Shown: positions 1 through 64,000 of the stretch, piece after piece
Position numbering within the stretch: the first letter of the stretch is position 1
Layout of the letters: the number at the start of each line of letters is the position of its first letter
Source: Paramagnetospirillum kuznetsovii
GTDB taxonomy: Bacteria > Pseudomonadota > Alphaproteobacteria > Rhodospirillales > Magnetospirillaceae
Assembly (NCBI RefSeq): GCF_003284725.1
Contig: NZ_PGTO01000004.1
Coordinates: 186,001-250,000 of the forward strand
DNA length: 64,000 nucleotides
Direction of reading: 5' to 3'
Notes under the pieces: model-generated
Told to the model about the DNA's origin: nothing
Database searches by the model: none
The model's input: only the letters and a program-made list of their open reading frames with translations
Position numbers and translations under genes: made by a program

Positions 1-711
1 CAATTCGATGCGATTGATATTCACATGGGCGGGCAGGGAGGCGGCCCAGTAGACAGCCTCGGCGATATCCTCGGAGGTCAGGGGCGTGGTGCCCTCGTAG
101 ACCTTGGCGGCCTTCTCGGCGTCGCCCTGGAAGCGGACCAGGGAGAATTCGCTGCTGCCGCACATGCCGGGCTCGATATTGGTGACGCGCACCTTGGTCT
201 TGACCAGATCGGCGATCAGGTTGAGGGAGAACTGGGTGACGGCGGCCTTGGTGGCGCCGTACATATTGCCGCCGGGATAGGGATAGGTTCCGGCCACCGA
301 GCTGATATTGACCACATGGCCGCGATTGCGTTCCACCATGCCGGGCAGCACGGCACGGGTCATATACATCAATCCCTTGAGATTGGTGTCGATCATGGTC
401 TCCCAGTCGTCCAGGGAGGCATTCTGGGCGGGCTCCAACCCCAAGGCGAGGCCCGCATTGTTGACCAGCAGATCGATCTTCTTGAATTCATTCGGTAAAT
501 TGTCGATGAATGACGTGGCGGCGGTACGGTCGCGCACGTCCAGCGGGCCCGCGTAAGCCGGGGTTGTCAGTTCCGCCTTCAAGGCGTCGAGACGATCCTG
601 GCGACGGCCGCAGATCACCAGACGGGCGCCGTCGCGGGCGAAGCGGCGGGCGATGGCTTGGCCGAAACCGGCGGTGGCGCCGGTGACCAGAACGGTGCGA
701 TCAGTCCACAT
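1..711 (-). CDS. SDR-family NAD(P)-dependent oxidoreductase, 3' end cut by window
   Basis: Short-chain dehydrogenase/reductase, probably a soluble NADP-dependent alcohol or hydroxy-acid dehydrogenase of the YdfG type. The N-terminal nucleotide-binding motif TGATAGFG, the NNAG motif and the catalytic S...YGATK (Ser, Tyr-x3-Lys) are all present. The ATG at 711 opens the frame with MWTDRTVLVTG, and 237 codons are visible. The gene runs off the left edge, so only the last roughly 10 residues are missing compared with the usual 245-250. It lies 2 bp after the lipoprotein gene and is probably the last gene of the run that starts at 2833. The substrate cannot be read from the sequence. Confidence 0.9.
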   Translation of the reverse strand, partial: MWTDRTVLVTGATAGFGQAIARRFARDGARLVICGRRQDRLDALKAELTTPAYAGPLDVRDRTAATSFIDNLPNEFKKIDLLVNNAGLALGLEPAQNASLDDWETMIDTNLKGLMYMTRAVLPGMVERNRGHVVNISSVAGTYPYPGGNMYGATKAAVTQFSLNLIADLVKTKVRVTNIEPGMCGSSEFSLVRFQGDAEKAAKVYEGTTPLTSEDIAEAVYWAASLPAHVNINRIEL

Positions 712-713
712 GG

Positions 714-1361
714 CTAGTTGCTTTCAGACGCGCGGGCATTGAGCGGGCGGCCGGGGTCATCCTCGCGCAGCATGACCAGATGGGGCATGGGCGAGAGCGG
801 ATTCTCGACCTTCCAGATATAGACCTTGGCCTTGCCGAAGGGGCGGACCTCGGTGGCGTTGTGCTCCACCACGTTGGCGTCGGTGGTGATGCGGAACTCG
901 CCTTCCATGTTCAGGCCCATCTCGGCCATGATCTGGGCATCGGAGGGCTTCATGGCATTGGCGTGGATGGCGATGGCGCCGTTTTCCATGGAACGCATGG
1001 CCAGCAGGCGGGCGTCGCGACGCAACAGGGCGATCAGCTGGACCCGCTCCAACCGGCCGGTCCGTTCGTATTCCACCGTGAACCGCCCGCGACCTCGGCT
1101 GTCGATCTTGCGCACGGCGATGTCGCGCGACAGATCCTTTTTGATATTGGCGATCTTCTCCGGCTCGTTCTCCGGGGTGATCTTGCCCTTGCGATAGTCG
1201 TCCAGGATGGGCGCCCATAGCAGGTCGCCCTTGAAGGTCAGCGAATAGTCGCCGTATTTGGACAGCCGCAGTTCGCTCTTGAACTTGTCGGGGATATAGC
1301 ACGACGACAGCAGCAAGACCGCCGCCAGCACGCCCACCCGCTTCAACCAATCACCGATCAC
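714..1361 (-). CDS. putative lipoprotein of unknown function
   Basis: A 215-residue protein with a typical lipoprotein signal: basic N-terminus, hydrophobic stretch of about residues 9-18 and lipobox LSSC with the lipidated cysteine at position 21. The mature part is soluble, mixed alpha/beta in composition, with no motif I recognise. The chosen start is GTG at 1361, preceded by GGAGGG five bases upstream. It overlaps the 3' end of mazG by 11 bp, so translational coupling is likely. Envelope location is inferred from the lipobox; function is unknown. Confidence 0.75.
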   Translation of the reverse strand: MIGDWLKRVGVLAAVLLLSSCYIPDKFKSELRLSKYGDYSLTFKGDLLWAPILDDYRKGKITPENEPEKIANIKKDLSRDIAVRKIDSRGRGRFTVEYERTGRLERVQLIALLRRDARLLAMRSMENGAIAIHANAMKPSDAQIMAEMGLNMEGEFRITTDANVVEHNATEVRPFGKAKVYIWKVENPLSPMPHLVMLREDDPGRPLNARASESN

Positions 1362-2160
1362 CGGACCCTCCGGACTTCTCCAGTACCTTGGCAGCCTGCC
1401 ACAGCGCTTCCATTTCGTCGAGCGACGCGCGTTCCGGCGAGCGCCCCTGGGCCTTCAATTCGGTCTCGATATGGCCGAAGCGGCGTTCGAACTTGGCGTT
1501 GGCGCGCTTCAAGGCCCGTTCGGGGTCGATGTCGAGCTTGCGCGCCAGATTGACGCAGACGAACAGCACGTCGCCCATCTCGTCCTCCAGCCGGTCGTGG
1601 GGGGCTCCGGTCTTGATCTCGTGGGCGATTTCAGCGGCTTCCTCGGCCAGCTTGTCCAGGATAGTGACCGCCTCGGCCCAGTCGAAGCCCACGCGGGCGG
1701 CGCGCTTTTGCAGCTTCAAGGCCCGTGTCATGGGGGGCAGGGTGCGGGCGATTCCGGCCAAAACGCCCGGCGCTTCCTCCGACTTGGCGGTGCGCTCGCG
1801 GGCCTTGGTCTCTTCCCAGGCGATGGTTTGACCGGCACTGTCGCGGCCGTCGGGCTGCCCGAACACATGGGGATGACGGCGGATCATCTTGTCGGCGATG
1901 GCTTCGGCGATGGCGTCGAAATCGAAATCGCCGTTTTCCTTGGCCATCTGGGCGTAGAACACAACCTGAAACAGCAGGTCGCCCAATTCGTCCTTCAGGG
2001 CGGGCATGTCGCCTTGATCGATGGCCTCGGCCACCTCATAGGCTTCCTCGATGGTATAGGGGGCGATGGTGGCGAAGCTCTGCTCCAAGTCCCAGGGACA
2101 CCCGGCCTTGGGATCGCGCAGACGTGCCATGATATCCAGCAGCCGGTCGATGGAACGCAT
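1351..2160 (-). CDS. mazG: nucleoside triphosphate pyrophosphohydrolase MazG
   Basis: All-alpha NTP pyrophosphohydrolase that hydrolyses (d)NTPs, including aberrant ones, to NMP and pyrophosphate. The 269-residue length matches two-domain MazG. Two tandem MazG modules are visible: an EEAYE...ELGD metal-binding pattern near residues 37-65, and EEAAE...DEMGD near residues 190-220. The ATG at 2160 lies 1 bp from the stop of the upstream transglutaminase-like gene, so the two are probably cotranscribed. The downstream lipoprotein overlaps it by 11 bp. Housecleaning of nucleotide pools is the family role. Confidence 0.95.
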   Translation of the reverse strand: MRSIDRLLDIMARLRDPKAGCPWDLEQSFATIAPYTIEEAYEVAEAIDQGDMPALKDELGDLLFQVVFYAQMAKENGDFDFDAIAEAIADKMIRRHPHVFGQPDGRDSAGQTIAWEETKARERTAKSEEAPGVLAGIARTLPPMTRALKLQKRAARVGFDWAEAVTILDKLAEEAAEIAHEIKTGAPHDRLEDEMGDVLFVCVNLARKLDIDPERALKRANAKFERRFGHIETELKAQGRSPERASLDEMEALWQAAKVLEKSGGSGDR

Positions 2161-2161
2161 C

Positions 2162-2833
2162 TCAGGCTTCAGGCTTGGCTTCGGCGGCGAAGTCGGCGCC
2201 GCGTCCCCAGGGATCGTCCATCATCAGCCGGGGGCTCATGGCGGCGTAGGTGGCGGTGATCTCCTCGAAGGGCACATCGGTGAAGCTGCCCCTTTGGTGG
2301 ACATATTCCATGTGGCGGCGGTCATGGGCATCGAATTCGTGGAACACTGAATCCGTCTTGCCGTCCCATTCCAGCGGATGGACGCCGAATTTCTCGCACA
2401 GCTTCAGATTGAAGGCGGGCGTCGCCTTGACCCAGCGCCCATCCAGCCAGACCTCGGCGAAGGAGTGCCAGCACAGCACGTCGCCGCCGTTGACCTCCAA
2501 CAGCTTGGGCGTGGCGAGGTGGTTGCGCACATCGGCGAAGCCGAGGCGGGCGGGAATGCCCACCGCCCGCAAACAGGCGGCCAGCAGCGCCGCCTTGGGA
2601 ATGCAAAAGCCGCTGCCCTTGGCAAGCACGTCCTTGGCCGAATAGCTTTCCGGCGCGTTGAACCGCACATAAGGATCGTAGAGCACCTGATCGCGCACCG
2701 CGTAATAGACCCTTATCGCGGTATCGCGGGGATCGGTACCGCCCTCGGCCGCCTTTCTGGCGAAAGCGATGATGGCGGGGTCGTCGCTTTGCACGAAGCG
2801 GGCGGGGGCCAGGGTGGCGGGGTCGACGGTCAT
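2162..2833 (-). CDS. transglutaminase-like domain protein
   Basis: A 223-residue member of the transglutaminase-like cysteine peptidase superfamily. The core GSGFCIPKA carries the nucleophilic Cys and CWHSFAEVW the His. The third catalytic position, usually Asp in a W-x-x-x-D-P context, reads WVKATPAFN here, so an Asp is not obvious and Asn may take its place. There is no signal peptide, so it is probably cytoplasmic. First gene of the run to mazG, the lipoprotein and the SDR. Substrate and reaction are unknown; bacterial members are usually proteases or amidases rather than cross-linking enzymes. Confidence 0.85.
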   Translation of the reverse strand: MTVDPATLAPARFVQSDDPAIIAFARKAAEGGTDPRDTAIRVYYAVRDQVLYDPYVRFNAPESYSAKDVLAKGSGFCIPKAALLAACLRAVGIPARLGFADVRNHLATPKLLEVNGGDVLCWHSFAEVWLDGRWVKATPAFNLKLCEKFGVHPLEWDGKTDSVFHEFDAHDRRHMEYVHQRGSFTDVPFEEITATYAAMSPRLMMDDPWGRGADFAAEAKPEA

Positions 2834-2874
2834 GATGCTCCCATCTGCGGTCAGCTCTCCGCGCAGGATATATG

Positions 2875-2908
2875 AAAAAAGAGGCGGCTTCCGTCAGGAA
2901 ACCGCCTC
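2875..2908 (-). terminator. Rho-independent terminator of sodB
   Basis: Read on the minus strand, a stem GAGGCGG/CCGCCTC (2881-2908), extended inside by TTCC/GGAA with one mismatch, is followed directly by six T residues (2875-2880). It sits 20 bp beyond the sodB stop and before the transglutaminase-like gene, so it separates the two transcription units. Confidence 0.9.
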
Positions 2909-2928
2909 CTTCATTCAAAATCCCTCGA

Positions 2929-3525
2929 TCAGCCCAGATTGGCTTCCACGAAGGCCCAATTCACCAGATTGTCCAGGAAGCACTGGACGAAATCGGGGCG
3001 GCGGTTCTGCCAGTCGAGGTAATAGGCGTGTTCCCACACATCGACGGTCAGCAGCGCCTTCTGGCCGTGGGCCATGGGCAGGTCGGCATTGGCGGTCTTG
3101 GTGATCTTCAGCTTGCCGCCGTCTTCCACCAGCCAAGCCCAGCCCGAGCCGAACTGGGTGACGGCGGCATTCTTGAAGTCTTCCTTGAACTTGTCGAAGC
3201 CGCCCAGATCGGATTCGATCTTGGCCAGCAGCTTAGGCCCAGGCTTGCCGCCGCCGCCCGCCTTCAGGCAGTTCCAGAAGAAGGTGTGGTTCCACACCTG
3301 GGCGGCATTGTTGAAGATACCCTGCTTGGCGGGCAGATCGGCGGCCGCGATCTTGATCACCTCTTCCAGCGACTTGGACGCCAGATCACTGTCCTTGGTC
3401 AGGTTGTTGAGGTTGGTCACATAGGCGGCGTGATGCTTGCCGTGGTGAAACTCGAAGGTCTTGGCGGAAATGTGGGGCTCCAGCGCGGTGGGCGCGAAGG
3501 GCAGGGGCGGAAGCTCGAAAGCCAT
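2929..3525 (-). CDS. sodB: superoxide dismutase [Fe]
   Basis: Iron/manganese-family superoxide dismutase converting superoxide to O2 and H2O2 in the cytoplasm. The 198-residue length is typical. Metal-ligand regions are visible: HHGKHHAAY near residue 28, WNHTFFWNC near residue 75, and DVWEHAYYLDW near residue 157 (Asp and His ligands). Overall motif spelling favours the Fe form, but cambialism cannot be excluded. The ATG at 3525 has AGAGGTGAT as ribosome site. It stands alone, with its own terminator. Confidence 0.96.
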   Translation of the reverse strand: MAFELPPLPFAPTALEPHISAKTFEFHHGKHHAAYVTNLNNLTKDSDLASKSLEEVIKIAAADLPAKQGIFNNAAQVWNHTFFWNCLKAGGGGKPGPKLLAKIESDLGGFDKFKEDFKNAAVTQFGSGWAWLVEDGGKLKITKTANADLPMAHGQKALLTVDVWEHAYYLDWQNRRPDFVQCFLDNLVNWAFVEANLG

Positions 3526-3623
3526 GGGATCACCTCTATCTGGTCAAGGGGTTCTGAGGGGTATTGGAAAATCTCTAAACGATTGCCTGAAACATATGGC
3601 GTCACCGCCTCGATGTGAAGGCC

Positions 3624-4838
3624 CTATCTGGCGAAAGACAGTTGCTTTCTTCCCAAGGCGAGGCGCGCCGCCTCCAGACCGCTGGCGATGGCGGCCTCGA
3701 TGGTGCAGGGCCAGGGCGAGGCCAGCCAGTCGCCCGCCAGCAGCAGATTGGGGTGCTGGGTCAAAGGGCCGGGGCGCTTGGCGATGGTGGCGCGATCATG
3801 GGCCAAGGTGGCGCGGCGCTCCTTCATGATGCGAAAGCACGGCGGCGCCGAGGGTGCCATTCCCAAGGCACGGGCGGCTTCATCCCACAATTGGGCGGCG
3901 ATGTCGTCGTTGGAACGCTCGGCCAGGGCATCGGCGGCCGATACCGTCACCGACAGCACGTCGCCACGGGCGAACAGCCAATGTCCGGCGGCATGGACCA
4001 GCCCCAGGAAATGGGAGTCCCCGGGCAGCACAACCGGGTGGTCGAGGCGGAAATGGGCGTTGACGATGGGGCGCGTCGCCATCTCGTCCACCGATCCGGG
4101 CAGGACCGAGGCCAAGGCCCAGGGCGGCAGCGCCAGAATGACCTTGTCGTCGGGACCAAGCGCGATGTCGCCGTCGTCGAAGCTCAGCCTCTGGGGCGAT
4201 GCCTTGATCAGGCGACGGCGGAACCGGACCTCGGCACTGAACATGCCCAGTGTCGCCAGGGCTGGCGCCACCAGTGCCGCCGACAGGCCCAGCGGAAAGG
4301 TCCAGGGGATCAGGGCGCTGGCGCCGCCCAGCAGGGCGCGGCGCATGGTCCAGGCGAACATGCGGGCCGAGGCTTCCTCGGGGGCGGTGTTCATGATGGC
4401 TTCGCACATGGGTTGCCAAAAGCGGGTGAAGGACCGCGCTTGGCCTAATCGGCTGGTCACCGTCTCATGCTTGCCGGTCCAGGGCAGGCCGAGCGCGCGC
4501 AGGATCTCGCCGATCCCGGCGGGAAGCCGCTGGGGCGTCACCATCCAGCGGGCGCCGGTGGCGATGTCGACGAACGGAAAGCACGGCGAGGCGGGAACCA
4601 TGGCTTCCAAGCCGCCGGTGGCCTGGGCATAGGCCAGGGCGGTGCGGTTGGCGCCCAGCACCAGATGGCTGCCGTTGTCGATGACCCGGTCCAGCCTTTC
4701 GTCACGGAACGAACGGCAGCGGCCACCCGCATGGCCCGCCGCTTCGTGCAGCACCACCTTTTGTCCCGCCTTGGCGGCGGCGACGGCGGCGGCCAAGCCG
4801 GCAAGCCCGGCTCCGACGATGTGCAAGGTGCCGCTCAC
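3624..4838 (-). CDS. hpnE: hydroxysqualene dehydroxylase / squalene-associated FAD-dependent desaturase HpnE
   Basis: FAD-dependent amine-oxidase-fold enzyme that reduces hydroxysqualene to squalene in the HpnC-HpnD-HpnE route to hopanoids. The N-terminal dinucleotide motif GAGLAGLAAA (about residues 9-18) and a C-terminal FAD-contact segment LLLAGDWL are visible; 404 residues is normal. The start is GTG at 4838, whose GTGA overlaps the TGA of hpnC by 4 bp, so the two are translationally coupled. Hopanoids act in the membranes as sterol surrogates. Confidence 0.9.
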   Translation of the reverse strand: MSGTLHIVGAGLAGLAAAVAAAKAGQKVVLHEAAGHAGGRCRSFRDERLDRVIDNGSHLVLGANRTALAYAQATGGLEAMVPASPCFPFVDIATGARWMVTPQRLPAGIGEILRALGLPWTGKHETVTSRLGQARSFTRFWQPMCEAIMNTAPEEASARMFAWTMRRALLGGASALIPWTFPLGLSAALVAPALATLGMFSAEVRFRRRLIKASPQRLSFDDGDIALGPDDKVILALPPWALASVLPGSVDEMATRPIVNAHFRLDHPVVLPGDSHFLGLVHAAGHWLFARGDVLSVTVSAADALAERSNDDIAAQLWDEAARALGMAPSAPPCFRIMKERRATLAHDRATIAKRPGPLTQHPNLLLAGDWLASPWPCTIEAAIASGLEAARLALGRKQLSFAR

Positions 4839-5680
4839 GCCATCAAGCCGTGATAGAGCCCGGTGACCAGGATCAGGGCGGAATCCATGCCGGTCAGTTT
4901 GACCCGCTCGGCCAGCGGGTCGCCGGTCCGCAGGCGTCGCGACAGGCGTTCCGCCACCTGGAAGGTCATGGCGGCCTGGATGCGCATGCGGGTGTCCTGG
5001 ATCATGGCGGACAGGGGACGGGCCAGTTCGATCAACCCGTCGGTGGCGTCCAGGGTCCGGTCGATCACCTGGCGCAGTTCCGGGCGCAGGGCGGAGGCCT
5101 CCAGCACGTCATTGGTCAAGCCCACGGCCAGCATCCAGTCGCGGGGGATGTAGACCCGGCGCAATTGGGCGTAGTCCTTGCCGCAATCCTGCAAGTGATT
5201 GAGGACTTGAAGGGCGGCGCACAAAGCGTCCGACGGCAGGAAGGTGTCGTGGGATTCGCCGTGCAGATCCAGCAGGAAGCGTCCGACCGGCGCCGCCGAA
5301 TAGCGGCAATAGGTCATCAAATCGCCCCAGTCCTCGCAATAGTCGCGCACGGCATCGCGGCGAAAGGCGTGCAGCAACTGCGAGGCATGCTCGATCATGG
5401 CGGGGGCCTCAAGGACTTCATGCCGATAGGCGAGGGCCAGTTCCAGTCCGGGCGAAGACGTGTCCCGGCCATGCAGGGCGGCGTCCAGGGCATCCAGTCC
5501 GGCGACCTTGTCTTCCGCCGACAGGGAAGGCGAATCGGCGATATCGTCGGCATGCCGCGCAAAGTGGTAATAGGCCATGATGGTGGCGCGCTTTGACGCG
5601 GGAAGCAGCAGGGAGGCGACGGGAAAGTTCTCCTCGGTGGCCTTCTTGCTCGGAGCATGGTGGGCGACGGCGCGGGACAA
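4835..5680 (-). CDS. hpnC: hydroxysqualene synthase HpnC
   Basis: Squalene/phytoene-synthase fold enzyme, assigned to HpnC (presqualene diphosphate to hydroxysqualene) rather than HpnD because of the ENFPVASLLLP N-terminus and the DYCEDWGDLMTYCRYSA segment. Both Asp-rich motifs are intact: DDIAD, and DCGKD of the second helix. The preferred start is TTG at 5680, which has AGGAG five bases upstream and gives 281 residues. An ATG at 5731 is in frame but lacks a ribosome site. It is cotranscribed with hpnE. hpnD, which often lies between these two genes, is not in this window. Confidence 0.87.
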   Translation of the reverse strand: MSRAVAHHAPSKKATEENFPVASLLLPASKRATIMAYYHFARHADDIADSPSLSAEDKVAGLDALDAALHGRDTSSPGLELALAYRHEVLEAPAMIEHASQLLHAFRRDAVRDYCEDWGDLMTYCRYSAAPVGRFLLDLHGESHDTFLPSDALCAALQVLNHLQDCGKDYAQLRRVYIPRDWMLAVGLTNDVLEASALRPELRQVIDRTLDATDGLIELARPLSAMIQDTRMRIQAAMTFQVAERLSRRLRTGDPLAERVKLTGMDSALILVTGLYHGLMA

Positions 5681-5758
5681 AACGGCTCCTATGTCATGGC
5701 GCGGGGAGGCGAGGGGCCATATATATGCCATGGTCGGAACCGGAGAAACAGAAGCTTG

Positions 5759-6604
5759 ATGGCCCAAACGCCCAACTTGTCCCACTGCGCCGGGCTGGTG
5801 CGCGACTTTGATCGCGACCGCTTCATGACCGCCTTGTTCGCGCCGCCCGACCGGCGTGAAGCCTTGATGGCGCTTTATGCCTTTAACGTGGAGATCGCCC
5901 GCATCCGCGAAAGCGTGCGCGAACCCATGGCCGGGCTGATTCGATTGCAGTGGTGGCGCGACACCTTCACGGCGGCCGAGCAGGGGCGCAAGATCGACCG
6001 CCACCCGGTGGCTTTGCCGCTGGTCGAGACCATCCGTGAGAGAGGGCTATCGTTCGACGCCCTGGAGACGATCTTGACGGCCCGCGAGGTCGATCTTGAA
6101 TCATTCGGACCTGGGGATCTCGCGGCGGTCGAGTCCTATGCGGAAAACACCTCAGGCATCTTATCCCGATTGGCGCTCGGCATTCTTGGAAGCGAGGACG
6201 ATGGCGCCCTCCGTGCCGCCCATCTGGTGGGAACGGCCTGGGCATTGATTGGGCAGGCCAGGGCGGTTCCGTTTCATCTGTCAATGGGTCGGTTGACGCT
6301 GCCGGAAGACGTGTTGGTTGGTGCCAAGAGCAGCGGTGCGGAGATGCTTGCCGGACAAGCGCCACCCTCCGCCATTGCTGCCGGGGTGAAGGCGCTTGGG
6401 GAGCGAGCGGCCGAACTTCTTGGCGCCGCAAGGCGATTGCCGGTGGCTCGAGAAGCGCTGCCAGGCTTGCTTTTGGGTATTCTTGCCGATTGTCACTTGG
6501 CTGTGCTTCGCCGTTGTGGTTGGAATCCCTTCGATCCCAGGGTATCCCTGCCGCGCCATCGTCCGTTGCGGCTGGCATGGGCGCGGTGGCGGGGGCGCTT
6601 TTAG
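5759..6604 (+). CDS. squalene/phytoene-synthase-fold protein, NDUFAF6-like
   Basis: 281 residues with the isoprenoid-synthase fold but without its catalytic Asp-rich motifs: where DDxxD should be the sequence reads NVEIARIRE, and no second DxxxD is visible. Segments ALYAFNVEIA, GLIRLQWWRD, ESYAENTSGIL and ARAVPFH resemble the mitochondrial complex I assembly factor NDUFAF6, so a non-enzymatic role in NADH dehydrogenase maturation is the best inference. The ATG at 5759 follows GGAGAAA. It is divergent from hpnC across 78 bp. A role in squalene synthesis as HpnD is unlikely. Confidence 0.8.
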   Translation: MAQTPNLSHCAGLVRDFDRDRFMTALFAPPDRREALMALYAFNVEIARIRESVREPMAGLIRLQWWRDTFTAAEQGRKIDRHPVALPLVETIRERGLSFDALETILTAREVDLESFGPGDLAAVESYAENTSGILSRLALGILGSEDDGALRAAHLVGTAWALIGQARAVPFHLSMGRLTLPEDVLVGAKSSGAEMLAGQAPPSAIAAGVKALGERAAELLGAARRLPVAREALPGLLLGILADCHLAVLRRCGWNPFDPRVSLPRHRPLRLAWARWRGRF

Positions 6605-6697
6605 GCAGGCCATTCCTGGATGTTCGGATATCGTAATGACACGTTGCGTTTTCGCAATGAGATTCCGGTGGGTGCGGCGTCAACTCTAGATGACACT

Positions 6698-6714
6698 CCA
6701 TAGTGACTCTATGG
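6698..6714. repeat. short inverted repeat upstream of the chemoreceptor gene
   Basis: CCATAG-TGACT-CTATGG, a perfect 6-bp inverted repeat in the 254-bp gap between the NDUFAF6-like gene and the chemoreceptor gene. It may be an operator; no known consensus was recognised. Confidence 0.35.
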
Positions 6715-6736
6715 TTGAGAAATGCGCCTCGAAAAA

Positions 6737-6764
6737 TTGACATCCGAACCAAAATCGGTAAAGT
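6737..6764 (+). promoter_or_regulatory. possible sigma-70 promoter of the chemoreceptor gene
   Basis: TTGACA at 6737-6742 followed 16 bp later by TAAAGT at 6759-6764, about 95 bp before the ATG at 6859, in the AT-richer part of the gap. Assigned by spacing and match only. Confidence 0.35.
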
Positions 6765-6858
6765 GGTACCGAAATAAGCCTTATCAAACAATCGAGGCGG
6801 AAACAGGGGCGGCTGCTTGCATAGGCGGTTGCGCAATGCTCTTCACGACAGGTGGCCA

Positions 6859-8658
6859 ATGGCGTCCGCGAAGGAAAAGGAAGAGGTTCTTCAACGGTTT
6901 GCCAGCGAAGCGGGCGGATTGGGCATCCAGGTGGTCGAGGTCATCGGCAAGGTCGAGGATGTCTCGCGCCATGTGGGACGCCAGTCGGAATTGATGGGGA
7001 CCATCGAGCAGCGCATGGCCGCGTTGGACCACGAGACCAGCAATATCGTGGTGACCGCCGGCCGCAGCCATGCCCTGTCCGAGGAGGCGGTTTCCGCCAT
7101 GGGCGCCTCCAAGCAGGAGATCGCCCGCTCGCTGGGCGACATCAATCAGCTGACCGAGATGGTGGTCGCCGGTATGGGCCGCATCGCCACCTTGCAAACG
7201 GCCCTGCAGCAGGTGGGACGGGTGGCGGCCTCCATCGAGGCCATCGCACGCTCCACCAATATGCTGGCGCTCAACGCCACCATCGAGGCGGTGCGTGCCG
7301 GTGAATCCGGCCGGGGCTTCGCCGTGGTCGCCAGCGAGGTCAAGGAGCTGGCGCGCCAGACCGCCGACAGCACCGCCGAGATCCGCCGCACCCTGGACGC
7401 CCTGCAATCCGTCGCCGTCAGCCTTGCCCAGGACAACGAGGCCAGCGCCGCCCGCGCACGGGTGGTCAATGACAGCACCGCGACCATCGGCACCCATGTG
7501 GATGACATCCGCGATATCGTGGAGCGCATCGCCACCGACCTGCGCTCGGTCTCCGTCGAGGCCGAGGCCGTCAACACCGATGGCGGCAACCTGCTGACCG
7601 CCGTCAGGGAGGCGACCTCCGGCATCGCGGTTTCGGCGGGAAACCTGGAAACCGCCAAGGGTTTCCTGAATTCCATGCGTCAGTCGGGCGAGCGGCTGAT
7701 CGCCATCACCTTCGATTCCGGCTGCGACACGCCCGACATTCCCTTCGCCGAGGAAGCCTTGCGGCTGGCCTCCGCCGTCAGTGCCGCCTTCAATGATGCG
7801 ATCGACAAAGGGGCAATCACGCTGGCCGATCTGTTCGACGAGGATTACCGCGCCATCGCCGCTACCGATCCCGTCCAGCACATGACCCGGTTCACCGCCT
7901 TCACCGATCAAGCCTGTCAGGCGATCCTGGACGGGGCGCTGGGCTTCAACGCGCGGGTGGTGTTCTGCTGCCTGACCGACCGCAACGCCTATATCCCGAC
8001 CCACAACACCAAATTCTCCCAGGCACCGGGAAACGATCCCCAGTGGAATGCCTCCCATTGCCGCAACCGCCGCATCTTCGACGACAAGGTGGGAATCGCC
8101 GCCGCCCGCAATACCGACCGGCTGTGGCCCCAGGTGTATTGCCGCGACATGGGTGGCGGCGAGACGGCGGTGCTGATGGACGTATCGTCACCGGTGTTCT
8201 GTAAGGGACGCCATTGGGGCGCGGTTCGCCTGGGCTACAAGACCGACTTGGCCGCCTATGGCGCCTCCGATCGCGGCACCGCCGACGAGGCCATGGCCAT
8301 GGTCGAGCAGGCGGGAGCGCACTATGTCGCCCAAGGCCGCGACAGCCTGTTGGCGGCCGTGGTCGACAAGGCCGGACCGTTCAACCGGAAGGATCTCTAC
8401 GTCATCGTTCAGGACCGCGACGTCCGGGTTTTGGCCCATGGCCGCAATCCCAATCTGAACGGCGCCGACGGCAACAGTCTGAAGGACGCCAACGGCAAGC
8501 AATTCGCCCGCGACATGGTCGTATTGGCGCGCGAGAAGGGGGCGGGGTGGGTGGATTATGTCTGGGCCAACCCGGCCACCAAGGTGCTGGAAAACAAGTC
8601 TTGCTACGTCAAGCTTTTCGACGATCTGGTCATGTGCGTCGGCATCTATCGGGTCTGA
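6859..8658 (+). CDS. soluble methyl-accepting chemotaxis protein with C-terminal Cache-like sensor
   Basis: 599 residues with no transmembrane segment. The N-terminal part is the coiled-coil signalling module, with the conserved hairpin tip [20 protein letters not shown]...GRGFAVVA. The C-terminal part (about residues 300-599) has a sensor region with [17 protein letters not shown] and [11 protein letters not shown], followed by a segment like a type-2 single Cache domain ([16 protein letters not shown]). This order, signalling first and sensing last, is the reverse of classical receptors and implies a cytoplasmic ligand. The ATG at 6859 was chosen; an in-frame TTG at 6817 is less likely. Confidence 0.9.
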
Positions 8659-11639
8659 GCCGCCAGTAGGGCGGCATCACCGCCCAAGGCGGCGGTATTG
8701 ATGCTGACGCAGTGTTCGGTGGCGTAGCGCGACAGGCTGTTGGGTCCACCGGCCTTCGGCCCCGTTCCCGATAATCCCCGACCACCGAAAGGTTGCGAGC
8801 CCACCACGGCGCCGATCATGGATCGGTTGACATAGACATTGCCGACCCGTGTTCGTGCCAAGATATGGTTGATGGTGGCGTCGACGCGGCTGTGAATGCC
8901 CAGCGTCAGTCCATAGCCGGTGGCGTTGACGGCATCAATGGCGGCGTCCAATTGATCGCTCCGCCAGGGCGCCACATGAAGGATGGGGCCGAAGACCTCG
9001 CTTTCGGGCATGGTCAATTCGGCTATTTCATAGGCACGCGGCGCGAAGAACAGCCCGCCTTCGCCACCCGGCGCCCGCGCCACCAACCGTGCATGCCCGT
9101 CCAGCCGTCGCGCATGGGCGTGGAGGCGCTCAATCGCCTCGCCATCGATCACCGGCCCCACATCCGTGGATAGCAGTGCCGGATTTCCCACCACCACTTC
9201 CCGCAGGGCGCCCGCCAGCATGGGTTCCAGCTTGACCCAGGCCTCGCGCTGAATCAGCAGGGCGCGCAGCGCCGAGCAGCGCTGTCCGGCGGAGCGGAAG
9301 GCGCTTTCCATCACGTCGATCAGCACCTGATCGGGCTGGGCGGAGCTGTCGACGATCATGGCGTTGATGCCGCCGGTCTCGGCGATCAGCGGCACGATGG
9401 GGCCATCCTTGGCCGCCAGGGCACGATGGATGCGGCGCGCCGTCGCGGTGGAGCCGGTGAAGGCGACGCCCGCCACGTCGGGATGCTCCACCAGGACAGC
9501 CCCCGTGTCCGGCCCACCGATGCAGAGGTGAAGCACATCCCTCGGCACTCCCGCCCGGTACAGCAAACGCACCGCCTCTGCCGCCATGCGCGGAGTCTGC
9601 TGCGCCGGTTTGGCCACCACGCAATTGCCGCAGGCCAAGGCGGCGGCAACTTGGCCGGTGAAGATGGCCAAGGGAAAGTTCCATGGCGAGATGCAGACGA
9701 AGACACCGCGCCCATGCAGGGTCAGCAGATTCCGCTCGCCCACCGGACCCGGCAATGGGGTGGCGGCGCCCAACAGGCGGCGGGATTCGGCGGCGTAGAA
9801 GCGCAGGAAGTCCACCGCTTCGCGGACCTCCGCCAAGGCATCGGTGATGGTCTTGCCCGCCTCGACGATGGCCAGATGCATCAGGGCGGCCCGGTGTTCC
9901 TCGAACAGGTCGGCGGCCCGCTCCAGCAGGACGGCGCGCGCATCGGCGCCAATTCCATCCCAGGCGGGAAAGGCCGCCAGGGCCTGGGCGATGGCTTGCG
10001 TCGGCGGATCGGAAGCGGGAAGAGGGGGAAGGGGCCGATTGCCGAGGGACTGGTCGAGGGCCATCAGCTCCGCCGGATCGGCCAGATCGAGCCCGGCGGA
10101 ATTGCGGCGGCCGGGAAACAGATCGCGGGGCAGCGGAATGGCGCCGCCCCTGGGCAGATCGTCCAGCGGGTCGCTCACCAGCCGCTCCACCGGCAGCGAG
10201 GCATCGGACAGCCGATTGACGAAGGAGGTGTTGGCGCCGTTTTCCAGCAGACGCCGCACCAGATAGGGCAGCAAATCCTCGTGGCTGCCCACCGGAGCGT
10301 AGGTCCGGCAGGAATGCATGGGAACCAGGTGGTGATACAGAGCCTCGCCCATGCCGTGCAGGCGCTGGAACTCCCAATCCTTGCGTTCTCCCGCCATCTC
10401 CATCACGGCGGCCATGGTATGGGCGTTGTGGGTGGCGAATTGGGGGTAAAAGGCGTCGGGGGCCGCCAGCAGGTCGGCGGCGCAGGCCAGATAGGAAATG
10501 TCGGTGGCGGCCTTGGTGGTGAAGACCGGATAGCCGGACAGGCCGCGCTCCTGCGCCCGCTTGATCTCGCTGTCCCAATAGGCGCCCTTGACGAGGCGCA
10601 CCATCAGCCTTCGACTGGTCGAGCGCGCCTGGTCGGCCAGCCAGGCGATCAGCACCCGCGCCCGCTTTTGATAGGCCTGCACCGCGAGGCCGAAGCCCTC
10701 CCAGCCCGACAGGGCAGGGTCGGCCAGCACGGCGGCGATGATATCCAACGACAGATCAAGCCGGTCGGCTTCCTCCGCATCCACCGTCAACCCGATATTG
10801 ACGGAGCGGGCGAGGTGGCACAGCTCCAGCAGGCGCGGCGTCAGTTCGGCCAGGACGCGGTCGCGCTGCGCCATCTCGTAGCGCGGATGCAGGGCCGACA
10901 GCTTGACCGAAATGCCCGGCCCCAGGAGGGGGCCGCGACCGGCCGAGACGTGGCCGACCCGAGCGATGGCGTCGGCATAGGCCCCGGCGTAGTGCCGCGC
11001 CGCGTCTTCCGTGCGGGCCGCCTCGCCCAGCATGTCGAAGGAGTGGCGGTATCCCTTGGCCTCCCAGCCCTCAGCGGTCGCCAAGGCTTCGTCCATGGCG
11101 CGGCCCATGACGAACTGACGCCCCAGAACGCCCATGGCGGAGATCAGGGCACGGCGCACCATCGCGTCGCCCAGGCGGCCGACCAGGGACCGAGCGGCGT
11201 TGACGGGGCTGTCATGATCGAGGCGAACCAGCCCCGCCCCGAACATCAGCGCCCAGGTGGATGCGTTGACGAAGGCCGAGGGACTATGCCCGAGGTGATC
11301 CTCCCAATGGGCCGAGCCGATCTTGTCCTTGATCAGCAAATCCTGGGTGCCGCTGTCGGGAATGCGCAGCAGCGCTTCCGCCAGACACATCAGCGTGACG
11401 CCTTCCGGCGTGGAGAGGCGATATTCGGCCAGGAAGCCATCGAGGTCGAGCAGATGCGGATGGTGGTGGCGGGCTGTTTCCGCCAATTCCCGTGCGGTGG
11501 ACAGGACGCGGGCGCGCTGATCGGCGGTAAGCGGGACCGCCCGCGCCAACACTCTCACCAGGGATGGTTCGTCCGCCGCCTTCATCTGGCGAATGGCGGT
11601 CCGTCCCGGATCCCTGGCGAAAGCGGAGGCTAGGATCAT
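8646..11639 (-). CDS. putA: bifunctional proline dehydrogenase / L-glutamate gamma-semialdehyde dehydrogenase PutA
   Basis: 997 residues, the short PutA type without an N-terminal ribbon-helix-helix DNA-binding domain. Proline dehydrogenase (about residues 80-440, FAD barrel) oxidises proline to P5C. The aldehyde dehydrogenase part (about 480-970) makes glutamate with NAD+, showing catalytic Glu in AETGGINAM, Cys in [12 protein letters not shown], and the C-terminal [13 protein letters not shown] at 11639 with GAGG just upstream, 20 bp after the DUF2892 gene. It overlaps the convergent chemoreceptor gene by 13 bp. Regulation by the upstream Crp/Fnr gene is plausible but inferred. Confidence 0.97.
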
Positions 11640-11659
11640 TCAACCTCGCGAAAGATGTC

Positions 11660-11848
11660 CTATTCGGTCTTGCAGGTTTTGAAGCCCAGCAGGGTATAGG
11701 CCGGGCACCAGCCCATCAGCGCGGTCAGCAGCGGCACCACGCCGATCCAGGCCCACCACCCGAGCATGCCGGTGGCGGCCAGGACGATCAGCGCGAGGCC
11801 GACGACGATACGGGCGATGCGGTCGATGCCGCCGACATTCTTGCTCAT
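11660..11848 (-). CDS. DUF2892 (YgaP-transmembrane-like) inner membrane protein
   Basis: 62-residue protein with a basic N-terminus (MSKNVGGIDRIARI), two hydrophobic segments of about residues 13-28 and 30-46, and a short tail GWCPAYTLLGFKTC with two cysteines. This is the DUF2892 pattern, related to the membrane anchor of rhodanese YgaP. Such genes often neighbour Crp/Fnr regulators, as here. It lies between the regulator and putA on the same strand. Role unknown; sulfur or redox related by family association only. Confidence 0.85.
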   Translation of the reverse strand: MSKNVGGIDRIARIVVGLALIVLAATGMLGWWAWIGVVPLLTALMGWCPAYTLLGFKTCKTE

Positions 11849-11877
11849 GATAGGGCTCTCCTCTTGGGATATGGCGA

Positions 11878-11891
11878 TTGCGTGAGCGCAT
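11878..11891. promoter_or_regulatory. possible Crp/Fnr-type half-site pair before the DUF2892 gene
   Basis: TTGCG-N4-CGCAT has the 5-4-5 geometry of Crp/Fnr family sites. It lies 30 bp upstream of the DUF2892 start, immediately downstream of the Crp/Fnr-family gene. The match is imperfect and the position fits repression or a close promoter better than classical activation. Confidence 0.25.
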
Positions 11892-11927
11892 TAAAGCCAT
11901 CCCAAGGCGCCTGCGTCCGTGATCAAG

Positions 11928-12590
11928 TCACAAAGGCCCGGCGACGCCGACCAGGGCTGCATGATTCAGGACTTTCAAGGAACCACGGGACAATTCCACC
12001 AAGCCGCGCCGCTCGAAATCCTTGAGTTGGCGACTGACCACCTCGCGGGCGGTGCCCAATTCCACCGCGATTTCCTGATGGGTGGCCTTGATGGCGGTGT
12101 CTGCCTCGGCGCGCGATGAAAGCCAACCGGCCAGACGGGCGTCGATGCGACCGAAAGCGACCTCCTCGATCAGCATCAGAAGATCGGAAATGCGCACCGC
12201 GAAGGCGGAAAACACGAAATCGCGAAAGGTTTCGGACTTGGCGAGCAGGGATTTGAAGGTGGAAGACGGCAGGATGATCAGGTCCACCGGGGTTTCAGCA
12301 ATCCCTTCCGCGCCGTAATTCTCGTTGGCGATCAGGCAATTGGTGGTCAGGACGCAGGACTGGCCGCGCTCGACCCGGTAAAGCACGATCTCGCGGCCGC
12401 CTTCCGACAGCTTGTGGACGCGGATGGAGCCGTTGACCACCAGGACGTAGTTGGAGCATTCGGCGCCATCGCGGAACATGACGGTTCCGGCCGGGACCGA
12501 CATGGGCCGGGCGGCTTGGCGGAACGCCCGCGCCGAATCGGAGTCCAAGTTGGCCAGGCCGGGAAAGGCGGCAAGACCATCCTCGGCCAT
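11928..12590 (-). CDS. Crp/Fnr-family transcriptional regulator
   Basis: 220 residues: N-terminal cyclic-nucleotide-binding-like beta barrel (about 10-125), dimerisation helix, and C-terminal winged helix-turn-helix with THQEIAVELGTAREVVSRQL as recognition region (about 165-190). It lacks the clustered N-terminal cysteines of FNR, so a 4Fe-4S oxygen sensor is unlikely. Its ATG overlaps the upstream ACT-domain gene by one base (TGATG), implying coupling. Downstream lie DUF2892 and putA, the likely local targets. The ligand is unknown. Confidence 0.92.
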   Translation of the reverse strand: MAEDGLAAFPGLANLDSDSARAFRQAARPMSVPAGTVMFRDGAECSNYVLVVNGSIRVHKLSEGGREIVLYRVERGQSCVLTTNCLIANENYGAEGIAETPVDLIILPSSTFKSLLAKSETFRDFVFSAFAVRISDLLMLIEEVAFGRIDARLAGWLSSRAEADTAIKATHQEIAVELGTAREVVSRQLKDFERRGLVELSRGSLKVLNHAALVGVAGPL

Positions 12591-13102
12591 CAGACGGCAT
12601 CCACCGCGCAGGACAGGTTCAATTCGCCCGCCGTATTGGCGATGGTGGCGAGGCAGGCATCCACCCGCGCCGGGATGGAGACGGAAAAACGGGTGACATA
12701 GACGCCTTGTTCCGGGATGCGTTGGGCGTCCATGCGCACGATATTGGCCTGGAACTGGCCGAACACCTCGGACAGTCGCGCGACAAGGCCGGGGCGGTCG
12801 CCACCCGAGACCACGATGCGGTGGGTGATGCGCCCCAGCGGGCCGTGGCTGGCATCGAGGCCGAAGGGTTGGACAGAGATGCGGGCACCGCTCAATTCGG
12901 GAAGCGCGGCCAGATCGGCCGCCACCTCGGCCGCTTCCGTGTCCTTGGGGATGTCGCAGACCGAGGTGAATTCCGCCCCGGCGCCCAGCATGGCGAAGCT
13001 GGTGTCGCCCAGATTGGCGCCGATCTCGAACAGCCGCCCGGCGATGGCCGCCACCAGACCGGTGCGATCGGGACAGAACACGGAAATAAGCACGGTGGAC
13101 AT
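12590..13102 (-). CDS. ACT-domain protein, GcvR-like
   Basis: 170 residues made of two ACT domains: VLISVFCPDRTGLVAAIAGR at the N-terminus and a second with GGDRPGLVARLSEVF in the middle. This two-ACT layout matches GcvR, the glycine cleavage repressor accessory protein, which binds glycine and acts by protein contact rather than DNA binding. The ATG at 13102 was chosen because similarity begins there. It starts the run ACT gene, Crp/Fnr gene, DUF2892, putA, suggesting amino-acid catabolic control. The specific ligand is not evident. Confidence 0.85.
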   Translation of the reverse strand: MSTVLISVFCPDRTGLVAAIAGRLFEIGANLGDTSFAMLGAGAEFTSVCDIPKDTEAAEVAADLAALPELSGARISVQPFGLDASHGPLGRITHRIVVSGGDRPGLVARLSEVFGQFQANIVRMDAQRIPEQGVYVTRFSVSIPARVDACLATIANTAGELNLSCAVDAV

Positions 13103-13193
13103 GGCGGCCTCGTTGTCTGGAACTCTCGGAACGCCATCATGGGCCAGCCGCGCCGGTTTGTTAACCCTGAGAGATGAGTCTATACTCCGCGCC

Positions 13194-13643
13194 ATGAAAC
13201 GAGGCCTCATCATGGTGGGAATCGCCCTGGGCGCGGCGGCTTTGGCCGGTGGCTGGATATGGCTGCGGGCCAAGTCCAGCGGCATCGACTATACGGATTC
13301 GGCCCAGGTGGCGCAGGGAAAGGCGCTTTATCTGACCCATTGCGCCTCCTGCCACGGCGAGCAGTTGCAGGGCGAGCCCGATTGGCAGACCAGGAAGCCC
13401 ACCGGCGAACTGCCTGCGCCGCCCCATGATTCCAGCGGACATACCTGGCACCACCCGGAACAACAGTTGTTCGCCATCATCAAGCACGGCATGGCGCGTT
13501 TCGCGCCGCCGGGTTACAAGACCGCCATGCCGTCCTTCGTCGGCGTGATGACGGATGCGGAGATCCGGTCAGTGCTGGCCTACATTGAATCCACCTGGCC
13601 GCCGGAAATCCATCAGCGGCGCGCCGCCCTGGACAAACGCTAG
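13194..13643 (+). CDS. membrane-anchored class I c-type cytochrome
   Basis: 149 residues with an N-terminal signal anchor (about 5-23) and one haem-binding CASCH motif near residue 54. A likely axial Met lies in AMPSF near residue 115. The mature domain faces the periplasm and carries electrons; partners are not shown by the neighbours. The ATG at 13194 begins MKRGLIMVG. Divergent from the ACT-domain gene across 91 bp and followed 15 bp later by a methyltransferase gene. Confidence 0.9.
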   Translation: MKRGLIMVGIALGAAALAGGWIWLRAKSSGIDYTDSAQVAQGKALYLTHCASCHGEQLQGEPDWQTRKPTGELPAPPHDSSGHTWHHPEQQLFAIIKHGMARFAPPGYKTAMPSFVGVMTDAEIRSVLAYIESTWPPEIHQRRAALDKR

Positions 13644-13658
13644 ACGGAAGAGGTTCCC

Positions 13659-14480
13659 TTGGCAGCCAAGATCAAGATCGGCAATTACGGCTATACCTGC
13701 CAGCCGCGCTGGGGATTCGGGCGACCCAGCCATCCCCGCCTGACCGAGATCATCTTCCGTCACCGGGCCGAGTATTCCCGCCAGATCGACCGGTTCGTCG
13801 AATTGGCCGATCTGTTCGCCGCCATTCCCATGCAGGCCGAGGAAGACGCGCCGACGCCGCGCTGGGTCAATCCCTGGTTCACCGCCCTGGACGCCATCGC
13901 GCTCACCGGCATGCTGGTGCGCCACGATCCCCGCCTGATCATCGAGATCGGGTCCGGCAATTCCACCAAATTCGCCAGCCACGCCATCACCACAAGGCGG
14001 CTGCGCACCAAGATCGTTTCCATCGACCCGGAACCCAGGGCCGAGGTGGACGCCCTGTGCGACGAGGTGATCCGGGCGCCCGCCGAATTCGTCGACCCGG
14101 CGGTGTTCTCCCGTCTGAAACCGGGCGATATCCTGTTCATCGACAGTTCGCACCGCAGCCTGGAAAATTCCGACGTCACCACTTTGTTCCTTGAAGTCCT
14201 GCCGGAATTGCCGCCCGGCGTCATCGTCCATGTGCACGATGTCTATCTGCCCTATGACTATCCGCCCCAGTCCGAAGGCCTGATGTATAACGAGCAGTAT
14301 CTGTTGGCGGCCCTGCTGTTGGGCGAGGGCAAGTGGCTGGAACCGTCCTTCCCCAATTACGCGGTGATCCAGGATCCGCAACTGTCGGCCAAGCTTGATC
14401 CCATCTGGCGGGCCTTGGGCACCAATGCCTTTCCTGCGCCGAGCAATTCGTTCTGGCTTAACATCAAGAAGCATCGCTAA
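13659..14480 (+). CDS. class I SAM-dependent methyltransferase family protein
   Basis: 273 residues. LIIEIGSGNSTKF is the SAM-binding glycine-rich loop, followed by KIVSIDPEP (acidic end of beta 2) and DILFIDSSH, typical of the Methyltransferase_24 group often linked to glycan or rhamnosyl modification. The TTG start at 13659 has GAAGAGG about six bases upstream. It converges with the TPR/GT41 gene, overlapping 4 bp. Substrate unknown; a glycan substrate is an inference from the neighbour. Confidence 0.85.
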   Translation: MAAKIKIGNYGYTCQPRWGFGRPSHPRLTEIIFRHRAEYSRQIDRFVELADLFAAIPMQAEEDAPTPRWVNPWFTALDAIALTGMLVRHDPRLIIEIGSGNSTKFASHAITTRRLRTKIVSIDPEPRAEVDALCDEVIRAPAEFVDPAVFSRLKPGDILFIDSSHRSLENSDVTTLFLEVLPELPPGVIVHVHDVYLPYDYPPQSEGLMYNEQYLLAALLLGEGKWLEPSFPNYAVIQDPQLSAKLDPIWRALGTNAFPAPSNSFWLNIKKHR

Positions 14481-16450
14481 CGCGTTATATTGTCTGCCTT
14501 CTTTCCGGACGCATGGCGTGCCCAGATCTGGTCGTAAGCCTGTTCGAGATCGCGAGCGAACCGGGTGGGATCGAATCCCGGCGCGGTGGGCAGCAGGCTC
14601 GACAGTCTTGCGCGAAGCTCCGACAAACACCCCCGGTCACGCCCCAATTGGCTTGCCAGGGCCAGGAATTCATCCGGGGTGTTCATCACCAGCTCGGGCA
14701 GCCCGACGGCATGCAGCAGCGACGCCGCCACCCGCGAGGCCAAACGCTCGCCCGCCACGGTGATCAGCGGCACCCCCATGCGCAGCGCGTCGGCGGCGGT
14801 GGTGTGGGCGCCGCAGACCAGGGCGTCCAGGAACAGGTCGGCGGCGGGAATGCGGGCCAGATGGTCGGGCCGTGGCAGCATGGGCGCCCAGATCAGGCGG
14901 GCGGGGTCGATTCCCGCCGTCTCGGCCGCCTGTTCGAGCCGTGCCTTGGCGGCGGGCGGCGGCGCCAACTGCCACAGCACCGAGCCGGGCACCGCGTTCA
15001 GAACTTGCATCCACAGCATGAAGCTGGCGCGGTCCAACTTGCGGTGGCCGTTGAAGGAGCAGAACACCACCGCATCCTCGGGCAGGCCGAGGTTCCGGCG
15101 GTCGGGCCGCGCCGTAATCGGGGTCCAGGCCAGATTGGCCTGATAGCTATGGGGCAGGCGGATCAGTTTTTCCGAAAAATGCCCTTCGTGGGAATCGGGC
15201 ACCAGGATCTTGTCCACGATGGCATAGTCCAGCCAAGGGGCGCCGGAACTGGCGGCGAGACCCAGCCATACCGCCTGGATCGGGGCGGGCCGCAGTGCCG
15301 CGATGCCGGGCCGGGCGTGGCGGGTGAACACCGACATGTCCACCAGGATATGGACGCCGTCGGCGGCGATCCTGGCGGCGGCGGCGCGGTCGCCCATGGA
15401 TGACAGATCGACGAAAGCATCGCAATCGCGGGCCAGTCTGTCTCGCCAGTCCGACCCGTCGTCGGGGCCGACCGAATAGGCCATGGGTCGCACCTTTGCC
15501 CGATCGTGGCGGCCGAAGACATCGCCCGCCAGATGCATGGTCGCGTGTTCGCGAAAGTCGGGCGACAGATAGCCCACCACCAGAGGCGGCGGCGCCTTGG
15601 CCTGGGGACGGAGGACCGGACGCGGCTGTCCGGGTACCCGGAAGGCGGCTTCGGCCGTGGCGATGCGGCGCAGTTCAGCCCCGGTGAAGGGATAGAAGAT
15701 GGCGTCCTGGGTGGCGACCGCCAGTTGGCGGCGTTCGGCGGCGGCGGCGAGACCGGCGCGGATCTGGGTGAACAGGGCCTCCTCGGCCTCCCAGTCGGCG
15801 GTCTCGCGATAGGCGCGCAGCAGGTGGCCCTTGGGCGGCGCCAGATTGGGATCGATGCCAAGGGCCTGCTTCAATCTTTCGATGGCCTCGTCGTGGCGGC
15901 CCAGGCGCAACAGGGTCTGGCCCAGCATGGCCTGAAGCTCGGCCACCTTGGGATGCAGGCGGACGGCGATTTCCAGGGCGGGCAGGGCGGTCTCGGGCTG
16001 CCCGGCGGCCAGCAGCTGGCAGAGATTGAGATGTCCGCCCACCACGCCGGGCGCCACTTGGGTGAGGCGTTGGAAGGCGCCAGCGGCCTCGGCCGTGCGA
16101 TTGAGGACGCGGTAGGCATTGCCCAGCGCCAGCAGGCTTTCGGCGTCGTTTCCGGCGGCAAGACTCTCCAGGATGGGCAAGGCCTCGTCGGGACGGTCCA
16201 ACGCCAAAAGCCCCTTGGCCTTGCTGAACAGCGACGGCTGATGGCGCGGATCGGTCGCCAGTATTCGGTCGAGATGGGGCAGCGCCTCGGCGTGGCGGCC
16301 CGCCATCAGCATGAACAGCGCCAGATTGTAGCGGATGGCCACCGAGGACGGCGCCGCCTTGACCAGACCCTCCAGGATGGCGATGGCGGGCTTCAGCTTG
16401 CCTGCCTGGGCCAGCTTGATCGCCTTCGCCATGTCTTGATCGGTGTTCAT
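14477..16450 (-). CDS. TPR protein with GT41 (O-GlcNAc-transferase-like) glycosyltransferase domain
   Basis: 657 residues. The N-terminal third contains about six tetratricopeptide repeats. The C-terminal half is the SPINDLY/OGT fold: VGYLSPDFREH, RPAPIQAVWLG, FCSFNGHRKLD, and the nucleotide-sugar-binding region GAHTTAADALRMGVPLIT. A role in protein O-glycosylation is the family expectation; flagellin is a common target in related bacteria. The ATG at 16450 follows AAAGGCGGG. An upstream in-frame start at 16498 would overlap the phosphoesterase gene. Donor sugar and target are unknown. Confidence 0.9.
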   Translation of the reverse strand: MNTDQDMAKAIKLAQAGKLKPAIAILEGLVKAAPSSVAIRYNLALFMLMAGRHAEALPHLDRILATDPRHQPSLFSKAKGLLALDRPDEALPILESLAAGNDAESLLALGNAYRVLNRTAEAAGAFQRLTQVAPGVVGGHLNLCQLLAAGQPETALPALEIAVRLHPKVAELQAMLGQTLLRLGRHDEAIERLKQALGIDPNLAPPKGHLLRAYRETADWEAEEALFTQIRAGLAAAAERRQLAVATQDAIFYPFTGAELRRIATAEAAFRVPGQPRPVLRPQAKAPPPLVVGYLSPDFREHATMHLAGDVFGRHDRAKVRPMAYSVGPDDGSDWRDRLARDCDAFVDLSSMGDRAAAARIAADGVHILVDMSVFTRHARPGIAALRPAPIQAVWLGLAASSGAPWLDYAIVDKILVPDSHEGHFSEKLIRLPHSYQANLAWTPITARPDRRNLGLPEDAVVFCSFNGHRKLDRASFMLWMQVLNAVPGSVLWQLAPPPAAKARLEQAAETAGIDPARLIWAPMLPRPDHLARIPAADLFLDALVCGAHTTAADALRMGVPLITVAGERLASRVAASLLHAVGLPELVMNTPDEFLALASQLGRDRGCLSELRARLSSLLPTAPGFDPTRFARDLEQAYDQIWARHASGKKADNITR

Positions 16451-16481
16451 CCCGCCTTTGTCGCCGAGGCCAGGGGTTGTT

Positions 16482-17279
16482 TCAAGGCGGAAACACATGG
16501 GAGGGTCTGGGAATCACCCGCCAGGCGTTTGATCTCTTCTCGAACCAATGATGGCGGATGGTGTGGAAGATGTCGCCGCTCCAGCCCTGAATGCCCACTT
16601 CCATGTGGTCACCGTCCAGCCGCACCAGGCAATAGCCGTTGGAATCCTCGCGCAATCGGGTGGAGCAGGCGGTGGTGGCCTGGACCAGCACCAGGGAATG
16701 TCCGTGGGGGCCGTTGATCAGCTCCACATGGGCGTGGTGGACATGGCCGGTCAGCACCAGATCGATGCCGTGATCCAGCAAGGCTTCATAGGGATGGCCG
16801 CTGGCGGCGGTGGCGGGCGGGTGGTGCATGAACACCACGCGGGAGGCCTCGGCGGGCGCCTGGTCCAGCGTCGTCTCCAGATGCTCCAGATGGGCATCCT
16901 TCAGCGCGCCGGATTTCCAGCGCAGGCTCCGCGTGCTGTCCAGGCCGATGGCCACCACCTCGTCGTCGCTCCACACAGGCATCTCGTCATGGCCGGGCAG
17001 GTTGCGGTGAAACTTGGCGCGCGGCCGGAAGATGCGCGCCAGCGGCCGGTAAAGCGGGTAGAGATCGTGGTTGCCCGGAACCACCAGGGACGGCGCCGGA
17101 ACGTGGGCGAGAAAGGCCCTTGCCTCGGCGAATTGGTGGGATCTGGCCCGCTGGGTCAGGTCGCCTGAAATGATCACCAGATCGGGCCGGTGCCGGTGCA
17201 GATCGTTGAGCAGGGCATTGACCACCTTGGCATCGGTGCGGCCGAAATGAAGATCCGAGAGATGGGCGATGGTTTTCAT
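16482..17279 (-). CDS. calcineurin-like metallophosphoesterase
   Basis: 265 residues with the complete dimetal phosphoesterase signature: HLSDLHFGR, ISGDLTQRA, VPGNHDLY, FMHHPPAT and LTGHVHHAH. This fits the 3',5'-cyclic-nucleotide phosphodiesterase-like or general class III group; the substrate is not evident. The ATG at 17279 overlaps the TGA of the upstream kinase-like gene by 4 bp (ATGA), so the two form a coupled pair. Cytoplasmic, with no signal peptide. Confidence 0.92.
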   Translation of the reverse strand: MKTIAHLSDLHFGRTDAKVVNALLNDLHRHRPDLVIISGDLTQRARSHQFAEARAFLAHVPAPSLVVPGNHDLYPLYRPLARIFRPRAKFHRNLPGHDEMPVWSDDEVVAIGLDSTRSLRWKSGALKDAHLEHLETTLDQAPAEASRVVFMHHPPATAASGHPYEALLDHGIDLVLTGHVHHAHVELINGPHGHSLVLVQATTACSTRLREDSNGYCLVRLDGDHMEVGIQGWSGDIFHTIRHHWFEKRSNAWRVIPRPSHVFPP

Positions 17280-18178
17280 GCCGGGGTTCCGCCCTTCGGC
17301 ATCAGCACCCTCAACGCTTTGGGCCGCGCCTTGAACACCAGGGGCGAGGCCATCACCGTCACTTCGCCGTCCAATGACACCATCATGCGGTGCTTTTCGC
17401 TGGTGACGCGGACTTCCTTGGCGATGAAGGTCTGGATGCGGCGGCTGCCCCGCCAATGGCCGAGAACGGTTTCGGCCATCAGCCACAGCAGCGACAGCCG
17501 AGTGCTGCAGGCGGCCACATGGATGACCAGGGTGCCGGCATCCAGGGATTCGCGGGACAACGGCGGCGTCTCGTCGCGCCAAGGATTGTTGGTGATGAAC
17601 AGCATGGGAGTGGTGACCGCCCTTGGACCGTCCTTGAGGTCCAGCACCACGTCGACCATGGGATAGCGGCGCAAGGCGCGGAGCGCGGCCAATGCCATGG
17701 CCCGCCATTTGCGCATGCCGTCCCGTTGCAGGTGGTCCCGGCGGCGCACGAACCAGGGGTGCATGCCCAGCGAGGCCCAGATGGCGAAGGGCAGGCCGTT
17801 GACCTCGGCGAGGTCGATCTCGGTGGCGGAGAAGTCGAGACATCGGGCCGCCTCGATGGGATCGGCGGGCAGGCCCAGATCGCGGGCGAACAGATTCAGG
17901 GTTCCCATGGGCAGGATGCCGAGCGGCTTGTCGCGACCCAATCCCGCCACCACGGCGGTCAGGATGGTGCCATCGCCGCCACCGACCACCACGGCGTCCA
18001 GATCCTGGCGGCTGGCCAGAACCGAGAGGGTACGGGCAAGGAGGCGGCGGCCGACCAGATGGGTTTCCGTTTGATGGCCCGATTGGCAAAGGGCGTCGGC
18101 GACGGCGGTTGCCGTGGCCTCGGGCGATGCGGCGCGGAAACGACCGGACGAGCGATTGATGACGAGGGCGAGGCGCAT
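17276..18178 (-). CDS. diacylglycerol kinase catalytic-domain (YegS/LCB5-type) protein
   Basis: 300 residues. The N-terminal motif INRSSG, the nucleotide-binding VVGGGDGTI and GILPMGTLNLFARDLG are the hallmarks of the DAGK_cat/YegS/sphingosine-kinase family, which phosphorylates lipid alcohols such as diacylglycerol. The C-terminal half contains the usual beta-rich domain with SLDGEV. Upstream partner of the metallophosphoesterase with an ATGA overlap, suggesting linked lipid or phospho-metabolite turnover. The lipid substrate is not predictable. Confidence 0.9.
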   Translation of the reverse strand: MRLALVINRSSGRFRAASPEATATAVADALCQSGHQTETHLVGRRLLARTLSVLASRQDLDAVVVGGGDGTILTAVVAGLGRDKPLGILPMGTLNLFARDLGLPADPIEAARCLDFSATEIDLAEVNGLPFAIWASLGMHPWFVRRRDHLQRDGMRKWRAMALAALRALRRYPMVDVVLDLKDGPRAVTTPMLFITNNPWRDETPPLSRESLDAGTLVIHVAACSTRLSLLWLMAETVLGHWRGSRRIQTFIAKEVRVTSEKHRMMVSLDGEVTVMASPLVFKARPKALRVLMPKGGTPA

Positions 18179-18221
18179 GGCATGACAGCAGCGCGGAATG
18201 GCCGCCGCTGTCAAGGACGAG

Positions 18222-20027
18222 TCAATCCTTGGACGGAAAGACCGGCAGGGTGAAGGAAAAGGTCGAGCCCTGCCCGATATCGGACTGGACCCAGATGCGG
18301 CCGCCATGGCGCTCGACGATGCGTTTGCACAGGGCCAGGCCGATGCCGGTGCCCTCGTAGCTTTGGGCGCCGTGCAGTCGCTGGAACATCACGAAGATCT
18401 TGTCCTTGTACTCGGGATCGATACCGATCCCGTTATCGGCGACGCTGATGACCCAATCCTTTCCGTCCACGACGGCATTGATACGGATTTTCGGCGACTG
18501 TCCTGCCTTGTGATATTTGATGGAATTGGCGATCAGGTTTTCGAACAGGCAAACCATCTGGCGCCGGTCGGCCTCGACCATGGGCAATGGAACCGCATCC
18601 ACCGTGGCGCCGCTATCCGAAATGGTTTGCTTCATATTGGTCAGGGTTTGGGTCAGAACCTCGTCGAGCGCGGTGGGCGCCAGCGGTTCACCTTGTACCG
18701 TCACCCGGGAATAGGCCAGCACGTCCTGGATTTGGTCGTGCATGCGCTTGGCGCCGTTGACGATGAAGGTCATGTATTCCTCGGACTGGACGTCCAAGAT
18801 ATCGCGGCAATGCTGTTGCAGCAGTTGGACGAAGCTGGTCACCGTGCGCAGCGGCTCTTGCAGGTCATGGGAGGCGATATAGGCGAATTGCTCCAGATCG
18901 GAGTTGGATGCCGCCAATTGTCGCGCTTTTCGCTCGCTTTCCACCTGCAATTCCGTCAGGTGGCGGGTGCGGTCGGCCACCTGGCTTTCCAGCACGGCGG
19001 CTTGTTCCAAGAGACGCGCCGCCAGAACGGCCCGGAGATGCTCGCGCCGGTCCGACAGGGTGGCCAGCCAATACAGCGCGATCGCCAGGATGAGCACCGC
19101 AGCGGCAAGCGAGGACGTCTCCGTCCTGAACTTGGCATATGCGGTGTGTTCCGTGATGCCGACCGTGGCCACCAACGGATAATTGCCCAGGGTCCGGTAG
19201 CCGACGATCTTGGCATTGCCGTCCGCCACCGACACGAAGCGGGCGACCCCGGATGGCGCATTGGCAAGGTACTTGGTGAACAGCTGGCTGGCCGCGACCG
19301 AGCGACCGAACGAGCCGTATTGATCGGGCAGACGTGCCAGGAAGATGCCGTCGCGGCGGATCACGGAAATTCCGCCGCCGTCCTCGATCAGGAGGGATTC
19401 CATCGACTTGACCAGATAGAGCGGATCAATTCCGACGGCGACCATTCCCTTGAACTGGCCTCTGGCGTCGACGATTGCTCGCGACAACGGGATGATCTGG
19501 CGGCCGTCCAGCCGGTCGGTGATGGGATCGCCGATAATCAGCTTATCGGCGCCATGACCGGCCCGATGGGCGCGGAAATGCTGGCGGTCGGCAACGTCGA
19601 TGGCGGTTCCCACCAAGCCGGTGGCGGACAGTCCCGGACCGGCGGTAAGGCCATCATGTCTCGCCACGATCAGATTGCGGGCCTCGGGAAAGGCGACAAG
19701 GCGGCTTTGAAACCAATTCAGCAAGGCGGGCTCGGGCCAGCGGTCCGGATCAATGCGCTGGCTTGCTTCCGCCAGCAGATTGTCGATGCTGCGAAAACTG
19801 GCCTCGGTCTGAAATTCCAGCGTCTTGGTCAGGGTGGCGACCAGAGCCTCGGCGGCGGCGTCATCGTCCTTCCAGCTTATCCATGTATGCCAAGCGGCCA
19901 GGACGATCATGAGCGCGATCAGGGCAAGGCTCGCCCTGCGGGCGGTGGTGCGCTCTCGCGGCAATTGGGCGATCGGTTGCTGACGTGGATCGGAAGGCAA
20001 GGCGGGGGGAGCTCCGGACGGCACCAT
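18222..20027 (-). CDS. membrane sensor histidine kinase with periplasmic Cache-like domain
   Basis: 601 residues: TM1 about 33-50, a periplasmic double-Cache-like sensor about 55-300, TM2 about 305-323, a coiled coil about 330-375, a HisKA domain with phospho-accepting His387 in [10 protein letters not shown], and a HATPase domain with [17 protein letters not shown] and GTGIGLAL. The SHDLQEPLR spelling is the group related to phytochrome-like and light or redox kinases. No response regulator gene adjoins it, so it is an orphan kinase. Signal unknown. Confidence 0.92.
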
Positions 20028-20085
20028 ACCGGGGTACCATGTTTGACGGCGAAATCAACCATTATCCCGGTTCTGGAAAGCTTGT

Positions 20086-22167
20086 TCAGCCCGAGCGCAA
20101 GGTGCGCACCGCGGCGTCGCGTTCGAATAGATAGAGCAGGATGCGCAGGGCTTCACCTCGCCGTCCCTTCAGATCGGGATCACGATCCAAGATTAGTCTT
20201 GCGTCGTCGCGGGCGGCGGCCAGCAGTTCGCCGTGCAGGGAAAGGTCCGCCAGGCGGAATTCGGGCAGGCCGCTTTGGCGGGTGCCCAGCATCTCGCCGC
20301 CGCCGCGCAGCCGCAGGTCTTCCTCGGCGATCCTGAAACCGTCCTCGGTGGCGCGCATGATCTCGAGACGCGCCTTGGCCACCTCGCCCAAGGGATGGCC
20401 GTAGAGCAGCAGGCAGCGCGACGCCTTGTCGCCGCGACCCACCCGCCCGCGCAACTGATGCAACTGGGCGAGTCCGAAGCGCTCGGCGTGCTCGATGACC
20501 ATGACGGTGGCCTCTGGCACATCGACGCCCACCTCGATGACGGTGGTGGCGACCAGGATCTGGAATTCTCCGGCGGCGAATTTCTCCATCACCGCGTCCT
20601 TGGCGGTGGGCTTCATGCGGCCGTGGACAAGGCCGACCCGCTCGCCGAACTGCTGGGACAGGTCGCGGTGGCGTTCCTCGGCGGCGGCGAGGTCCGAGGT
20701 CTCCGATTCCTCCACCAGGGGACAGACCCAATAGACGCGGGCGCCGCCGTCAACAGCGCGCCCCACGGCGGCGGCCACCTCGTCGAGGCGGGCCAGCGGC
20801 ACGACGCGGGTATCCACCGGCTGGCGGCCGGGCGGCTTCTCGTCCAGGCGGGAAACGTCCATGTCGCCATAGGCGGTCAGCAGCAAGGTGCGGGGAATGG
20901 GGGTGGCGGTCATCACCAGCATGTCCACCGCGACGCCCTTGGCCGCCAGTTCCAGGCGCTGATGCACCCCGAAGCGGTGCTGTTCGTCGATCACCGCCAG
21001 GGCGAGATCCTTGAAGGCGACATCCTCCTGGAACAGGGCATGGGTGCCCAGCAGGAGATCGACCTCGCCCGCCGCCAGGGCCTGGAGAATGCGCTCGCGG
21101 GGTTTGCCCTTGTCGCGGCCGGTCAGCAGGGCGAGGCGGATGCCGGCCGCCTCGGCCAGGGGCGAGATGGTGGCGAAGTGCTGGCGGGCCAGGATTTCGG
21201 TGGGCGCCATCATGGCGGCCTGGGCGCCGGTCTCCACCGCCGTCAGCATGGCCAGCAAGGCGACGACGGTCTTGCCGCTGCCCACATCGCCTTGGAGCAG
21301 CCGCAGCATGCGGGATTCGGTGGCCATGTCGGCGTCGATCTCGGCCAGCGAGCGGCTCTGGGCGCCGGTCAGGGTGAAGGGCAGGGCGCCCAGCGCCTTG
21401 GCCCGCAGATGCCCATCTCCGACCAGGGCGCGACCTTTCAGGCGGCGCATCTGGGCGCGCACCATGGCGAGGGCCAGCTGATTGGCCAGCAATTCGTCGA
21501 AGGCGAGGCGGCGGCGGGCAGGCGTGTCCTGGGTGGCGGCCCATTCGTCGACGGGACTGTGCAGGCTGTCCAGGGCTTGGTGCCAACTGGGCCAGTTCTG
21601 GCGGTCCAGCCAGGCGGCGTCCTGCCATTCCGGCAAGTCCGGTGCCTTGGCCAGCGCCGCCCTGATGGATTTGGTCACCAGCCGCCCGGTCAGCCCGGCG
21701 GTCAGGGGATAGACCGGCTCCACCGTCATCACCTCGGCCAATTGTTCCACCGGCACGATGTGGTCGGGATGGGTGATCTGGATCTCGTTGTTGAAATGCT
21801 CCACCACGCCGCTGATCACGCGGGTCTCGCCCACCGGCAACTGCTTGCGCAGCCAGTCCTCGCGGCCGTGGAAGAACACCAGATGGAGAAAGCCAGTCTC
21901 GTCCGACAGCCGCACCCGATAGGGCCGCTTGGGGCTGTCGGAGGGGTAATGGGCATCCACCTCGACCACCAGTGTCGCCACCTTGCCGTCGGGAGCATCG
22001 GCGACCTTGGGGCAGTAACGGCGGTCGATGACGCCTGACGGCAGGTGCCACAGCAGGTCCACTACCTTGGCCCCGGCCAGCTTTTCGTAGAGCGGCGCCA
22101 TGCGCGGTCCTACCCCCGGCAAGGCGGTGACCGGCGCGAACAACGGATTCAGGCAATCTGGACGCAT
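20086..22167 (-). CDS. recG: ATP-dependent DNA helicase RecG
   Basis: 693-residue monomeric helicase that remodels stalled forks and branched DNA. N-terminal wedge/OB domain (about 50-170), then the helicase core: Walker A GDVGSGKT, DEQHRFG box, VMTATPIPRTL, and the C-terminal helicase repeat with GRVGRGDKAS. Length and order are canonical. The ATG at 22167 begins MRPDCLNPLF. Divergent from sdhE across 68 bp, so promoters for both lie in that short gap. Confidence 0.97.
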   Translation of the reverse strand: MRPDCLNPLFAPVTALPGVGPRMAPLYEKLAGAKVVDLLWHLPSGVIDRRYCPKVADAPDGKVATLVVEVDAHYPSDSPKRPYRVRLSDETGFLHLVFFHGREDWLRKQLPVGETRVISGVVEHFNNEIQITHPDHIVPVEQLAEVMTVEPVYPLTAGLTGRLVTKSIRAALAKAPDLPEWQDAAWLDRQNWPSWHQALDSLHSPVDEWAATQDTPARRRLAFDELLANQLALAMVRAQMRRLKGRALVGDGHLRAKALGALPFTLTGAQSRSLAEIDADMATESRMLRLLQGDVGSGKTVVALLAMLTAVETGAQAAMMAPTEILARQHFATISPLAEAAGIRLALLTGRDKGKPRERILQALAAGEVDLLLGTHALFQEDVAFKDLALAVIDEQHRFGVHQRLELAAKGVAVDMLVMTATPIPRTLLLTAYGDMDVSRLDEKPPGRQPVDTRVVPLARLDEVAAAVGRAVDGGARVYWVCPLVEESETSDLAAAEERHRDLSQQFGERVGLVHGRMKPTAKDAVMEKFAAGEFQILVATTVIEVGVDVPEATVMVIEHAERFGLAQLHQLRGRVGRGDKASRCLLLYGHPLGEVAKARLEIMRATEDGFRIAEEDLRLRGGGEMLGTRQSGLPEFRLADLSLHGELLAAARDDARLILDRDPDLKGRRGEALRILLYLFERDAAVRTLRSG

Positions 22168-22235
22168 GGGAAAGGCTGACAGGAGGGAAACGAGGGGCTA
22201 TATCCTAAGCCTCTCCGAAACGGACGCAATGGCCT

Positions 22236-22502
22236 ATGGACAGCTCTCACTTCAAGCGCGTGATGCATCGGGCCCATTACATGGGCTCCAATGAGAACGA
22301 CATCCTGTTCGGCGGCTTCGCCGAGCGCTATCTCGCCACCCTGACGCCCGAGCAATTGGGCCGCTTCGAGGCCTTGCTGGCCGAGAACGACACCGACCTG
22401 TTCAATTGGGTCACCGGCAAGCAGGACGTGCCGCCCCAGTGGGACGACGAGGTCATGGCCATGATCAAGTCCTTCGTCCAGACGGAAGCCGCACGCCGTT
22501 GA
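22236..22502 (+). CDS. sdhE: succinate dehydrogenase assembly factor SdhE-like (FAD assembly factor family)
   Basis: 88 residues, typical for the SdhE/Sdh5/SDHAF2 family that promotes covalent flavinylation of SdhA/FrdA. The C-terminal half matches well (LTPEQLGRFEALLAENDTDL, FNWVTG). The hallmark RGxxE near the N-terminus reads M-G-S-N-E: Gly and Glu remain but Arg is replaced by Met. Its TGA overlaps the TTG start of mfd by 2 bp, so the two are coupled. Confidence 0.88.
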   Translation: MDSSHFKRVMHRAHYMGSNENDILFGGFAERYLATLTPEQLGRFEALLAENDTDLFNWVTGKQDVPPQWDDEVMAMIKSFVQTEAARR

Positions 22503-25500
22503 GCGAACTGAAGACCCTTCTCTCCCAGCCGGGACGCATCACCGTCGCCGGATCGCCGGAGGGGCGCGACGCGCTGCTGGCCGCCGATCTGGCGCGGGAA
22601 AGCGGCGACCTGCTGTTCGTCGCCCGCGATGACGGCCGCATGGCGCGCATGGCCGAGGCGGTGGCCTTCTTCGCCCCCGACCTGGACATCATCGAGTTTC
22701 CCGCCTGGGACTGCGTGCCCTATGACCGGGTGTCGCCCAATGTGGATGTGGTGGCGCGCCGGGTGGATGCCCTGGCCCGGCTGGCGGACGGCGGCCGAAA
22801 TGGTCCCCGGCTGGTGCTGACCACCGTCGCCGCCCTGGCCCAGCGGGTGCCGCCGCGCGAGGCCTTGGCGCGGGCCACCCTGACCGCCAAGGCGGGGGCG
22901 CGGCTGTCCATCGAGAAGCTGGTGGCCTTCCTGGGCGCCAGCGGCTATGTGCGGGCCGACACGGTGATGGAGCCGGGTGAATTCGCGGTGCGCGGCGGCA
23001 TCGTCGATCTGTTCCCGCCCGGCGCCGCCGAGCCCATGCGGCTCGACTTCTTCGGCGACGAGATCGAAGCGGTGCGCAGCTTCGACCCCATGACCCAACG
23101 GACCACCGGCAAGGTGGAGGGCTTCGCCTGCCGTCCGGTCAGCGAGGTCGGGCTCGACGAGGCCTCGGTGGCGCATTTCCGCGCCGCCTATCGCGAGATG
23201 TTCGGCGCCGTCCAAGGCTCTGATCCGCTGTACGAGAGCATTTCGGCGGGGATCAAGTTCACCGGCATGGAGCATTGGCTGCCGTTGTTCCATGACGGGC
23301 TCGACACCTTGTTCGCCTATCTGCCCGAGGCAGCGGTCATTCTGGATCATCAGACCGACGAGGCTCTGACCGCCCGTCATGCCGTGGTGCTGGAATACTA
23401 CGACGCCCGCGTCTCCATGACCGGGTCCGGTCTGGCCGAGTCCGGCATGGTCTATCACCCGGTGGCGCCGCCAAAGCTCTATCTGGAACGTGACGAATGG
23501 GACCGCCTGCTGGCGGTGCGCCCGGTGGCGCAACTGTCGCCGTTCGACAAGGTGGACGGTGTCAGCCGGGCGGTTGACGCCGGAGGCCGGTTGGGCCGCG
23601 ACTTCTCCGACATCCGGGCGCGGCCGGGGGTGAATCTCTACGACGCCCTGCGCGAGCATGCGGAGGCCGAGACCAAGGCGGGGCGCCGGGTGGTGGTGGC
23701 CGCCTGGACCAATGGCTCGCGGGATCGCCTCGCCGGGCTGATGAAGGATCACAAGCTCAAGGGCGTCGAGACGCCGGAGACCTGGGCCGAGGTCCAGACC
23801 CTGCCCAAGGGGGCGGTGGCGCTGGTGGTGCTGGGGCTCGACCACGGCTTCGTCGCGCCCGATCTGGCGGTGATCACCGAGCAGGACATCCTGGGCGACC
23901 GGCTGGCGCGCCCTGCCCGCAAGAAGAAGAAAGGCGCCCAGTTCATCGCCGAGGCCTCCGCCCTGTCGGAAGGCGATCTGGTGGTGCATGTGGAGCACGG
24001 CATCGGCCGTTACGACGGCTTGGTGACGCTCCAGGTGGGCGGCGCCCCCCATGACTGCCTGCGGGTGATCTATGACGGCGGCGACAAGCTGTTCGTGCCG
24101 GTGGAGAATATCGACGTCCTGACCCGTTTCGGCTCGGAGCAGTCGGGAGTGTCGCTGGACAAGCTGGGCGGAGCGGCGTGGCAGGCCCGAAAGGCCAAGC
24201 TGAAGAAGCGCATCCGCGACATCGCCGACCAGTTGATCGGCATCGCCGCCCAGCGCCAGTTGCGCCAGGGCGAGACGCTGGTCCCGGCGGAAGGCCTCTA
24301 CGACGAATTCTGCGCCCGCTTCCCCTGGGCCGAGACCGATGACCAACTGCGCGCCATCGAGGACTGCATCGCCGATCTGGGCTCGGGGCGGCCCATGGAC
24401 CGGCTGATCTGCGGCGATGTGGGCTTCGGCAAGACCGAAGTCGCCCTGCGGGCCGCCTTCGTCGCCGCCCTGCAAGGCTTGCAGGTGGCGGTGGTGGTGC
24501 CGACGACGCTGCTGTCGCGCCAGCATTTCCGCACCTTCACCGAGCGGTTCAAGGGCCTGCCGGTGCGGGTCGAGCAGTTGTCTCGCCTTGTAACGGCGAA
24601 GCATGCCTCCGAGGTCAAGGCGGGCGTCGCCGATGGCTCGGTGGACATCGTGGTTGGTACCCACGCCGTGCTGGCCAAGGGGATGAGCTTCAAGCGCCTC
24701 GGCCTCCTGATCATCGACGAGGAGCAGCATTTCGGCGTCGCCCATAAGGAGCGGCTGAAACAGCTGAAATCCGATGTCCATGTGCTGACGCTTACCGCCA
24801 CCCCCATTCCCCGCACGCTGCAAATGGCGTTGTCCGGCGTCAAGGAGATGAGCGTCATCGCCACGCCGCCGGTGGATCGCCTTGCGGTGCGCACCTTCGT
24901 GATGCCCTATGACCCGGTGGTCTTGCGGGAATCCATCCTGCGCGAGCGCTATCGCGGCGGACAGGTGTTCTATGTCTGTCCGCGTCTGGCCGATATCGAC
25001 CGGGTGGCGGAACGGCTGGCCAAGCTGGTGCCCGAGGTCAAGACCGCCGTCGCCCATGGCAGGCTGGCGCCCGCCGATCTGGAAGAGGTGATGGTGGCCT
25101 TCGGCGACAAGCAGTACGACGTGCTGCTGTCCACCAACATCATCGAATCCGGCCTGGACATGCCCAGCGTCAACACCCTGATCATTCATCGCGCCGACAT
25201 GTTCGGCCTGGGGCAGCTCTATCAGCTGCGCGGTCGGGTCGGGCGCGGCAAGACACGGGGCTACGCCTATTTCACCCTTCCCAACGACAAGCTGCTGTCC
25301 AAGGCGGCGGAAAAGCGCCTTCAGGTCATGCAGGCGCTGGATACGCTGGGGGCGGGGTTCCAGCTGGCCAGCCACGATCTCGATATCCGTGGCGCGGGCA
25401 ATCTGTTGGGCGAGGAGCAGTCGGGCCATATCCGCGAGGTGGGTATCGAGCTGTACCAGCAATTGCTGGAAGAAGCCGTCGCCGCCGCCAAGGGGGGCGC

Positions 25501-25972
25501 GGGCGTCGAGGCGACGGAGGAATGGTCGCCGCAGATCACCATCGGAACGCCGGTGCTGATCCCCGAGACCTATGTGGCCGATCTGTCGGTGCGCCTGGGA
25601 CTCTATCGCCGCATCGCCGCCCTGGACGATCAGGCCGAGATCGAAGCCCTGGCCGCCGAGATGATCGACCGGTTCGGCAAGTTGCCAGTCGAGGTTCAGA
25701 ACCTTCTGGAAGTCGTTGCGATCAAAGCACTTTGTAAACAGGCTGGTATCGAGAAAGTGGATTCCGGCCCCAAGGGCGCGGTGGTCACCTTCCGGGGCAA
25801 TGTCTTCGCCAATCCGGTCGGCCTGGTGCAGTTCATCAGCCGGGCAGGGGGCTCGTGCAAGCTGCGGCCGGACCACAAGCTGGTGTTCCTGCGCGCCTGG
25901 GAAGACCCCAAGCAGAGGGTTGTCGGCTTGCGGAACGTGGTCGGCAAAATGGCGGAATTGGCTTTGGCCTGA
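22499..25972 (+). CDS. mfd: transcription-repair coupling factor Mfd
   Basis: 1157 residues, normal for Mfd, which removes RNA polymerase stalled at lesions and recruits UvrA. Visible parts: N-terminal UvrB-homology region, an RNA-polymerase interaction domain (EGDLVVHVEHGIGRY near residue 490), helicase motifs (Walker A GDVGFGKTEVAL, DEEQHFG, TLTATPIPRTL), translocation motif RGRVGRGKTRGYAYF and the C-terminal regulatory domain. The TTG start at 22499 overlaps the sdhE stop; the longer frame from 22406 would run inside sdhE. Confidence 0.97.
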   Translation: MSELKTLLSQPGRITVAGSPEGRDALLAADLARESGDLLFVARDDGRMARMAEAVAFFAPDLDIIEFPAWDCVPYDRVSPNVDVVARRVDALARLADGGRNGPRLVLTTVAALAQRVPPREALARATLTAKAGARLSIEKLVAFLGASGYVRADTVMEPGEFAVRGGIVDLFPPGAAEPMRLDFFGDEIEAVRSFDPMTQRTTGKVEGFACRPVSEVGLDEASVAHFRAAYREMFGAVQGSDPLYESISAGIKFTGMEHWLPLFHDGLDTLFAYLPEAAVILDHQTDEALTARHAVVLEYYDARVSMTGSGLAESGMVYHPVAPPKLYLERDEWDRLLAVRPVAQLSPFDKVDGVSRAVDAGGRLGRDFSDIRARPGVNLYDALREHAEAETKAGRRVVVAAWTNGSRDRLAGLMKDHKLKGVETPETWAEVQTLPKGAVALVVLGLDHGFVAPDLAVITEQDILGDRLARPARKKKKGAQFIAEASALSEGDLVVHVEHGIGRYDGLVTLQVGGAPHDCLRVIYDGGDKLFVPVENIDVLTRFGSEQSGVSLDKLGGAAWQARKAKLKKRIRDIADQLIGIAAQRQLRQGETLVPAEGLYDEFCARFPWAETDDQLRAIEDCIADLGSGRPMDRLICGDVGFGKTEVALRAAFVAALQGLQVAVVVPTTLLSRQHFRTFTERFKGLPVRVEQLSRLVTAKHASEVKAGVADGSVDIVVGTHAVLAKGMSFKRLGLLIIDEEQHFGVAHKERLKQLKSDVHVLTLTATPIPRTLQMALSGVKEMSVIATPPVDRLAVRTFVMPYDPVVLRESILRERYRGGQVFYVCPRLADIDRVAERLAKLVPEVKTAVAHGRLAPADLEEVMVAFGDKQYDVLLSTNIIESGLDMPSVNTLIIHRADMFGLGQLYQLRGRVGRGKTRGYAYFTLPNDKLLSKAAEKRLQVMQALDTLGAGFQLASHDLDIRGAGNLLGEEQSGHIREVGIELYQQLLEEAVAAAKGGAGVEATEEWSPQITIGTPVLIPETYVADLSVRLGLYRRIAALDDQAEIEALAAEMIDRFGKLPVEVQNLLEVVAIKALCKQAGIEKVDSGPKGAVVTFRGNVFANPVGLVQFISRAGGSCKLRPDHKLVFLRAWEDPKQRVVGLRNVVGKMAELALA

Positions 25973-26013
25973 AAAAGGAGTATAGCCGCAGGCCTGTTTT
26001 CTTAGGAACCACC

Positions 26014-27207
26014 ATGAAATACCCTCAGCCTCCCTCGGTCGTGTCCCTCGACGAAATCCTTCCCGACGAGCCCCTGTTGATGATGGGGGCCGGTCCGGTG
26101 CCGATTCCGGCCAAGGTGGCTTTCGCCAATTCCCTGGTCATCAATCACCTGGGCGACACCATGAACCGGGTGGTGGAGCAGGTGAAGACCATGGGCCGCT
26201 ACGTCTTCCAGACCGAATCCGGCCATGTGATGGGCGTCGCCGGTCCGGCCTCGGCCGCCATGGAAATGGCCATCGCCAATCTGGTGGAGCCGGGCGCCAA
26301 GGTGCTGTCCATTTGCAACGGGCTGTTCAGTTCGCGACTGGCCGAGATGGCCGGGCGCGTGGGCGGCGAGGTGATCCGCTTCGATGTGGCCGAGAAGCAG
26401 AGCGCCAGCCCCGCCCAGGTGGAAGCGCTCCTCAAGGCGGGCGGCTTCAGCGTGCTGACCGTGGTCCAGGGCGAGACCTCCAATACGGTGTGGAACCGCG
26501 ATCTGGTGGAGATCTGTCGGCTGGGCAAGCAATACGGCTGTCTCAACATCGTCGATGCCGTCTGCACCCTGTCCACCATGGAAATGGAAATGGACGGATG
26601 GGGCGTCGATGCCATCATCACCGGTGGCCAGAAAGGCCTGTCCTCCATTCCCGGCGTGTCGCTGATCGCTTTTTCCGAGGATGCGTGGCGCCATATCGAG
26701 AAGCGCAACGCCCCCATGGCCCATTGGTGCCTGGACGCCCGGCTGGCCGATAATTTCTGGAACAAGCACGCCTATCACTACACGGCGCCGGTCTCGGGCA
26801 TCCTGGCCCTGCACGAGGCGCTGCGGCTGATCTGCGACGAGACCCTGCCCAACCGCTTCCGCCGCCATGCCGTCTGTTCGGCGGCCCTGCAGGGCGGCAT
26901 CGAGGCCATGGGCCTGGACCTGCTGATCCCGGCCGCGTCGCGCCTGCCCTCGGTGGTCGGCATCACTGTTCCCGACGGCGTTTCCGCCGATAAGGTCCGC
27001 CATGTGATGAGCCAGGTCCACAAGGTGGAGATCTCCGGCGCCTTCGGTCTCAACATCCTGCGCATCGGCCAGATGGGCGAGCAAAGTCGCACCCACAACC
27101 TGTTCCGCACCCTGCACGCGCTCGGCACCTCCATGCGCGTCTCGGGCGGCAAGGTGGACCTTCCGGCCGGCATGGCGGAGCTGGAGCGGGTTCTGGCGCG
27201 GGGGTAG
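26014..27207 (+). CDS. class V PLP-dependent aminotransferase (alanine/serine-glyoxylate or pyridoxamine-pyruvate type)
   Basis: 397 residues of fold-type I aminotransferase class V. The PLP-binding lysine is Lys207 in ITGGQKGLSS, the aspartate contacting the pyridine nitrogen is in NIVDAVCTL, and GPVPIP at the N-terminus is the glyoxylate-aminotransferase style start. Family members transfer amino groups between alanine or serine and glyoxylate, or from pyridoxamine to pyruvate; these cannot be separated here. ATG at 26014 with AGGAACC upstream. Convergent with the diguanylate cyclase gene. Confidence 0.88.
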   Translation: MKYPQPPSVVSLDEILPDEPLLMMGAGPVPIPAKVAFANSLVINHLGDTMNRVVEQVKTMGRYVFQTESGHVMGVAGPASAAMEMAIANLVEPGAKVLSICNGLFSSRLAEMAGRVGGEVIRFDVAEKQSASPAQVEALLKAGGFSVLTVVQGETSNTVWNRDLVEICRLGKQYGCLNIVDAVCTLSTMEMEMDGWGVDAIITGGQKGLSSIPGVSLIAFSEDAWRHIEKRNAPMAHWCLDARLADNFWNKHAYHYTAPVSGILALHEALRLICDETLPNRFRRHAVCSAALQGGIEAMGLDLLIPAASRLPSVVGITVPDGVSADKVRHVMSQVHKVEISGAFGLNILRIGQMGEQSRTHNLFRTLHALGTSMRVSGGKVDLPAGMAELERVLARG

Positions 27208-27213
27208 GACCAT

Positions 27214-27300
27214 GCGGCCGGGACGGCCGCACTCCATAAATCGAGACGGCCGGGACGGCCGCGCGCTCCATAAATCAAGGAGCGCGGGCGTCTCGCCCGC
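27214..27300. repeat. cluster of three REP-like palindromes
   Basis: Two near-identical units, each a GC palindrome (CGGCCG-GGA-CGGCCG) followed by CTCCATAAATC, at 27214-27243 and 27247-27275. A third palindrome GCGGGCG-TCT-CGCCCGC follows at 27284-27300. All three have 3-nt loops. The cluster fills the gap between the convergent aminotransferase and diguanylate cyclase genes and could also act as a transcription end in both directions. Confidence 0.8.
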
Positions 27301-27309
27301 TTCCGGTAT

Positions 27310-28545
27310 TCAGAAAATCGGCTTGTCGCCAAAGACCAGACTGATATCGCCCGGCAGGATGGCCCGGTCGCGGCCCGACCGCTTGGCCTCGTACATGCGC
27401 TGATCGGCCAGCTCGATCAATTGCGGCCAATCATGGGCGTTGTCGTCGCCCCGTTCGGCGACGCCGATGGAGGCGGTCAAGGGCGCGCCGTCGGGGCGGA
27501 CGCCGAAACCGGCCGCGCGCAGGCGCTCTATGGTGATCTTGGCGCCTTCGGTGTTGGTGTCGGTCAGGATGGCGACGAATTCCTCGCCGCCCCAGCGCAC
27601 CAGCACATCGCCGCGCCGCAAGCCTTCCCGCAGCTTGTCGGCCAGATTGCGAAGCGCCTTGTCGCCTTCCTCGTGACCGAAGGTGTCATTGATGGACTTG
27701 AACTTGTCCAGGTCGAAGAAGGCCACCGACAAGGCGGTGTTGCGCATGGCGGCAAGCCTGAACTGCAAGTCCAGCGCCTCGCCGCCGGACCGCCGTGTAT
27801 AGGCGCCGGTCAGCGGATCAATCATGGCGCGGTTCACCAGGGCGGTGATGTAGTGCAACTGGCTCATACCGGAGAACATGGCCACGCCCATCACCAGCAC
27901 CATCAGCCATATCATGGGGCCATGCTGGTCAAGCGACAGCGTTTCGCCGCCCATGACGAGGCCGAGGACCGCGAAAAAGAAAGCCGGGGCCGAGAACACC
28001 AGAACCTCGAAGGCGGTCAGCGGGAAGATGGCCAGACCGGCCAGCACGATATTGGGCATCAGGGCATAAAGCTTGGTGACCAGCAGGGCGGTGCCGGTGA
28101 CATGCAGGGCGGCGGTGATCTCGATGGACAGAATGTAGAAGACCGGCGGCACCAGCAGCATGGCCATCAGCATGGCGTCGGCCTGGAGGCGGGTCTTGGT
28201 CATCTGCCACGGCCATGACAGCAGGAAGAAGATGATGCCCGAGCCCAAGCGCAAGGTGGTCATCATGGCCCATTCGGGCCAGGGAAAGACGAACCAGTCG
28301 ATGATCGACCACAGCGGCACCATCACCGCGAAAATGGCGGCCACCAATTGAATGCGGGAAATGATCACCGAGGCGGCATGGCGGCGGATATGGGGCGAGT
28401 GGCGCAACGGCACCAGCAGGTCGAAGAACTGCCCCCAGGTGATCTTGATGGGGGCGAACAGATGGGAGGCGAAGGAGCGCCAGCCCTTAGGCTGGTCCTG
28501 GTCATCGGAGATGATGTCCGGTTGTATTTGTCCGAGTTGGTTCAT
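27310..28545 (-). CDS. membrane GGDEF diguanylate cyclase
   Basis: 411 residues: about six hydrophobic segments between residues 70 and 240, then a GGDEF domain (about 250-405). The active site reads RWGGEEF and the inhibitory I-site RRGD stands five residues before it, so an active, feedback-inhibited cyclase making c-di-GMP is predicted. The ATG at 28545 was preferred because the frame upstream lacks family features. Divergent from an HD-GYP phosphodiesterase gene across 233 bp, suggesting opposing control of one c-di-GMP pool. Confidence 0.92.
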   Translation of the reverse strand: MNQLGQIQPDIISDDQDQPKGWRSFASHLFAPIKITWGQFFDLLVPLRHSPHIRRHAASVIISRIQLVAAIFAVMVPLWSIIDWFVFPWPEWAMMTTLRLGSGIIFFLLSWPWQMTKTRLQADAMLMAMLLVPPVFYILSIEITAALHVTGTALLVTKLYALMPNIVLAGLAIFPLTAFEVLVFSAPAFFFAVLGLVMGGETLSLDQHGPMIWLMVLVMGVAMFSGMSQLHYITALVNRAMIDPLTGAYTRRSGGEALDLQFRLAAMRNTALSVAFFDLDKFKSINDTFGHEEGDKALRNLADKLREGLRRGDVLVRWGGEEFVAILTDTNTEGAKITIERLRAAGFGVRPDGAPLTASIGVAERGDDNAHDWPQLIELADQRMYEAKRSGRDRAILPGDISLVFGDKPIF

Positions 28546-28714
28546 CGCCGAGCTCCATCGATCCGAGACCGACCATGTTAGTCCGCCCCCAATGACCGGG
28601 AAAAATAGTAAAATTACCAATTTTTTACAATGGATATTGCCCGGTTCCGAAATTAGAACAGTCCTAGATTATCGGACTATCAATCCTTTGGCTTATGTAA
28701 CTGGTCTGGTCCTA

Positions 28715-28739
28715 CCAAATTTGACCTAACTCAAATTGG
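28715..28739. promoter_or_regulatory. inverted repeat in the GGDEF/HD-GYP divergent intergenic region
   Basis: CCAAATTTGA-cctaac-TCAAATTGG, arms matching except for one bulged base, lies 40 bp upstream of the HD-GYP start in an AT-rich gap of 233 bp. Size and position suit an operator for a dimeric regulator. No known consensus was recognised. Confidence 0.45.
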
Positions 28740-28778
28740 GCTGTATGTTCAGCGATTCGATTGCCTGAGTGCCAACCG

Positions 28779-29921
28779 ATGAACAGAGTGACCGCCGATA
28801 TGCCGCCCAAACCGCTTTCCGTCATCCATCAGGGATTGGCGGAACGGCTTCTCTCCATTCATGGCGATATCAAGGACGACGACGGGCTGGCGGCGCTCAG
28901 CCGGGTCGCCATCGCCCTGTATGACGAACGCACCGACATCCTGAAGACCTTCATTCATTCCAGCGAAGGCATCAGCCCGCTGGATCATTCCTCGGCCACC
29001 CTGGCGAATCTCCCAACCTTGAAGCATCTCGCGGAGACCGGCGAGCGCCGGGTCATCAACGATCTGGAGGCGGTGGCCGCCACCGGGCAAGAGCACGCGG
29101 CTCGGCTGGTGTCGTTCGGCTACCGCGCCAGTTTCACCCTGCCCATCCGCTCCAAGGATTGGTTCTTCGGATTCCTCTTCCTCAATTCCATGGAGAAGGA
29201 TTTTTTCACGCCACAGGTGGTGCACCGGCTGCGGCCCTATGCGGAGCTGATCGCCCAAGTGGTGATGCGCGAGTTGGATCTGGTGCGCATGATGCAGTCG
29301 GCGGTTCGGATCATCCGGCAGGTCTCAACGGTGCGCGACGAGGAAACCGGCGCCCATCTGGCGCGCATGGCGCGCTACGCCCGGCTGATCGCCATCAAGC
29401 TGGCCGATCGCCATCAATTGTCCGACGAGTTCATCGAATATCTCTTCCAATTCACGCCTTTGCACGATGTGGGGAAGATCTCGGTTCCCGATAACATCTT
29501 GTTCAAGCCGGGCAAGCTCGATCCCCACGAATACGAGATCATGAAGGGCCATGTGGGCAGGGGGCTCGAAATCATCGACCTCATGGCCGATGATTTCGGC
29601 ATGCAGTCCATGGCCTATTTCAGCGTCTTGCGGAACGTCATCGCCTATCACCACGAGGCGCTTGACGGCAGCGGCTATCCCCATGGGCTGCGAGGCCGCG
29701 AAATCCCGTTGGAAGCCCGCATCGCCGCTGTGGCCGACGTGTTCGACGCCTTGACCTCCGACCGGCCGTATAAGAAGGCTTGGAGCAATCAGGCCGCCAT
29801 CGACCTGTTGGTGGACCAATCGGGCACCAAGTTCGATCCCGATTGCGTCGCCGCCCTGATTCAATGTGAGGCCGAGATCGCCGAGATCCAGTCCCGCTTC
29901 GAGGAAACGGTGTTCGATTGA
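28779..29921 (+). CDS. HD-GYP c-di-GMP phosphodiesterase with N-terminal GAF-like domain
   Basis: 380 residues. The N-terminal part (about 20-165) looks like a GAF sensor. The HD-GYP domain (about 185-370) has all marks of an active enzyme: HDVGK, PDNILFKPGKL, HHEALDGSGYP and DVFDALTSDRPYK. It hydrolyses c-di-GMP to GMP or pGpG. The ATG at 28779 was chosen. Its TGA overlaps the TTG start of mepA, so both may share a transcript. Opposes the divergent diguanylate cyclase. Confidence 0.93.
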   Translation: MNRVTADMPPKPLSVIHQGLAERLLSIHGDIKDDDGLAALSRVAIALYDERTDILKTFIHSSEGISPLDHSSATLANLPTLKHLAETGERRVINDLEAVAATGQEHAARLVSFGYRASFTLPIRSKDWFFGFLFLNSMEKDFFTPQVVHRLRPYAELIAQVVMRELDLVRMMQSAVRIIRQVSTVRDEETGAHLARMARYARLIAIKLADRHQLSDEFIEYLFQFTPLHDVGKISVPDNILFKPGKLDPHEYEIMKGHVGRGLEIIDLMADDFGMQSMAYFSVLRNVIAYHHEALDGSGYPHGLRGREIPLEARIAAVADVFDALTSDRPYKKAWSNQAAIDLLVDQSGTKFDPDCVAALIQCEAEIAEIQSRFEETVFD

Positions 29922-30694
29922 GGCTGCTGCTCGTCTTCCTGATGCTTGCCGTCGCGGGCAATCAATCCCTGGCCGCCGAAGTCATCGGGGGACCGGCGGC
30001 GGGCTGTCTGCGGGGGGGGCAGGCGCTGGCGTTGGATAGCGCCGATTATCAGGTTCTGCGGCAATCGCGGCAGCGGTTTTGGGGGCATCCCGCCACCGTG
30101 CGGCTGGTTCAATCCCTGGCGGCCGCCAATGCGGCGGACGGGCAGGGGACGCTGCTGATCGCCGACATGGCCCAGGCCAGGGGCGGCCCCATGCCGTCTG
30201 GCCATGCCAGCCACCAGAACGGCCTTGACGTGGATATCTGGTTCCGGCTGGCGGCGCGGCCGCTGGCCAAGGCGGATTTGGACGCTCCAAGGCCGTTACC
30301 CATGGTGCGGGTCGGCGGCGTTACCGAGCATTGGAGCGAGGCGCAGGCGCGTCTGCTGGAACGGGCCGCCCGGACGCCCGAGGTGGACCGCATCTTCGTC
30401 AACCCGGTGATCAAGCAGGCCATGTGCCGACGGGCCAAGGACGGCGAGCGCGATTGGCTGGGCAAGCTGCGGCCCTGGTGGGGCCATGATGAACATTTCC
30501 ACGTTCGCATGGTTTGTCCCGCCGACAGTCCCGACTGCGAGGGCCAGAAGCCGTTTCCCGAAGGCGACGGCTGCGGCGCCGAGCTTGACTCCTGGATGGC
30601 CAAGCCCACATTCCCGGCACCGCCGGAACGTCCCCATGTCCAGGTCCGGCCCATGCCTGAGGCCTGTGTCGCGCTTCTTGGGACGAAACCGTAA
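29918..30694 (+). CDS. mepA: penicillin-insensitive murein endopeptidase MepA
   Basis: 258 residues with an N-terminal signal peptide (cleavage expected after SLAA, near residue 20), so periplasmic. Peptidase family M74: zinc ligands lie in GGPMPSGHASHQNGLDVDIW and in WWGHDEHFHVRM. It cuts D-Ala-mDAP cross-links in peptidoglycan. The TTG start overlaps the HD-GYP stop by 3 bp. The many cysteines in the C-terminal half are usual for the family and form disulfides. Confidence 0.93.
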   Translation: MRLLLVFLMLAVAGNQSLAAEVIGGPAAGCLRGGQALALDSADYQVLRQSRQRFWGHPATVRLVQSLAAANAADGQGTLLIADMAQARGGPMPSGHASHQNGLDVDIWFRLAARPLAKADLDAPRPLPMVRVGGVTEHWSEAQARLLERAARTPEVDRIFVNPVIKQAMCRRAKDGERDWLGKLRPWWGHDEHFHVRMVCPADSPDCEGQKPFPEGDGCGAELDSWMAKPTFPAPPERPHVQVRPMPEACVALLGTKP

Positions 30695-30700
30695 CTTCGC

Positions 30701-30729
30701 TTGCAAATTCGCGCGCAAAGGCGTAAGAA
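30701..30729 (+). promoter_or_regulatory. probable rpsB promoter
   Basis: TTGCAA at 30701-30706, a 17-bp spacer and TAAGAA at 30724-30729, directly after the mepA stop. It would give an rpsB leader of roughly 115 nt. Based on match and spacing only. Confidence 0.45.
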
Positions 30730-30853
30730 CCCGCCACCAATCCACACGCGGGATCGCGGCGGCGGCATGTCTGTGTCGTCTGTTCGCTCCGGTGTCAGGC
30801 CCAGCCTGACGACTCCCGCGGAGGTTCAACCGGAGAAGCAAAGGATTTTTCCG

Positions 30854-31651
30854 ATGGCTCTGCCCACGTTCTCTATGCGTCAGCTCGTCGAAGCCGGCGT
30901 CCATTTCGGTCACAACACCCGCCGCTGGAACCCGAAGATGTCGTCGTACCTCTTCGGCATCCGCAATGGCATCCACATCATCGACCTGCAGCAGAGCGTG
31001 CCCATGCTGCACCGTGCCATGCAGGCCGTGCGCGACGTGACCGCAGGCGGCGGCCGCGTTCTGTTCGTCGGCACCAAGCATCAGGCGTCGTCCATCGTTG
31101 CCGAAAGCGCTCGCCGTTGCGGCCAGTACTTCGTCAACCACCGCTGGCTCGGCGGCATGCTGACCAACTGGAAGACCATCTCCAACTCCATCAAGCGGCT
31201 GCGCGAGCTGGACGAGCAGCTGCTCTCCGGCGCCCTGGCCGGCCTGACCAAGAAGGAACAGCTGGTCCTGCAGCGCGAGCGCGACAAGCTCGAGCGCGCC
31301 CTGGGCGGCATCAAGGAGATGGGCGGCCTGCCCGACATCCTGTTCATCATCGACACCAACAAGGAACAGCTGGCGGTTCAGGAAGCCAACAAGCTGGGCA
31401 TTCCGGTGGTGGCGATCATCGACTCCAATTCCGATCCGGCCGGCATCACCTATCCGGTGCCCGGCAATGACGACGCCATCCGCGCCATCCAGACCTATTG
31501 CGATCTGATGGCCGGCTCCGTGCTGGACGGCATCTCCGCCGAGATCACCCGCAGCGGCGGCGACGTCGGCGCGGCCGCCGAAGCCCCGGTCGAGCAGATC
31601 CCCGAGGTTGTCGAGGCCGCCGCCGAAGAGGCACCCGCCGCTTCGGTCTAA
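30854..31651 (+). CDS. rpsB: 30S ribosomal protein S2
   Basis: 265-residue S2, opening [20 protein letters not shown] with the characteristic [10 protein letters not shown] next and DLQQSVPML shortly after; [13 protein letters not shown] is present. The C-terminal tail is an Ala/Glu-rich extension common in alphaproteobacteria. AAGGA about ten bases before the ATG at 30854. First gene of the translation/lipid cluster; the leader may hold autoregulatory structure, but none was identified with confidence. Confidence 0.98.
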
Positions 31652-31669
31652 GCCGTTCTTGTGAAGAAG

Positions 31670-31698
31670 AATGGCGGCGACACACCATCGCCGCCATT
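31670..31698 (+). other. perfect stem-loop after rpsB
   Basis: AATGGCGGCGA-cacacca-TCGCCGCCATT: an 11-bp perfect stem with a 7-nt loop, 18 bp past the rpsB stop. No T-run follows, so it is not a classical terminator; it could be a processing site, a 3' protection element or a partial attenuator. Confidence 0.65.
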
Positions 31699-31763
31699 CA
31701 CTTGATTGCCCCTCGCCGGGCGCGCCCGTTCGGGCGCTTGGCCGCCGCCTCGATGGCGGCTAC

Positions 31764-31792
31764 AAACCGGCGAACGAGGCGTTCACCGGTTT
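31764..31792 (+). other. stem-loop in the tsf leader
   Basis: AAACCGG-c-GAACG-agg-CGTTC-a-CCGGTTT: 7 plus 5 base pairs with a single C/A mismatch, ending 60 bp before the tsf ATG. Together with the hairpin at 31670 it occupies the 201-bp rpsB-tsf gap. Confidence 0.6.
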
Positions 31793-31852
31793 GACAATAC
31801 CACTGTTTCCAAGGGCTCGACACGCGAGCCCAAGTCCGAGAGAGGAAGACCA

Positions 31853-32779
31853 ATGGCCGAGATTACCGCTTCGCTGGTCAAGGAACTGCGCGAGAAGACT
31901 GGCGCAGGCATGATGGATTGCAAGAAGGCGCTGGGCGAGACCGCTGGCGACATCGAAGCCGCCATCGACTGGCTGCGCACCAAGGGCCTTGCCGCCGCCG
32001 CCAAGAAGGCCGGCCGCGTCGCCGCCGAGGGTCTGGTGGCCGTCGCCACCGCAGGCACCAAGGGTGTCGCCGTCGAAGTCAATGCCGAGACCGATTTCGT
32101 CGCCCGCAACGAGCAGTTCCAGGGCTTCGTCGCCGCCGTCGCCACCGTGGCGCTGACCAAGGGCAGCGATGCCGAGGCCATCAAATCCGCCGAATGCCCC
32201 GGCGCGGGCAAGTCGGTGGCCGACCAGCTGACCGCCCTGATCGCCACCATCGGCGAGAACATGAACTTCCGCCGCGCCGTTCGCCTGGAAGTGCCCAACG
32301 GCGTCGTCGCCTCCTATGTCCACTCGTCCATCGCGGCGGGCCTGGGCAAGATCGGCTGCCTGGTGGCGCTGGAATCCACCGGCGATCAGGCCCGTCTGGC
32401 CGAACTGGGCAAGCAGATCGCCATGCATGTGGCGGCCGCCAATCCGCTGTTCCTTAATCCCACCCAGGTGGACACCGCCGCCCTGGAGCGCGAGAAGGCC
32501 GTTCTGACCGAGCAGGCCCAGGCTTCCGGCAAGCCCCCCGCCGTCATCGAGAAGATGGTGGAAGGCCGCATCCGCAAGTACTACGAGGAAGTCTGCCTGA
32601 GCGAGCAGATCTTCGTCATCGATCAGGAGAACAAGATCTCCAAGGTGCTCGATACCGTCGGCAAGGAAATCGGCGCGCCGATCAAGCTGGCCGGTTTCGC
32701 CCGTTTCGCCCTGGGCGAAGGAATCGAGAAGGAAGAGAAGGACTTCGCCGCCGAGGTGGCCGCCCAGCTGGGCCGCTGA
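31853..32779 (+). CDS. tsf: translation elongation factor Ts
   Basis: 308-residue EF-Ts, the nucleotide exchange factor for EF-Tu. The N-terminal UBA-like segment [19 protein letters not shown] is diagnostic, followed by [13 protein letters not shown] and the dimerisation domain. ATG at 31853 with AGAGGAAG upstream. Downstream of rpsB, as in most bacteria, and closed by its own terminator before pyrH. Confidence 0.98.
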
Positions 32780-32795
32780 TCGACGACAGGGTCAG

Positions 32796-32833
32796 GGGCC
32801 GCTCGCCGTCTCGGCGGGCGGCCCTTTGCTTTT
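32796..32833 (+). terminator. Rho-independent terminator after tsf
   Basis: A 13-bp stem GGGCCGCTCGCCG/CGGCGGGCGGCCC (one T-G pair) with loop TCT at 32796-32824, followed by TTTGCTTTT. It lies 16 bp after the tsf stop and separates rpsB-tsf from pyrH. Confidence 0.92.
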
Positions 32834-32945
32834 TACCCCCCACAAGGGGCGCGACAGGCGGGCGGAATGGTGTATGATCGCCGCCGCTCGGGCCGTGAAA
32901 CATCGGCACGGAACAGCACCGCCATCACCAGACCTGAGGGAGCCC

Positions 32946-33668
32946 ATGGCTCACGTCGCCAAATTCCGCCGCGTTCTCCTCAAGATTTCCGGCGAAGGCC
33001 TGATGGGAACCCGTGAATACGGTCTCGATCCCGCCACGGTGGAACGCATCGCCCGCGAGGTTAAGTCGGTCCGTGACCTCGGCGTCGAGGTCTGCGTCGT
33101 CATCGGCGGCGGCAACATCTTCCGTGGCGTCTCCGGCGCTTCCAGCGGGATGGAGCGCGCCGCGGCGGACAACATGGGCATGCTGGCCACCGTCATCAAC
33201 GCTTTGTCGGTCCAGAACGCCCTGGAACGGGTCGGCTGCGAGACCCGGGTGCAGTCCGCCATCGTCATGCCGACGGTGTGCGAGGCCTTCATCCGTCGCC
33301 GCGCCATCCGCCATCTGGAAAAGGGCAGGGTGGTGATCTTCGCCGCCGGGACCGGCAATCCGTTCTTCACCACCGATACCGCCGCCGCGCTGCGCGCAGT
33401 GGAAATGGGCTGTGGCGCCCTGCTGAAGGCGACCCAGGTGGACGGCGTCTATTCCGCCGATCCGAAGAAGGTCAAGGATGCGGTGCGCTACGACCATCTG
33501 ACCTTCAACGACGTCATCGCCCGTGATCTCGCCGTCATGGACACCTCGGCCATCGCGCTGTGCCGCGAGAACAAGGTTCCCATCGTGGTGTTCGACCTGC
33601 ACCGTCCGGGGGCTTTCGCCGAGGTGGTGTCGGGCCAGGGATTGTTCACCATCATCAGCAACGACTAA
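32946..33668 (+). CDS. pyrH: UMP kinase
   Basis: 240-residue hexameric bacterial UMP kinase (amino-acid kinase fold) making UDP from UMP. Visible: [12 protein letters not shown] at the N-terminus, [10 protein letters not shown], and the nucleotide-binding [16 protein letters not shown] at 32946. First gene after the tsf terminator, followed 15 bp later by frr, so pyrH-frr-uppS-cdsA probably start a new operon. Confidence 0.98.
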
Positions 33669-33683
33669 AAAGGGGAGTTGATC

Positions 33684-34256
33684 GTGTCCGCTCCGACCAA
33701 CTGGGGTGACCTCAAGAAGGACGTCACCCGCCGCATGGACAGTGCCTTAGAGGTGCTGAAGAAGGAATTCTCCGGCCTGCGCTCCGGCCGTGCCTCCGTC
33801 AATCTGTTGGACCCGGTGGTGGTCGAGGCCTATGGCCAGACCATGCCGCTGTCCCAATGCGGCACCGTCGGCGTGCCAGAGCCGCGCATGTTGACCGTGC
33901 AGGTGTGGGACAAGAGCCAGGTGAAGGCGGTCGAAAAGGCCATCGCCAATGCCGGTCTCGGGCTTAATCCCCAAGCCGACGGCCAGATGATCCGGGTGCC
34001 GATTCCCGCGCTGAACGAGGAGCGCCGCAAGGAATTGCAGAAGGTGGCCGGTAAGTACTCGGAACAGGCCCGTGTCTCGGTGCGCAATGTGCGGCGCGAC
34101 GGCATGGACTCCTTGAAGAAGATGGAAAAGGACGGCCACATCTCCGAGGACGAGATCAAGAAGCACGAAAAAGAGATCCAGCAGATCACCGACGACATCA
34201 TCAAGAAGATCGACGAGCATCTGGCTCACAAAGAAAAAGAAATCATGCAGGTCTAG
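33684..34256 (+). CDS. frr: ribosome recycling factor
   Basis: 190 residues, normal for RRF, which with EF-G splits post-termination ribosomes. Family motifs are [14 protein letters not shown] near the N-terminus and [14 protein letters not shown] near the middle, with charged long helices. The GTG start at 33684 sits six bases after AGGGGAG; the TTG six bases earlier is too close to that site. Confidence 0.97.
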
Positions 34257-34264
34257 AAGGCAGG

Positions 34265-34996
34265 ATGGAACCCGTACCGTCTCACGCCGCGCCGCCGCCG
34301 CCGCCCGCCCATATCGCCATCATCATGGATGGCAATGGACGCTGGGCCAAGGCGCGTGGGCTGCCCCGCACCGCCGGTCACAAGCGGGGCGCCGAATCGG
34401 TGCGCCGCACCGTCGAGGCGGCGCGCGAGATGGGGGTTTCCTATCTGACCTTGTATGGCTTCTCGTCGGAGAACTGGAAGCGTCCGGCGGGCGAAGTCAC
34501 CGACCTGATGGGACTGTTGCGCCTTTATCTTCGCAACGAGGTCAATCATCTGCATAAGAACGGCATCCGCCTCAAGGTGATCGGCGACCGCGAACGCCTG
34601 GGGCCGGACATCGTCCGGCTGATCGAGGATGCCGAAGCCAAGACCGCCGCCAACTCCGCACTGACCCTGGTGTTGGCGCTGTCCTACGGTGGACGTCAGG
34701 AGATGGTGGAAGCCGCGCGTCGGGTAGCGGCGGATGTGGCGGCGGGACGGCTCTCTCCGGATGCCATCGATGAGGACGTGGTCGGGAGCCGCCTCTTCAC
34801 CGCTGGCATTCCTGATCCCGACCTGATCATCCGCACCAGCGGCGAGAAGCGCATCAGCAATTTCCTATTGTGGCAGGGCGCTTACGCCGAACTGGTGTTC
34901 ATCGAAACCCTGTGGCCCGAGTTCGGGCGCGCGGAATTGGAAAGCGCCATCCAGGAGTTCCACGGCCGCGACCGCCGCTACGGAGCCACCCGGTGA
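34265..34996 (+). CDS. uppS: isoprenyl transferase (undecaprenyl diphosphate synthase)
   Basis: 243 residues. HIAIIMDGNGRWA gives the catalytic Asp and P-loop of cis-prenyltransferases, followed by RTAGHKRGAE; the C-terminal IRTSGEKRISNFLLWQ is also conserved. It condenses isopentenyl diphosphate onto farnesyl diphosphate to make the C55 carrier for peptidoglycan and O-antigen. A short proline-rich N-terminus (PPPPP) precedes the core. Eight bases after frr and just before cdsA. Confidence 0.97.
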   Translation: MEPVPSHAAPPPPPAHIAIIMDGNGRWAKARGLPRTAGHKRGAESVRRTVEAAREMGVSYLTLYGFSSENWKRPAGEVTDLMGLLRLYLRNEVNHLHKNGIRLKVIGDRERLGPDIVRLIEDAEAKTAANSALTLVLALSYGGRQEMVEAARRVAADVAAGRLSPDAIDEDVVGSRLFTAGIPDPDLIIRTSGEKRISNFLLWQGAYAELVFIETLWPEFGRAELESAIQEFHGRDRRYGATR

Positions 34997-35003
34997 TCAT
35001 AGC

Positions 35004-35789
35004 GTGCTGAAAACTCGCGTCATTTCCGCCGTGGTCATGGCGCCGCCCGCCTTGCTGGCGGCCTGGATGGGGGGCTATGCCTTCGCGGTGCTGGTGGCCG
35101 TGGCCGCCGCGCTGATGTGCTGGGAATGGCATGGCATGCTGACCAAGGGCTTCGGCCCTTCCGGGCGTTTGGCCGCCGTCGCCTGCTTCCTGGCGGCGCT
35201 GTTGGCTGTAAGCCAGCCGCATGCCGCCGTGGTGATGGTGGCAATATGCGCGGCCATGGCGGCCTTGCTGGCCAAGCCTGAACAAGATGGGCGCCTTTGG
35301 GCCGGGCTTGGCGCGCTCTATGTGGGATTGCCGTCGGTGGCGCTGGTTTGGCTCCGCGAAGACCCCGCCATGGGTGCCGCCGTGGTATGGTGGCTCTTGC
35401 TGATGGTATGGGCGACGGATATCGGCGCCTACGCCTTCGGGCGGATGATCGGCGGACCGTTGCTATTGCCCGCTGTCAGCCCTAAGAAGACTTGGGCGGG
35501 CCTGGTGGGCGGCATGATCTGTTCCGCCCTGGTCGGTCTTGGAGTGGCGGCCGTGTTCGGGCTACCCGCCGTCTTTACCGTGGCGCTTCTCAGCGCGCTG
35601 GGGGCGGTGGTGGCTCAGGTCGGCGACTTGTTCGAGTCCTGGGTCAAGCGCCGTTGCGGCGTCAAGGATTCGAGCTCTATCATTCCTGGCCATGGCGGCG
35701 TGCTTGATCGCGTCGACGGCCTGTTGTCCGCCGCCTTTGTGGTGGCGGCCATGACCTTGGCGAGCGGCCAGTCGGTTTTGGCCTGGTAA
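35004..35789 (+). CDS. cdsA: phosphatidate cytidylyltransferase
   Basis: 261-residue integral membrane enzyme with about six to seven hydrophobic segments, forming CDP-diacylglycerol from phosphatidate and CTP. The C-terminal CDS signature is present: KRRCGVKDSSSIIPGHGGVLDRVD, given here as RRCGVKD, PGHGG and DRVDG. GTG start at 35004, 7 bp after uppS. Feeds phospholipid synthesis; the next gene dxr follows after a 163-bp gap with several palindromes. Confidence 0.96.
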   Translation: MLKTRVISAVVMAPPALLAAWMGGYAFAVLVAVAAALMCWEWHGMLTKGFGPSGRLAAVACFLAALLAVSQPHAAVVMVAICAAMAALLAKPEQDGRLWAGLGALYVGLPSVALVWLREDPAMGAAVVWWLLLMVWATDIGAYAFGRMIGGPLLLPAVSPKKTWAGLVGGMICSALVGLGVAAVFGLPAVFTVALLSALGAVVAQVGDLFESWVKRRCGVKDSSSIIPGHGGVLDRVDGLLSAAFVVAAMTLASGQSVLAW

Positions 35790-35799
35790 GGTTGACGAG

Positions 35800-35819
35800 C
35801 CAATGAACATGTTCATTGG
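35800..35819. promoter_or_regulatory. perfect 20-bp palindrome between cdsA and dxr
   Basis: CCAATGAACATGTTCATTGG is identical to its reverse complement and lies 10 bp after the cdsA stop, 133 bp before dxr. Further inverted repeats follow at 35847-35860 (GCGCCA-ca-TGGCGC) and 35870-35886. It may be an operator of a dxr promoter; no matching regulator is recognised. Confidence 0.55.
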
Positions 35820-35869
35820 AGAGAAGTTGCGGGCGAGGCTTAGGCAGCGCCACATGGCGCGGGAGCCAA

Positions 35870-35886
35870 GGGATTCAGAGAATCCC
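35870..35886. other. small hairpin in the dxr leader
   Basis: GGGATTC-aga-GAATCCC, a perfect 7-bp stem with a 3-nt loop, 66 bp upstream of the dxr start. Confidence 0.5.
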
Positions 35887-35952
35887 GCCCGGTGATTGAG
35901 GGACGGCAGGCGAGCCACGGGAGTGGATCGCCGTCAAGATAGAGGAAATGCG

Positions 35953-37116
35953 ATGAGCGCAAGGCGGGGCGTCACCATTCTGGGATCGACCGGGTCGATC
36001 GGGTGCAACACGGTGGAATTGATCGAGGCGCGGCCCGATCTGTACCGGGTCGAGGCGCTGGTGGCCAATTCACGGGTGGACATCCTGGCCGATCAGGCCC
36101 GCCGCCTGAAGGCCAAGCTGGCCGTTGTCGCCGACGAGGCGGCTTATCCGGCCTTGAAGGAAGCGCTGGCCGGTAGTGGCATCGAGGCCGCCGCTGGCGC
36201 CCGATCCGTCGTCGCCGCCGCCGAGTTGCCGGCCGACTGGGTCATGGCCGCCATCGTCGGCGCCGCCGGTCTGGCCCCCACCTTGGCCGCCGTGCGCCGT
36301 GGCGCCGTGGTCGGGCTGGCCAACAAGGAATGTCTCGTCTGCGCCGGTCAGTTGATGATGGCCGAGGTGCAAAAGCACAAGGCCACCTTGCTGCCGGTGG
36401 ATTCCGAGCACTCCGCCATCTTCCAGGTGTTCGAGTTCGACCAGCACGACAAGATCGAGAAGATCATCCTGACCGCCTCGGGCGGCCCGTTCCGCACCAA
36501 AAGCCGCGAGTTCATGGCCGATGTGACGCCGGAACAGGCGGTGGCCCATCCCAACTGGTCCATGGGCGCCAAGATCTCGGTGGATTCCGCGTCCATGTTC
36601 AACAAGGGGCTGGAACTGATCGAGGCCCATCACCTGTTCGACATGCCCGAAGACAAGATCGATATCGTCGTCCATCCCCAGTCGGTAATTCATTCGCTGG
36701 TGGCCTATGTGGATGGCTCGGTTCTGGCTCAGTTGGGCTCGCCCGACATGCGTACGCCCATCGCCTATGCCCTGGGCTGGCCCAACCGCATCGAGGCCCC
36801 GGCGCCCAAGCTGGATCTGGCCGCCATCGCCACCCTGACCTTCGAGCAGCCCGATCCCGTGCGCTTTCCGTCGCTGCGTCTGGCGCGTGAGTCGTTGCGG
36901 GCGGGCGGTTCGGCGGCGGCGGTGATGAATGCCGCCAACGAAGTGGCCGTGGCGGCCTTCCTGGGTCGCAAGATCGGCTTCCTCGACATCGCCCGCGTGG
37001 TGGAAAAGACCCTGGAGCGCGTCCCCCACGAAGAGATCAACTCCATTGACGACGTACTGGCCAAGGATGCCGAGGCCCGCGCCTTCGCCTCGGGTCTGAT
37101 CGAGGACAAGGCCTGA
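35953..37116 (+). CDS. dxr: 1-deoxy-D-xylulose 5-phosphate reductoisomerase
   Basis: 387 residues; NADPH-dependent conversion of DXP to MEP, the committed step of the non-mevalonate isoprenoid pathway. Visible are the NADPH loop ILGSTGSIG, the metal/substrate region LLPVDSEHSAIFQ, TASGGPFRT, and DSASMFNKGLE with HPQSVIHSLV. The ATG at 35953 has AGAGGAA upstream. Supplies precursors for UppS and the hopanoid genes, and lies directly before rseP. Confidence 0.98.
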   Translation: MSARRGVTILGSTGSIGCNTVELIEARPDLYRVEALVANSRVDILADQARRLKAKLAVVADEAAYPALKEALAGSGIEAAAGARSVVAAAELPADWVMAAIVGAAGLAPTLAAVRRGAVVGLANKECLVCAGQLMMAEVQKHKATLLPVDSEHSAIFQVFEFDQHDKIEKIILTASGGPFRTKSREFMADVTPEQAVAHPNWSMGAKISVDSASMFNKGLELIEAHHLFDMPEDKIDIVVHPQSVIHSLVAYVDGSVLAQLGSPDMRTPIAYALGWPNRIEAPAPKLDLAAIATLTFEQPDPVRFPSLRLARESLRAGGSAAAVMNAANEVAVAAFLGRKIGFLDIARVVEKTLERVPHEEINSIDDVLAKDAEARAFASGLIEDKA

Positions 37117-37118
37117 TC

Positions 37119-38279
37119 ATGGATTTACCCACGCTGCTCAATAGCGTCATCCACGGCGTTTGGTATTACGTGATCATTTTCCTGGCCATCCTGACGGTGG
37201 TGGTGTTCATCCACGAGATGGGCCATTTCCTGGTGGCCCGCTGGAATGGAATCCGGGTGGACGTCTTTTCCATCGGCTTCGGCCCCGAGATCTGGGGCTG
37301 GACCGATCCGTCCACCGGGACAAGATGGAAGTTCAGCGCGGTGCCGCTGGGTGGCTATGTGAAATTCTTCGGTGACGCCGACGCCGCGTCCGCCCTTCCC
37401 GACGACCGCGAGATGACGGACGAGGAAAAGGCGGTGGCGTTCCAGCACAAGCGCGTCGGCCAGCGCGCCGCCGTGGTGTTCGCCGGTCCCGCCGCCAACT
37501 TCATCTTCGCCATCATCGGTTTGGCGGCCATGTTCATGTTGTTGGGTCAACAGGTCACCGAACCGGTGGTCGGCATGGTCAATCCCGGTTCAGCGGCCGA
37601 TGCCGCCGGTTTGAAGGCGGGCGACCGCATCACCGCCATCAACGGCGCGGGCGTCGAGCGATTCCAAGACATTCAGCGCATCGTTCGCATCGAGATCGAG
37701 CATCCGCTTGACCTGGCGGTCTTGCGCGCGGGCGCGACGCTGTCCATTACCGCCAAACCCCGCGTCATCCAGCGCAAGGGCGTGTTCGGCGACATGGAGA
37801 AGGTGCCGGTCCTGGGCATCACCGCCGATTCCACCAAGACCACGGTCATCAATCACGGTCCCATCTCCGCCATGGCGGAATCGCTGCGCGAGACCGAAGG
37901 CATGGTGCGCTCGACCTTCATCGGCATCGGCCAGATGATCAATGGCACCCGCGATACCGACGAATTGGGTGGCCCCATCAGGATTGCCAAGGGGGCGGCC
38001 GAAGCCGCGCAATTGGGAATGGCCAGCGTGGTGTTCTATACAATCTTGCTGTCGCTGAATCTTGGTCTGATCAATCTTTTCCCAATTCCAGTCCTAGACG
38101 GCGGGCATCTTCTCTTTTACGCTTTTGAAGCCATCCTTGGCCGTCCACTCGGTGAGCGGGCGCAAGAATATGGTTTCCGAATCGGGCTGTTTCTGGTATT
38201 GGCCTTGATGGTATTCGCCACGAGAAACGACATCGTCTCGTTACCGATTTGGGAAGTGGTGAAACGGCTGTTTTCGTGA
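37119..38279 (+). CDS. rseP: RIP metalloprotease RseP (site-2 protease)
   Basis: 386-residue zinc intramembrane protease. HEMGH at residues 32-36 is the catalytic HExxH within TM1. One or two PDZ-like segments occupy about 125-220. The C-terminal NLFPIPVLDGG supplies the second active-site motif. It cleaves anti-sigma factors or leftover signal peptides in the inner membrane. Two bases after dxr, followed by bamA after a hairpin. Confidence 0.96.
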   Translation: MDLPTLLNSVIHGVWYYVIIFLAILTVVVFIHEMGHFLVARWNGIRVDVFSIGFGPEIWGWTDPSTGTRWKFSAVPLGGYVKFFGDADAASALPDDREMTDEEKAVAFQHKRVGQRAAVVFAGPAANFIFAIIGLAAMFMLLGQQVTEPVVGMVNPGSAADAAGLKAGDRITAINGAGVERFQDIQRIVRIEIEHPLDLAVLRAGATLSITAKPRVIQRKGVFGDMEKVPVLGITADSTKTTVINHGPISAMAESLRETEGMVRSTFIGIGQMINGTRDTDELGGPIRIAKGAAEAAQLGMASVVFYTILLSLNLGLINLFPIPVLDGGHLLFYAFEAILGRPLGERAQEYGFRIGLFLVLALMVFATRNDIVSLPIWEVVKRLFS

Positions 38280-38281
38280 CC

Positions 38282-38310
38282 CGAGTCCGCGATTCGGCGC
38301 TGCGGACTCG
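38282..38310. other. stem-loop between rseP and bamA
   Basis: CGAGTCCGC-gattcggcgct-GCGGACTCG: a perfect 9-bp inverted repeat filling most of the 44-bp gap, ending 13 bp before the bamA ATG and just before its AAGGGGGG ribosome site. No T-run. Confidence 0.6.
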
Positions 38311-38323
38311 AAGGGGGGCTTCG

Positions 38324-40609
38324 ATGGGTTTCTTGCGGTGGACCGGTCTGCTGGTTGGGGCCGTTATCATGGTCACCCTGCTGGCTGTCGGAGCTCCTGC
38401 CGGAGCCCAGGAGGGCGGTCGCATCCGCTCCATTTCGATCCAGGGCACCCAGCGCATCGAGATCGAGACCGTCAAGTCCTACATGGCCATCACCGAGGGC
38501 GATGTCTACGACGCCGACCGTGTCAATCGGTCGTTGAAGGCGCTGTTCAACACCGGCCTTTTCGCCGACGTGGCCATTCGTCGCGAGGGCGATCAGCTGG
38601 TGGTCCGGCTGGTGGAAAACCCCATCATCAACCGCATCGCCTTCGAGGGCAATCGGCGCATCAAGGACGAGCAACTGAATACCGAGGTGCAGCTGCGCCC
38701 GCGCACGGTCTATACCCGGACCAAGGTGCAGACGGACGTCAAGCGCATCCTCGAGCTTTATCGCCGCAGCGGGCGCTTTGCCGCCACCGTCGAGCCCAAG
38801 CTCATTCAGTTGGAGCAGAACCGCGTCGATCTGGTCTATGAGATCAGCGAAGGCCAGCCCACCTATGTGCGGCGCATCTCCTTCGTCGGCAATCATCGCT
38901 ATGACGAGGATCGGCTGCGCGAAGTGCTTCAAACCAAGGAAGAGCGCTGGTATCGCTTCCTGTCCTCCGACGACACCTACGATCCAGACCGCGTCACCTA
39001 TGATCGCGAACTGCTTCGCCGCTTCTATCTGAAGCGCGGCTTCGCCGATTTCCGGGTGGGGTCCGCCATCGCCGAATTGACGCCCAATCGGGAAGGCTTC
39101 TTCATCACCTATACCATCGACGAAGGTGAGCGTTATCGCTTCGGCGATTCGACGATTTCGGCCAGCCTGAAGGATCTCAAGACCGAGGAACTCAAGCCAT
39201 TGGTGGTGAGTGAACCGGGCGATTGGTATAACGCCGATCAGGTGGAAGACATCGTCCAGAAGCTGACTGACGCAGTGGGAACCAAGGGCTATGCCTTCGT
39301 CGACATCAAGCCGCAGGTCAATCGCAACCGCGAGACCAAGATCGTCGATGTCACCTATGAAATTCAGGAAGGCCCGCGGGTCTTCGTCGAACGTATCGAC
39401 ATTACGGGCAATGTCCGCACCCTGGACAAGGTCATCCGCCGCGAATTCCGGCTGGTGGAGGGCGACGCCTTCAATTCCGCCAAACTGCGCCGGTCGCGGC
39501 AGCGGTTGAAGGATCTTAATTTCTTTGAAAAGGCCGAAGTCACCAATGTGCCGTCGGAAACGGCTCCGGACCGCACCATCATCAAGGTGGATGTCCAGGA
39601 GAAGTCCACCGGCGAATTGACCTTCGGTGTCGGCTGGTCCAGCCAGATCGGTCCCATGATGGAAGCCGCGATCCGTGAACGCAATCTGCTTGGACGCGGA
39701 CAGGATCTACGCCTGAGCGGCATGATCGGCCTGCGCCGGACGTCCGTGGATTTGTCCTTCACCGAACCGTATTTCCTGGATCGCGAACTGGCCGCGGGCT
39801 TCGATGTCTTTGCCATCGATCGGACGCTCCAGCAGCAAAGTTCCTACAACTCCATATCCTTGGGTGGCGACCTTCGCATCGGTTACATGCTGACCGACAA
39901 TATGCGTCAGGACTGGAAATACACGCTGAAGCGCGACGAGGTTAAAGGTGTCAACTCGACATCCATCTATGTCATCGATCAGATCGGGACCAGTGTGACC
40001 TCGTCGGTGTTCCAGATGCTGACCTATGATCGGCGCGACAGCCGAATCGAGCCCACCGAAGGCTATTTCGTTCGTGGCTCGACGGAATTCGCGGGCCTTG
40101 GCGGTACCGTCCACTTCCTTCGTGGCGGTGCCCAGGCTGGGCAATACTACACCTTGGCCGAACGCATCGTTCTGGGGCTGACCGGTTCTGGCAGCTATGT
40201 TTACGGGCTTGGCGAGCGCGTGCGCATCACCGACCGCGTGTATGCCGGCGGCGACAGCTTGCGTGGCTTCGCGACCGGTGGTGTCAGCCCCCGTGATAAG
40301 AATACCGGTGATGCCATTGGCGGTGTCTGGATGACCACGGGTTCGGCTCAGGTCAAGTTCCCCATCGGTTTGCCCGAGGAGTTTGGTGTGCTGGGCGAGG
40401 TGTTCACCGATGTCGGTGCCGTCGGGCCGACCGATGTGGCCAATGCAAGCGGTGTCGATCAGGCGAGCTCCCTGCGAGCCTCCGTCGGTTTCGGCGCTTC
40501 ATGGAAATCGCCCATGGGCCCGGTTTCCGTGGATCTTGGCTTTCCGCTCATGAAGGAAAGCTTCGACAAGACCGAAATGTTCAAGTTCAATTTGGGAACG
40601 AAGTTCTAG
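38324..40609 (+). CDS. bamA: outer membrane protein assembly factor BamA
   Basis: 761 residues with a signal peptide (about 1-29), five POTRA domains (about 32-425) and a C-terminal Omp85 beta-barrel. The conserved strand motif SLRGFATGG is seen near residue 650, and the chain ends in Phe as outer-membrane proteins should. Core of the machine that folds beta-barrel proteins into the outer membrane. ATG at 38324 after AAGGGGGG. Neighbours rseP, skp-like and lpx are the standard envelope-biogenesis order. Confidence 0.97.
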   Translation: MGFLRWTGLLVGAVIMVTLLAVGAPAGAQEGGRIRSISIQGTQRIEIETVKSYMAITEGDVYDADRVNRSLKALFNTGLFADVAIRREGDQLVVRLVENPIINRIAFEGNRRIKDEQLNTEVQLRPRTVYTRTKVQTDVKRILELYRRSGRFAATVEPKLIQLEQNRVDLVYEISEGQPTYVRRISFVGNHRYDEDRLREVLQTKEERWYRFLSSDDTYDPDRVTYDRELLRRFYLKRGFADFRVGSAIAELTPNREGFFITYTIDEGERYRFGDSTISASLKDLKTEELKPLVVSEPGDWYNADQVEDIVQKLTDAVGTKGYAFVDIKPQVNRNRETKIVDVTYEIQEGPRVFVERIDITGNVRTLDKVIRREFRLVEGDAFNSAKLRRSRQRLKDLNFFEKAEVTNVPSETAPDRTIIKVDVQEKSTGELTFGVGWSSQIGPMMEAAIRERNLLGRGQDLRLSGMIGLRRTSVDLSFTEPYFLDRELAAGFDVFAIDRTLQQQSSYNSISLGGDLRIGYMLTDNMRQDWKYTLKRDEVKGVNSTSIYVIDQIGTSVTSSVFQMLTYDRRDSRIEPTEGYFVRGSTEFAGLGGTVHFLRGGAQAGQYYTLAERIVLGLTGSGSYVYGLGERVRITDRVYAGGDSLRGFATGGVSPRDKNTGDAIGGVWMTTGSAQVKFPIGLPEEFGVLGEVFTDVGAVGPTDVANASGVDQASSLRASVGFGASWKSPMGPVSVDLGFPLMKESFDKTEMFKFNLGTKF

Positions 40610-40671
40610 TCAAGCGCACATCATTGGAATGGCCGTGCCAGCCACGCCTAATCGGTATGGATGAACCAGGA

Positions 40672-41292
40672 ATGACACTCCGCTCCCTCGCTAGGCAGAT
40701 CGCGGTCGTGACCGTATTCTTGGCGGCTGCGTTTATCGGCCCGGACGCCTTCGCGCAAAAACGTGCGGTGCCGCCGGTGGTGGTGATCATCGTCGATGTG
40801 CCCCAAATTCAGCGGGATTCCCTGGCCGGTAAGGCGCTGATGAGCCAGCGCGATAAGTACCAGCAGAATTTTCAATCGGATTTCAATGCGGCGCGTCTGC
40901 AGTTGCAGTCCGCCGATCAGGAATTGGCCAAGCAAAAGGGAACCGTTGCCCAGGAAGCCTATGATCAGAAGGCCAAGGCGCTGGAACAGCAAGTGGTCGC
41001 TTTTCAGCGCCGAACCCAGGTTGCGGTGCGGGCGCTGGAGAAATCCACCGAGACCGCGGCCGCCGAGTTGATGAATGCGATCCTGACCATCACGGGCGAA
41101 GTCGCCAGTGAGATGGGCGCGAATCTGGTGGTTCCGAAGCAGCAGGTCGTGCTGCATGAACCCAGCATGGACGTGACCTCTCTGGTGATCGAACGGCTCA
41201 ATCACAAGCTACCGTCTGTCAACTTTCCCGCGCCAGTGGTTGACGAGCCGGGGCTGCCGTCTCAGAGCACTGCAAAACCAGGTAAGAAGTAA
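40672..41292 (+). CDS. OmpH/Skp-family periplasmic chaperone
   Basis: About 206 residues: signal peptide ending near DAFA, a short beta part with [12 protein letters not shown], then a long charged coiled-coil region (about 55-150) rich in Lys, Gln and Glu, as in Skp. Skp trimers hold unfolded outer-membrane proteins for BamA, the gene just upstream. ATG at 40672 was chosen as it puts the signal peptide at the N-terminus; ATG at 40657 is in frame and possible. Sequence conservation is low, as is usual in this family. Confidence 0.85.
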
Positions 41293-41294
41293 GC

Positions 41295-42314
41295 ATGGCC
41301 GATCCAAGATTTTTCACGGTCGCGGGACCGTTCACCCTTGCCGCTCTCGCGGAAATTTCCAAGGCGACGCCATCGGATGGCGCCGACCAGGCTGCTTCCT
41401 ATCAGGATGTGGCGCCGCTCGAGGTCGCTGGGCCGGGCGAGGTCTCCTTCCTGGATAACAAGAAGTATGTCGCCGCTTTCCAGGCGAGCCGGGCCGGCCT
41501 GTGCGTGGTCGCGCCGGAGATGGCGGATAAGGCGCCGCCCGGCATGGCGCTGCTGCTGTCCTCTGATCCCTATCGGGCCTATGCCCGTATCGCCCAGGCT
41601 TTTTATCCGTCCGTGGCGCCCGAGGCTTGGATCGCGCCGACCGCTTGGGTCGATGCCTCGGCCAAGCTGGGACAGGGATGTCGCGTCGAGCCGGGTGCGG
41701 TGATTGGCGCCGGTGCCGAAATCGGCGATCGCTGCCGGATTGGCGCCAATGTGGTGATCGGGCCAGGGGTCGTCTTGGGCGAGGACTGCATTCTCGGCGC
41801 CAACGCCACCATTTCCCATGCCTTGGTGGGACGCAGGGTCAACATCTATCCCGGCGCCCGCATCGGCCAGGACGGCTTCGGCTTCGCCATGGGCGCGGAA
41901 GGTCACCTGAAGGTGCCGCAGTTGGGTCGCGTGGTCATCGGCAATGGCGTCGAGATCGGCGCGAACACCACCATCGACCGTGGCGCAGGACCGGATACCG
42001 TCATCGGCGACGGCTGCATGATAGACAATCTGGTCCAAATTGGGCACAACGTCCAATTGGGACGCGGTTGCGTGATCGTGGCTCAAGTGGGCATCTCGGG
42101 ATCGACCCGGTTGGGCGATTTCGCCGCTGCCGGTGGACAGGCGGGAATCACCGGCCATCTGAAGATCGGCGCGGGCGCCCGCATCGCCGCCCAGGCCGGC
42201 GTCATGCGCGACATCCCGCCGGGCGAAACCGTCGGTGGCGCTCCGGCGGTGCCCATGGCGGACTGGCTGCGCCAAAGCGCGCTTTTGGCCAAGATGGGCC
42301 GCAAGAAGACCTGA
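41295..42314 (+). CDS. lpxD: UDP-3-O-acylglucosamine N-acyltransferase
   Basis: 339 residues. An N-terminal uridine-binding domain precedes a left-handed beta helix of hexapeptide repeats (about 105-310), with the catalytic His region [14 protein letters not shown]. It adds the second 3-hydroxyacyl chain to UDP-acyl-glucosamine in lipid A synthesis. Two bases after the skp-like gene, so cotranscribed with bamA and skp. Confidence 0.97.
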
Positions 42315-42372
42315 ACAGAGCGGCGGGGGAAGCCTCGCCCGACACCTTGAGATCAAAGTACAGGATCGTCAT

Positions 42373-42837
42373 ATGGACAACGCCACCTCCGACCAAGGCA
42401 AGGTCATCGACATCAACCGGATCATCCAGATGATTCCGCATCGCTATCCATTCCTCATGGTGGATCGGGTGGTCGATGTGGTGGCCAACGAAAGCGCGGT
42501 CGGCATCAAGAACGTGACCATCAACGAGCCGTTCTTTCAGGGCCACTTTCCCTCGCGTCCGGTGTTTCCCGGCGTGCTGATCATCGAATCCATGGCCCAG
42601 ACCGCCGCCGTCCTGGTGGTGGAAACCTTGGGGCAATCGGCCGAGGGCAAGCTGGTCTATTTCATGTCGGTGGAGAACTGCCGTTTCCGCAAGCCGGTGG
42701 GACCGGGCGACCAGTTGCACATCCATGTGCACAAGGAGCGCAGTCGCGGCAATGTGTGGAAATTCCGCGGCGAAGCCAAGGTCGACGGCGTCCTTGTCGC
42801 CGAGGCGACCTATGCCGCCATGATTTTGGACGAATAG
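42373..42837 (+). CDS. fabZ: 3-hydroxyacyl-[acyl-carrier-protein] dehydratase FabZ
   Basis: 154-residue hot-dog fold dehydratase of fatty acid elongation. The active-site His is in [14 protein letters not shown] and Glu in [22 protein letters not shown] is also conserved. ATG at 42373 after a 58-bp gap from lpxD. It competes with LpxA/LpxD for 3-hydroxyacyl-ACP, which explains its place in the lpx operon. Confidence 0.97.
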
Positions 42838-42840
42838 GGC

Positions 42841-43644
42841 ATGACCGACATTCATCCCACTGCCGTCATCGATCCCAAGGCGAACATCGCCGCTTCCGCC
42901 GTCATCGGGCCATTTTGCGTGGTCGGTCCCGATGTGGAACTGGGCGAGTCCGTCGAATTGCTGTCCCATGTGGTCGTCGCCGGACGCACCAAGATCGGCG
43001 AGGGCACCCGCATCTTTCCCTTCGCCTCCATCGGGCATCGGCCGCAAGACCTGAAATATCACGGCGAGCCCTCTACCCTGGAGGTTGGCCGCAACAACCA
43101 GATCCGCGAGCATGTCACCATGAACCCCGGCACCGAAGGGGGCGGCATGATCACCAAGGTCGGTGACAACTGCCTGTTCATGGCCAGCGCCCATGTGGCC
43201 CATGACTGCGTGCTGGGCGACAATGTCATCATGGCCAACAACGCCACCCTGGCGGGCCACGTCACCGTGGGCGAGTTCGCCTTCCTGGGCGGGTTGTCGG
43301 CGGTGCACCAATTCGTGCGCATCGGCCGCCACGCCATGATCGGCGGCATGTCGGGTGTCGAGGCCGACGTCATTCCCTTCGGCACCGTGATCGGCAATCG
43401 TGCTTATCTCAACGGGTTGAATATCGTGGGTTTGAAGCGCCGAGGTTTTTCCCGCGACGACATCCACACCCTGCGCAACGCCTATCGCCTGCTGTTCGCG
43501 CCGGAAGGCACGCTTCAGGAGCGGTTGGCCGACGTGGAAGAGCAGTTCACCGGGAATGCGGCGGTCATGGAAATCGTCGAATTCATCCGCTCGGATTCCT
43601 CGCGCTCGCTCAGCACCCCGAAATTTACCGGCGATGGGGCCTAA
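42841..43644 (+). CDS. lpxA: acyl-[ACP]-UDP-N-acetylglucosamine O-acyltransferase
   Basis: 267 residues, first enzyme of lipid A synthesis. An N-terminal left-handed beta helix opens with IHPTAVIDPKANI; the catalytic His region reads MASAHVAHDC near residue 125, and the C-terminal part is helical. ATG 3 bp after fabZ. Its last 11 bases overlap the start of lpxI. Confidence 0.97.
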   Translation: MTDIHPTAVIDPKANIAASAVIGPFCVVGPDVELGESVELLSHVVVAGRTKIGEGTRIFPFASIGHRPQDLKYHGEPSTLEVGRNNQIREHVTMNPGTEGGGMITKVGDNCLFMASAHVAHDCVLGDNVIMANNATLAGHVTVGEFAFLGGLSAVHQFVRIGRHAMIGGMSGVEADVIPFGTVIGNRAYLNGLNIVGLKRRGFSRDDIHTLRNAYRLLFAPEGTLQERLADVEEQFTGNAAVMEIVEFIRSDSSRSLSTPKFTGDGA

Positions 43645-44455
43645 ACTCGGCATCGTGGCGGGCGGTGGCGAGCTTCCAGGGCTCGTGGCCGACGCCTGCC
43701 GGGCCCAGGGCCGTGACTTCCATTTTCTTGCCTTGCGCGGCCATGCCGATCCCAAGGTGATCGGCGACGGCCCCGCCGACTGGATTCGCCTGGGCGAGGC
43801 GGGAACCGGTTTCGAACGGCTGCGCCAGGCCGGTGTCGCCGACGTGGTCATGATCGGCCCGGTTCGCCGCCCCACCATTTCGGAACTGGCCCCCGATCTG
43901 CGCACCGCCCGGTTCTTCGCCAGGGTGGGGCTCAAGGCGCTGGGCGACGACGGCTTGCTGCGGGCGGTGGCGGCCGAGTTGGAGCACGAAGGATTCCGCG
44001 TCGTCGGCGTCCATGAGGTACTGGCCGATTGCCTGGCGGTGGCCGGGGCTTATGGCCAACTCTCTCCCGATGCCCAGGCCGAGGCCGATATCGCCCGTGG
44101 CGTCGAGGTGGCCAAGGGGTTGGGCGCCCTGGATGTGGGGCAAGCCGTGGTGGTGCAGCAGGGGCTGGTCCTCGGGGTGGAAGCCATCGAGGGTACCGAC
44201 CGGCTGTTGGCCCGCTGCGGCGAACTGGCCCGTGACGGCGTCGGCGGTGTTCTGGTCAAGCTTCGCAAGCCCGGCCAGGACCGCCGCATTGATCTTCCCA
44301 CTATGGGAACCGCCACCTTGGCCGCCGCCAAACAGGCGGGCTTGCGCGGAATCGCGGTGGAGGCGGGGGGCGCCCTGGTGCTGGGCCGCGAGGCGGTCGC
44401 GGTTGAGGCCAACCGGCTGGGACTGTTCGTGATCGGCATCGAGATCGTAGCATGA
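43634..44455 (+). CDS. lpxI: UDP-2,3-diacylglucosamine pyrophosphatase LpxI
   Basis: 273 residues of the LpxI (DUF1009) family, the alphaproteobacterial alternative to LpxH. It hydrolyses UDP-2,3-diacylglucosamine to lipid X and UMP. Visible are LGIVAGGGELPGLV at the N-terminus and the C-terminal domain with TDRLLARCGEL, KPGQDRRIDLPTMG and GGALVLGREA. ATG at 43634 overlaps lpxA by 11 bp; its end overlaps lpxB by 4 bp (ATGA). Context fits the enzymatic order exactly. Confidence 0.96.
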   Translation: MGPKLGIVAGGGELPGLVADACRAQGRDFHFLALRGHADPKVIGDGPADWIRLGEAGTGFERLRQAGVADVVMIGPVRRPTISELAPDLRTARFFARVGLKALGDDGLLRAVAAELEHEGFRVVGVHEVLADCLAVAGAYGQLSPDAQAEADIARGVEVAKGLGALDVGQAVVVQQGLVLGVEAIEGTDRLLARCGELARDGVGGVLVKLRKPGQDRRIDLPTMGTATLAAAKQAGLRGIAVEAGGALVLGREAVAVEANRLGLFVIGIEIVA

Positions 44456-45624
44456 CCGCGCCACGGCTGATCTACATCATCGCCGGTGAGCCCTCGGGGG
44501 ATTTGCTGGGCGGACGGCTGATGGCCGCCTTGAAGGCGCGAACCGGTGGGCAGATTCGTTTTGCCGGTATCGGCGGCGAGGCCATGCGGGCCGAAGGTCT
44601 CGACAGCCTGTTTCCCATGACCGAATTGTCGGTCATGGGGTTGGTCGAGGTGCTGCCGAGGCTGCCCAATATCCTCCGCCGCATCAAACTAACTCTTTCC
44701 GATATCGAAACGAAGCGGCCGGATGCCGTCCTGACCATTGATTCCTGGGGCTTTACCGGCCGTATTCATGGGGGGCTCAAGAAGCGCGGCTCGACCATCC
44801 CCCGCATCCACTACGTGGCCCCCATGGTCTGGGCCTGGAAGTCGGGACGCACCAAAACCCTGGCCCGGGTGCTGGATCTCCTGCTGACCCTGCTGCCCAA
44901 CGAGCCGGAATGGTTCGAGAAGGAGGGCCTGCGGTCGGTCCATGTGGGCCATCCGGTGATCGAGGGCGGGGCGGGGAAGGGCGATGGCGCCGCTTTCCGC
45001 GCCCGCCACGGCATCAAGCCCGATGCCAAGGTTCTGTGCGTGCTGCCGGGCAGCCGTCATTCCGAGACCGGCAAGCTGCTGGGGCCGTTCGGCGAGACCT
45101 TGGCCCTACTGGCCCGCGCCCATCCGGGGCTGGTGGCGGTGGTGCCCACGGTGGAGACCGTGGCCGATGAGGTCGAGGCCGCGTCGCGGTCCTGGCCGCT
45201 TCCCGCCATGGTCATTCGCGGCGGCGCCGAGAAGCATGACGCTTTCGCCGCCTGCGACGTTGCCCTGGCGGCTTCGGGAACCGTGGCGCTGGAACTGGCC
45301 ATGGCCGGGCTTCCCGCCGTGATCACCTATAAGGTTTCCCGGCTGTCGGCCTTCATCGCCACCCGCTTCCTCGGGCTCAGCCTGAAATTCGTCACCCTGG
45401 TCAATATCCTGGTGGACGCGCCGGTCATGCCGGAACTGTTGCAGGACCAATGCCGCCCCGACCGGCTGGCGGCCGCCGTCACCCATCTGCTCGAAGACGA
45501 AGACGCCCGCCAGTCACAGGTGGCGGGGGCGCGCCGCGCCTTGGAAAAGCTGGGTCTCGGCGGCGAAAGCCCGTCCTTGCGCGCCGCCGACACCGTTTTG
45601 GACTTTATCGGAGGACGATCATGA
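44452..45624 (+). CDS. lpxB: lipid-A-disaccharide synthase
   Basis: 390-residue GT19 glycosyltransferase that joins lipid X to UDP-diacylglucosamine. The N-terminal [13 protein letters not shown] is diagnostic; [14 protein letters not shown] and LLPGSRHSE-like [10 protein letters not shown] follow. ATGA overlap with lpxI, and its TGA overlaps the ATG of the glyoxalase gene (ATGA). Last lipid A gene of the cluster. Confidence 0.97.
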
Positions 45625-46013
45625 GCGATTGGCGCTTGCTCCACACCATGATCCGGGTGGGCAACCTGGACCGATCCATCGACTTCTACACCAAGCTGCT
45701 GGGCATGAAGCTGTTGCGCCGCCAGGATTATCCCGAGGGCCGCTTCACCCTGGCCTTCGTCGGCTATGGCGACGAGGCGGAGCATACGGTGATCGAGCTG
45801 ACCCATAATTGGGATACCGCCAGTTATGAACTGGGTGGCGGCTTCGGCCATCTCGCCCTCGGCGTGCCCGATATCTACGGCGCCTGTGAGAAGATGGCGG
45901 CATCGGGCGCCAGTATCACTCGCCCGCCCGGCCCCATGAAGCACGGCAAGACGGTGATAGCCTTCGTGGAAGACCCCGACGGCTACAAAATCGAACTTAT
46001 CGAGAAGAAATAA
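45621..46013 (+). CDS. gloA: lactoylglutathione lyase (glyoxalase I)
   Basis: 130 residues, the usual size of the nickel-type bacterial enzyme. Two beta-alpha-beta-beta-beta modules are seen, with metal ligands His (LLHTMIRV), Glu (VIELTHNW), His (GFGHLALG) and Glu (KIELIEK). It converts the hemithioacetal of methylglyoxal and glutathione to S-lactoylglutathione. ATGA overlap with lpxB makes it the tail gene of the lpx operon. The 3' end overlaps convergent trmFO by 17 bp. Confidence 0.95.
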
Positions 46014-47343
46014 GGTCCAGCCAGGGCGTCAGGGCCTCACGGGCGCGGTCGGCATACAGCTTCTTGCGATCACGGCCCTTGATCTTGCGGCCTTTCTCGT
46101 CGCGCTCGGGCGGCGGTGGGAACAGGCCGAAATTGATGTTCATGGGCTGGTAGGTCTCGGCGTCGCCGCCGCCGGTCACATGGGCCAGCAGGGCGCCCAG
46201 CGCCGTGGTCAGGGGCGGGGCGGCCAGTTCGCCCCCCAAGGCCTCGGCCGCCGCGAACAAACCGGCCAGCAGGCCGATGGCGGCGCTCTCCACATAGCCC
46301 TCGCAGCCGGTGACCTGACCGGCGAGGCGCAGGCGGGGCTGGGCCTTGAGGCGAAGGCTGCCGTCGAGGACGCGGGGGCCGTTGACGAAGGTGTTGCGGT
46401 GCAGGCCGCCCAAGCGGGCGAATTCGGCGTTTTCCAGGCCCGGAATGGCGCGGAAGACTCGCATCTGGTCGCCATGGCGCAGCTTGGTCTGAAAGCCCAC
46501 CAGATTGTACAGAGTGCCCAGCGCGTTATCCTGGCGCAGTTGCACCACCGCGAAGGGCTTAGGGCCGTGCGGGCTGGTCAGTCCCACCGGCTTCATGGGG
46601 CCATAGGCCAGGGTGTCCTTACCGCGCGACGCCATGACCTCGATGGGCAGGCAGCCCTCGAAATAGGGCGTGTCCTTTTCCCAATCGTGGAACTCCACCT
46701 TGTCGCCCTCGATCAGGGCATCGATGAAGGCGTAATACTGTTCCCGCGTCAGCGGACAATTGATGTAGTCGGAGCCGGTCCCCTTATCGTAGCGCGACTG
46801 GAACCATGCCTTGGAGAAGTCGATGCTCTCCTTGGTGACGATGGGGGCGATGGCATCGAAGAAGGCCAGCGAGTCCTCGCCGGTCAGCCCGCGCAGCCCC
46901 TCGGCCATGGCGGGCGAGGTCAGGGGGCCGGTGGCGATGATCACGCTGTCCCAGTCGGCGGGCGGCAGACCGGGCACTTCTTCCCGTGCGATGGTGACCA
47001 GGGGATGGCCCTGCAACGCCGCCTGGATACCGGCGGAAAAGCCGTCGCGATCCACCGCCAGGGCGCCACCCGCCGGAACCTTGTGAATATCTGCCTGGGC
47101 CAGGATCAGGGAACCGGAACGGCGCATTTCCTCGTGCAGCAGCCCGACAGCGTTGTAATCGGCATCGTCGGAGCGCAGAGAGTTGGAACAGACCAGCTCG
47201 GCCAGCCCATCGGTTTGATGGGCCGGTGTCGGCCGCACCGGGCGCATTTCGTGGAGAATGACGGAAAGACCGGCCCGGGCGAGTTGCCAAGCAGCCTCGC
47301 ATCCGGCCAATCCGCCGCCGATGACATGGACGGTCTTGCTCAT
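45997..47343 (-). CDS. trmFO: FAD/folate-dependent tRNA (uracil-5-)-methyltransferase TrmFO
   Basis: 448 residues. It makes m5U54 in the T-loop of tRNA using methylene-tetrahydrofolate and FADH2. The N-terminal FAD motif is [33 protein letters not shown] and the C-terminal GLFPPPP region with [11 protein letters not shown] are typical. ATG at 47343. Convergent with gloA. Confidence 0.96.
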
Positions 47344-47387
47344 GCCCCGTCACATAGACGGTCCGGCCGTGGCTGTCCAGTATGGGC

Positions 47388-47654
47388 TTAGTATTTTGGC
47401 GAAACCGCCAACTGGGTCAGCCAGCCGACCGAGCCACCGGTCGCCGATGCGATCGAGGTATTGCCGGTGGCGGCCTTCTTCTTGACGCCTTCCACATCGG
47501 TGCCTTTCTTGCTGTCGGGCAGGTCCATGGGACCGAAGGCATAGGTGGCGAAGGCGCTGGACGGCCCCGAAGCCGCCTTGCGGGTCGAATGGCTGGCCGG
47601 ATTGTCCTTGCGGTTCAGCAGGATGTGCGACGACGCGCCGGAAAGTGCTTCCAT
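47388..47654 (-). CDS. small hypothetical protein
   Basis: 88 residues, Ser/Ala/Gly-rich, no signal peptide or membrane segment, no recognised domain. The ATG at 47654 has CGGAGA seven bases upstream, which supports translation. It lies 44 bp upstream of trmFO on the same strand and diverges from the duplicated DUF4170 gene across 203 bp. Function unknown; low-complexity composition leaves some doubt that it is real. Confidence 0.5.
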   Translation of the reverse strand: MEALSGASSHILLNRKDNPASHSTRKAASGPSSAFATYAFGPMDLPDSKKGTDVEGVKKKAATGNTSIASATGGSVGWLTQLAVSPKY

Positions 47655-47857
47655 AACGAAATCTCCGATGGAGAGTGGCTGCCCTCAACTCTGCATGCGC
47701 CATGCCAACTGCGAATTCGCGGCTTTCCGCCGTTCCAGCCCATGGCCAGGCGGCAAAAGCTGCCGGGTCGCCATGCGCGCAAGGACATTCCTTCCCGGCT
47801 CCCGATGGGGTATAAGCACGCCGCCACACTCCTTTCGGATGGGAAAGAGACTACCCC

Positions 47858-48259
47858 ATGGCCAAGCTTTATTTCGTTGTCGGCGGCGAATACGCCGATA
47901 CTTCGTTCTCCGTCATCGCCCCCGGTCATTCGGAGGAGCGTTTCGGTCCCTTTGATGAACGGGAAGCCCATATTTGCTGGCGTGCCCTCACCGGCAAGTC
48001 GGTGGACAACGCCATGGTGCGGTATTTCATCCGCGCCGGAGAAGACGCGGCTGAGGAAACTTGGTACGTGGTCGGCGGCGAATACTCCGACACAACTTTC
48101 CAAGAGATCGCGCCCGGTCGCACCAAGCAGGTGGTCGGCCCGTTCAGCCGTAAGGAAGCGCTGGACAAGTGGCGGGAACTGACCGGCAAGACGGTGGACA
48201 ACGCCCTGGCCCGGTTCGATCTGTGCACCGGCGAGGAACTGAAGCGTCAGGGTCTTTAA
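47858..48259 (+). CDS. DUF4170-like protein with internal duplication
   Basis: 133 residues consisting of two copies of one ~58-residue unit. Unit 1 (about 4-60) has YFVVGGEYADTSF, APGHSEERFGPF and LTGKSVDNAMVRY. Unit 2 (about 68-125) has WYVVGGEYSDTTF, APGRTKQVVGPF and LTGKTVDNALARF. The unit resembles DUF4170, usually single-copy in alphaproteobacteria. Cytoplasmic, function unknown. ATG at 47858 with GGGAAAGAG upstream; followed 67 bp later by a ferredoxin gene. Confidence 0.8.
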   Translation: MAKLYFVVGGEYADTSFSVIAPGHSEERFGPFDEREAHICWRALTGKSVDNAMVRYFIRAGEDAAEETWYVVGGEYSDTTFQEIAPGRTKQVVGPFSRKEALDKWRELTGKTVDNALARFDLCTGEELKRQGL

Positions 48260-48326
48260 ACCCTTACAAAGTACCGGTGATTGCGGTATTCGTTGTAAGC
48301 ATTCTAATTTTGACGGGAGATCATCC

Positions 48327-48659
48327 GTGTCGCACTACCCCAACAAGTATCATGCCTTCGTCTGTGGCCAGCGCCGTCCCGACGGGCATCCGCGCGGCTG
48401 CTGCACCAGCAAGGGCGGCGGCGCTCCGCTGTTCGAGCGTCTGGCCGGGAAGGTCAGTGAATTGAACCTCTGGGAGCAGGGTGTCAGCGTCGCGACCGCC
48501 AGCTGCCTCGGCTTTTGCAAGGCTGGTCCCTTGATGGTCGTCTATCCCGAGGGCATCTGGTACAAGCCCGAGAACGTGGCCGATATCGACGAGATCGTTC
48601 AATCGCACTTCGCCAATCACAAGCCGGTCGAGCGGCTGATGGTCACTCCCGGCAAGTGA
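48327..48659 (+). CDS. thioredoxin-like [2Fe-2S] ferredoxin
   Basis: 110 residues. Cysteine spacing C13...CC (25-26) then C59...C63 in ATASCLGFCKAGPLMVVYPEG matches thioredoxin-fold 2Fe-2S ferredoxins (also the NuoE C-terminal type). HAFVCGQRRPDGHPRGCC is the first ligand loop. A small electron carrier; partner unknown. GTG start at 48327 with GGGAGA seven bases upstream. Stop lies 6 bp from the convergent CULT gene. Confidence 0.88.
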   Translation: MSHYPNKYHAFVCGQRRPDGHPRGCCTSKGGGAPLFERLAGKVSELNLWEQGVSVATASCLGFCKAGPLMVVYPEGIWYKPENVADIDEIVQSHFANHKPVERLMVTPGK

Positions 48660-48665
48660 TGCCGT

Positions 48666-49049
48666 TCAGATCTTGGACGTGGTCAGCATGTCCTTGATCA
48701 GACCGAAGAAAATCCTGGGCTCGGCGGCGCCTTCGTAACGCCAGCCCAGGTGCGCGCCACAGGCACGGCAGGCGGCCAGCCGCCATAAATATCCCGAAAA
48801 CCATGTGAACACCCCCGACGCCGCGCCGTCGGCCGCCGCCCCCGTGGCGTCGCGGAAGCATAGGATACGGAATAACAGTCCGGCGGGATTGAAGACCACA
48901 TGCTCGTGGTCGCCGTTCATGCGCATTTCCCAGGTGCCACGGGTCACCAATGAATGGCACCGGCTACAGTAATAATCAATATCATCGCGCCAAGGCGTCG
49001 TGGTGACTTCTGACTTGGTGGCATCACGGGGCATTTCGTTTGTCGTCAC
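48666..49049 (-). CDS. single-domain CULT (cereblon thalidomide-binding-like) protein
   Basis: 127 residues from GTG at 49049 (ATG at 49034 is an in-frame alternative). Zinc ligands: CSRC (Cys28, Cys31) and CRAC (Cys94, Cys97). Aromatic cage: Trp83, Trp89 and Trp103, spacing 6 and 14, identical to Trp380/386/400 of human cereblon and Trp79/85/99 recalled for MsCI4 of M. gryphiswaldense. Tyr105 follows as in MsCI4. NGDHEHVVFNPAG and FFGLIKD are further conserved blocks. The known domain binds thalidomide-type imides and uridine in vitro; the natural bacterial role is unsettled. Probably cytoplasmic. Confidence 0.9.
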   Translation of the reverse strand: MTTNEMPRDATKSEVTTTPWRDDIDYYCSRCHSLVTRGTWEMRMNGDHEHVVFNPAGLLFRILCFRDATGAAADGAASGVFTWFSGYLWRLAACRACGAHLGWRYEGAAEPRIFFGLIKDMLTTSKI

Positions 49050-49158
49050 TCGTGCATGTCAGCGCTGGCTTGGGTCGCAACATCGTTTTGATTAGGTTCA
49101 CCTGATCGAAGGTATAAGCCGCTTATCCCATTACCTTTTTTACATTCATATGCCGCTA

Positions 49159-49177
49159 ATTTAATGTCGCATTAAAT
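49159..49177. promoter_or_regulatory. AT-rich palindrome between the CULT gene and the 65-residue ORF
   Basis: ATTTAATG-tcg-CATTAAAT, a perfect 8-bp inverted repeat with a 3-bp spacer, 25 bp upstream of the ATG at 49203 and in the divergent 153-bp gap. It stands out from the GC-rich surroundings and overlaps a plausible -10 region, so an operator is likely. Confidence 0.55.
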
Positions 49178-49202
49178 ATAGGGCATTCGAGGCGAGGACG
49201 GC

Positions 49203-49400
49203 ATGTATCAGGACGACGCCAGCGCCATAGACCGGCTTACCGCGCTGCTGGACGATGAAGCGCAGGGGCTGCCTTTCGACGTGGAAGAGGCGGCTCGCCT
49301 TGCCCAGGAAGTTGCCCGAATCATTCCCGAGGTCTCGCCCTATATGCGGCGCATCGCCGAGCGGCTGAAGGCTCGCCAGGGCAGGACCAGGGCGGCCTAG
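49203..49400 (+). CDS. small hypothetical protein
   Basis: 65 residues, acidic N-terminal half and basic C-terminal tail, predicted wholly helical (DDEAQGLPFDVEEAARLAQE), no recognised domain. ATG at 49203 preceded by GAGGCGAGGA. Divergent from the CULT gene and sharing its palindromic intergenic region; 4-bp overlap with the convergent parvulin gene. Function unknown; a regulatory or adaptor role would be a guess. Confidence 0.6.
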   Translation: MYQDDASAIDRLTALLDDEAQGLPFDVEEAARLAQEVARIIPEVSPYMRRIAERLKARQGRTRAA

Positions 49401-49717
49401 TCCGTCCGCTGGATGAGATGATAGCCGAACGGTGTCTCCACCACGCCGCTGGTTTCACCCGGCTCCAACTTGAAGGCGGCCATATCGAATTCCGGCACCA
49501 TGGCACCCTTGGGAAAGAAGCCCAGATCGCCGCCATCCTCGGACGAGGGGCAGTCGGAATATTGGCGGGCCATCGCGCCGAAATCGGCGCCTTCCCTGAT
49601 TTCCTCCATGATCTCGGAAATGGCGGACAGCGCTTCCTCCTTGGTGCGGCTGGCCTGCGAACGCATGGAGCCCTTGTACATCAGCAGGATATGGGCGGCG
49701 CGGATCTGGTCGGACAT
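49397..49717 (-). CDS. parvulin-type peptidyl-prolyl isomerase
   Basis: 106 residues, a single PpiC/rotamase domain: IRAAHILLMYKG at the start, then YSDCPSSEDGGDLGFFPKG and ETPFGYHLIQRTD at the end. No signal peptide, so cytoplasmic, like E. coli PpiC (parvulin). It catalyses cis-trans isomerisation of prolyl bonds. Lies 35 bp after the SPOUT methyltransferase gene on the same strand. Confidence 0.93.
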   Translation of the reverse strand: MSDQIRAAHILLMYKGSMRSQASRTKEEALSAISEIMEEIREGADFGAMARQYSDCPSSEDGGDLGFFPKGAMVPEFDMAAFKLEPGETSGVVETPFGYHLIQRTD

Positions 49718-49752
49718 GGAACGGCTCCGAAGGAGGGAAGGGAAGGTTCACT

Positions 49753-50535
49753 CTAGGCCGAACGGCGGGCCTTCGCCAATTCATGAATCAGGATGGCGGC
49801 GGTGGCCGCCACGTTCAAGGACTGGATGCGGCCAGTGCCCATGATGGTGGCGATCTCGTCGCAGGCGGCCAGGGTGGCAGGCGGCAGACCGCTTTCCTCA
49901 TTCCCCAGAATCATGGCGATGGGCTTGGCCGACGGAGCTAGACAGTCGGTCAAGGGGCGACCGGCGCCCAGGGCGGTGCCGACAATTCTGTGGGAATCCC
50001 TCAGCCGTTTCAAAGCCGGAATAAGTTTCGGGGTGTGAAAGACCTCGATCCATTCCAGTCCGCCCTCGGAGACCCGGAAGGCGGCTTCCGACGGCAGGGC
50101 CTGGGCGGGATTGTCCGAGACGATCAGCCGCTCCATGCCGAAGAAGGCCATGGTCCGGGCGATGGCGCCCAGATTGTGCGGATTGCCGACGCCGTCGAGG
50201 ATCAGCAGCGGCGCGCCCGATTTGGCCCATAGCCGCGCCTCGGCCGGATCGAACACGGCCAGCGGCTTGGGTTTCGCCACCACCACGATGCCGCCGTGCA
50301 ATTGGGTGCCCGCGATCTTGCTGAGTTCATCGGTGGGCACCAGCCGGTAGGGCTTGTGCTGCTTGGCCATCAGGGTGCAGAACCCCCCGACCAGCGGCTT
50401 CATGCGGTCGTCGTAGAACAGGCGTTCGGCCCGGCGGGGATCGTGCTCGAACAGCGCCTTGACCGCCGGCAGGCCGGTGATGCGGTCGGTGTCGTCCTTC
50501 GGGGGCTTCTTGTGTGGAGCCGGGGCTCGTGCCAT
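49753..50535 (-). CDS. TrmH-family (SPOUT) RNA 2'-O-methyltransferase
   Basis: 260 residues. A substrate-binding N-terminal domain (about 18-90) precedes the trefoil-knot SPOUT domain with LILDGVGNPHNLGAIART, MILGNEESGLP and SLNVAATAAIL, the three TrmH motifs. It methylates a ribose 2'-OH in rRNA or tRNA; which site is not predictable (RlmB/TsnR-like). A basic proline-rich N-terminus (HKKPPKDD) may help RNA binding. Confidence 0.92.
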   Translation of the reverse strand: MARAPAPHKKPPKDDTDRITGLPAVKALFEHDPRRAERLFYDDRMKPLVGGFCTLMAKQHKPYRLVPTDELSKIAGTQLHGGIVVVAKPKPLAVFDPAEARLWAKSGAPLLILDGVGNPHNLGAIARTMAFFGMERLIVSDNPAQALPSEAAFRVSEGGLEWIEVFHTPKLIPALKRLRDSHRIVGTALGAGRPLTDCLAPSAKPIAMILGNEESGLPPATLAACDEIATIMGTGRIQSLNVAATAAILIHELAKARRSA

Positions 50536-50567
50536 GACAGGGCCTAATCTTCAGTGTGGAGAGTGTT

Positions 50568-51113
50568 GTGCCTCGGCTGATCCTGTTCAACAAGCCTTAT
50601 GACGTGCTGACCCAGTTCACCGACCGCGAAGGCGGACGCGCGACCCTGAAGCAGTTCATCGACGTGCCCGGGGTCTATGCCGCCGGACGGCTGGACCGGG
50701 ATTCGGAAGGGCTGCTGGTGTTGACCGATTCCGGGCCGCTGATCAAGCGTATCAGCGATCCCCGCGCCAGGCTGCCCAAGACCTATTGGGCCCAGGTGGA
50801 GGGTAGCCCCACCGAGGAGGCCTTGGACCGCCTGAGGCACGGCGTGACGCTGAACGATGGGCCAACGGCGCCCGCCCAGGCATGTTTGATGGAGGAACCG
50901 GCCGATCTTTGGCCGCGCCATCCGCCCATCCGTTATCGCGCCGCCATTCCCACCGCCTGGATTCAGCTGATCATCACCGAAGGCCGCAACCGCCAGGTCC
51001 GGCGCATGACCGCCGCCGTTGGCTTCCCAACCCTGCGGCTTGTTCGCTGGGCGGTGGGGGAGTGGACCCTGAACGGGCTGAACCCTGGCCAGTGGCGAGA
51101 CGAAACACCCTAA
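50568..51113 (+). CDS. RluE-like 23S rRNA pseudouridine synthase
   Basis: 181 residues without an S4 domain, as in RluE (E. coli 23S U2457). The catalytic Asp is in [12 protein letters not shown], and KTYWAQVEG and [15 protein letters not shown] are the other family motifs. The GTG at 50568 was chosen because GGAGAG stands four bases upstream; GTG at 50556 would add four residues. Divergent from the SPOUT gene across 32 bp, so two RNA-modification genes share a promoter region. Confidence 0.93.
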
Positions 51114-51565
51114 GCCGCGCTACCGCCCAATTGAGGCGGGGTCCGGGTACAAATCATCAGGCGGTTCCAGGCGTTGATTTCGGCGACCGCGAATGAAAGA
51201 TCGGCCACTTCCTTTTGTGTGAAATGGCGACGCATCTCGTCATATACATCGTCGGCGACATCGCCCTTGCACAGATGTGTCAAGGCTTCCGCCCAGTCCA
51301 GGGCCGCGCGTTCCTTCGGGCTGTAGATCGGCGCCTCGCGCCATGCGGCGAGAAGGTGCAATTGGTCCTCGGTTACCCCATGCTTTCGCGCCAATGGAAC
51401 ATGCATGGCGATACAGAAGGCGCATCCGTTAAGCTGCGATACGCGCATCTTGACCAATTCCAGCAGGCCCAGCGATATCCCGCTGTTTTGCACGTAAGCG
51501 TGCACCCCCAGCATGGCCTTATAGCCCTCGGGAGCGACGATGGTCAGGTCGAGACGTTGGTCCAT
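51110..51565 (-). CDS. carboxymuconolactone-decarboxylase-family (AhpD-like) protein
   Basis: 151 residues, all-helical AhpD fold. The redox centre matches the AhpD pattern exactly: Glu in LELVKMR, eleven residues, then CAFC and His three later (CxxCxxxH), so a thiol peroxidase or peroxide-detoxifying role is likely. ATG at 51565. Lies 47 bp downstream of an Rrf2 regulator gene on the same strand, which probably controls it. Confidence 0.9.
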
Positions 51566-51612
51566 TGCTTGGTCCTCTAAGTGGGTATCGAGTTGGTAAG
51601 GGCGGAGGCACT

Positions 51613-52143
51613 CTAATCCGTGTCGCTGCCACCGCGACGGCTTGATGTACGCCCCTCCAGCCACTGGGCGATCTGGCGGGGGAACTCTGCCGGAGCCTTG
51701 ACGGCCACCTGCGCCGCGAGCTCCGCCAACGAATGGCGGGCCAATTCGTCCTTCATGCGCTTTTCCGCCATCAGCATGATGGCGTTGATGGAGCAAACGC
51801 CGCTGGTGGCCCAGTCCGGCGCCCCGGCATTGAAAACGGCGCAGCGTTCGCGAATTTCTCGACATTCAAAGAGCCGCTTATCTCCGTCGATGGCTTCGAC
51901 CACATCCAGGAAGGTGATTTCATCGGCCGGGCGGGCCAGGGCGAAGCCTCCACGCACTCCCTCGGTGGCCTGGACGAGGCCTGCCTTGGACAATTTGGTG
52001 AAAAGCTTGGCGAGATAGTCGGAGGGAACGCCCTGAAGCTGGGCGAGATCGCGGACGCTTGGGGCCGGTGTCTGACGTTCCGATCCGGTCAGATACAACA
52101 GGCAGTGCAGGCCATACTCAACTCCGACACTGACGAACGACAC
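51613..52143 (-). CDS. Rrf2-family transcriptional regulator
   Basis: 176 residues. N-terminal winged helix (VGVEYGLHCLLYL, then APSVRDLAQLQGVPSDYLAKLF as recognition region and GVRGGFALARP as wing). Three cysteines, Cys94, Cys101 and Cys117, sit where Rrf2 proteins such as IscR and NsrR hold a Fe-S cluster, although the spacing (6 and 15 residues) differs from IscR. A redox or nitrosative signal is inferred. Likely regulates the AhpD-like gene downstream. Confidence 0.92.
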   Translation of the reverse strand: MSFVSVGVEYGLHCLLYLTGSERQTPAPSVRDLAQLQGVPSDYLAKLFTKLSKAGLVQATEGVRGGFALARPADEITFLDVVEAIDGDKRLFECREIRERCAVFNAGAPDWATSGVCSINAIMLMAEKRMKDELARHSLAELAAQVAVKAPAEFPRQIAQWLEGRTSSRRGGSDTD

Positions 52144-52242
52144 GGGAAACTCCGATGTATTGGATCGTAGTTACTGAGCCTAGGGCGCCCGCCGTGAAGA
52201 GGCAAGGAGATTCGCCCCCATGACAAAAATCGACAGTGTCCA

Positions 52243-52256
52243 GAAATCATGATTTC
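52243..52256. promoter_or_regulatory. 14-bp perfect palindrome in the Rrf2 / 40-residue ORF gap
   Basis: GAAATCATGATTTC equals its reverse complement. It lies 100 bp upstream of the Rrf2 start and 80 bp upstream of the ATG at 52336, so it could serve either divergent unit as an operator. Confidence 0.4.
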
Positions 52257-52301
52257 GCCCCAATTCCATCCCGAATGCCGCCATGATCGCCCCCTAGGCT
52301 G

Positions 52302-52326
52302 TTTCCCGGTTCAAACAACGGGGAAA
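52302..52326 (+). promoter_or_regulatory. hairpin enclosing the ribosome-binding site of a 40-residue ORF
   Basis: TTTCCCGGTT-caaac-AACGGGGAAA: ten-base arms with a single G/G mismatch. The 3' arm contains GGGGAAA, the only good Shine-Dalgarno sequence for the ATG at 52336, nine bases later. Translation would be limited by this structure. Confidence 0.5.
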
Positions 52327-52335
52327 GCCCAGATC

Positions 52336-52458
52336 ATGTCGAGCACCAGCGTTACCACCGCCTCACAGCCGTCGGAGCAAGAGAAGAAGGCCCTGGCCGT
52401 CAAGGAGGCCATCGAGGCCTTGCGCCAGCGCCGGGCGCAGATCGCCGCCTATATCTGA
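52336..52458 (+). CDS. 40-residue hypothetical peptide
   Basis: Opens MSSTSVTTASQPSEQEKKAL; the C-terminal half is a charged helix (EAIEALRQRRAQIAAY). GGGGAAAG ends nine bases before the ATG at 52336. No recognised family and no signal peptide. Convergent with the secreted-protein gene, stop-to-stop 1 bp apart. Strong ribosome site and clean boundaries favour a real small gene, but coding evidence is limited by length. Confidence 0.45.
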   Translation: MSSTSVTTASQPSEQEKKALAVKEAIEALRQRRAQIAAYI

Positions 52459-52459
52459 G

Positions 52460-52855
52460 CTACCAATCGCGCAGTACGATATTGGCGACATCGGCGACGC
52501 AGACCGTCCGCATGACACCCGGGCGGTCTGGCGACAGCGGACAGACGGTGAAATCGCCGTAGGCGGCCTTGGAGCAGGGCATTGCCGAGAACATCGTCTC
52601 GTCCAGCCAATGGGGAAGAATCTTCTCGCCACCGTGTTTGGCGTCGGCATCGGCGACGCCAAGCACGCGCTTGGTGCCGATGACCCACAGCCGGGCATTG
52701 GGAATTCCGGTGCAGGTGGTCAGGCGGGCATGGACCGTGACGCAGTCGCCGACCCGCAGGGCACTCCGCAGGCAGGCGCCGGACCGATCATCGGCGTGAA
52801 GCGGTGAGGCAAGGGTCAGAAAACCGATCGTGGTGGCGATGGCTCGCCAGGTCAC
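52460..52855 (-). CDS. secreted hypothetical protein, cysteine-containing
   Basis: 131 residues with a signal peptide (MTWRAIATTIGFLTLASPLHA, cut after residue 21 or so) and six cysteines in the mature part, pointing to periplasmic disulfides. No domain recognised. It starts 4 bp after the OmpA-type lipoprotein gene and so is in one operon with it, which suggests an envelope role. Function unknown. Confidence 0.7.
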   Translation of the reverse strand: MTWRAIATTIGFLTLASPLHADDRSGACLRSALRVGDCVTVHARLTTCTGIPNARLWVIGTKRVLGVADADAKHGGEKILPHWLDETMFSAMPCSKAAYGDFTVCPLSPDRPGVMRTVCVADVANIVLRDW

Positions 52856-52859
52856 GGCG

Positions 52860-53711
52860 CTAGCGCTTCGGTTCCCAGGTGACTTCGGCGCGGCGGTTGC
52901 GCTGTTCCTTGACGTTGTTCTTGGTGGGAACCGCCAGCTTTTCCTTGCCGAAACCGACCATATCGACGGTCACGCCGTCCACGCCCAATTTCCTGAGCTG
53001 ATCGGCCACCGCCTTGGCGCGTTTTTCCGACAGGCCCTTGTTGTAGGGCTTGCCGCCCACCGTATCGGTGAAGCCGTGAATATGGATGACCGTCGGCTTG
53101 GCCGCCTTCAGAGCCGGGGCGGCCTCATACAAGGTTTGCATGGCGGCGGCATTGATGTCGGACTTGTTGTAATCGAAAAAGACCACCAGCGGCTGGGGCA
53201 GAGACGGGGCCTCGACCACCGGAGCGGGCGGCTTCAATTTGGGTTCGGTATCCAGGAAGACGTTCTTGCAACCGGGATCGTTCTCGCGCTCCCACTCTTC
53301 CTCGATCCAGCAATCCAGCGACACCTGGGCCTTGGCGGCCAGGGCGGGAACCCGCTCGCGGGCGCCCTTGTCGAAATCGTCCATCAAGGTGGCGCGGGCC
53401 GCCGACAGTTCCGGGAGATTTTCCACCGGCACGTCCCACTTGGCGGGATCTTCCGGCGGCACCACCTCGCCCGAGGCGGCGCGAACCGACTTGCGGGCAT
53501 AGACCACCGCGTGACGCCACTCGTACTCGTCGAGGGCTTCGTGGCGGGTGGCCTCCTTGTATTCGTCGGCGAGAGCCTTGGTGAACGGCGTGCCCACCGT
53601 GGGGCTGGGGGCGGCCAACACATCTTGCACCTCGACCACCTCGAACGGGGTGGCGCAGGCGGAGACGGCGGCAAGGGCCACCAGGGCGGTCAGGACACGG
53701 ACGATCTTCAT
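52860..53711 (-). CDS. OmpA-family outer membrane lipoprotein
   Basis: 283 residues: lipoprotein signal with lipobox SACA (Cys near residue 19), a roughly 150-residue unique N-terminal part, and a C-terminal OmpA peptidoglycan-binding domain (about 165-280) with VVFFDYNKSDIN, HIHGFTDTVGG and EQRNRRAEV, including the Asp and Arg that bind diaminopimelate. A cell-wall anchoring role is inferred, like Pal but with a different N-terminus. ATG at 53711 taken; 53726 is possible. Confidence 0.9.
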   Translation of the reverse strand: MKIVRVLTALVALAAVSACATPFEVVEVQDVLAAPSPTVGTPFTKALADEYKEATRHEALDEYEWRHAVVYARKSVRAASGEVVPPEDPAKWDVPVENLPELSAARATLMDDFDKGARERVPALAAKAQVSLDCWIEEEWERENDPGCKNVFLDTEPKLKPPAPVVEAPSLPQPLVVFFDYNKSDINAAAMQTLYEAAPALKAAKPTVIHIHGFTDTVGGKPYNKGLSEKRAKAVADQLRKLGVDGVTVDMVGFGKEKLAVPTKNNVKEQRNRRAEVTWEPKR

Positions 53712-53921
53712 GGCAGGTCTCGTCAAGCAATGGGCGACCCGATCCGGTCAAGGCTCAGGCACCATTCCAATCTTGCAAGACGAAACACAATTGTCCAGAA
53801 AAATACTTCACGCCGTTTGGCGCATGGAAAGTAAGTGGCAGGAAGGAGTCAGACTAGACTTAAATCACCGTCTTAAATGCATCGGATTCGCTTCGTGATA
53901 AAATCGCTTAAAAACAATGCG

Positions 53922-56765
53922 CTACCCGCTCTTCCTAGGTTTCTTCGCCAACATGGAAGAAAGGTAATGGCCGGTATAACTGTCTTTCACCCGGGCCACG
54001 TCTTCCGGCGTTCCCGCCGCAACAATGCGGCCGCCGCCGTCGCCACCCTCGGGGCCGAGATCGATGATCCAGTCGGCGGTCTTGATGACTTCCAGATTGT
54101 GTTCGATCACCAGGACGGTGTTGCCGGACTCCACCAGCGCCTGAATCACTTCCAGGAGTTTGCGCACATCCTCGAAATGCAGGCCGGTGGTGGGTTCGTC
54201 GAGGATATACAGGGTGCGGCCGGTGGCGCGGCGCGACAGTTCCTTGGCCAGCTTGACCCGCTGGGCCTCGCCGCCCGACAAGGTGGTGGCCTGCTGGCCG
54301 AGATGGATGTAGTCCAGCCCCACCCGTTGCAGGGTGATCATCTTGTCGCGGATGGCGGGAACCGCCTTGAAGAAGTCGGCCGCCTCCTCGACGGTCATGT
54401 CGAGAACATCGGCTATGTTCTTGCCGCGAAAGGTTATTTCCAGGGTTTCGCGGTTGTAGCGCTTGCCCTTGCAGACATCGCACTGGACATAGACGTCGGG
54501 CAGGAAGTGCATTTCGATCTTGATGACGCCGTCGCCCTGGCAGGCCTCGCAGCGGCCGCCTTTGACGTTGAAGGAGAATCGGCCGGGCTTGTAGCCGCGC
54601 ACCTTGGACTCGGGAAGCTCGGTGAACCAGTCACGGATAGGGGTGAAGGCGCCGGTATAGGTGGCGGGATTGGAGCGCGGCGTGCGGCCGATGGGGCTTT
54701 GATCAATGTCGATGATCTTGTCCAGATGCTCGACGCCGTCCATGCGGTCGAACGGGCTGGGCTGCTCGCGGGCGCCCATCAAACGCCGCGCCAGGGCCTT
54801 GTAGAGGGTTTCGATCACCAGGGTGGACTTGCCGCCGCCCGACACGCCGGTCACGCAGGTCAGCGTCCCCAGCGGGATCTTGACGGTGACGTCCTTGAGA
54901 TTGTTGCCGCTGGCGCCCGCCAGGGTCAGCTTGGTGCCGCTGCCCTTGCGCCGCTTGGCGGGCACCGGGATCTGGTCCAGGCCCACCAGATAGCGGCCGG
55001 TGGAACTGGCGGGATCGGCCATGACCTGGTCGGGGGTTCCCTGCGAGACCACGGCGCCGCCGTGAATACCGGCGCCCGGCCCCATGTCGATCAGGTAATC
55101 GGCGGTACGGATGGCGTCCTCGTCGTGTTCCACCACGATGACGGTATTGCCGATGTCGCGCAGCCGCTTCAGCGTCGCCAGCAGGCGGTCGTTGTCGCGC
55201 TGGTGCAGGCCGATGGAGGGCTCGTCCAGCACGTAGAGCACGCCGGTCAGGCCCGAGCCGATCTGGCTGGCCAGCCGGATGCGCTGGCTTTCGCCGCCCG
55301 ATAGAGACCCGGAACCACGCGAGAGCGTCAGGTAGTCGAGGCCGACATCCACCAGGAAGCCCAGGCGGTCGTTGATCTCGCGCAGGATGCGCCTTGCGAT
55401 TTCCTGATCCTTGGGCCGCAGATGCCGGTTCAGATCGGCGAACCAGTCGCGCGCCTTCAAGATGGAGACATCGGCCGCCTCGGTGATGTGCAGGCCGCGG
55501 ATCTTGACCGCCAGGGCCTCGGGCTTGAGCCGGGCGCCGCCGCAGGCCTCGCAGGGGGCGGCGCCCTGGAAGCGGGACAGTTCTTCGCGCACATAGGAGG
55601 AATCGGTTTCGCGGAAGCGGCGCGCCATGTTGGGGATGACGCCTTCGAAGCTCTTCTCGGTGTGATAGCCGCGAAAGCCGTCCTCATAGGCGATGCGGAT
55701 TTCCTCATTGCCCGAACCATGCAGGATCACGTCGCGCACATGCTGGGGCAGGGCGCTCCAGGTCTTGTCCAGGTTGAATTTATAGTGCTCGGCGAGGCCT
55801 TGCAGGGTCTGGATGTAATACTGCGAGGTGGAGCCCGCCCAGGGCGCGATGGCGCCTTCGCGCAAGGAAATCTCTGGGTTCGGCACGACCAGTTCGGGAT
55901 CGAAATAAAGCTTTATGCCCAGTCCGTCGCAAGACGGGCAGGCGCCGAACGGGTTGTTGAACGAGAACAGGCGCGGTTCGATCTCCTCGATGGTGAAGCC
56001 GGATACCGGGCAGGCGAATTTGGCGGAGAACACCGTGCGCTCGCCGTTATCGGCATTCTCGGCGATGCACAGACCGTCGGCGAGGGACAGCGCCGTCTCG
56101 ATGGAATCGGCCAGACGATTCCCCAGGCCGGGCTTCACCACCAGCCGGTCCACCACCACCTCGATATCGTGCTTCTTCTTCTTGTCGAGGGTGGGAACCT
56201 CGTCGATCTCGTAGAGGGTGCCGTCCACCTTGACCCGCTGGAAGCCCTTCTTTTGCAATTCCACCAGATCCTTGCGGTACTCGCCCTTGCGGCCGCGCAC
56301 GAAGGGGGCCAGCAGGTAGAGCCTTGTTCCCTCCGCCATGCACTCGACCCGGTCCACCATCTGGCTGACCGTCTGGCTTTCGATGGGCAGGCCGGTGGCG
56401 GGGGAATGGGGAACGCCGACCCGCGCCCACAGCAGGCGCATATAGTCGTAGATCTCGGTGACGGTGCCCACGGTGGAGCGGGGGTTCTTCGACGTGGTCT
56501 TCTGCTCGATGGAGATGGCGGGGCTCAGGCCCTCGATGCTCTCCACATCGGGCTTTTGCATCAGTTCGAGGAATTGCCTTGCATAGGCCGACAGGGATTC
56601 CACATAGCGGCGCTGCCCCTCGGCATAGATGGTGTCGAAGGCCAGCGACGATTTGCCCGATCCAGACAAACCGGTGATGACCACCAGCTTGTCGCGGGGA
56701 ATGTCGATGTCGATGTTCTTCAGGTTGTGCTCGCGGGCGCCACGCACCCGGATAAAGCCGCTCAT
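53922..56765 (-). CDS. uvrA: excinuclease ABC subunit A
   Basis: 947 residues, the damage-recognition ATPase of nucleotide excision repair. Two ABC ATPase units: Walker [15 protein letters not shown] near residue 34 and [14 protein letters not shown] near 640, and two [12 protein letters not shown] signatures. Zinc modules CPVSG...CPSCDGLG and CEACQGDG...[10 protein letters not shown] are both complete. Works with Mfd encoded at 22.5 kb. A LexA box of the alphaproteobacterial GTTC-N7-GTTC type was not found upstream. Confidence 0.98.
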
Positions 56766-56834
56766 GGGGGAAGGTTCCTCATCACCGCGTTCAGGCGGCG
56801 GATGTTAGAAGCTTTCGAGAGGCGGATAAAGCCC

Positions 56835-58208
56835 TCAGGCCCCTTCGCTGATGGGTTCGGCATGGACGACCACCCGCGCGATACCGGGAACCGTGTCGCG
56901 CAGCCGATGTTCCAGCCGCGCCGTCGCCTGATGGGCTTGGCCGATGGGGACATCGTCGGGGAACAGGCAGTGGAACGAGACGTAAAGGCCGTCCTCGCGT
57001 TCCTGAACCTCGAGATGGTGAACCTTGTCCACCAATCCGTCCGCCAGCCCGGCCAGCGCGGCGCGGATTTCCGCTTGGCGATGCCCGGCGGGCTGAGCGT
57101 CCGTGAAGACTTCCTTGCGGCGCGGGTCGATGTGGCTGTCGATGGTGACCTCGGCCCCCAGCTCCGCCTTCAGCTCGTCTTCCAGGGTGGTGGCGATGGC
57201 GTGGGCGGCGGCGATGGTCAGGCTCTCATCCACCTCCAGGTCGAAGCTGACATGGGGATGGCCGTCCATGGCGGCGACGCCCACATGGTGGACGGCAAGC
57301 CCCCGGGTGGCGGCAAGGCCCCGGACGGTCTCGGTGATGCTTTCATCGTCCAGGGTCAGGGGCTCGGCGATGACCATGGGCTGAACCTCGGGCAAGTCGC
57401 TTTTCAACCGCTCGATCACGGCGCGCCGCAAGGCTTCCACCTGTTCCAGATGCATGGTGCGGCCGACCTTGACCACCACTTCGGCGAAGACGGTGGGGCC
57501 GGCGGGGCGGGCGCGCACCGCGTCCACCCGCGCCACGCCGGGAACCTTGGCGGCGACCTCCTCGACCCGTTCGGCGATGCCTTGGGGCGCGGCATCCACC
57601 AGCACGTCGATGGTTCGACTGCCCAGGCGCCAGCCCGCCAGGACCACGAAAGCAGCGACGCCGAGGGCCGCCACCGCGTCGCCCTTGGGCCAGCCCAACC
57701 AAACCAGCCCAAGCCCGATCAGCACCGCCGTGGAGCTGAGGATGTCCGAGGAGAAGTGCAGGGCGTCGGCTTCCAGCGCCTGGCTGCCGGTTTCCTTGGC
57801 GACCTTGGACAAGGCGCGGGAGCGTCCTATGTCGATGATGATGGAAGCGACGATGACTCCTACCGACCACCAGGTGGTTTCCACCTCGACGGCGGGCGCC
57901 ATCAGCCGGGTGACGGCTTCCTTGACGATCCAGGCGGCCGTGACGAACAGCAGGCCGGTCTCGATCAGGGCGGAGACGCTTTCCACCTTGCCGTGGCCGT
58001 AGGGATGGCGCTCGTCGGCGGGTTGGTCGCCGATGCGCACGGCGAACCAGGTCAGAATGGCGGCGCCCATGTCCAGCAGGGAGTGGGCCGCCTCCGACAG
58101 CACGCCGAGGCTTCCCGTCATCAAGCCGACCGCCAGCTTCATGACCGTCATGGCGGCGCTGGCGAATACCGAGCTAAGAGCGACGGCGCTTTTGCGGTCA
58201 TCGGACAT
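56835..58208 (-). CDS. cation diffusion facilitator transporter with three C-terminal domains
   Basis: 457 residues, longer than the usual ~300. The N-terminal ~200 residues hold the six-helix CDF channel. The metal site reads AHSLLD in TM2 and LHFSSD in TM5 (HxxxD twice), the pattern of zinc-type CDF proteins. The rest contains three tandem ~80-residue dimerisation-like (ZT_dimer) units, each ending near AEP, IDP or AEP. An exporter of Zn2+ or a similar ion from cytoplasm to periplasm is inferred. ATG at 58208. Divergent from the riboswitch-controlled GDT1 gene. Confidence 0.9.
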   Translation of the reverse strand: MSDDRKSAVALSSVFASAAMTVMKLAVGLMTGSLGVLSEAAHSLLDMGAAILTWFAVRIGDQPADERHPYGHGKVESVSALIETGLLFVTAAWIVKEAVTRLMAPAVEVETTWWSVGVIVASIIIDIGRSRALSKVAKETGSQALEADALHFSSDILSSTAVLIGLGLVWLGWPKGDAVAALGVAAFVVLAGWRLGSRTIDVLVDAAPQGIAERVEEVAAKVPGVARVDAVRARPAGPTVFAEVVVKVGRTMHLEQVEALRRAVIERLKSDLPEVQPMVIAEPLTLDDESITETVRGLAATRGLAVHHVGVAAMDGHPHVSFDLEVDESLTIAAAHAIATTLEDELKAELGAEVTIDSHIDPRRKEVFTDAQPAGHRQAEIRAALAGLADGLVDKVHHLEVQEREDGLYVSFHCLFPDDVPIGQAHQATARLEHRLRDTVPGIARVVVHAEPISEGA

Positions 58209-58409
58209 GTCTGGGCGGCTCCATAAGAAATGCATCGTCATTCGTATAGCAAGGGGGGGCTTTATGAAAGGCGAGACAAAATCTAGATGACGAATATCTG
58301 CCGCAAATACCTTTGACAATCAATTGCATGTATCCGCATGGGCGCACCGCCACTTCAGGAGCTTTTCCATTCGAAAACCTTATTGCGCCGTCTCGGCCAG
58401 ATGGCTATG

Positions 58410-58540
58410 CTGCGGCCGTCATTGGGGAGTAGCCGCCCTCGGGTTCAGAGGGGGATGCGTCAACACAATTGGGACCACCTTCAACGGGAGGCGGCCCATG
58501 GCGCATCAAGGAAAGTGGCGAGACCTTTGGCTGGCGTCCC
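58410..58540 (+). promoter_or_regulatory. yybP-ykoY manganese riboswitch aptamer
   Basis: The diagnostic loop GGGGAGTAGC is at 58424-58433 and the partner GGCGAGACCTTTGGC at 58517-58531, with TCAACA in between, as in the yybP-ykoY family that binds Mn2+. It precedes a TMEM165/GDT1 family gene, a recurring partner of this riboswitch. The rest of the 399-bp gap (58209-58409) holds TTGACA at 58313 as a possible -35 element but no gene. Confidence 0.85.
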
Positions 58541-58548
58541 TCGACATT

Positions 58549-58599
58549 GGGGTCGGGCGGGACACCAGGCCATTGGTTCAATTGCCCGATCCCCCAGGA
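58549..58599 (+). promoter_or_regulatory. putative expression platform of the manganese riboswitch
   Basis: GGGGTCGGGC (58549-58558) can pair with GCCCGATCCC (58584-58593) in ten pairs, one of them G-T. The stem ends three bases before AGGA (58596-58599), the ribosome site of the ATG at 58608. Mn2+ binding could open this stem to permit translation. Confidence 0.55.
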
Positions 58600-58607
58600 T
58601 GATCTTC

Positions 58608-59180
58608 ATGGAAGCGGTTCTGATTTCCCTTGCGGTGGTGGCCGCCGCCGAGATTGGCGACAAGACTCAACTCCTGGCCTTGCTGCTGGCCGCCAAGTTC
58701 CGCAAGCCGGTGCCGGTGGTGGCCGGAATCTTCGTCGCCACTCTCTTGAACCATGGCATCGCCGCCGGAGTCGGGGTGGCGGTGGCCCAATGGATGGGGC
58801 CGGAGATACTGCGCTGGATCATCGGCCTGTCCTTCCTGGGCATGGCGGCATGGACCCTGGTTCCCGACAAGATGGACGACGACCCCAGGATGTGGGAGCG
58901 GGCGGGGGCCTTCGTCGCCACCACCGTCTCATTCTTCCTGGTGGAAATCGGCGACAAGACCCAGGTGGCGACGGTGGCCTTGGGGGCTCGCTTCGGCGAT
59001 ATGGTGTCCGTCACCATGGGAACCACCCTGGGAATGCTGATCGCCGACGTTCCGGCGGTGTTCATCGGCGGCGCCATGGCGGATCGCCTGCCGCTGCGTT
59101 TGGTGCGCACCGTCGCCGCGGCGTTGTTCGCCATTCTCGGTGTTCTGGCCCTGATGGGATACGGCGGCGACCTGATGTAG
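58608..59180 (+). CDS. TMEM165/GDT1-family (UPF0016) manganese/calcium transporter
   Basis: 190 residues, six membrane segments arranged as two related halves. Each half carries the family motif EIGDKTQ (residues 15-21 and about 112-118), the expected metal site. Bacterial members such as Mnx and MneA export or handle Mn2+. Start ATG at 58608 is favoured by AGGA eight bases upstream over ATG 58599. Control by the Mn2+ riboswitch just before it strongly supports manganese as substrate. Confidence 0.93.
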   Translation: MEAVLISLAVVAAAEIGDKTQLLALLLAAKFRKPVPVVAGIFVATLLNHGIAAGVGVAVAQWMGPEILRWIIGLSFLGMAAWTLVPDKMDDDPRMWERAGAFVATTVSFFLVEIGDKTQVATVALGARFGDMVSVTMGTTLGMLIADVPAVFIGGAMADRLPLRLVRTVAAALFAILGVLALMGYGGDLM

Positions 59181-59181
59181 A

Positions 59182-59217
59182 AAAAGGCCTCCTCCAAGGG
59201 AAGAGGCCTTTTGATTT
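59182..59217. terminator. bidirectional terminator between the GDT1 and ssb genes
   Basis: AAAAGGCCTC (59182-59191) and GAGGCCTTTT (59203-59212) form a 10-bp perfect stem with T-runs on the 3' side in both directions. It separates the convergent GDT1 and ssb genes. Confidence 0.9.
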
Positions 59218-59238
59218 CAATCCTTTGGACGGCGAAAC

Positions 59239-59742
59239 TCAGAACGGGATTTCGTCGTCCATGTCGGCGGGCGGTTCCCAGCCCTGACCGCCGCCACCGC
59301 CACCGCCGCCACCACCGCTTTGGCGACCGCCGCCGCCGCCGCCCTGGCGACCACCATCGTCATAGCCGCCGCCACCACCGCCGCCGCCGTCACGGCCGCC
59401 CAGCAGGGTGAGTTCGCCCTTGAAGCGGCCGATCACCACCTCGGTGGAGTATTTCTCCTGGCCCGATTGGTCGGTCCATTTGCGGGTTTGCAGCGCGCCT
59501 TCAACATAGACCGAGCTGCCTTTCTTCAAATAGCGCTCGGCGATGTCGGCCAGATTGGGATTGAAGATGACGACCCGGTGCCACTCGGTCTTTTCCTTGC
59601 GCTCGCCAGAGGCGCGGTCCTTCCAGGATTCCGAGGTGGCGATGTTGAGATTGACGATCTTGGACCCGTCCTGCGAGGTGCGAACCTCGGGATCGCGGCC
59701 CAGATTGCCCAAAAGAATGACCTTGTTGACGCTGCCGGCCAT
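59239..59742 (-). CDS. ssb: single-stranded DNA-binding protein
   Basis: 167 residues. N-terminal OB fold (about 1-112): [17 protein letters not shown] and the conserved [10 protein letters not shown] glycine-rich linker follows, and the tail ends DDEIPF, the usual docking site for repair proteins. ATG at 59742 (MAGSVNK). Coats ssDNA in replication and repair; works with the RecG and UvrA encoded nearby in this window. Confidence 0.97.
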
Positions 59743-59809
59743 GGCGCTGTGGCTCCCCTTGAAAATGCAGGGGCGGATGGTACTGCATGAGGTGCGCGGG
59801 TGAAAGAGA

Positions 59810-60208
59810 CTAATGCTTGGCCTTGGACGGCGAGGCGGGCAGCAGTCGGCCCAGCAGCGATGCCAGCGCTTTCACATAGGCGGCGGCGCCCGTGCGGTGC
59901 ATGCGCAGATTGATCTCGCCGCCCTTGACGAGGCGAAAGCCCAGGGTGAGGAACTCCTCGTCGGCCTCGGGGCGCACCGTCCATTTCTCCACCTGGATGG
60001 AAGGCGCCGGGGGGCGCGCCGAGGCCGGTTCGCCATCGGCCAAGCGCCCGGCCTGTTCCAGCCAGGACGACAGGATGGCCAGTTGGTCCAGCGGTAGGGT
60101 GACCACGGTTTCCTCGCCGGATTCGTCGAGCAGGACAACCCGGACGCCGTCTCCGGTATCGGAGGTCCGGGCGGACAGAACCTGCTGGGCGGCGATGATT
60201 CTCTTCAT
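59810..60208 (-). CDS. hypothetical protein
   Basis: 132 residues, no signal peptide or membrane segment. Start at ATG 60208 ([10 protein letters not shown]). Alternating beta-like segments [10 protein letters not shown] and VVTLPLDQL, a proline-rich middle and a basic C-terminal helix; no recognised family. Divergent from gyrA across 143 bp, with a 13-bp palindrome over its likely -10 region. Function unknown. Confidence 0.65.
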
Positions 60209-60231
60209 TCCAATGGCCCCCTTGGTCACCT

Positions 60232-60244
60232 TGGCATTATGCCA
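60232..60244. promoter_or_regulatory. short palindrome at the divergent promoter near gyrA
   Basis: TGGCAT-t-ATGCCA, a perfect 6-bp inverted repeat. It overlaps CATAAT, a possible -10 for the minus-strand hypothetical gene, and lies just outside a possible gyrA promoter (TTGTCG 60256-60261, 17 bp, TAGCGT 60279-60284). Confidence 0.35.
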
Positions 60245-60351
60245 CACCCACACGGTTGTCGCACTGCACGATATCTGGTAGCGTGCGCCACCGTGGCACT
60301 CCAGCCACCCCAAACTCTGGTTTCCTTTAGAAAACCGACGGGAAGAATTCG

Positions 60352-63036
60352 TTGACCACGCCGCCTGCGTCGCCACAGTTCGATATCACTCCGGTCACCA
60401 TCGAAGACGAGATGAAGCGCTCCTATCTCGATTACGCCATGAGCGTGATCGTGAGCCGGGCGCTCCCCGATGTCCGCGATGGGTTGAAGCCGGTTCATCG
60501 CCGTATCCTCTTCGCCATGAAGGAAGCGGGATACGACTATAACAAGCCGTTCCGCAAATCGGCGCGCATCGTCGGCGATGTCATGGGTAAGTATCACCCC
60601 CATGGCGATTCCTCGATCTATGACGCCATGGTGCGCATGGCGCAGAACTTCTCCATGCGCCTCATGCTCATCGACGGGCAGGGCAATTTCGGCTCCATGG
60701 ACGGCGATCCGCCAGCCGCCATGCGCTACACCGAGGCCCGATTGGCCCGCTCCGGCCATGCCCTGATCGAGGATATCGACAAGGATACCGTCGATTTCCA
60801 GGCCAATTACGACGAATCCACCCACGAGCCGGTGGTGCTGCCCGCCCGCTTTCCCAATCTGCTGGTCAATGGCGCGGGCGGCATCGCCGTCGGCATGGCC
60901 ACCAACATCCCGCCCCATAATCTGGGCGAGGTGATCGACGCCTGCTGCGCCTATATCGACAACCCGGATGTGACGGTCGAACAGCTGATGGAGCTTGTTC
61001 CCGGCCCGGATTTCCCGACGGGCGGCACCATTCTCGGCCGTTCCGGCATCCGCGCCGCCCAGACCACCGGGCGCGGCTCGGTGGTCATGCGCGGCCGCGT
61101 CCATATGGAGGAAGTCCGTAAGGACCGCGAAGCCATCGTGGTCACCGAGATTCCCTATCAGGTCAACAAGTCGCGCATGCTCGAGCAGATCGCCGAACTG
61201 GTGCGCGACAAGAAGATCGAGGGCATTTCCGACCTGCGCGACGAATCCGATCGCGACGGCGTGCGGGTGGTGATCGAGATCAAGCGCGACGCCATCGCCG
61301 ACGTGGTACTGGCCCAGCTCTACAAGTTCACCCCGCTGCAGACCAGCTTCGGCGTCAATTCGCTGGCGCTGAACGGCGGGCGTCCCATGATGATGACGCT
61401 GCGCGACATCGTCGCCGCCTTCATCGCCTTCCGCGAGGAGGTGATCACCCGGCGCACCATCTTCGAACTGGGCAAGGCCCGCGACCGCGCCCATATCCTG
61501 GCCGGTCTCGCCATCGCCGTGGCCAATATCGACGAGGTCATCCGCCTGATCCGCGCCGCCCCCGATCCCGGTACCGCCCGCGAGCAACTGATGGGGCGCG
61601 CTTGGCCGGTGGGCGATGTGGGGCCGCTGATCGATCTGATCGACGAACCCGGACGCGGCATCGTCGATGGCAAGTATTCGCTGTCCGAGCTTCAGGCCAA
61701 GGCGATCCTGGATCTGCGCCTGCACCGTCTGACCGGCTTGGAGCGCGACAAGATCGGCGACGAGCTGCGCGAGATCGGCCACCAGATCGAGGAATACCTG
61801 CGCATCCTGTCGTCGCGGCCGCGCCTGTTCGAGGTGATGAAGGGCGAGTTGCTGGAAATCCGCGAGCAGTTCGCCACGCCGCGCCGCACCACCATCGAGG
61901 AAAACGAGTTCGAAGCCGATATCGAGGACCTGATCGCCCGCGAGGACATGGTGGTGACGGTGACCAATACCGGCTACATCAAGCGCGTCCCCCTGTCTGC
62001 CTATCGTGCCCAGCGGCGCGGCGGCAAGGGCCGGTCCGGCATGAACATCAAGCAAGAGGATTTCCTCAACCAGGTGTTCGTGACCAGCACCCATACGCCG
62101 GTGCTGTTCTTCTCGTCCACCGGTATCGCCTACAAGCTGAAGGTCTACCGCCTGCCCTTGGGCAACCCCCAGGCGCGCGGCAAGGCCATGGTCAATATCC
62201 TGCCGCTGGATGAAGGCGAAACCATCTCCACCGTCATGCCGCTGCCCGAGGATGAAAGCACCTGGGGCGACCTGCATGTGGTGTTCACCACCTCGTCGGG
62301 CGATGTGCGACGCAATCTGCTGTCCGACTTCACCGAGGTGCGCGCCAACGGCAAGATCGCCATGAAGCTGGGCGAGGGTGAACGCCTGATCGCGGTGCAG
62401 ACCTGTTCCGAGGCCGACGACATGCTGCTGGCCACCCGCATGGGCAAGGCCATCCGCTTCCCGGTCCCCGAGGTCCGCGTCTTCAAGGGCCGCGATTCCA
62501 CCGGCGTGCGCGGCGTCCGGCTGGAGGCGAGCGACGAAGTCATCTCCATGTCCATCCTGCGCCATGTGAACTACGATTCCGAAACCCGCGACTCCTATCT
62601 GCGCGGCGATATGCCCGCCGACCAGATCGAGAAGATGGCGGCGGAAGAGCAATACATCCTGACCGTGACCGAGAACGGCTTCGGCAAGCGCACCTCGTCC
62701 TACGAGTATCGCATCACCGGCCGCGGTGGCCAGGGCATCGCCAATATCGACATGACCGACAAGACCGGCCCGGTGGTGGCCTCGTTCCCGGTCGATCACG
62801 AAGACGAAATCATGCTGGTGAGCGACGGCGGCAAGCTGATCCGCATGCCGGTGGATGATATCCGCATCGTCGGACGCCGCACCCAGGGCGTGACCCTGCT
62901 GCGCACCGCCGAGGGGGAACGCGTGGTATCGGCCGCGAGGCTGTGCGACATCGCCGGCAATTCCGATGACGGCGAGGATTCCGACGAAGGAGCGGAGGAT
63001 GCACCCGAGAGTTTGGCGGGAGGCGAGGATGCCTAA
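60352..63036 (+). CDS. gyrA: DNA gyrase subunit A
   Basis: 894 residues. Active-site Tyr in [10 protein letters not shown]. The quinolone-resistance region reads [14 protein letters not shown], with the Ser and Asp of quinolone-sensitive enzymes. The C-terminal beta-pinwheel has the gyrase-specific GyrA box (QRRGGKG), which separates it from ParC. The tail is acidic. TTG start at 60352 after GGGAAGAA. Introduces negative supercoils with GyrB. Confidence 0.98.
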
Positions 63037-63529
63037 GCGCGTCGGCCTTTATCCCGGTACCTTCGATCCGGTCACCAATGGCCATCTCGACATCGTCGCC
63101 CGCGCCGCCCGCGCGGTCGATCACCTGATCGTCGCGGTGGCTGGCAATGCCGGTAAGGGACCGCTGTTCACCCTGGCGGAACGCCTCGAAATGGCCGAGG
63201 CCGAGATGGCCGACCTTGCGCGCAATATCGGCGCCAGCATCGAGGTTCGCTCCTTCGACACGCTTCTGGTGGATTTCACCGCCCAATGCGGCGCCAATCT
63301 GATCGTGCGCGGCCTGCGTGCCGTCTCGGATTTCGAATACGAATTCCAGATGGCCGGCATGAACGCCCGGCTGTCGCCCGAAATCGAAACCATCTTCCTG
63401 ATGGCGTCGGAGCGCTGCCAGTTCATCTCGTCGCGCTTCGTCAAGGAGATCGGCCGTCTCGGCGGCGATATTTCCCAGTTCGTCAGCCCACGGGTGAAGG
63501 GCAAGCTGGACGAGAAGTTCGGTTCGTAA
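63029..63529 (+). CDS. coaD: pantetheine-phosphate adenylyltransferase
   Basis: 166 residues, nucleotidyltransferase fold. [13 protein letters not shown] is the (T/H)xGH-type ATP motif, [14 protein letters not shown] binds substrate, and ISSRFVKEI is the second ATP motif. Forms dephospho-CoA from phosphopantetheine. ATG at 63029 overlaps the gyrA 3' end by 8 bp, so the two are probably cotranscribed. Confidence 0.97.
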
Positions 63530-63557
63530 GAAACCGCCAAGAGCAATGGAGGACCGC

Positions 63558-64000
63558 GTGGACGCCGAAAACACCCTGTACCTGGACCTGAAGGACGGCC
63601 GCGTCGTCATCGAGCTGCGCCCCGACCTTGCGCCCAATCATGTGGCGCGGATCAAGGAACTGGCACGCGAGAAGTTCTATGACGGCCTGAAATTCCATCG
63701 GGTGATCCCCGACTTCATGGCGCAGACGGGCTGCCCCAAAGGCACCGGCACCGGCGGTTCCGGCAAGAACCTCAAGGCCGAGTTCTCCAAGGAAAAGCAT
63801 GTGCGCGGCACCTGCTCCATGGCGCGCGCCGCCAGCCCGGATTCCGCCGATTCGCAATTCTTCATCTGCTTCGGCGACACCCCGCATCTCGATCGTCAAT
63901 ACACGGTCTGGGGCTTGGTCACCGAAGGCATGGACTTCGTGGATTCCATCAAGAAGGGCGCCGGTCGCGGCGGTTCGGTGGACAGTCCCGATTGCATCGT
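63558..64000 (+). CDS. cyclophilin-type peptidyl-prolyl isomerase, 3' end cut by window
   Basis: Codons visible to the right edge (about 147) cover almost the whole domain: [39 protein letters not shown] and the catalytic-region tryptophan in YTVWG. No signal peptide, so it is a cytoplasmic PpiB-type enzyme. The GTG at 63558 has GGAGG five bases upstream; ATG at 63546 is in frame but lacks such a site. 28 bp after coaD. The end of the gene lies beyond the window. Confidence 0.95.
   Translation, partial: MDAENTLYLDLKDGRVVIELRPDLAPNHVARIKELAREKFYDGLKFHRVIPDFMAQTGCPKGTGTGGSGKNLKAEFSKEKHVRGTCSMARAASPDSADSQFFICFGDTPHLDRQYTVWGLVTEGMDFVDSIKKGAGRGGSVDSPDCI

Follow-up and report, generated by a model that had tools for sequence, protein, structure and literature searches.

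The window (the whole stretch of 64,000 nt from Paramagnetospirillum kuznetsovii analyzed here) carries on its minus strand an open reading frame for a single-domain CULT protein. The first-pass annotation had placed this ORF at 48666..49049, with a GTG start and 127 aa; the frame is real and its coordinates are exact, the strand, which had been left unstated, is minus, and the plus strand read likewise across 48666-49049 runs into five stops. The most likely coding sequence, whose product matches MsCI4 in phmmer, is slightly shorter (48666..49034 including the stop codon, minus strand), with an ATG at 49034 and a product of 122 aa. In 18 of the 19 intact CULT homologs from the family of the window (the broken gene of locus L045 was not part of the start comparison) the N-terminus reads MP[RL]D, which corresponds to the window protein from residue 6 onward in the GTG numbering. 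Since the homologs open in this way and the codons of the motif vary synonymously among them, translation probably starts at the ATG rather than at the GTG; the linker behind the motif is variable. At the DNA level, the N-terminus with the motif conserved in L027-L044 lies at window positions 49020-49034.

The search of the genome gave one match. The gene is under purifying selection, with pairwise NG86 dN/dS values of 0.14-0.47 against 17 relatives (for an 18th, dS was not usable) and of 0.12-0.47 in eight close pairs. A scan of positions 48250-49850 found neither promoters nor terminators, the chance expectations being 0.5 and 1.3.

Downstream, a [2Fe-2S] ferredoxin-like protein (48327..48659, plus strand; matches to NCBIfam NF041613 and NF041612 that fall far short of the cut-offs) is encoded convergently, its stop codon 6 nt from that of CULT, and is followed by a DUF4170 protein (47858..48259, plus strand; Pfam PF13773). 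Upstream and on the same strand as CULT lies the gene of a parvulin-type PPIase of 106 aa (49397..49717, minus strand; Pfam PF13616 and PF00639). Between them, a small ORF of 65 aa (49203..49400, plus strand) is divergent from CULT and overlaps the PPIase stop by 4 nt; it has no Pfam or NCBIfam match at an E-value of 0.01. Pfam further identifies a GIDA-family protein, read as TrmFO (45997-47343), a SpoU methylase (49753-50535) and a pseudouridine synthase (50556-51113), all three of which we take to act in RNA modification. These genes form a cluster at 45997-51113 and are also present around the CULT-less site of L098. The usual order in the family is parvulin PPIase upstream, CULT, convergent ferredoxin, then DUF4170 and TrmFO.

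The ferredoxin gene and the small ORF do adjoin CULT, as previously annotated, and neither looks like its partner. Ferredoxin matches (paralogs counted) occur in 53 of the 55 family genomes, whether or not CULT is present, while relatives of the small ORF are dispersed over 31 of the 55, with a near ortholog in G047, a genome that has no CULT match. Both were therefore rejected as specific CULT partners.

Homology to MsCI4 and the residues of the predicted pocket

Among PDB chains, the best phmmer matches of the protein are the MsCI4 entries (4V2Y, E-value 3.6e-37; 53 of 98 aligned residues identical, gap-free), followed by cereblon chains (E-values from 6e-11 to 4e-8). A profile built from 32 bacterial CULT proteins reported MsCI4 with an E-value of 5e-45 and cereblon with 1.5e-22 at best. 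The ORF of 122-127 aa amounts to the CULT domain alone, and bacterial members made up wholly of this domain are on record (PMC4287342). The earlier assignment as a single-domain CULT protein is thus borne out, and we regard membership of the CULT family and orthology to MsCI4, at the corresponding chromosomal site, as practically certain. The NCBIfam search returned no match for the protein, PADLOC contained no match to CULT, and PHROGs gave an E-value of 0.093 at best; searches of viral contigs, plasmids and phages yielded no relatives. A phage or plasmid origin was rejected for lack of such relatives, as was a role in anti-phage defence for lack of a PADLOC match.

The two CxxC pairs and the three Trp residues with 6/14 spacing described in the first-pass annotation are all present in the ORF (C28/C31, C94/C97, W83, W89 and W103 in the GTG numbering). 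In the ATG numbering used hereafter they become C23/C26, C89/C92, W78, W84 and W98, with Y100 as a fourth aromatic residue. The protein also possesses an NPAG motif (N49-P50-A51-G52); an NPxG motif is described in PMC4449219. The first Cys residues of the two pairs are 66 positions apart in the window protein and, with few exceptions, in its relatives. Similarity to MsCI4 and cereblon supports the reading of these residues as putative zinc ligands and cage, and homology to 4V2Y suggests a beta-tent fold in which they would surround one pocket.

In the 32-sequence alignment C23, C26, N49, P50, G52, C59, W78, F79, W84, C89 and C92 are invariant, as are G97, W98, F109 and L112. In the wider alignment of bacterial CULT sequences, from which the truncated L006_12 and the broken L045 gene were excluded, all 117 rows retain the four Cys residues, and 105 of them additionally retain N49 and all three Trp. 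These 105 rows represent 103 distinct sequences, since two canonical pairs do not differ in their core, and one such pair is the same gene encountered twice (L007/L188). The division into 105 canonical and 12 divergent rows is partly circular, because it was made by profile score (<110 bits) in the 60 new loci and manually in the case of four copies of L005/L006; the plain count is 105 of 117 with three Trp and 12 lacking the first. Position 100 is Y or F in every canonical row, two rows deviate at P50 or G52 (L004, L044), and C59 (window positions 48858-48860), a non-zinc Cys, is kept in 103 of the 105.

The 12 divergent rows are tandem copies from eight genomes (L005, L006, L182, L185, L191, L199, L205 and L209), in which they stand beside a canonical copy (a truncated one in L006). 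W84, W98 and the four Cys are retained in all of them, but W78 and the N49 of NPxG are both gone, with P50 lost in 9 of the 12 and G52 in none. As the flexible NPxG-hairpin region has been reported to hold the first cage Trp in place through a hydrogen bond (PMC4449219), the joint loss is coherent and suggests that W78 and N49 behave as one ligand-holding unit.

Distribution and genomic context of CULT genes

CULT was detected in 20 of the 55 genomes of the window's family (one gene broken), which belong to 4 of its 17 genera, and the gene lies at the same site in many of them. It is present in 4 of 385 genomes of the class sample and in 21 of 398 genomes of the phylum sample (the window's own genome counted in both), and in 8 of 18 genomes from a further family of the phylum, and it is common in the class that includes the Desulfovibrionales genome G799 (104 of 247 genomes); a mainly deltaproteobacterial spread of bacterial CULT has already been reported (PMC4287342). 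In G022 the CULT frame (L045) ends early, and an element may have cut it. The frame downstream of the shortened gene (approximately 9034-9700 of L045) reads like an integrase, as judged by eye from the letters. The absence of CULT from many close relatives, together with the shortened gene of G022, indicates that it is dispensable. The CULT and TrmFO trees, compared for 17 of 19 genomes (G009 and G046 have no usable TrmFO in the stretch covered), concur on the main groups and differ on G029. The pattern is most simply read as descent with repeated loss, though single genomes may have gained the gene.

Neither in the phylum loci outside the class of the window nor in the class of G799 did we find a partner common to all lineages, which fits a protein working by itself. 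Outside the class, a gene of one cluster (a rhodanese according to Pfam in L079) follows CULT in L072, L079 and L089, and a member of a second cluster (BatD according to Pfam in L074) lies ahead of it in L073, L074 and L078. In the class of G799 the neighborhoods were analyzed for 60 of the 104 CULT-positive genomes (the low-scoring single genes of G836, G843, G861 and G979 were left out); the neighbors are clade-specific, and in 13 of the 60 loci CULT lies between genes read from the sequence as lysS and pyk. Among the matches listed, judged by titles and the openings of abstracts and with most subscription journals outside the scope, we found no literature on the gene neighborhoods of bacterial CULT genes.

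Predicted ligand and possible roles

MsCI4 has been reported to bind thalidomide and uridine, with parts of the protein becoming ordered on binding (PMC4449219), and human cereblon to read C-terminal cyclic imides (aspartimide or glutarimide), for which PCMT1 (PIMT) is the reported maker of the mark in humans (PMC13001092, PMC12117711). By analogy, the four cysteines of the window protein would hold a zinc ion at the apex of the beta-tent, while W78, W84, W98 and Y100, positioned by the NPAG hairpin, would form an aromatic cage that may close on a planar NH-imide ring of the glutarimide, aspartimide or uracil type, and full folding may be attained only with the ligand bound, as reported for MsCI4. 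That the window protein binds a ring of the thalidomide/uracil class is very likely on this analysis; for CULT membership, orthology to MsCI4 and such binding taken together we estimate a probability of roughly 0.85.

As to the role of the protein, the one we favor is that of a reader of cyclic imides, most likely of the aspartimide or glutarimide that damaged proteins would carry at their C-termini, acting alone and without ubiquitin. A protein cyclic imide is a tentative choice of physiological target, with somewhat less than even chances. In the class of G799, PIMT, counted at an E-value of 1e-20, is not significantly associated with CULT (102 of 104 CULT-positive versus 134 of 143 CULT-negative genomes, p 0.13; G935 and G958 are the two CULT-positive genomes without a match), and PIMT-family matches over the Pfam cut-off, a few of them weak, occur in 53 of the 55 family genomes; the co-occurrence thus neither supports nor excludes a role in protein damage. 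None of the neighbors in the loci examined points to a protein-damage pathway across lineages.

Alternatively, the physiological ligand might be uracil, uridine or another free small ring, which the protein would buffer or sense. Such a role would agree with the binding of uridine by MsCI4 and with its co-crystallization with deoxyuridine (PMC4449219, PMC4287342). RNA-modification genes (TrmFO-like, SpoU methylase, pseudouridine synthase) indeed lie near CULT, and in six loci (L029-L034) what reads like a pseudouridine synthase gene faces it convergently; however, TrmFO, SpoU and pseudouridine synthase flank the empty site of L098 as well and are therefore not CULT-specific, and 122 aa are too short to accommodate an effector domain. 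We consider the sensing or buffering of a free metabolite unlikely, though less so than a coupling of CULT to the PPIase.

Such a coupling would mean that, in the window's family, CULT works as a pair with the parvulin PPIase, for instance as a protein-repair or refolding unit. The first-pass annotation described the CULT gene as free-standing, which is correct for the window and does not hold for 6 of the 20 family loci (L028, L037, L039, L041, L042 and L043), where CULT starts 2-7 nt past the PPIase stop. The distance to the CULT ATG is 109 nt in two more loci (L040, L044), but 362 nt in the window and approximately 359 nt in L027, with the antisense small ORF in between in both; other genes intervene in L029-L034, over 4.8 kb separate the PPIase from CULT in L035 and L036, and in L038 no PPIase was found. 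The gene calling in these neighborhoods was homology-guided and crude, and the spacings of 359 nt in L027 and 1056 nt in L033 replace values of 70 and 788 nt that came from an over-extended alignment. The PPIase also lies within the stretch examined at 6 of 15 CULT-less ferredoxin loci (at approximately 80 nt from the ferredoxin gene in L098 and 105 nt in L108), and because these six genomes keep it near the ferredoxin, the pairing with CULT is only suggestive.

The PPIase itself is longer (212 aa, versus 106 aa in the window) in six CULT-bearing genomes of one genus (L039-L044), with two rotamase stretches in the one tested (L042, 8078-8716), whereas the PPIases of the CULT-less L113, L116 and L120 align as a single domain. 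This difference would fit a functional pair, but the long form may merely mark one clade, and the PPIase is not among the recurrent neighbors of CULT in the other lineages examined. Altogether, we regard a functional pair as improbable. Slightly more doubtful still is a composite scheme in which bacterial CULT proteins would read cyclic imides at protein C-termini without ubiquitin, this being the original use of the cereblon pocket. In the window's family the reader would be produced with the parvulin from a coupled gene pair, and the tandem copies of the Desulfovibrionales relatives would have turned to a second ligand by the joint loss of W78 and of the Asn of NPxG.

Comparison with known systems

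Yippee and MsrB proteins belong to the same beta-tent fold class (PMC4287342), and the only Pfam match of the window protein is indeed to Yippee-Mis18 (PF03226, E-value 0.0037), but this weak likeness reaches 17.8 bits where the cut-off is 26.6 and is limited to residues 85-109, the region of the second CxxC, while YPEL5 comes after cereblon in the single-sequence phmmer search (E-value 0.98) and the 32-sequence profile gives YPEL5 0.006 and solved MsrB structures a non-significant 0.11 or weaker, far behind MsCI4, so that a Yippee-like or MsrB-like identity is rejected on sequence, as far as these searches reach, and has a negligible chance of being correct. A closer match to a Yippee-like family, set beforehand by the first-pass annotation as a refutation of the CULT assignment, was looked for and is absent.

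In cereblon, the CULT (thalidomide-binding) domain is homologous to the window protein. Cereblon proper has a LON domain in addition, whereas the window ORF has none; the two LON-domain matches of the genome lie on contigs C1 and C11, the window being on C43, and such matches are found in 54 of the 55 family genomes, which makes their presence uninformative about a split cereblon. To our knowledge, the ubiquitin-ligase context of cereblon is absent in bacteria. CULT is the pocket of thalidomide-type drugs and of many protein degraders, and what is new here is its genomic context. The window gene adds an ortholog of the crystallized model. Three handles for tests follow from the comparison: the CULT site occupied or empty among close relatives, the pairing of PPIase and CULT genes in a genome whose CULT protein is near-identical to MsCI4, and the natural divergent copies lacking one cage Trp, which could serve as controls of ligand specificity.

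The closest known system is MsCI4 (MGR_0879, "cereblon isoform 4" of Magnetospirillum gryphiswaldense), which dates from 2014 (PMC8900816); papers of 2014-2015 already described the bacterial family and its cage and raised the question of the ligand (PMC4287342, PMC4449219), and the window gene is a further ortholog of this model, not the founder of a novel family. Like the window protein, MsCI4 is a single CULT domain, with identical zinc ligands, cage Trp residues and NPAG motif; it has E where the window protein has V75, three residues before W78. The CULT protein of L042 is near-identical to MsCI4, and its gene is found in the same order as in the window (PPIase, CULT, convergent ferredoxin). 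The two loci differ at the N-terminus of the protein (MPRDA in the window, MPLDA in L042) and in the spacing of the genes, with 362 nt from the PPIase stop to the CULT ATG in the window and 2 nt in L042.
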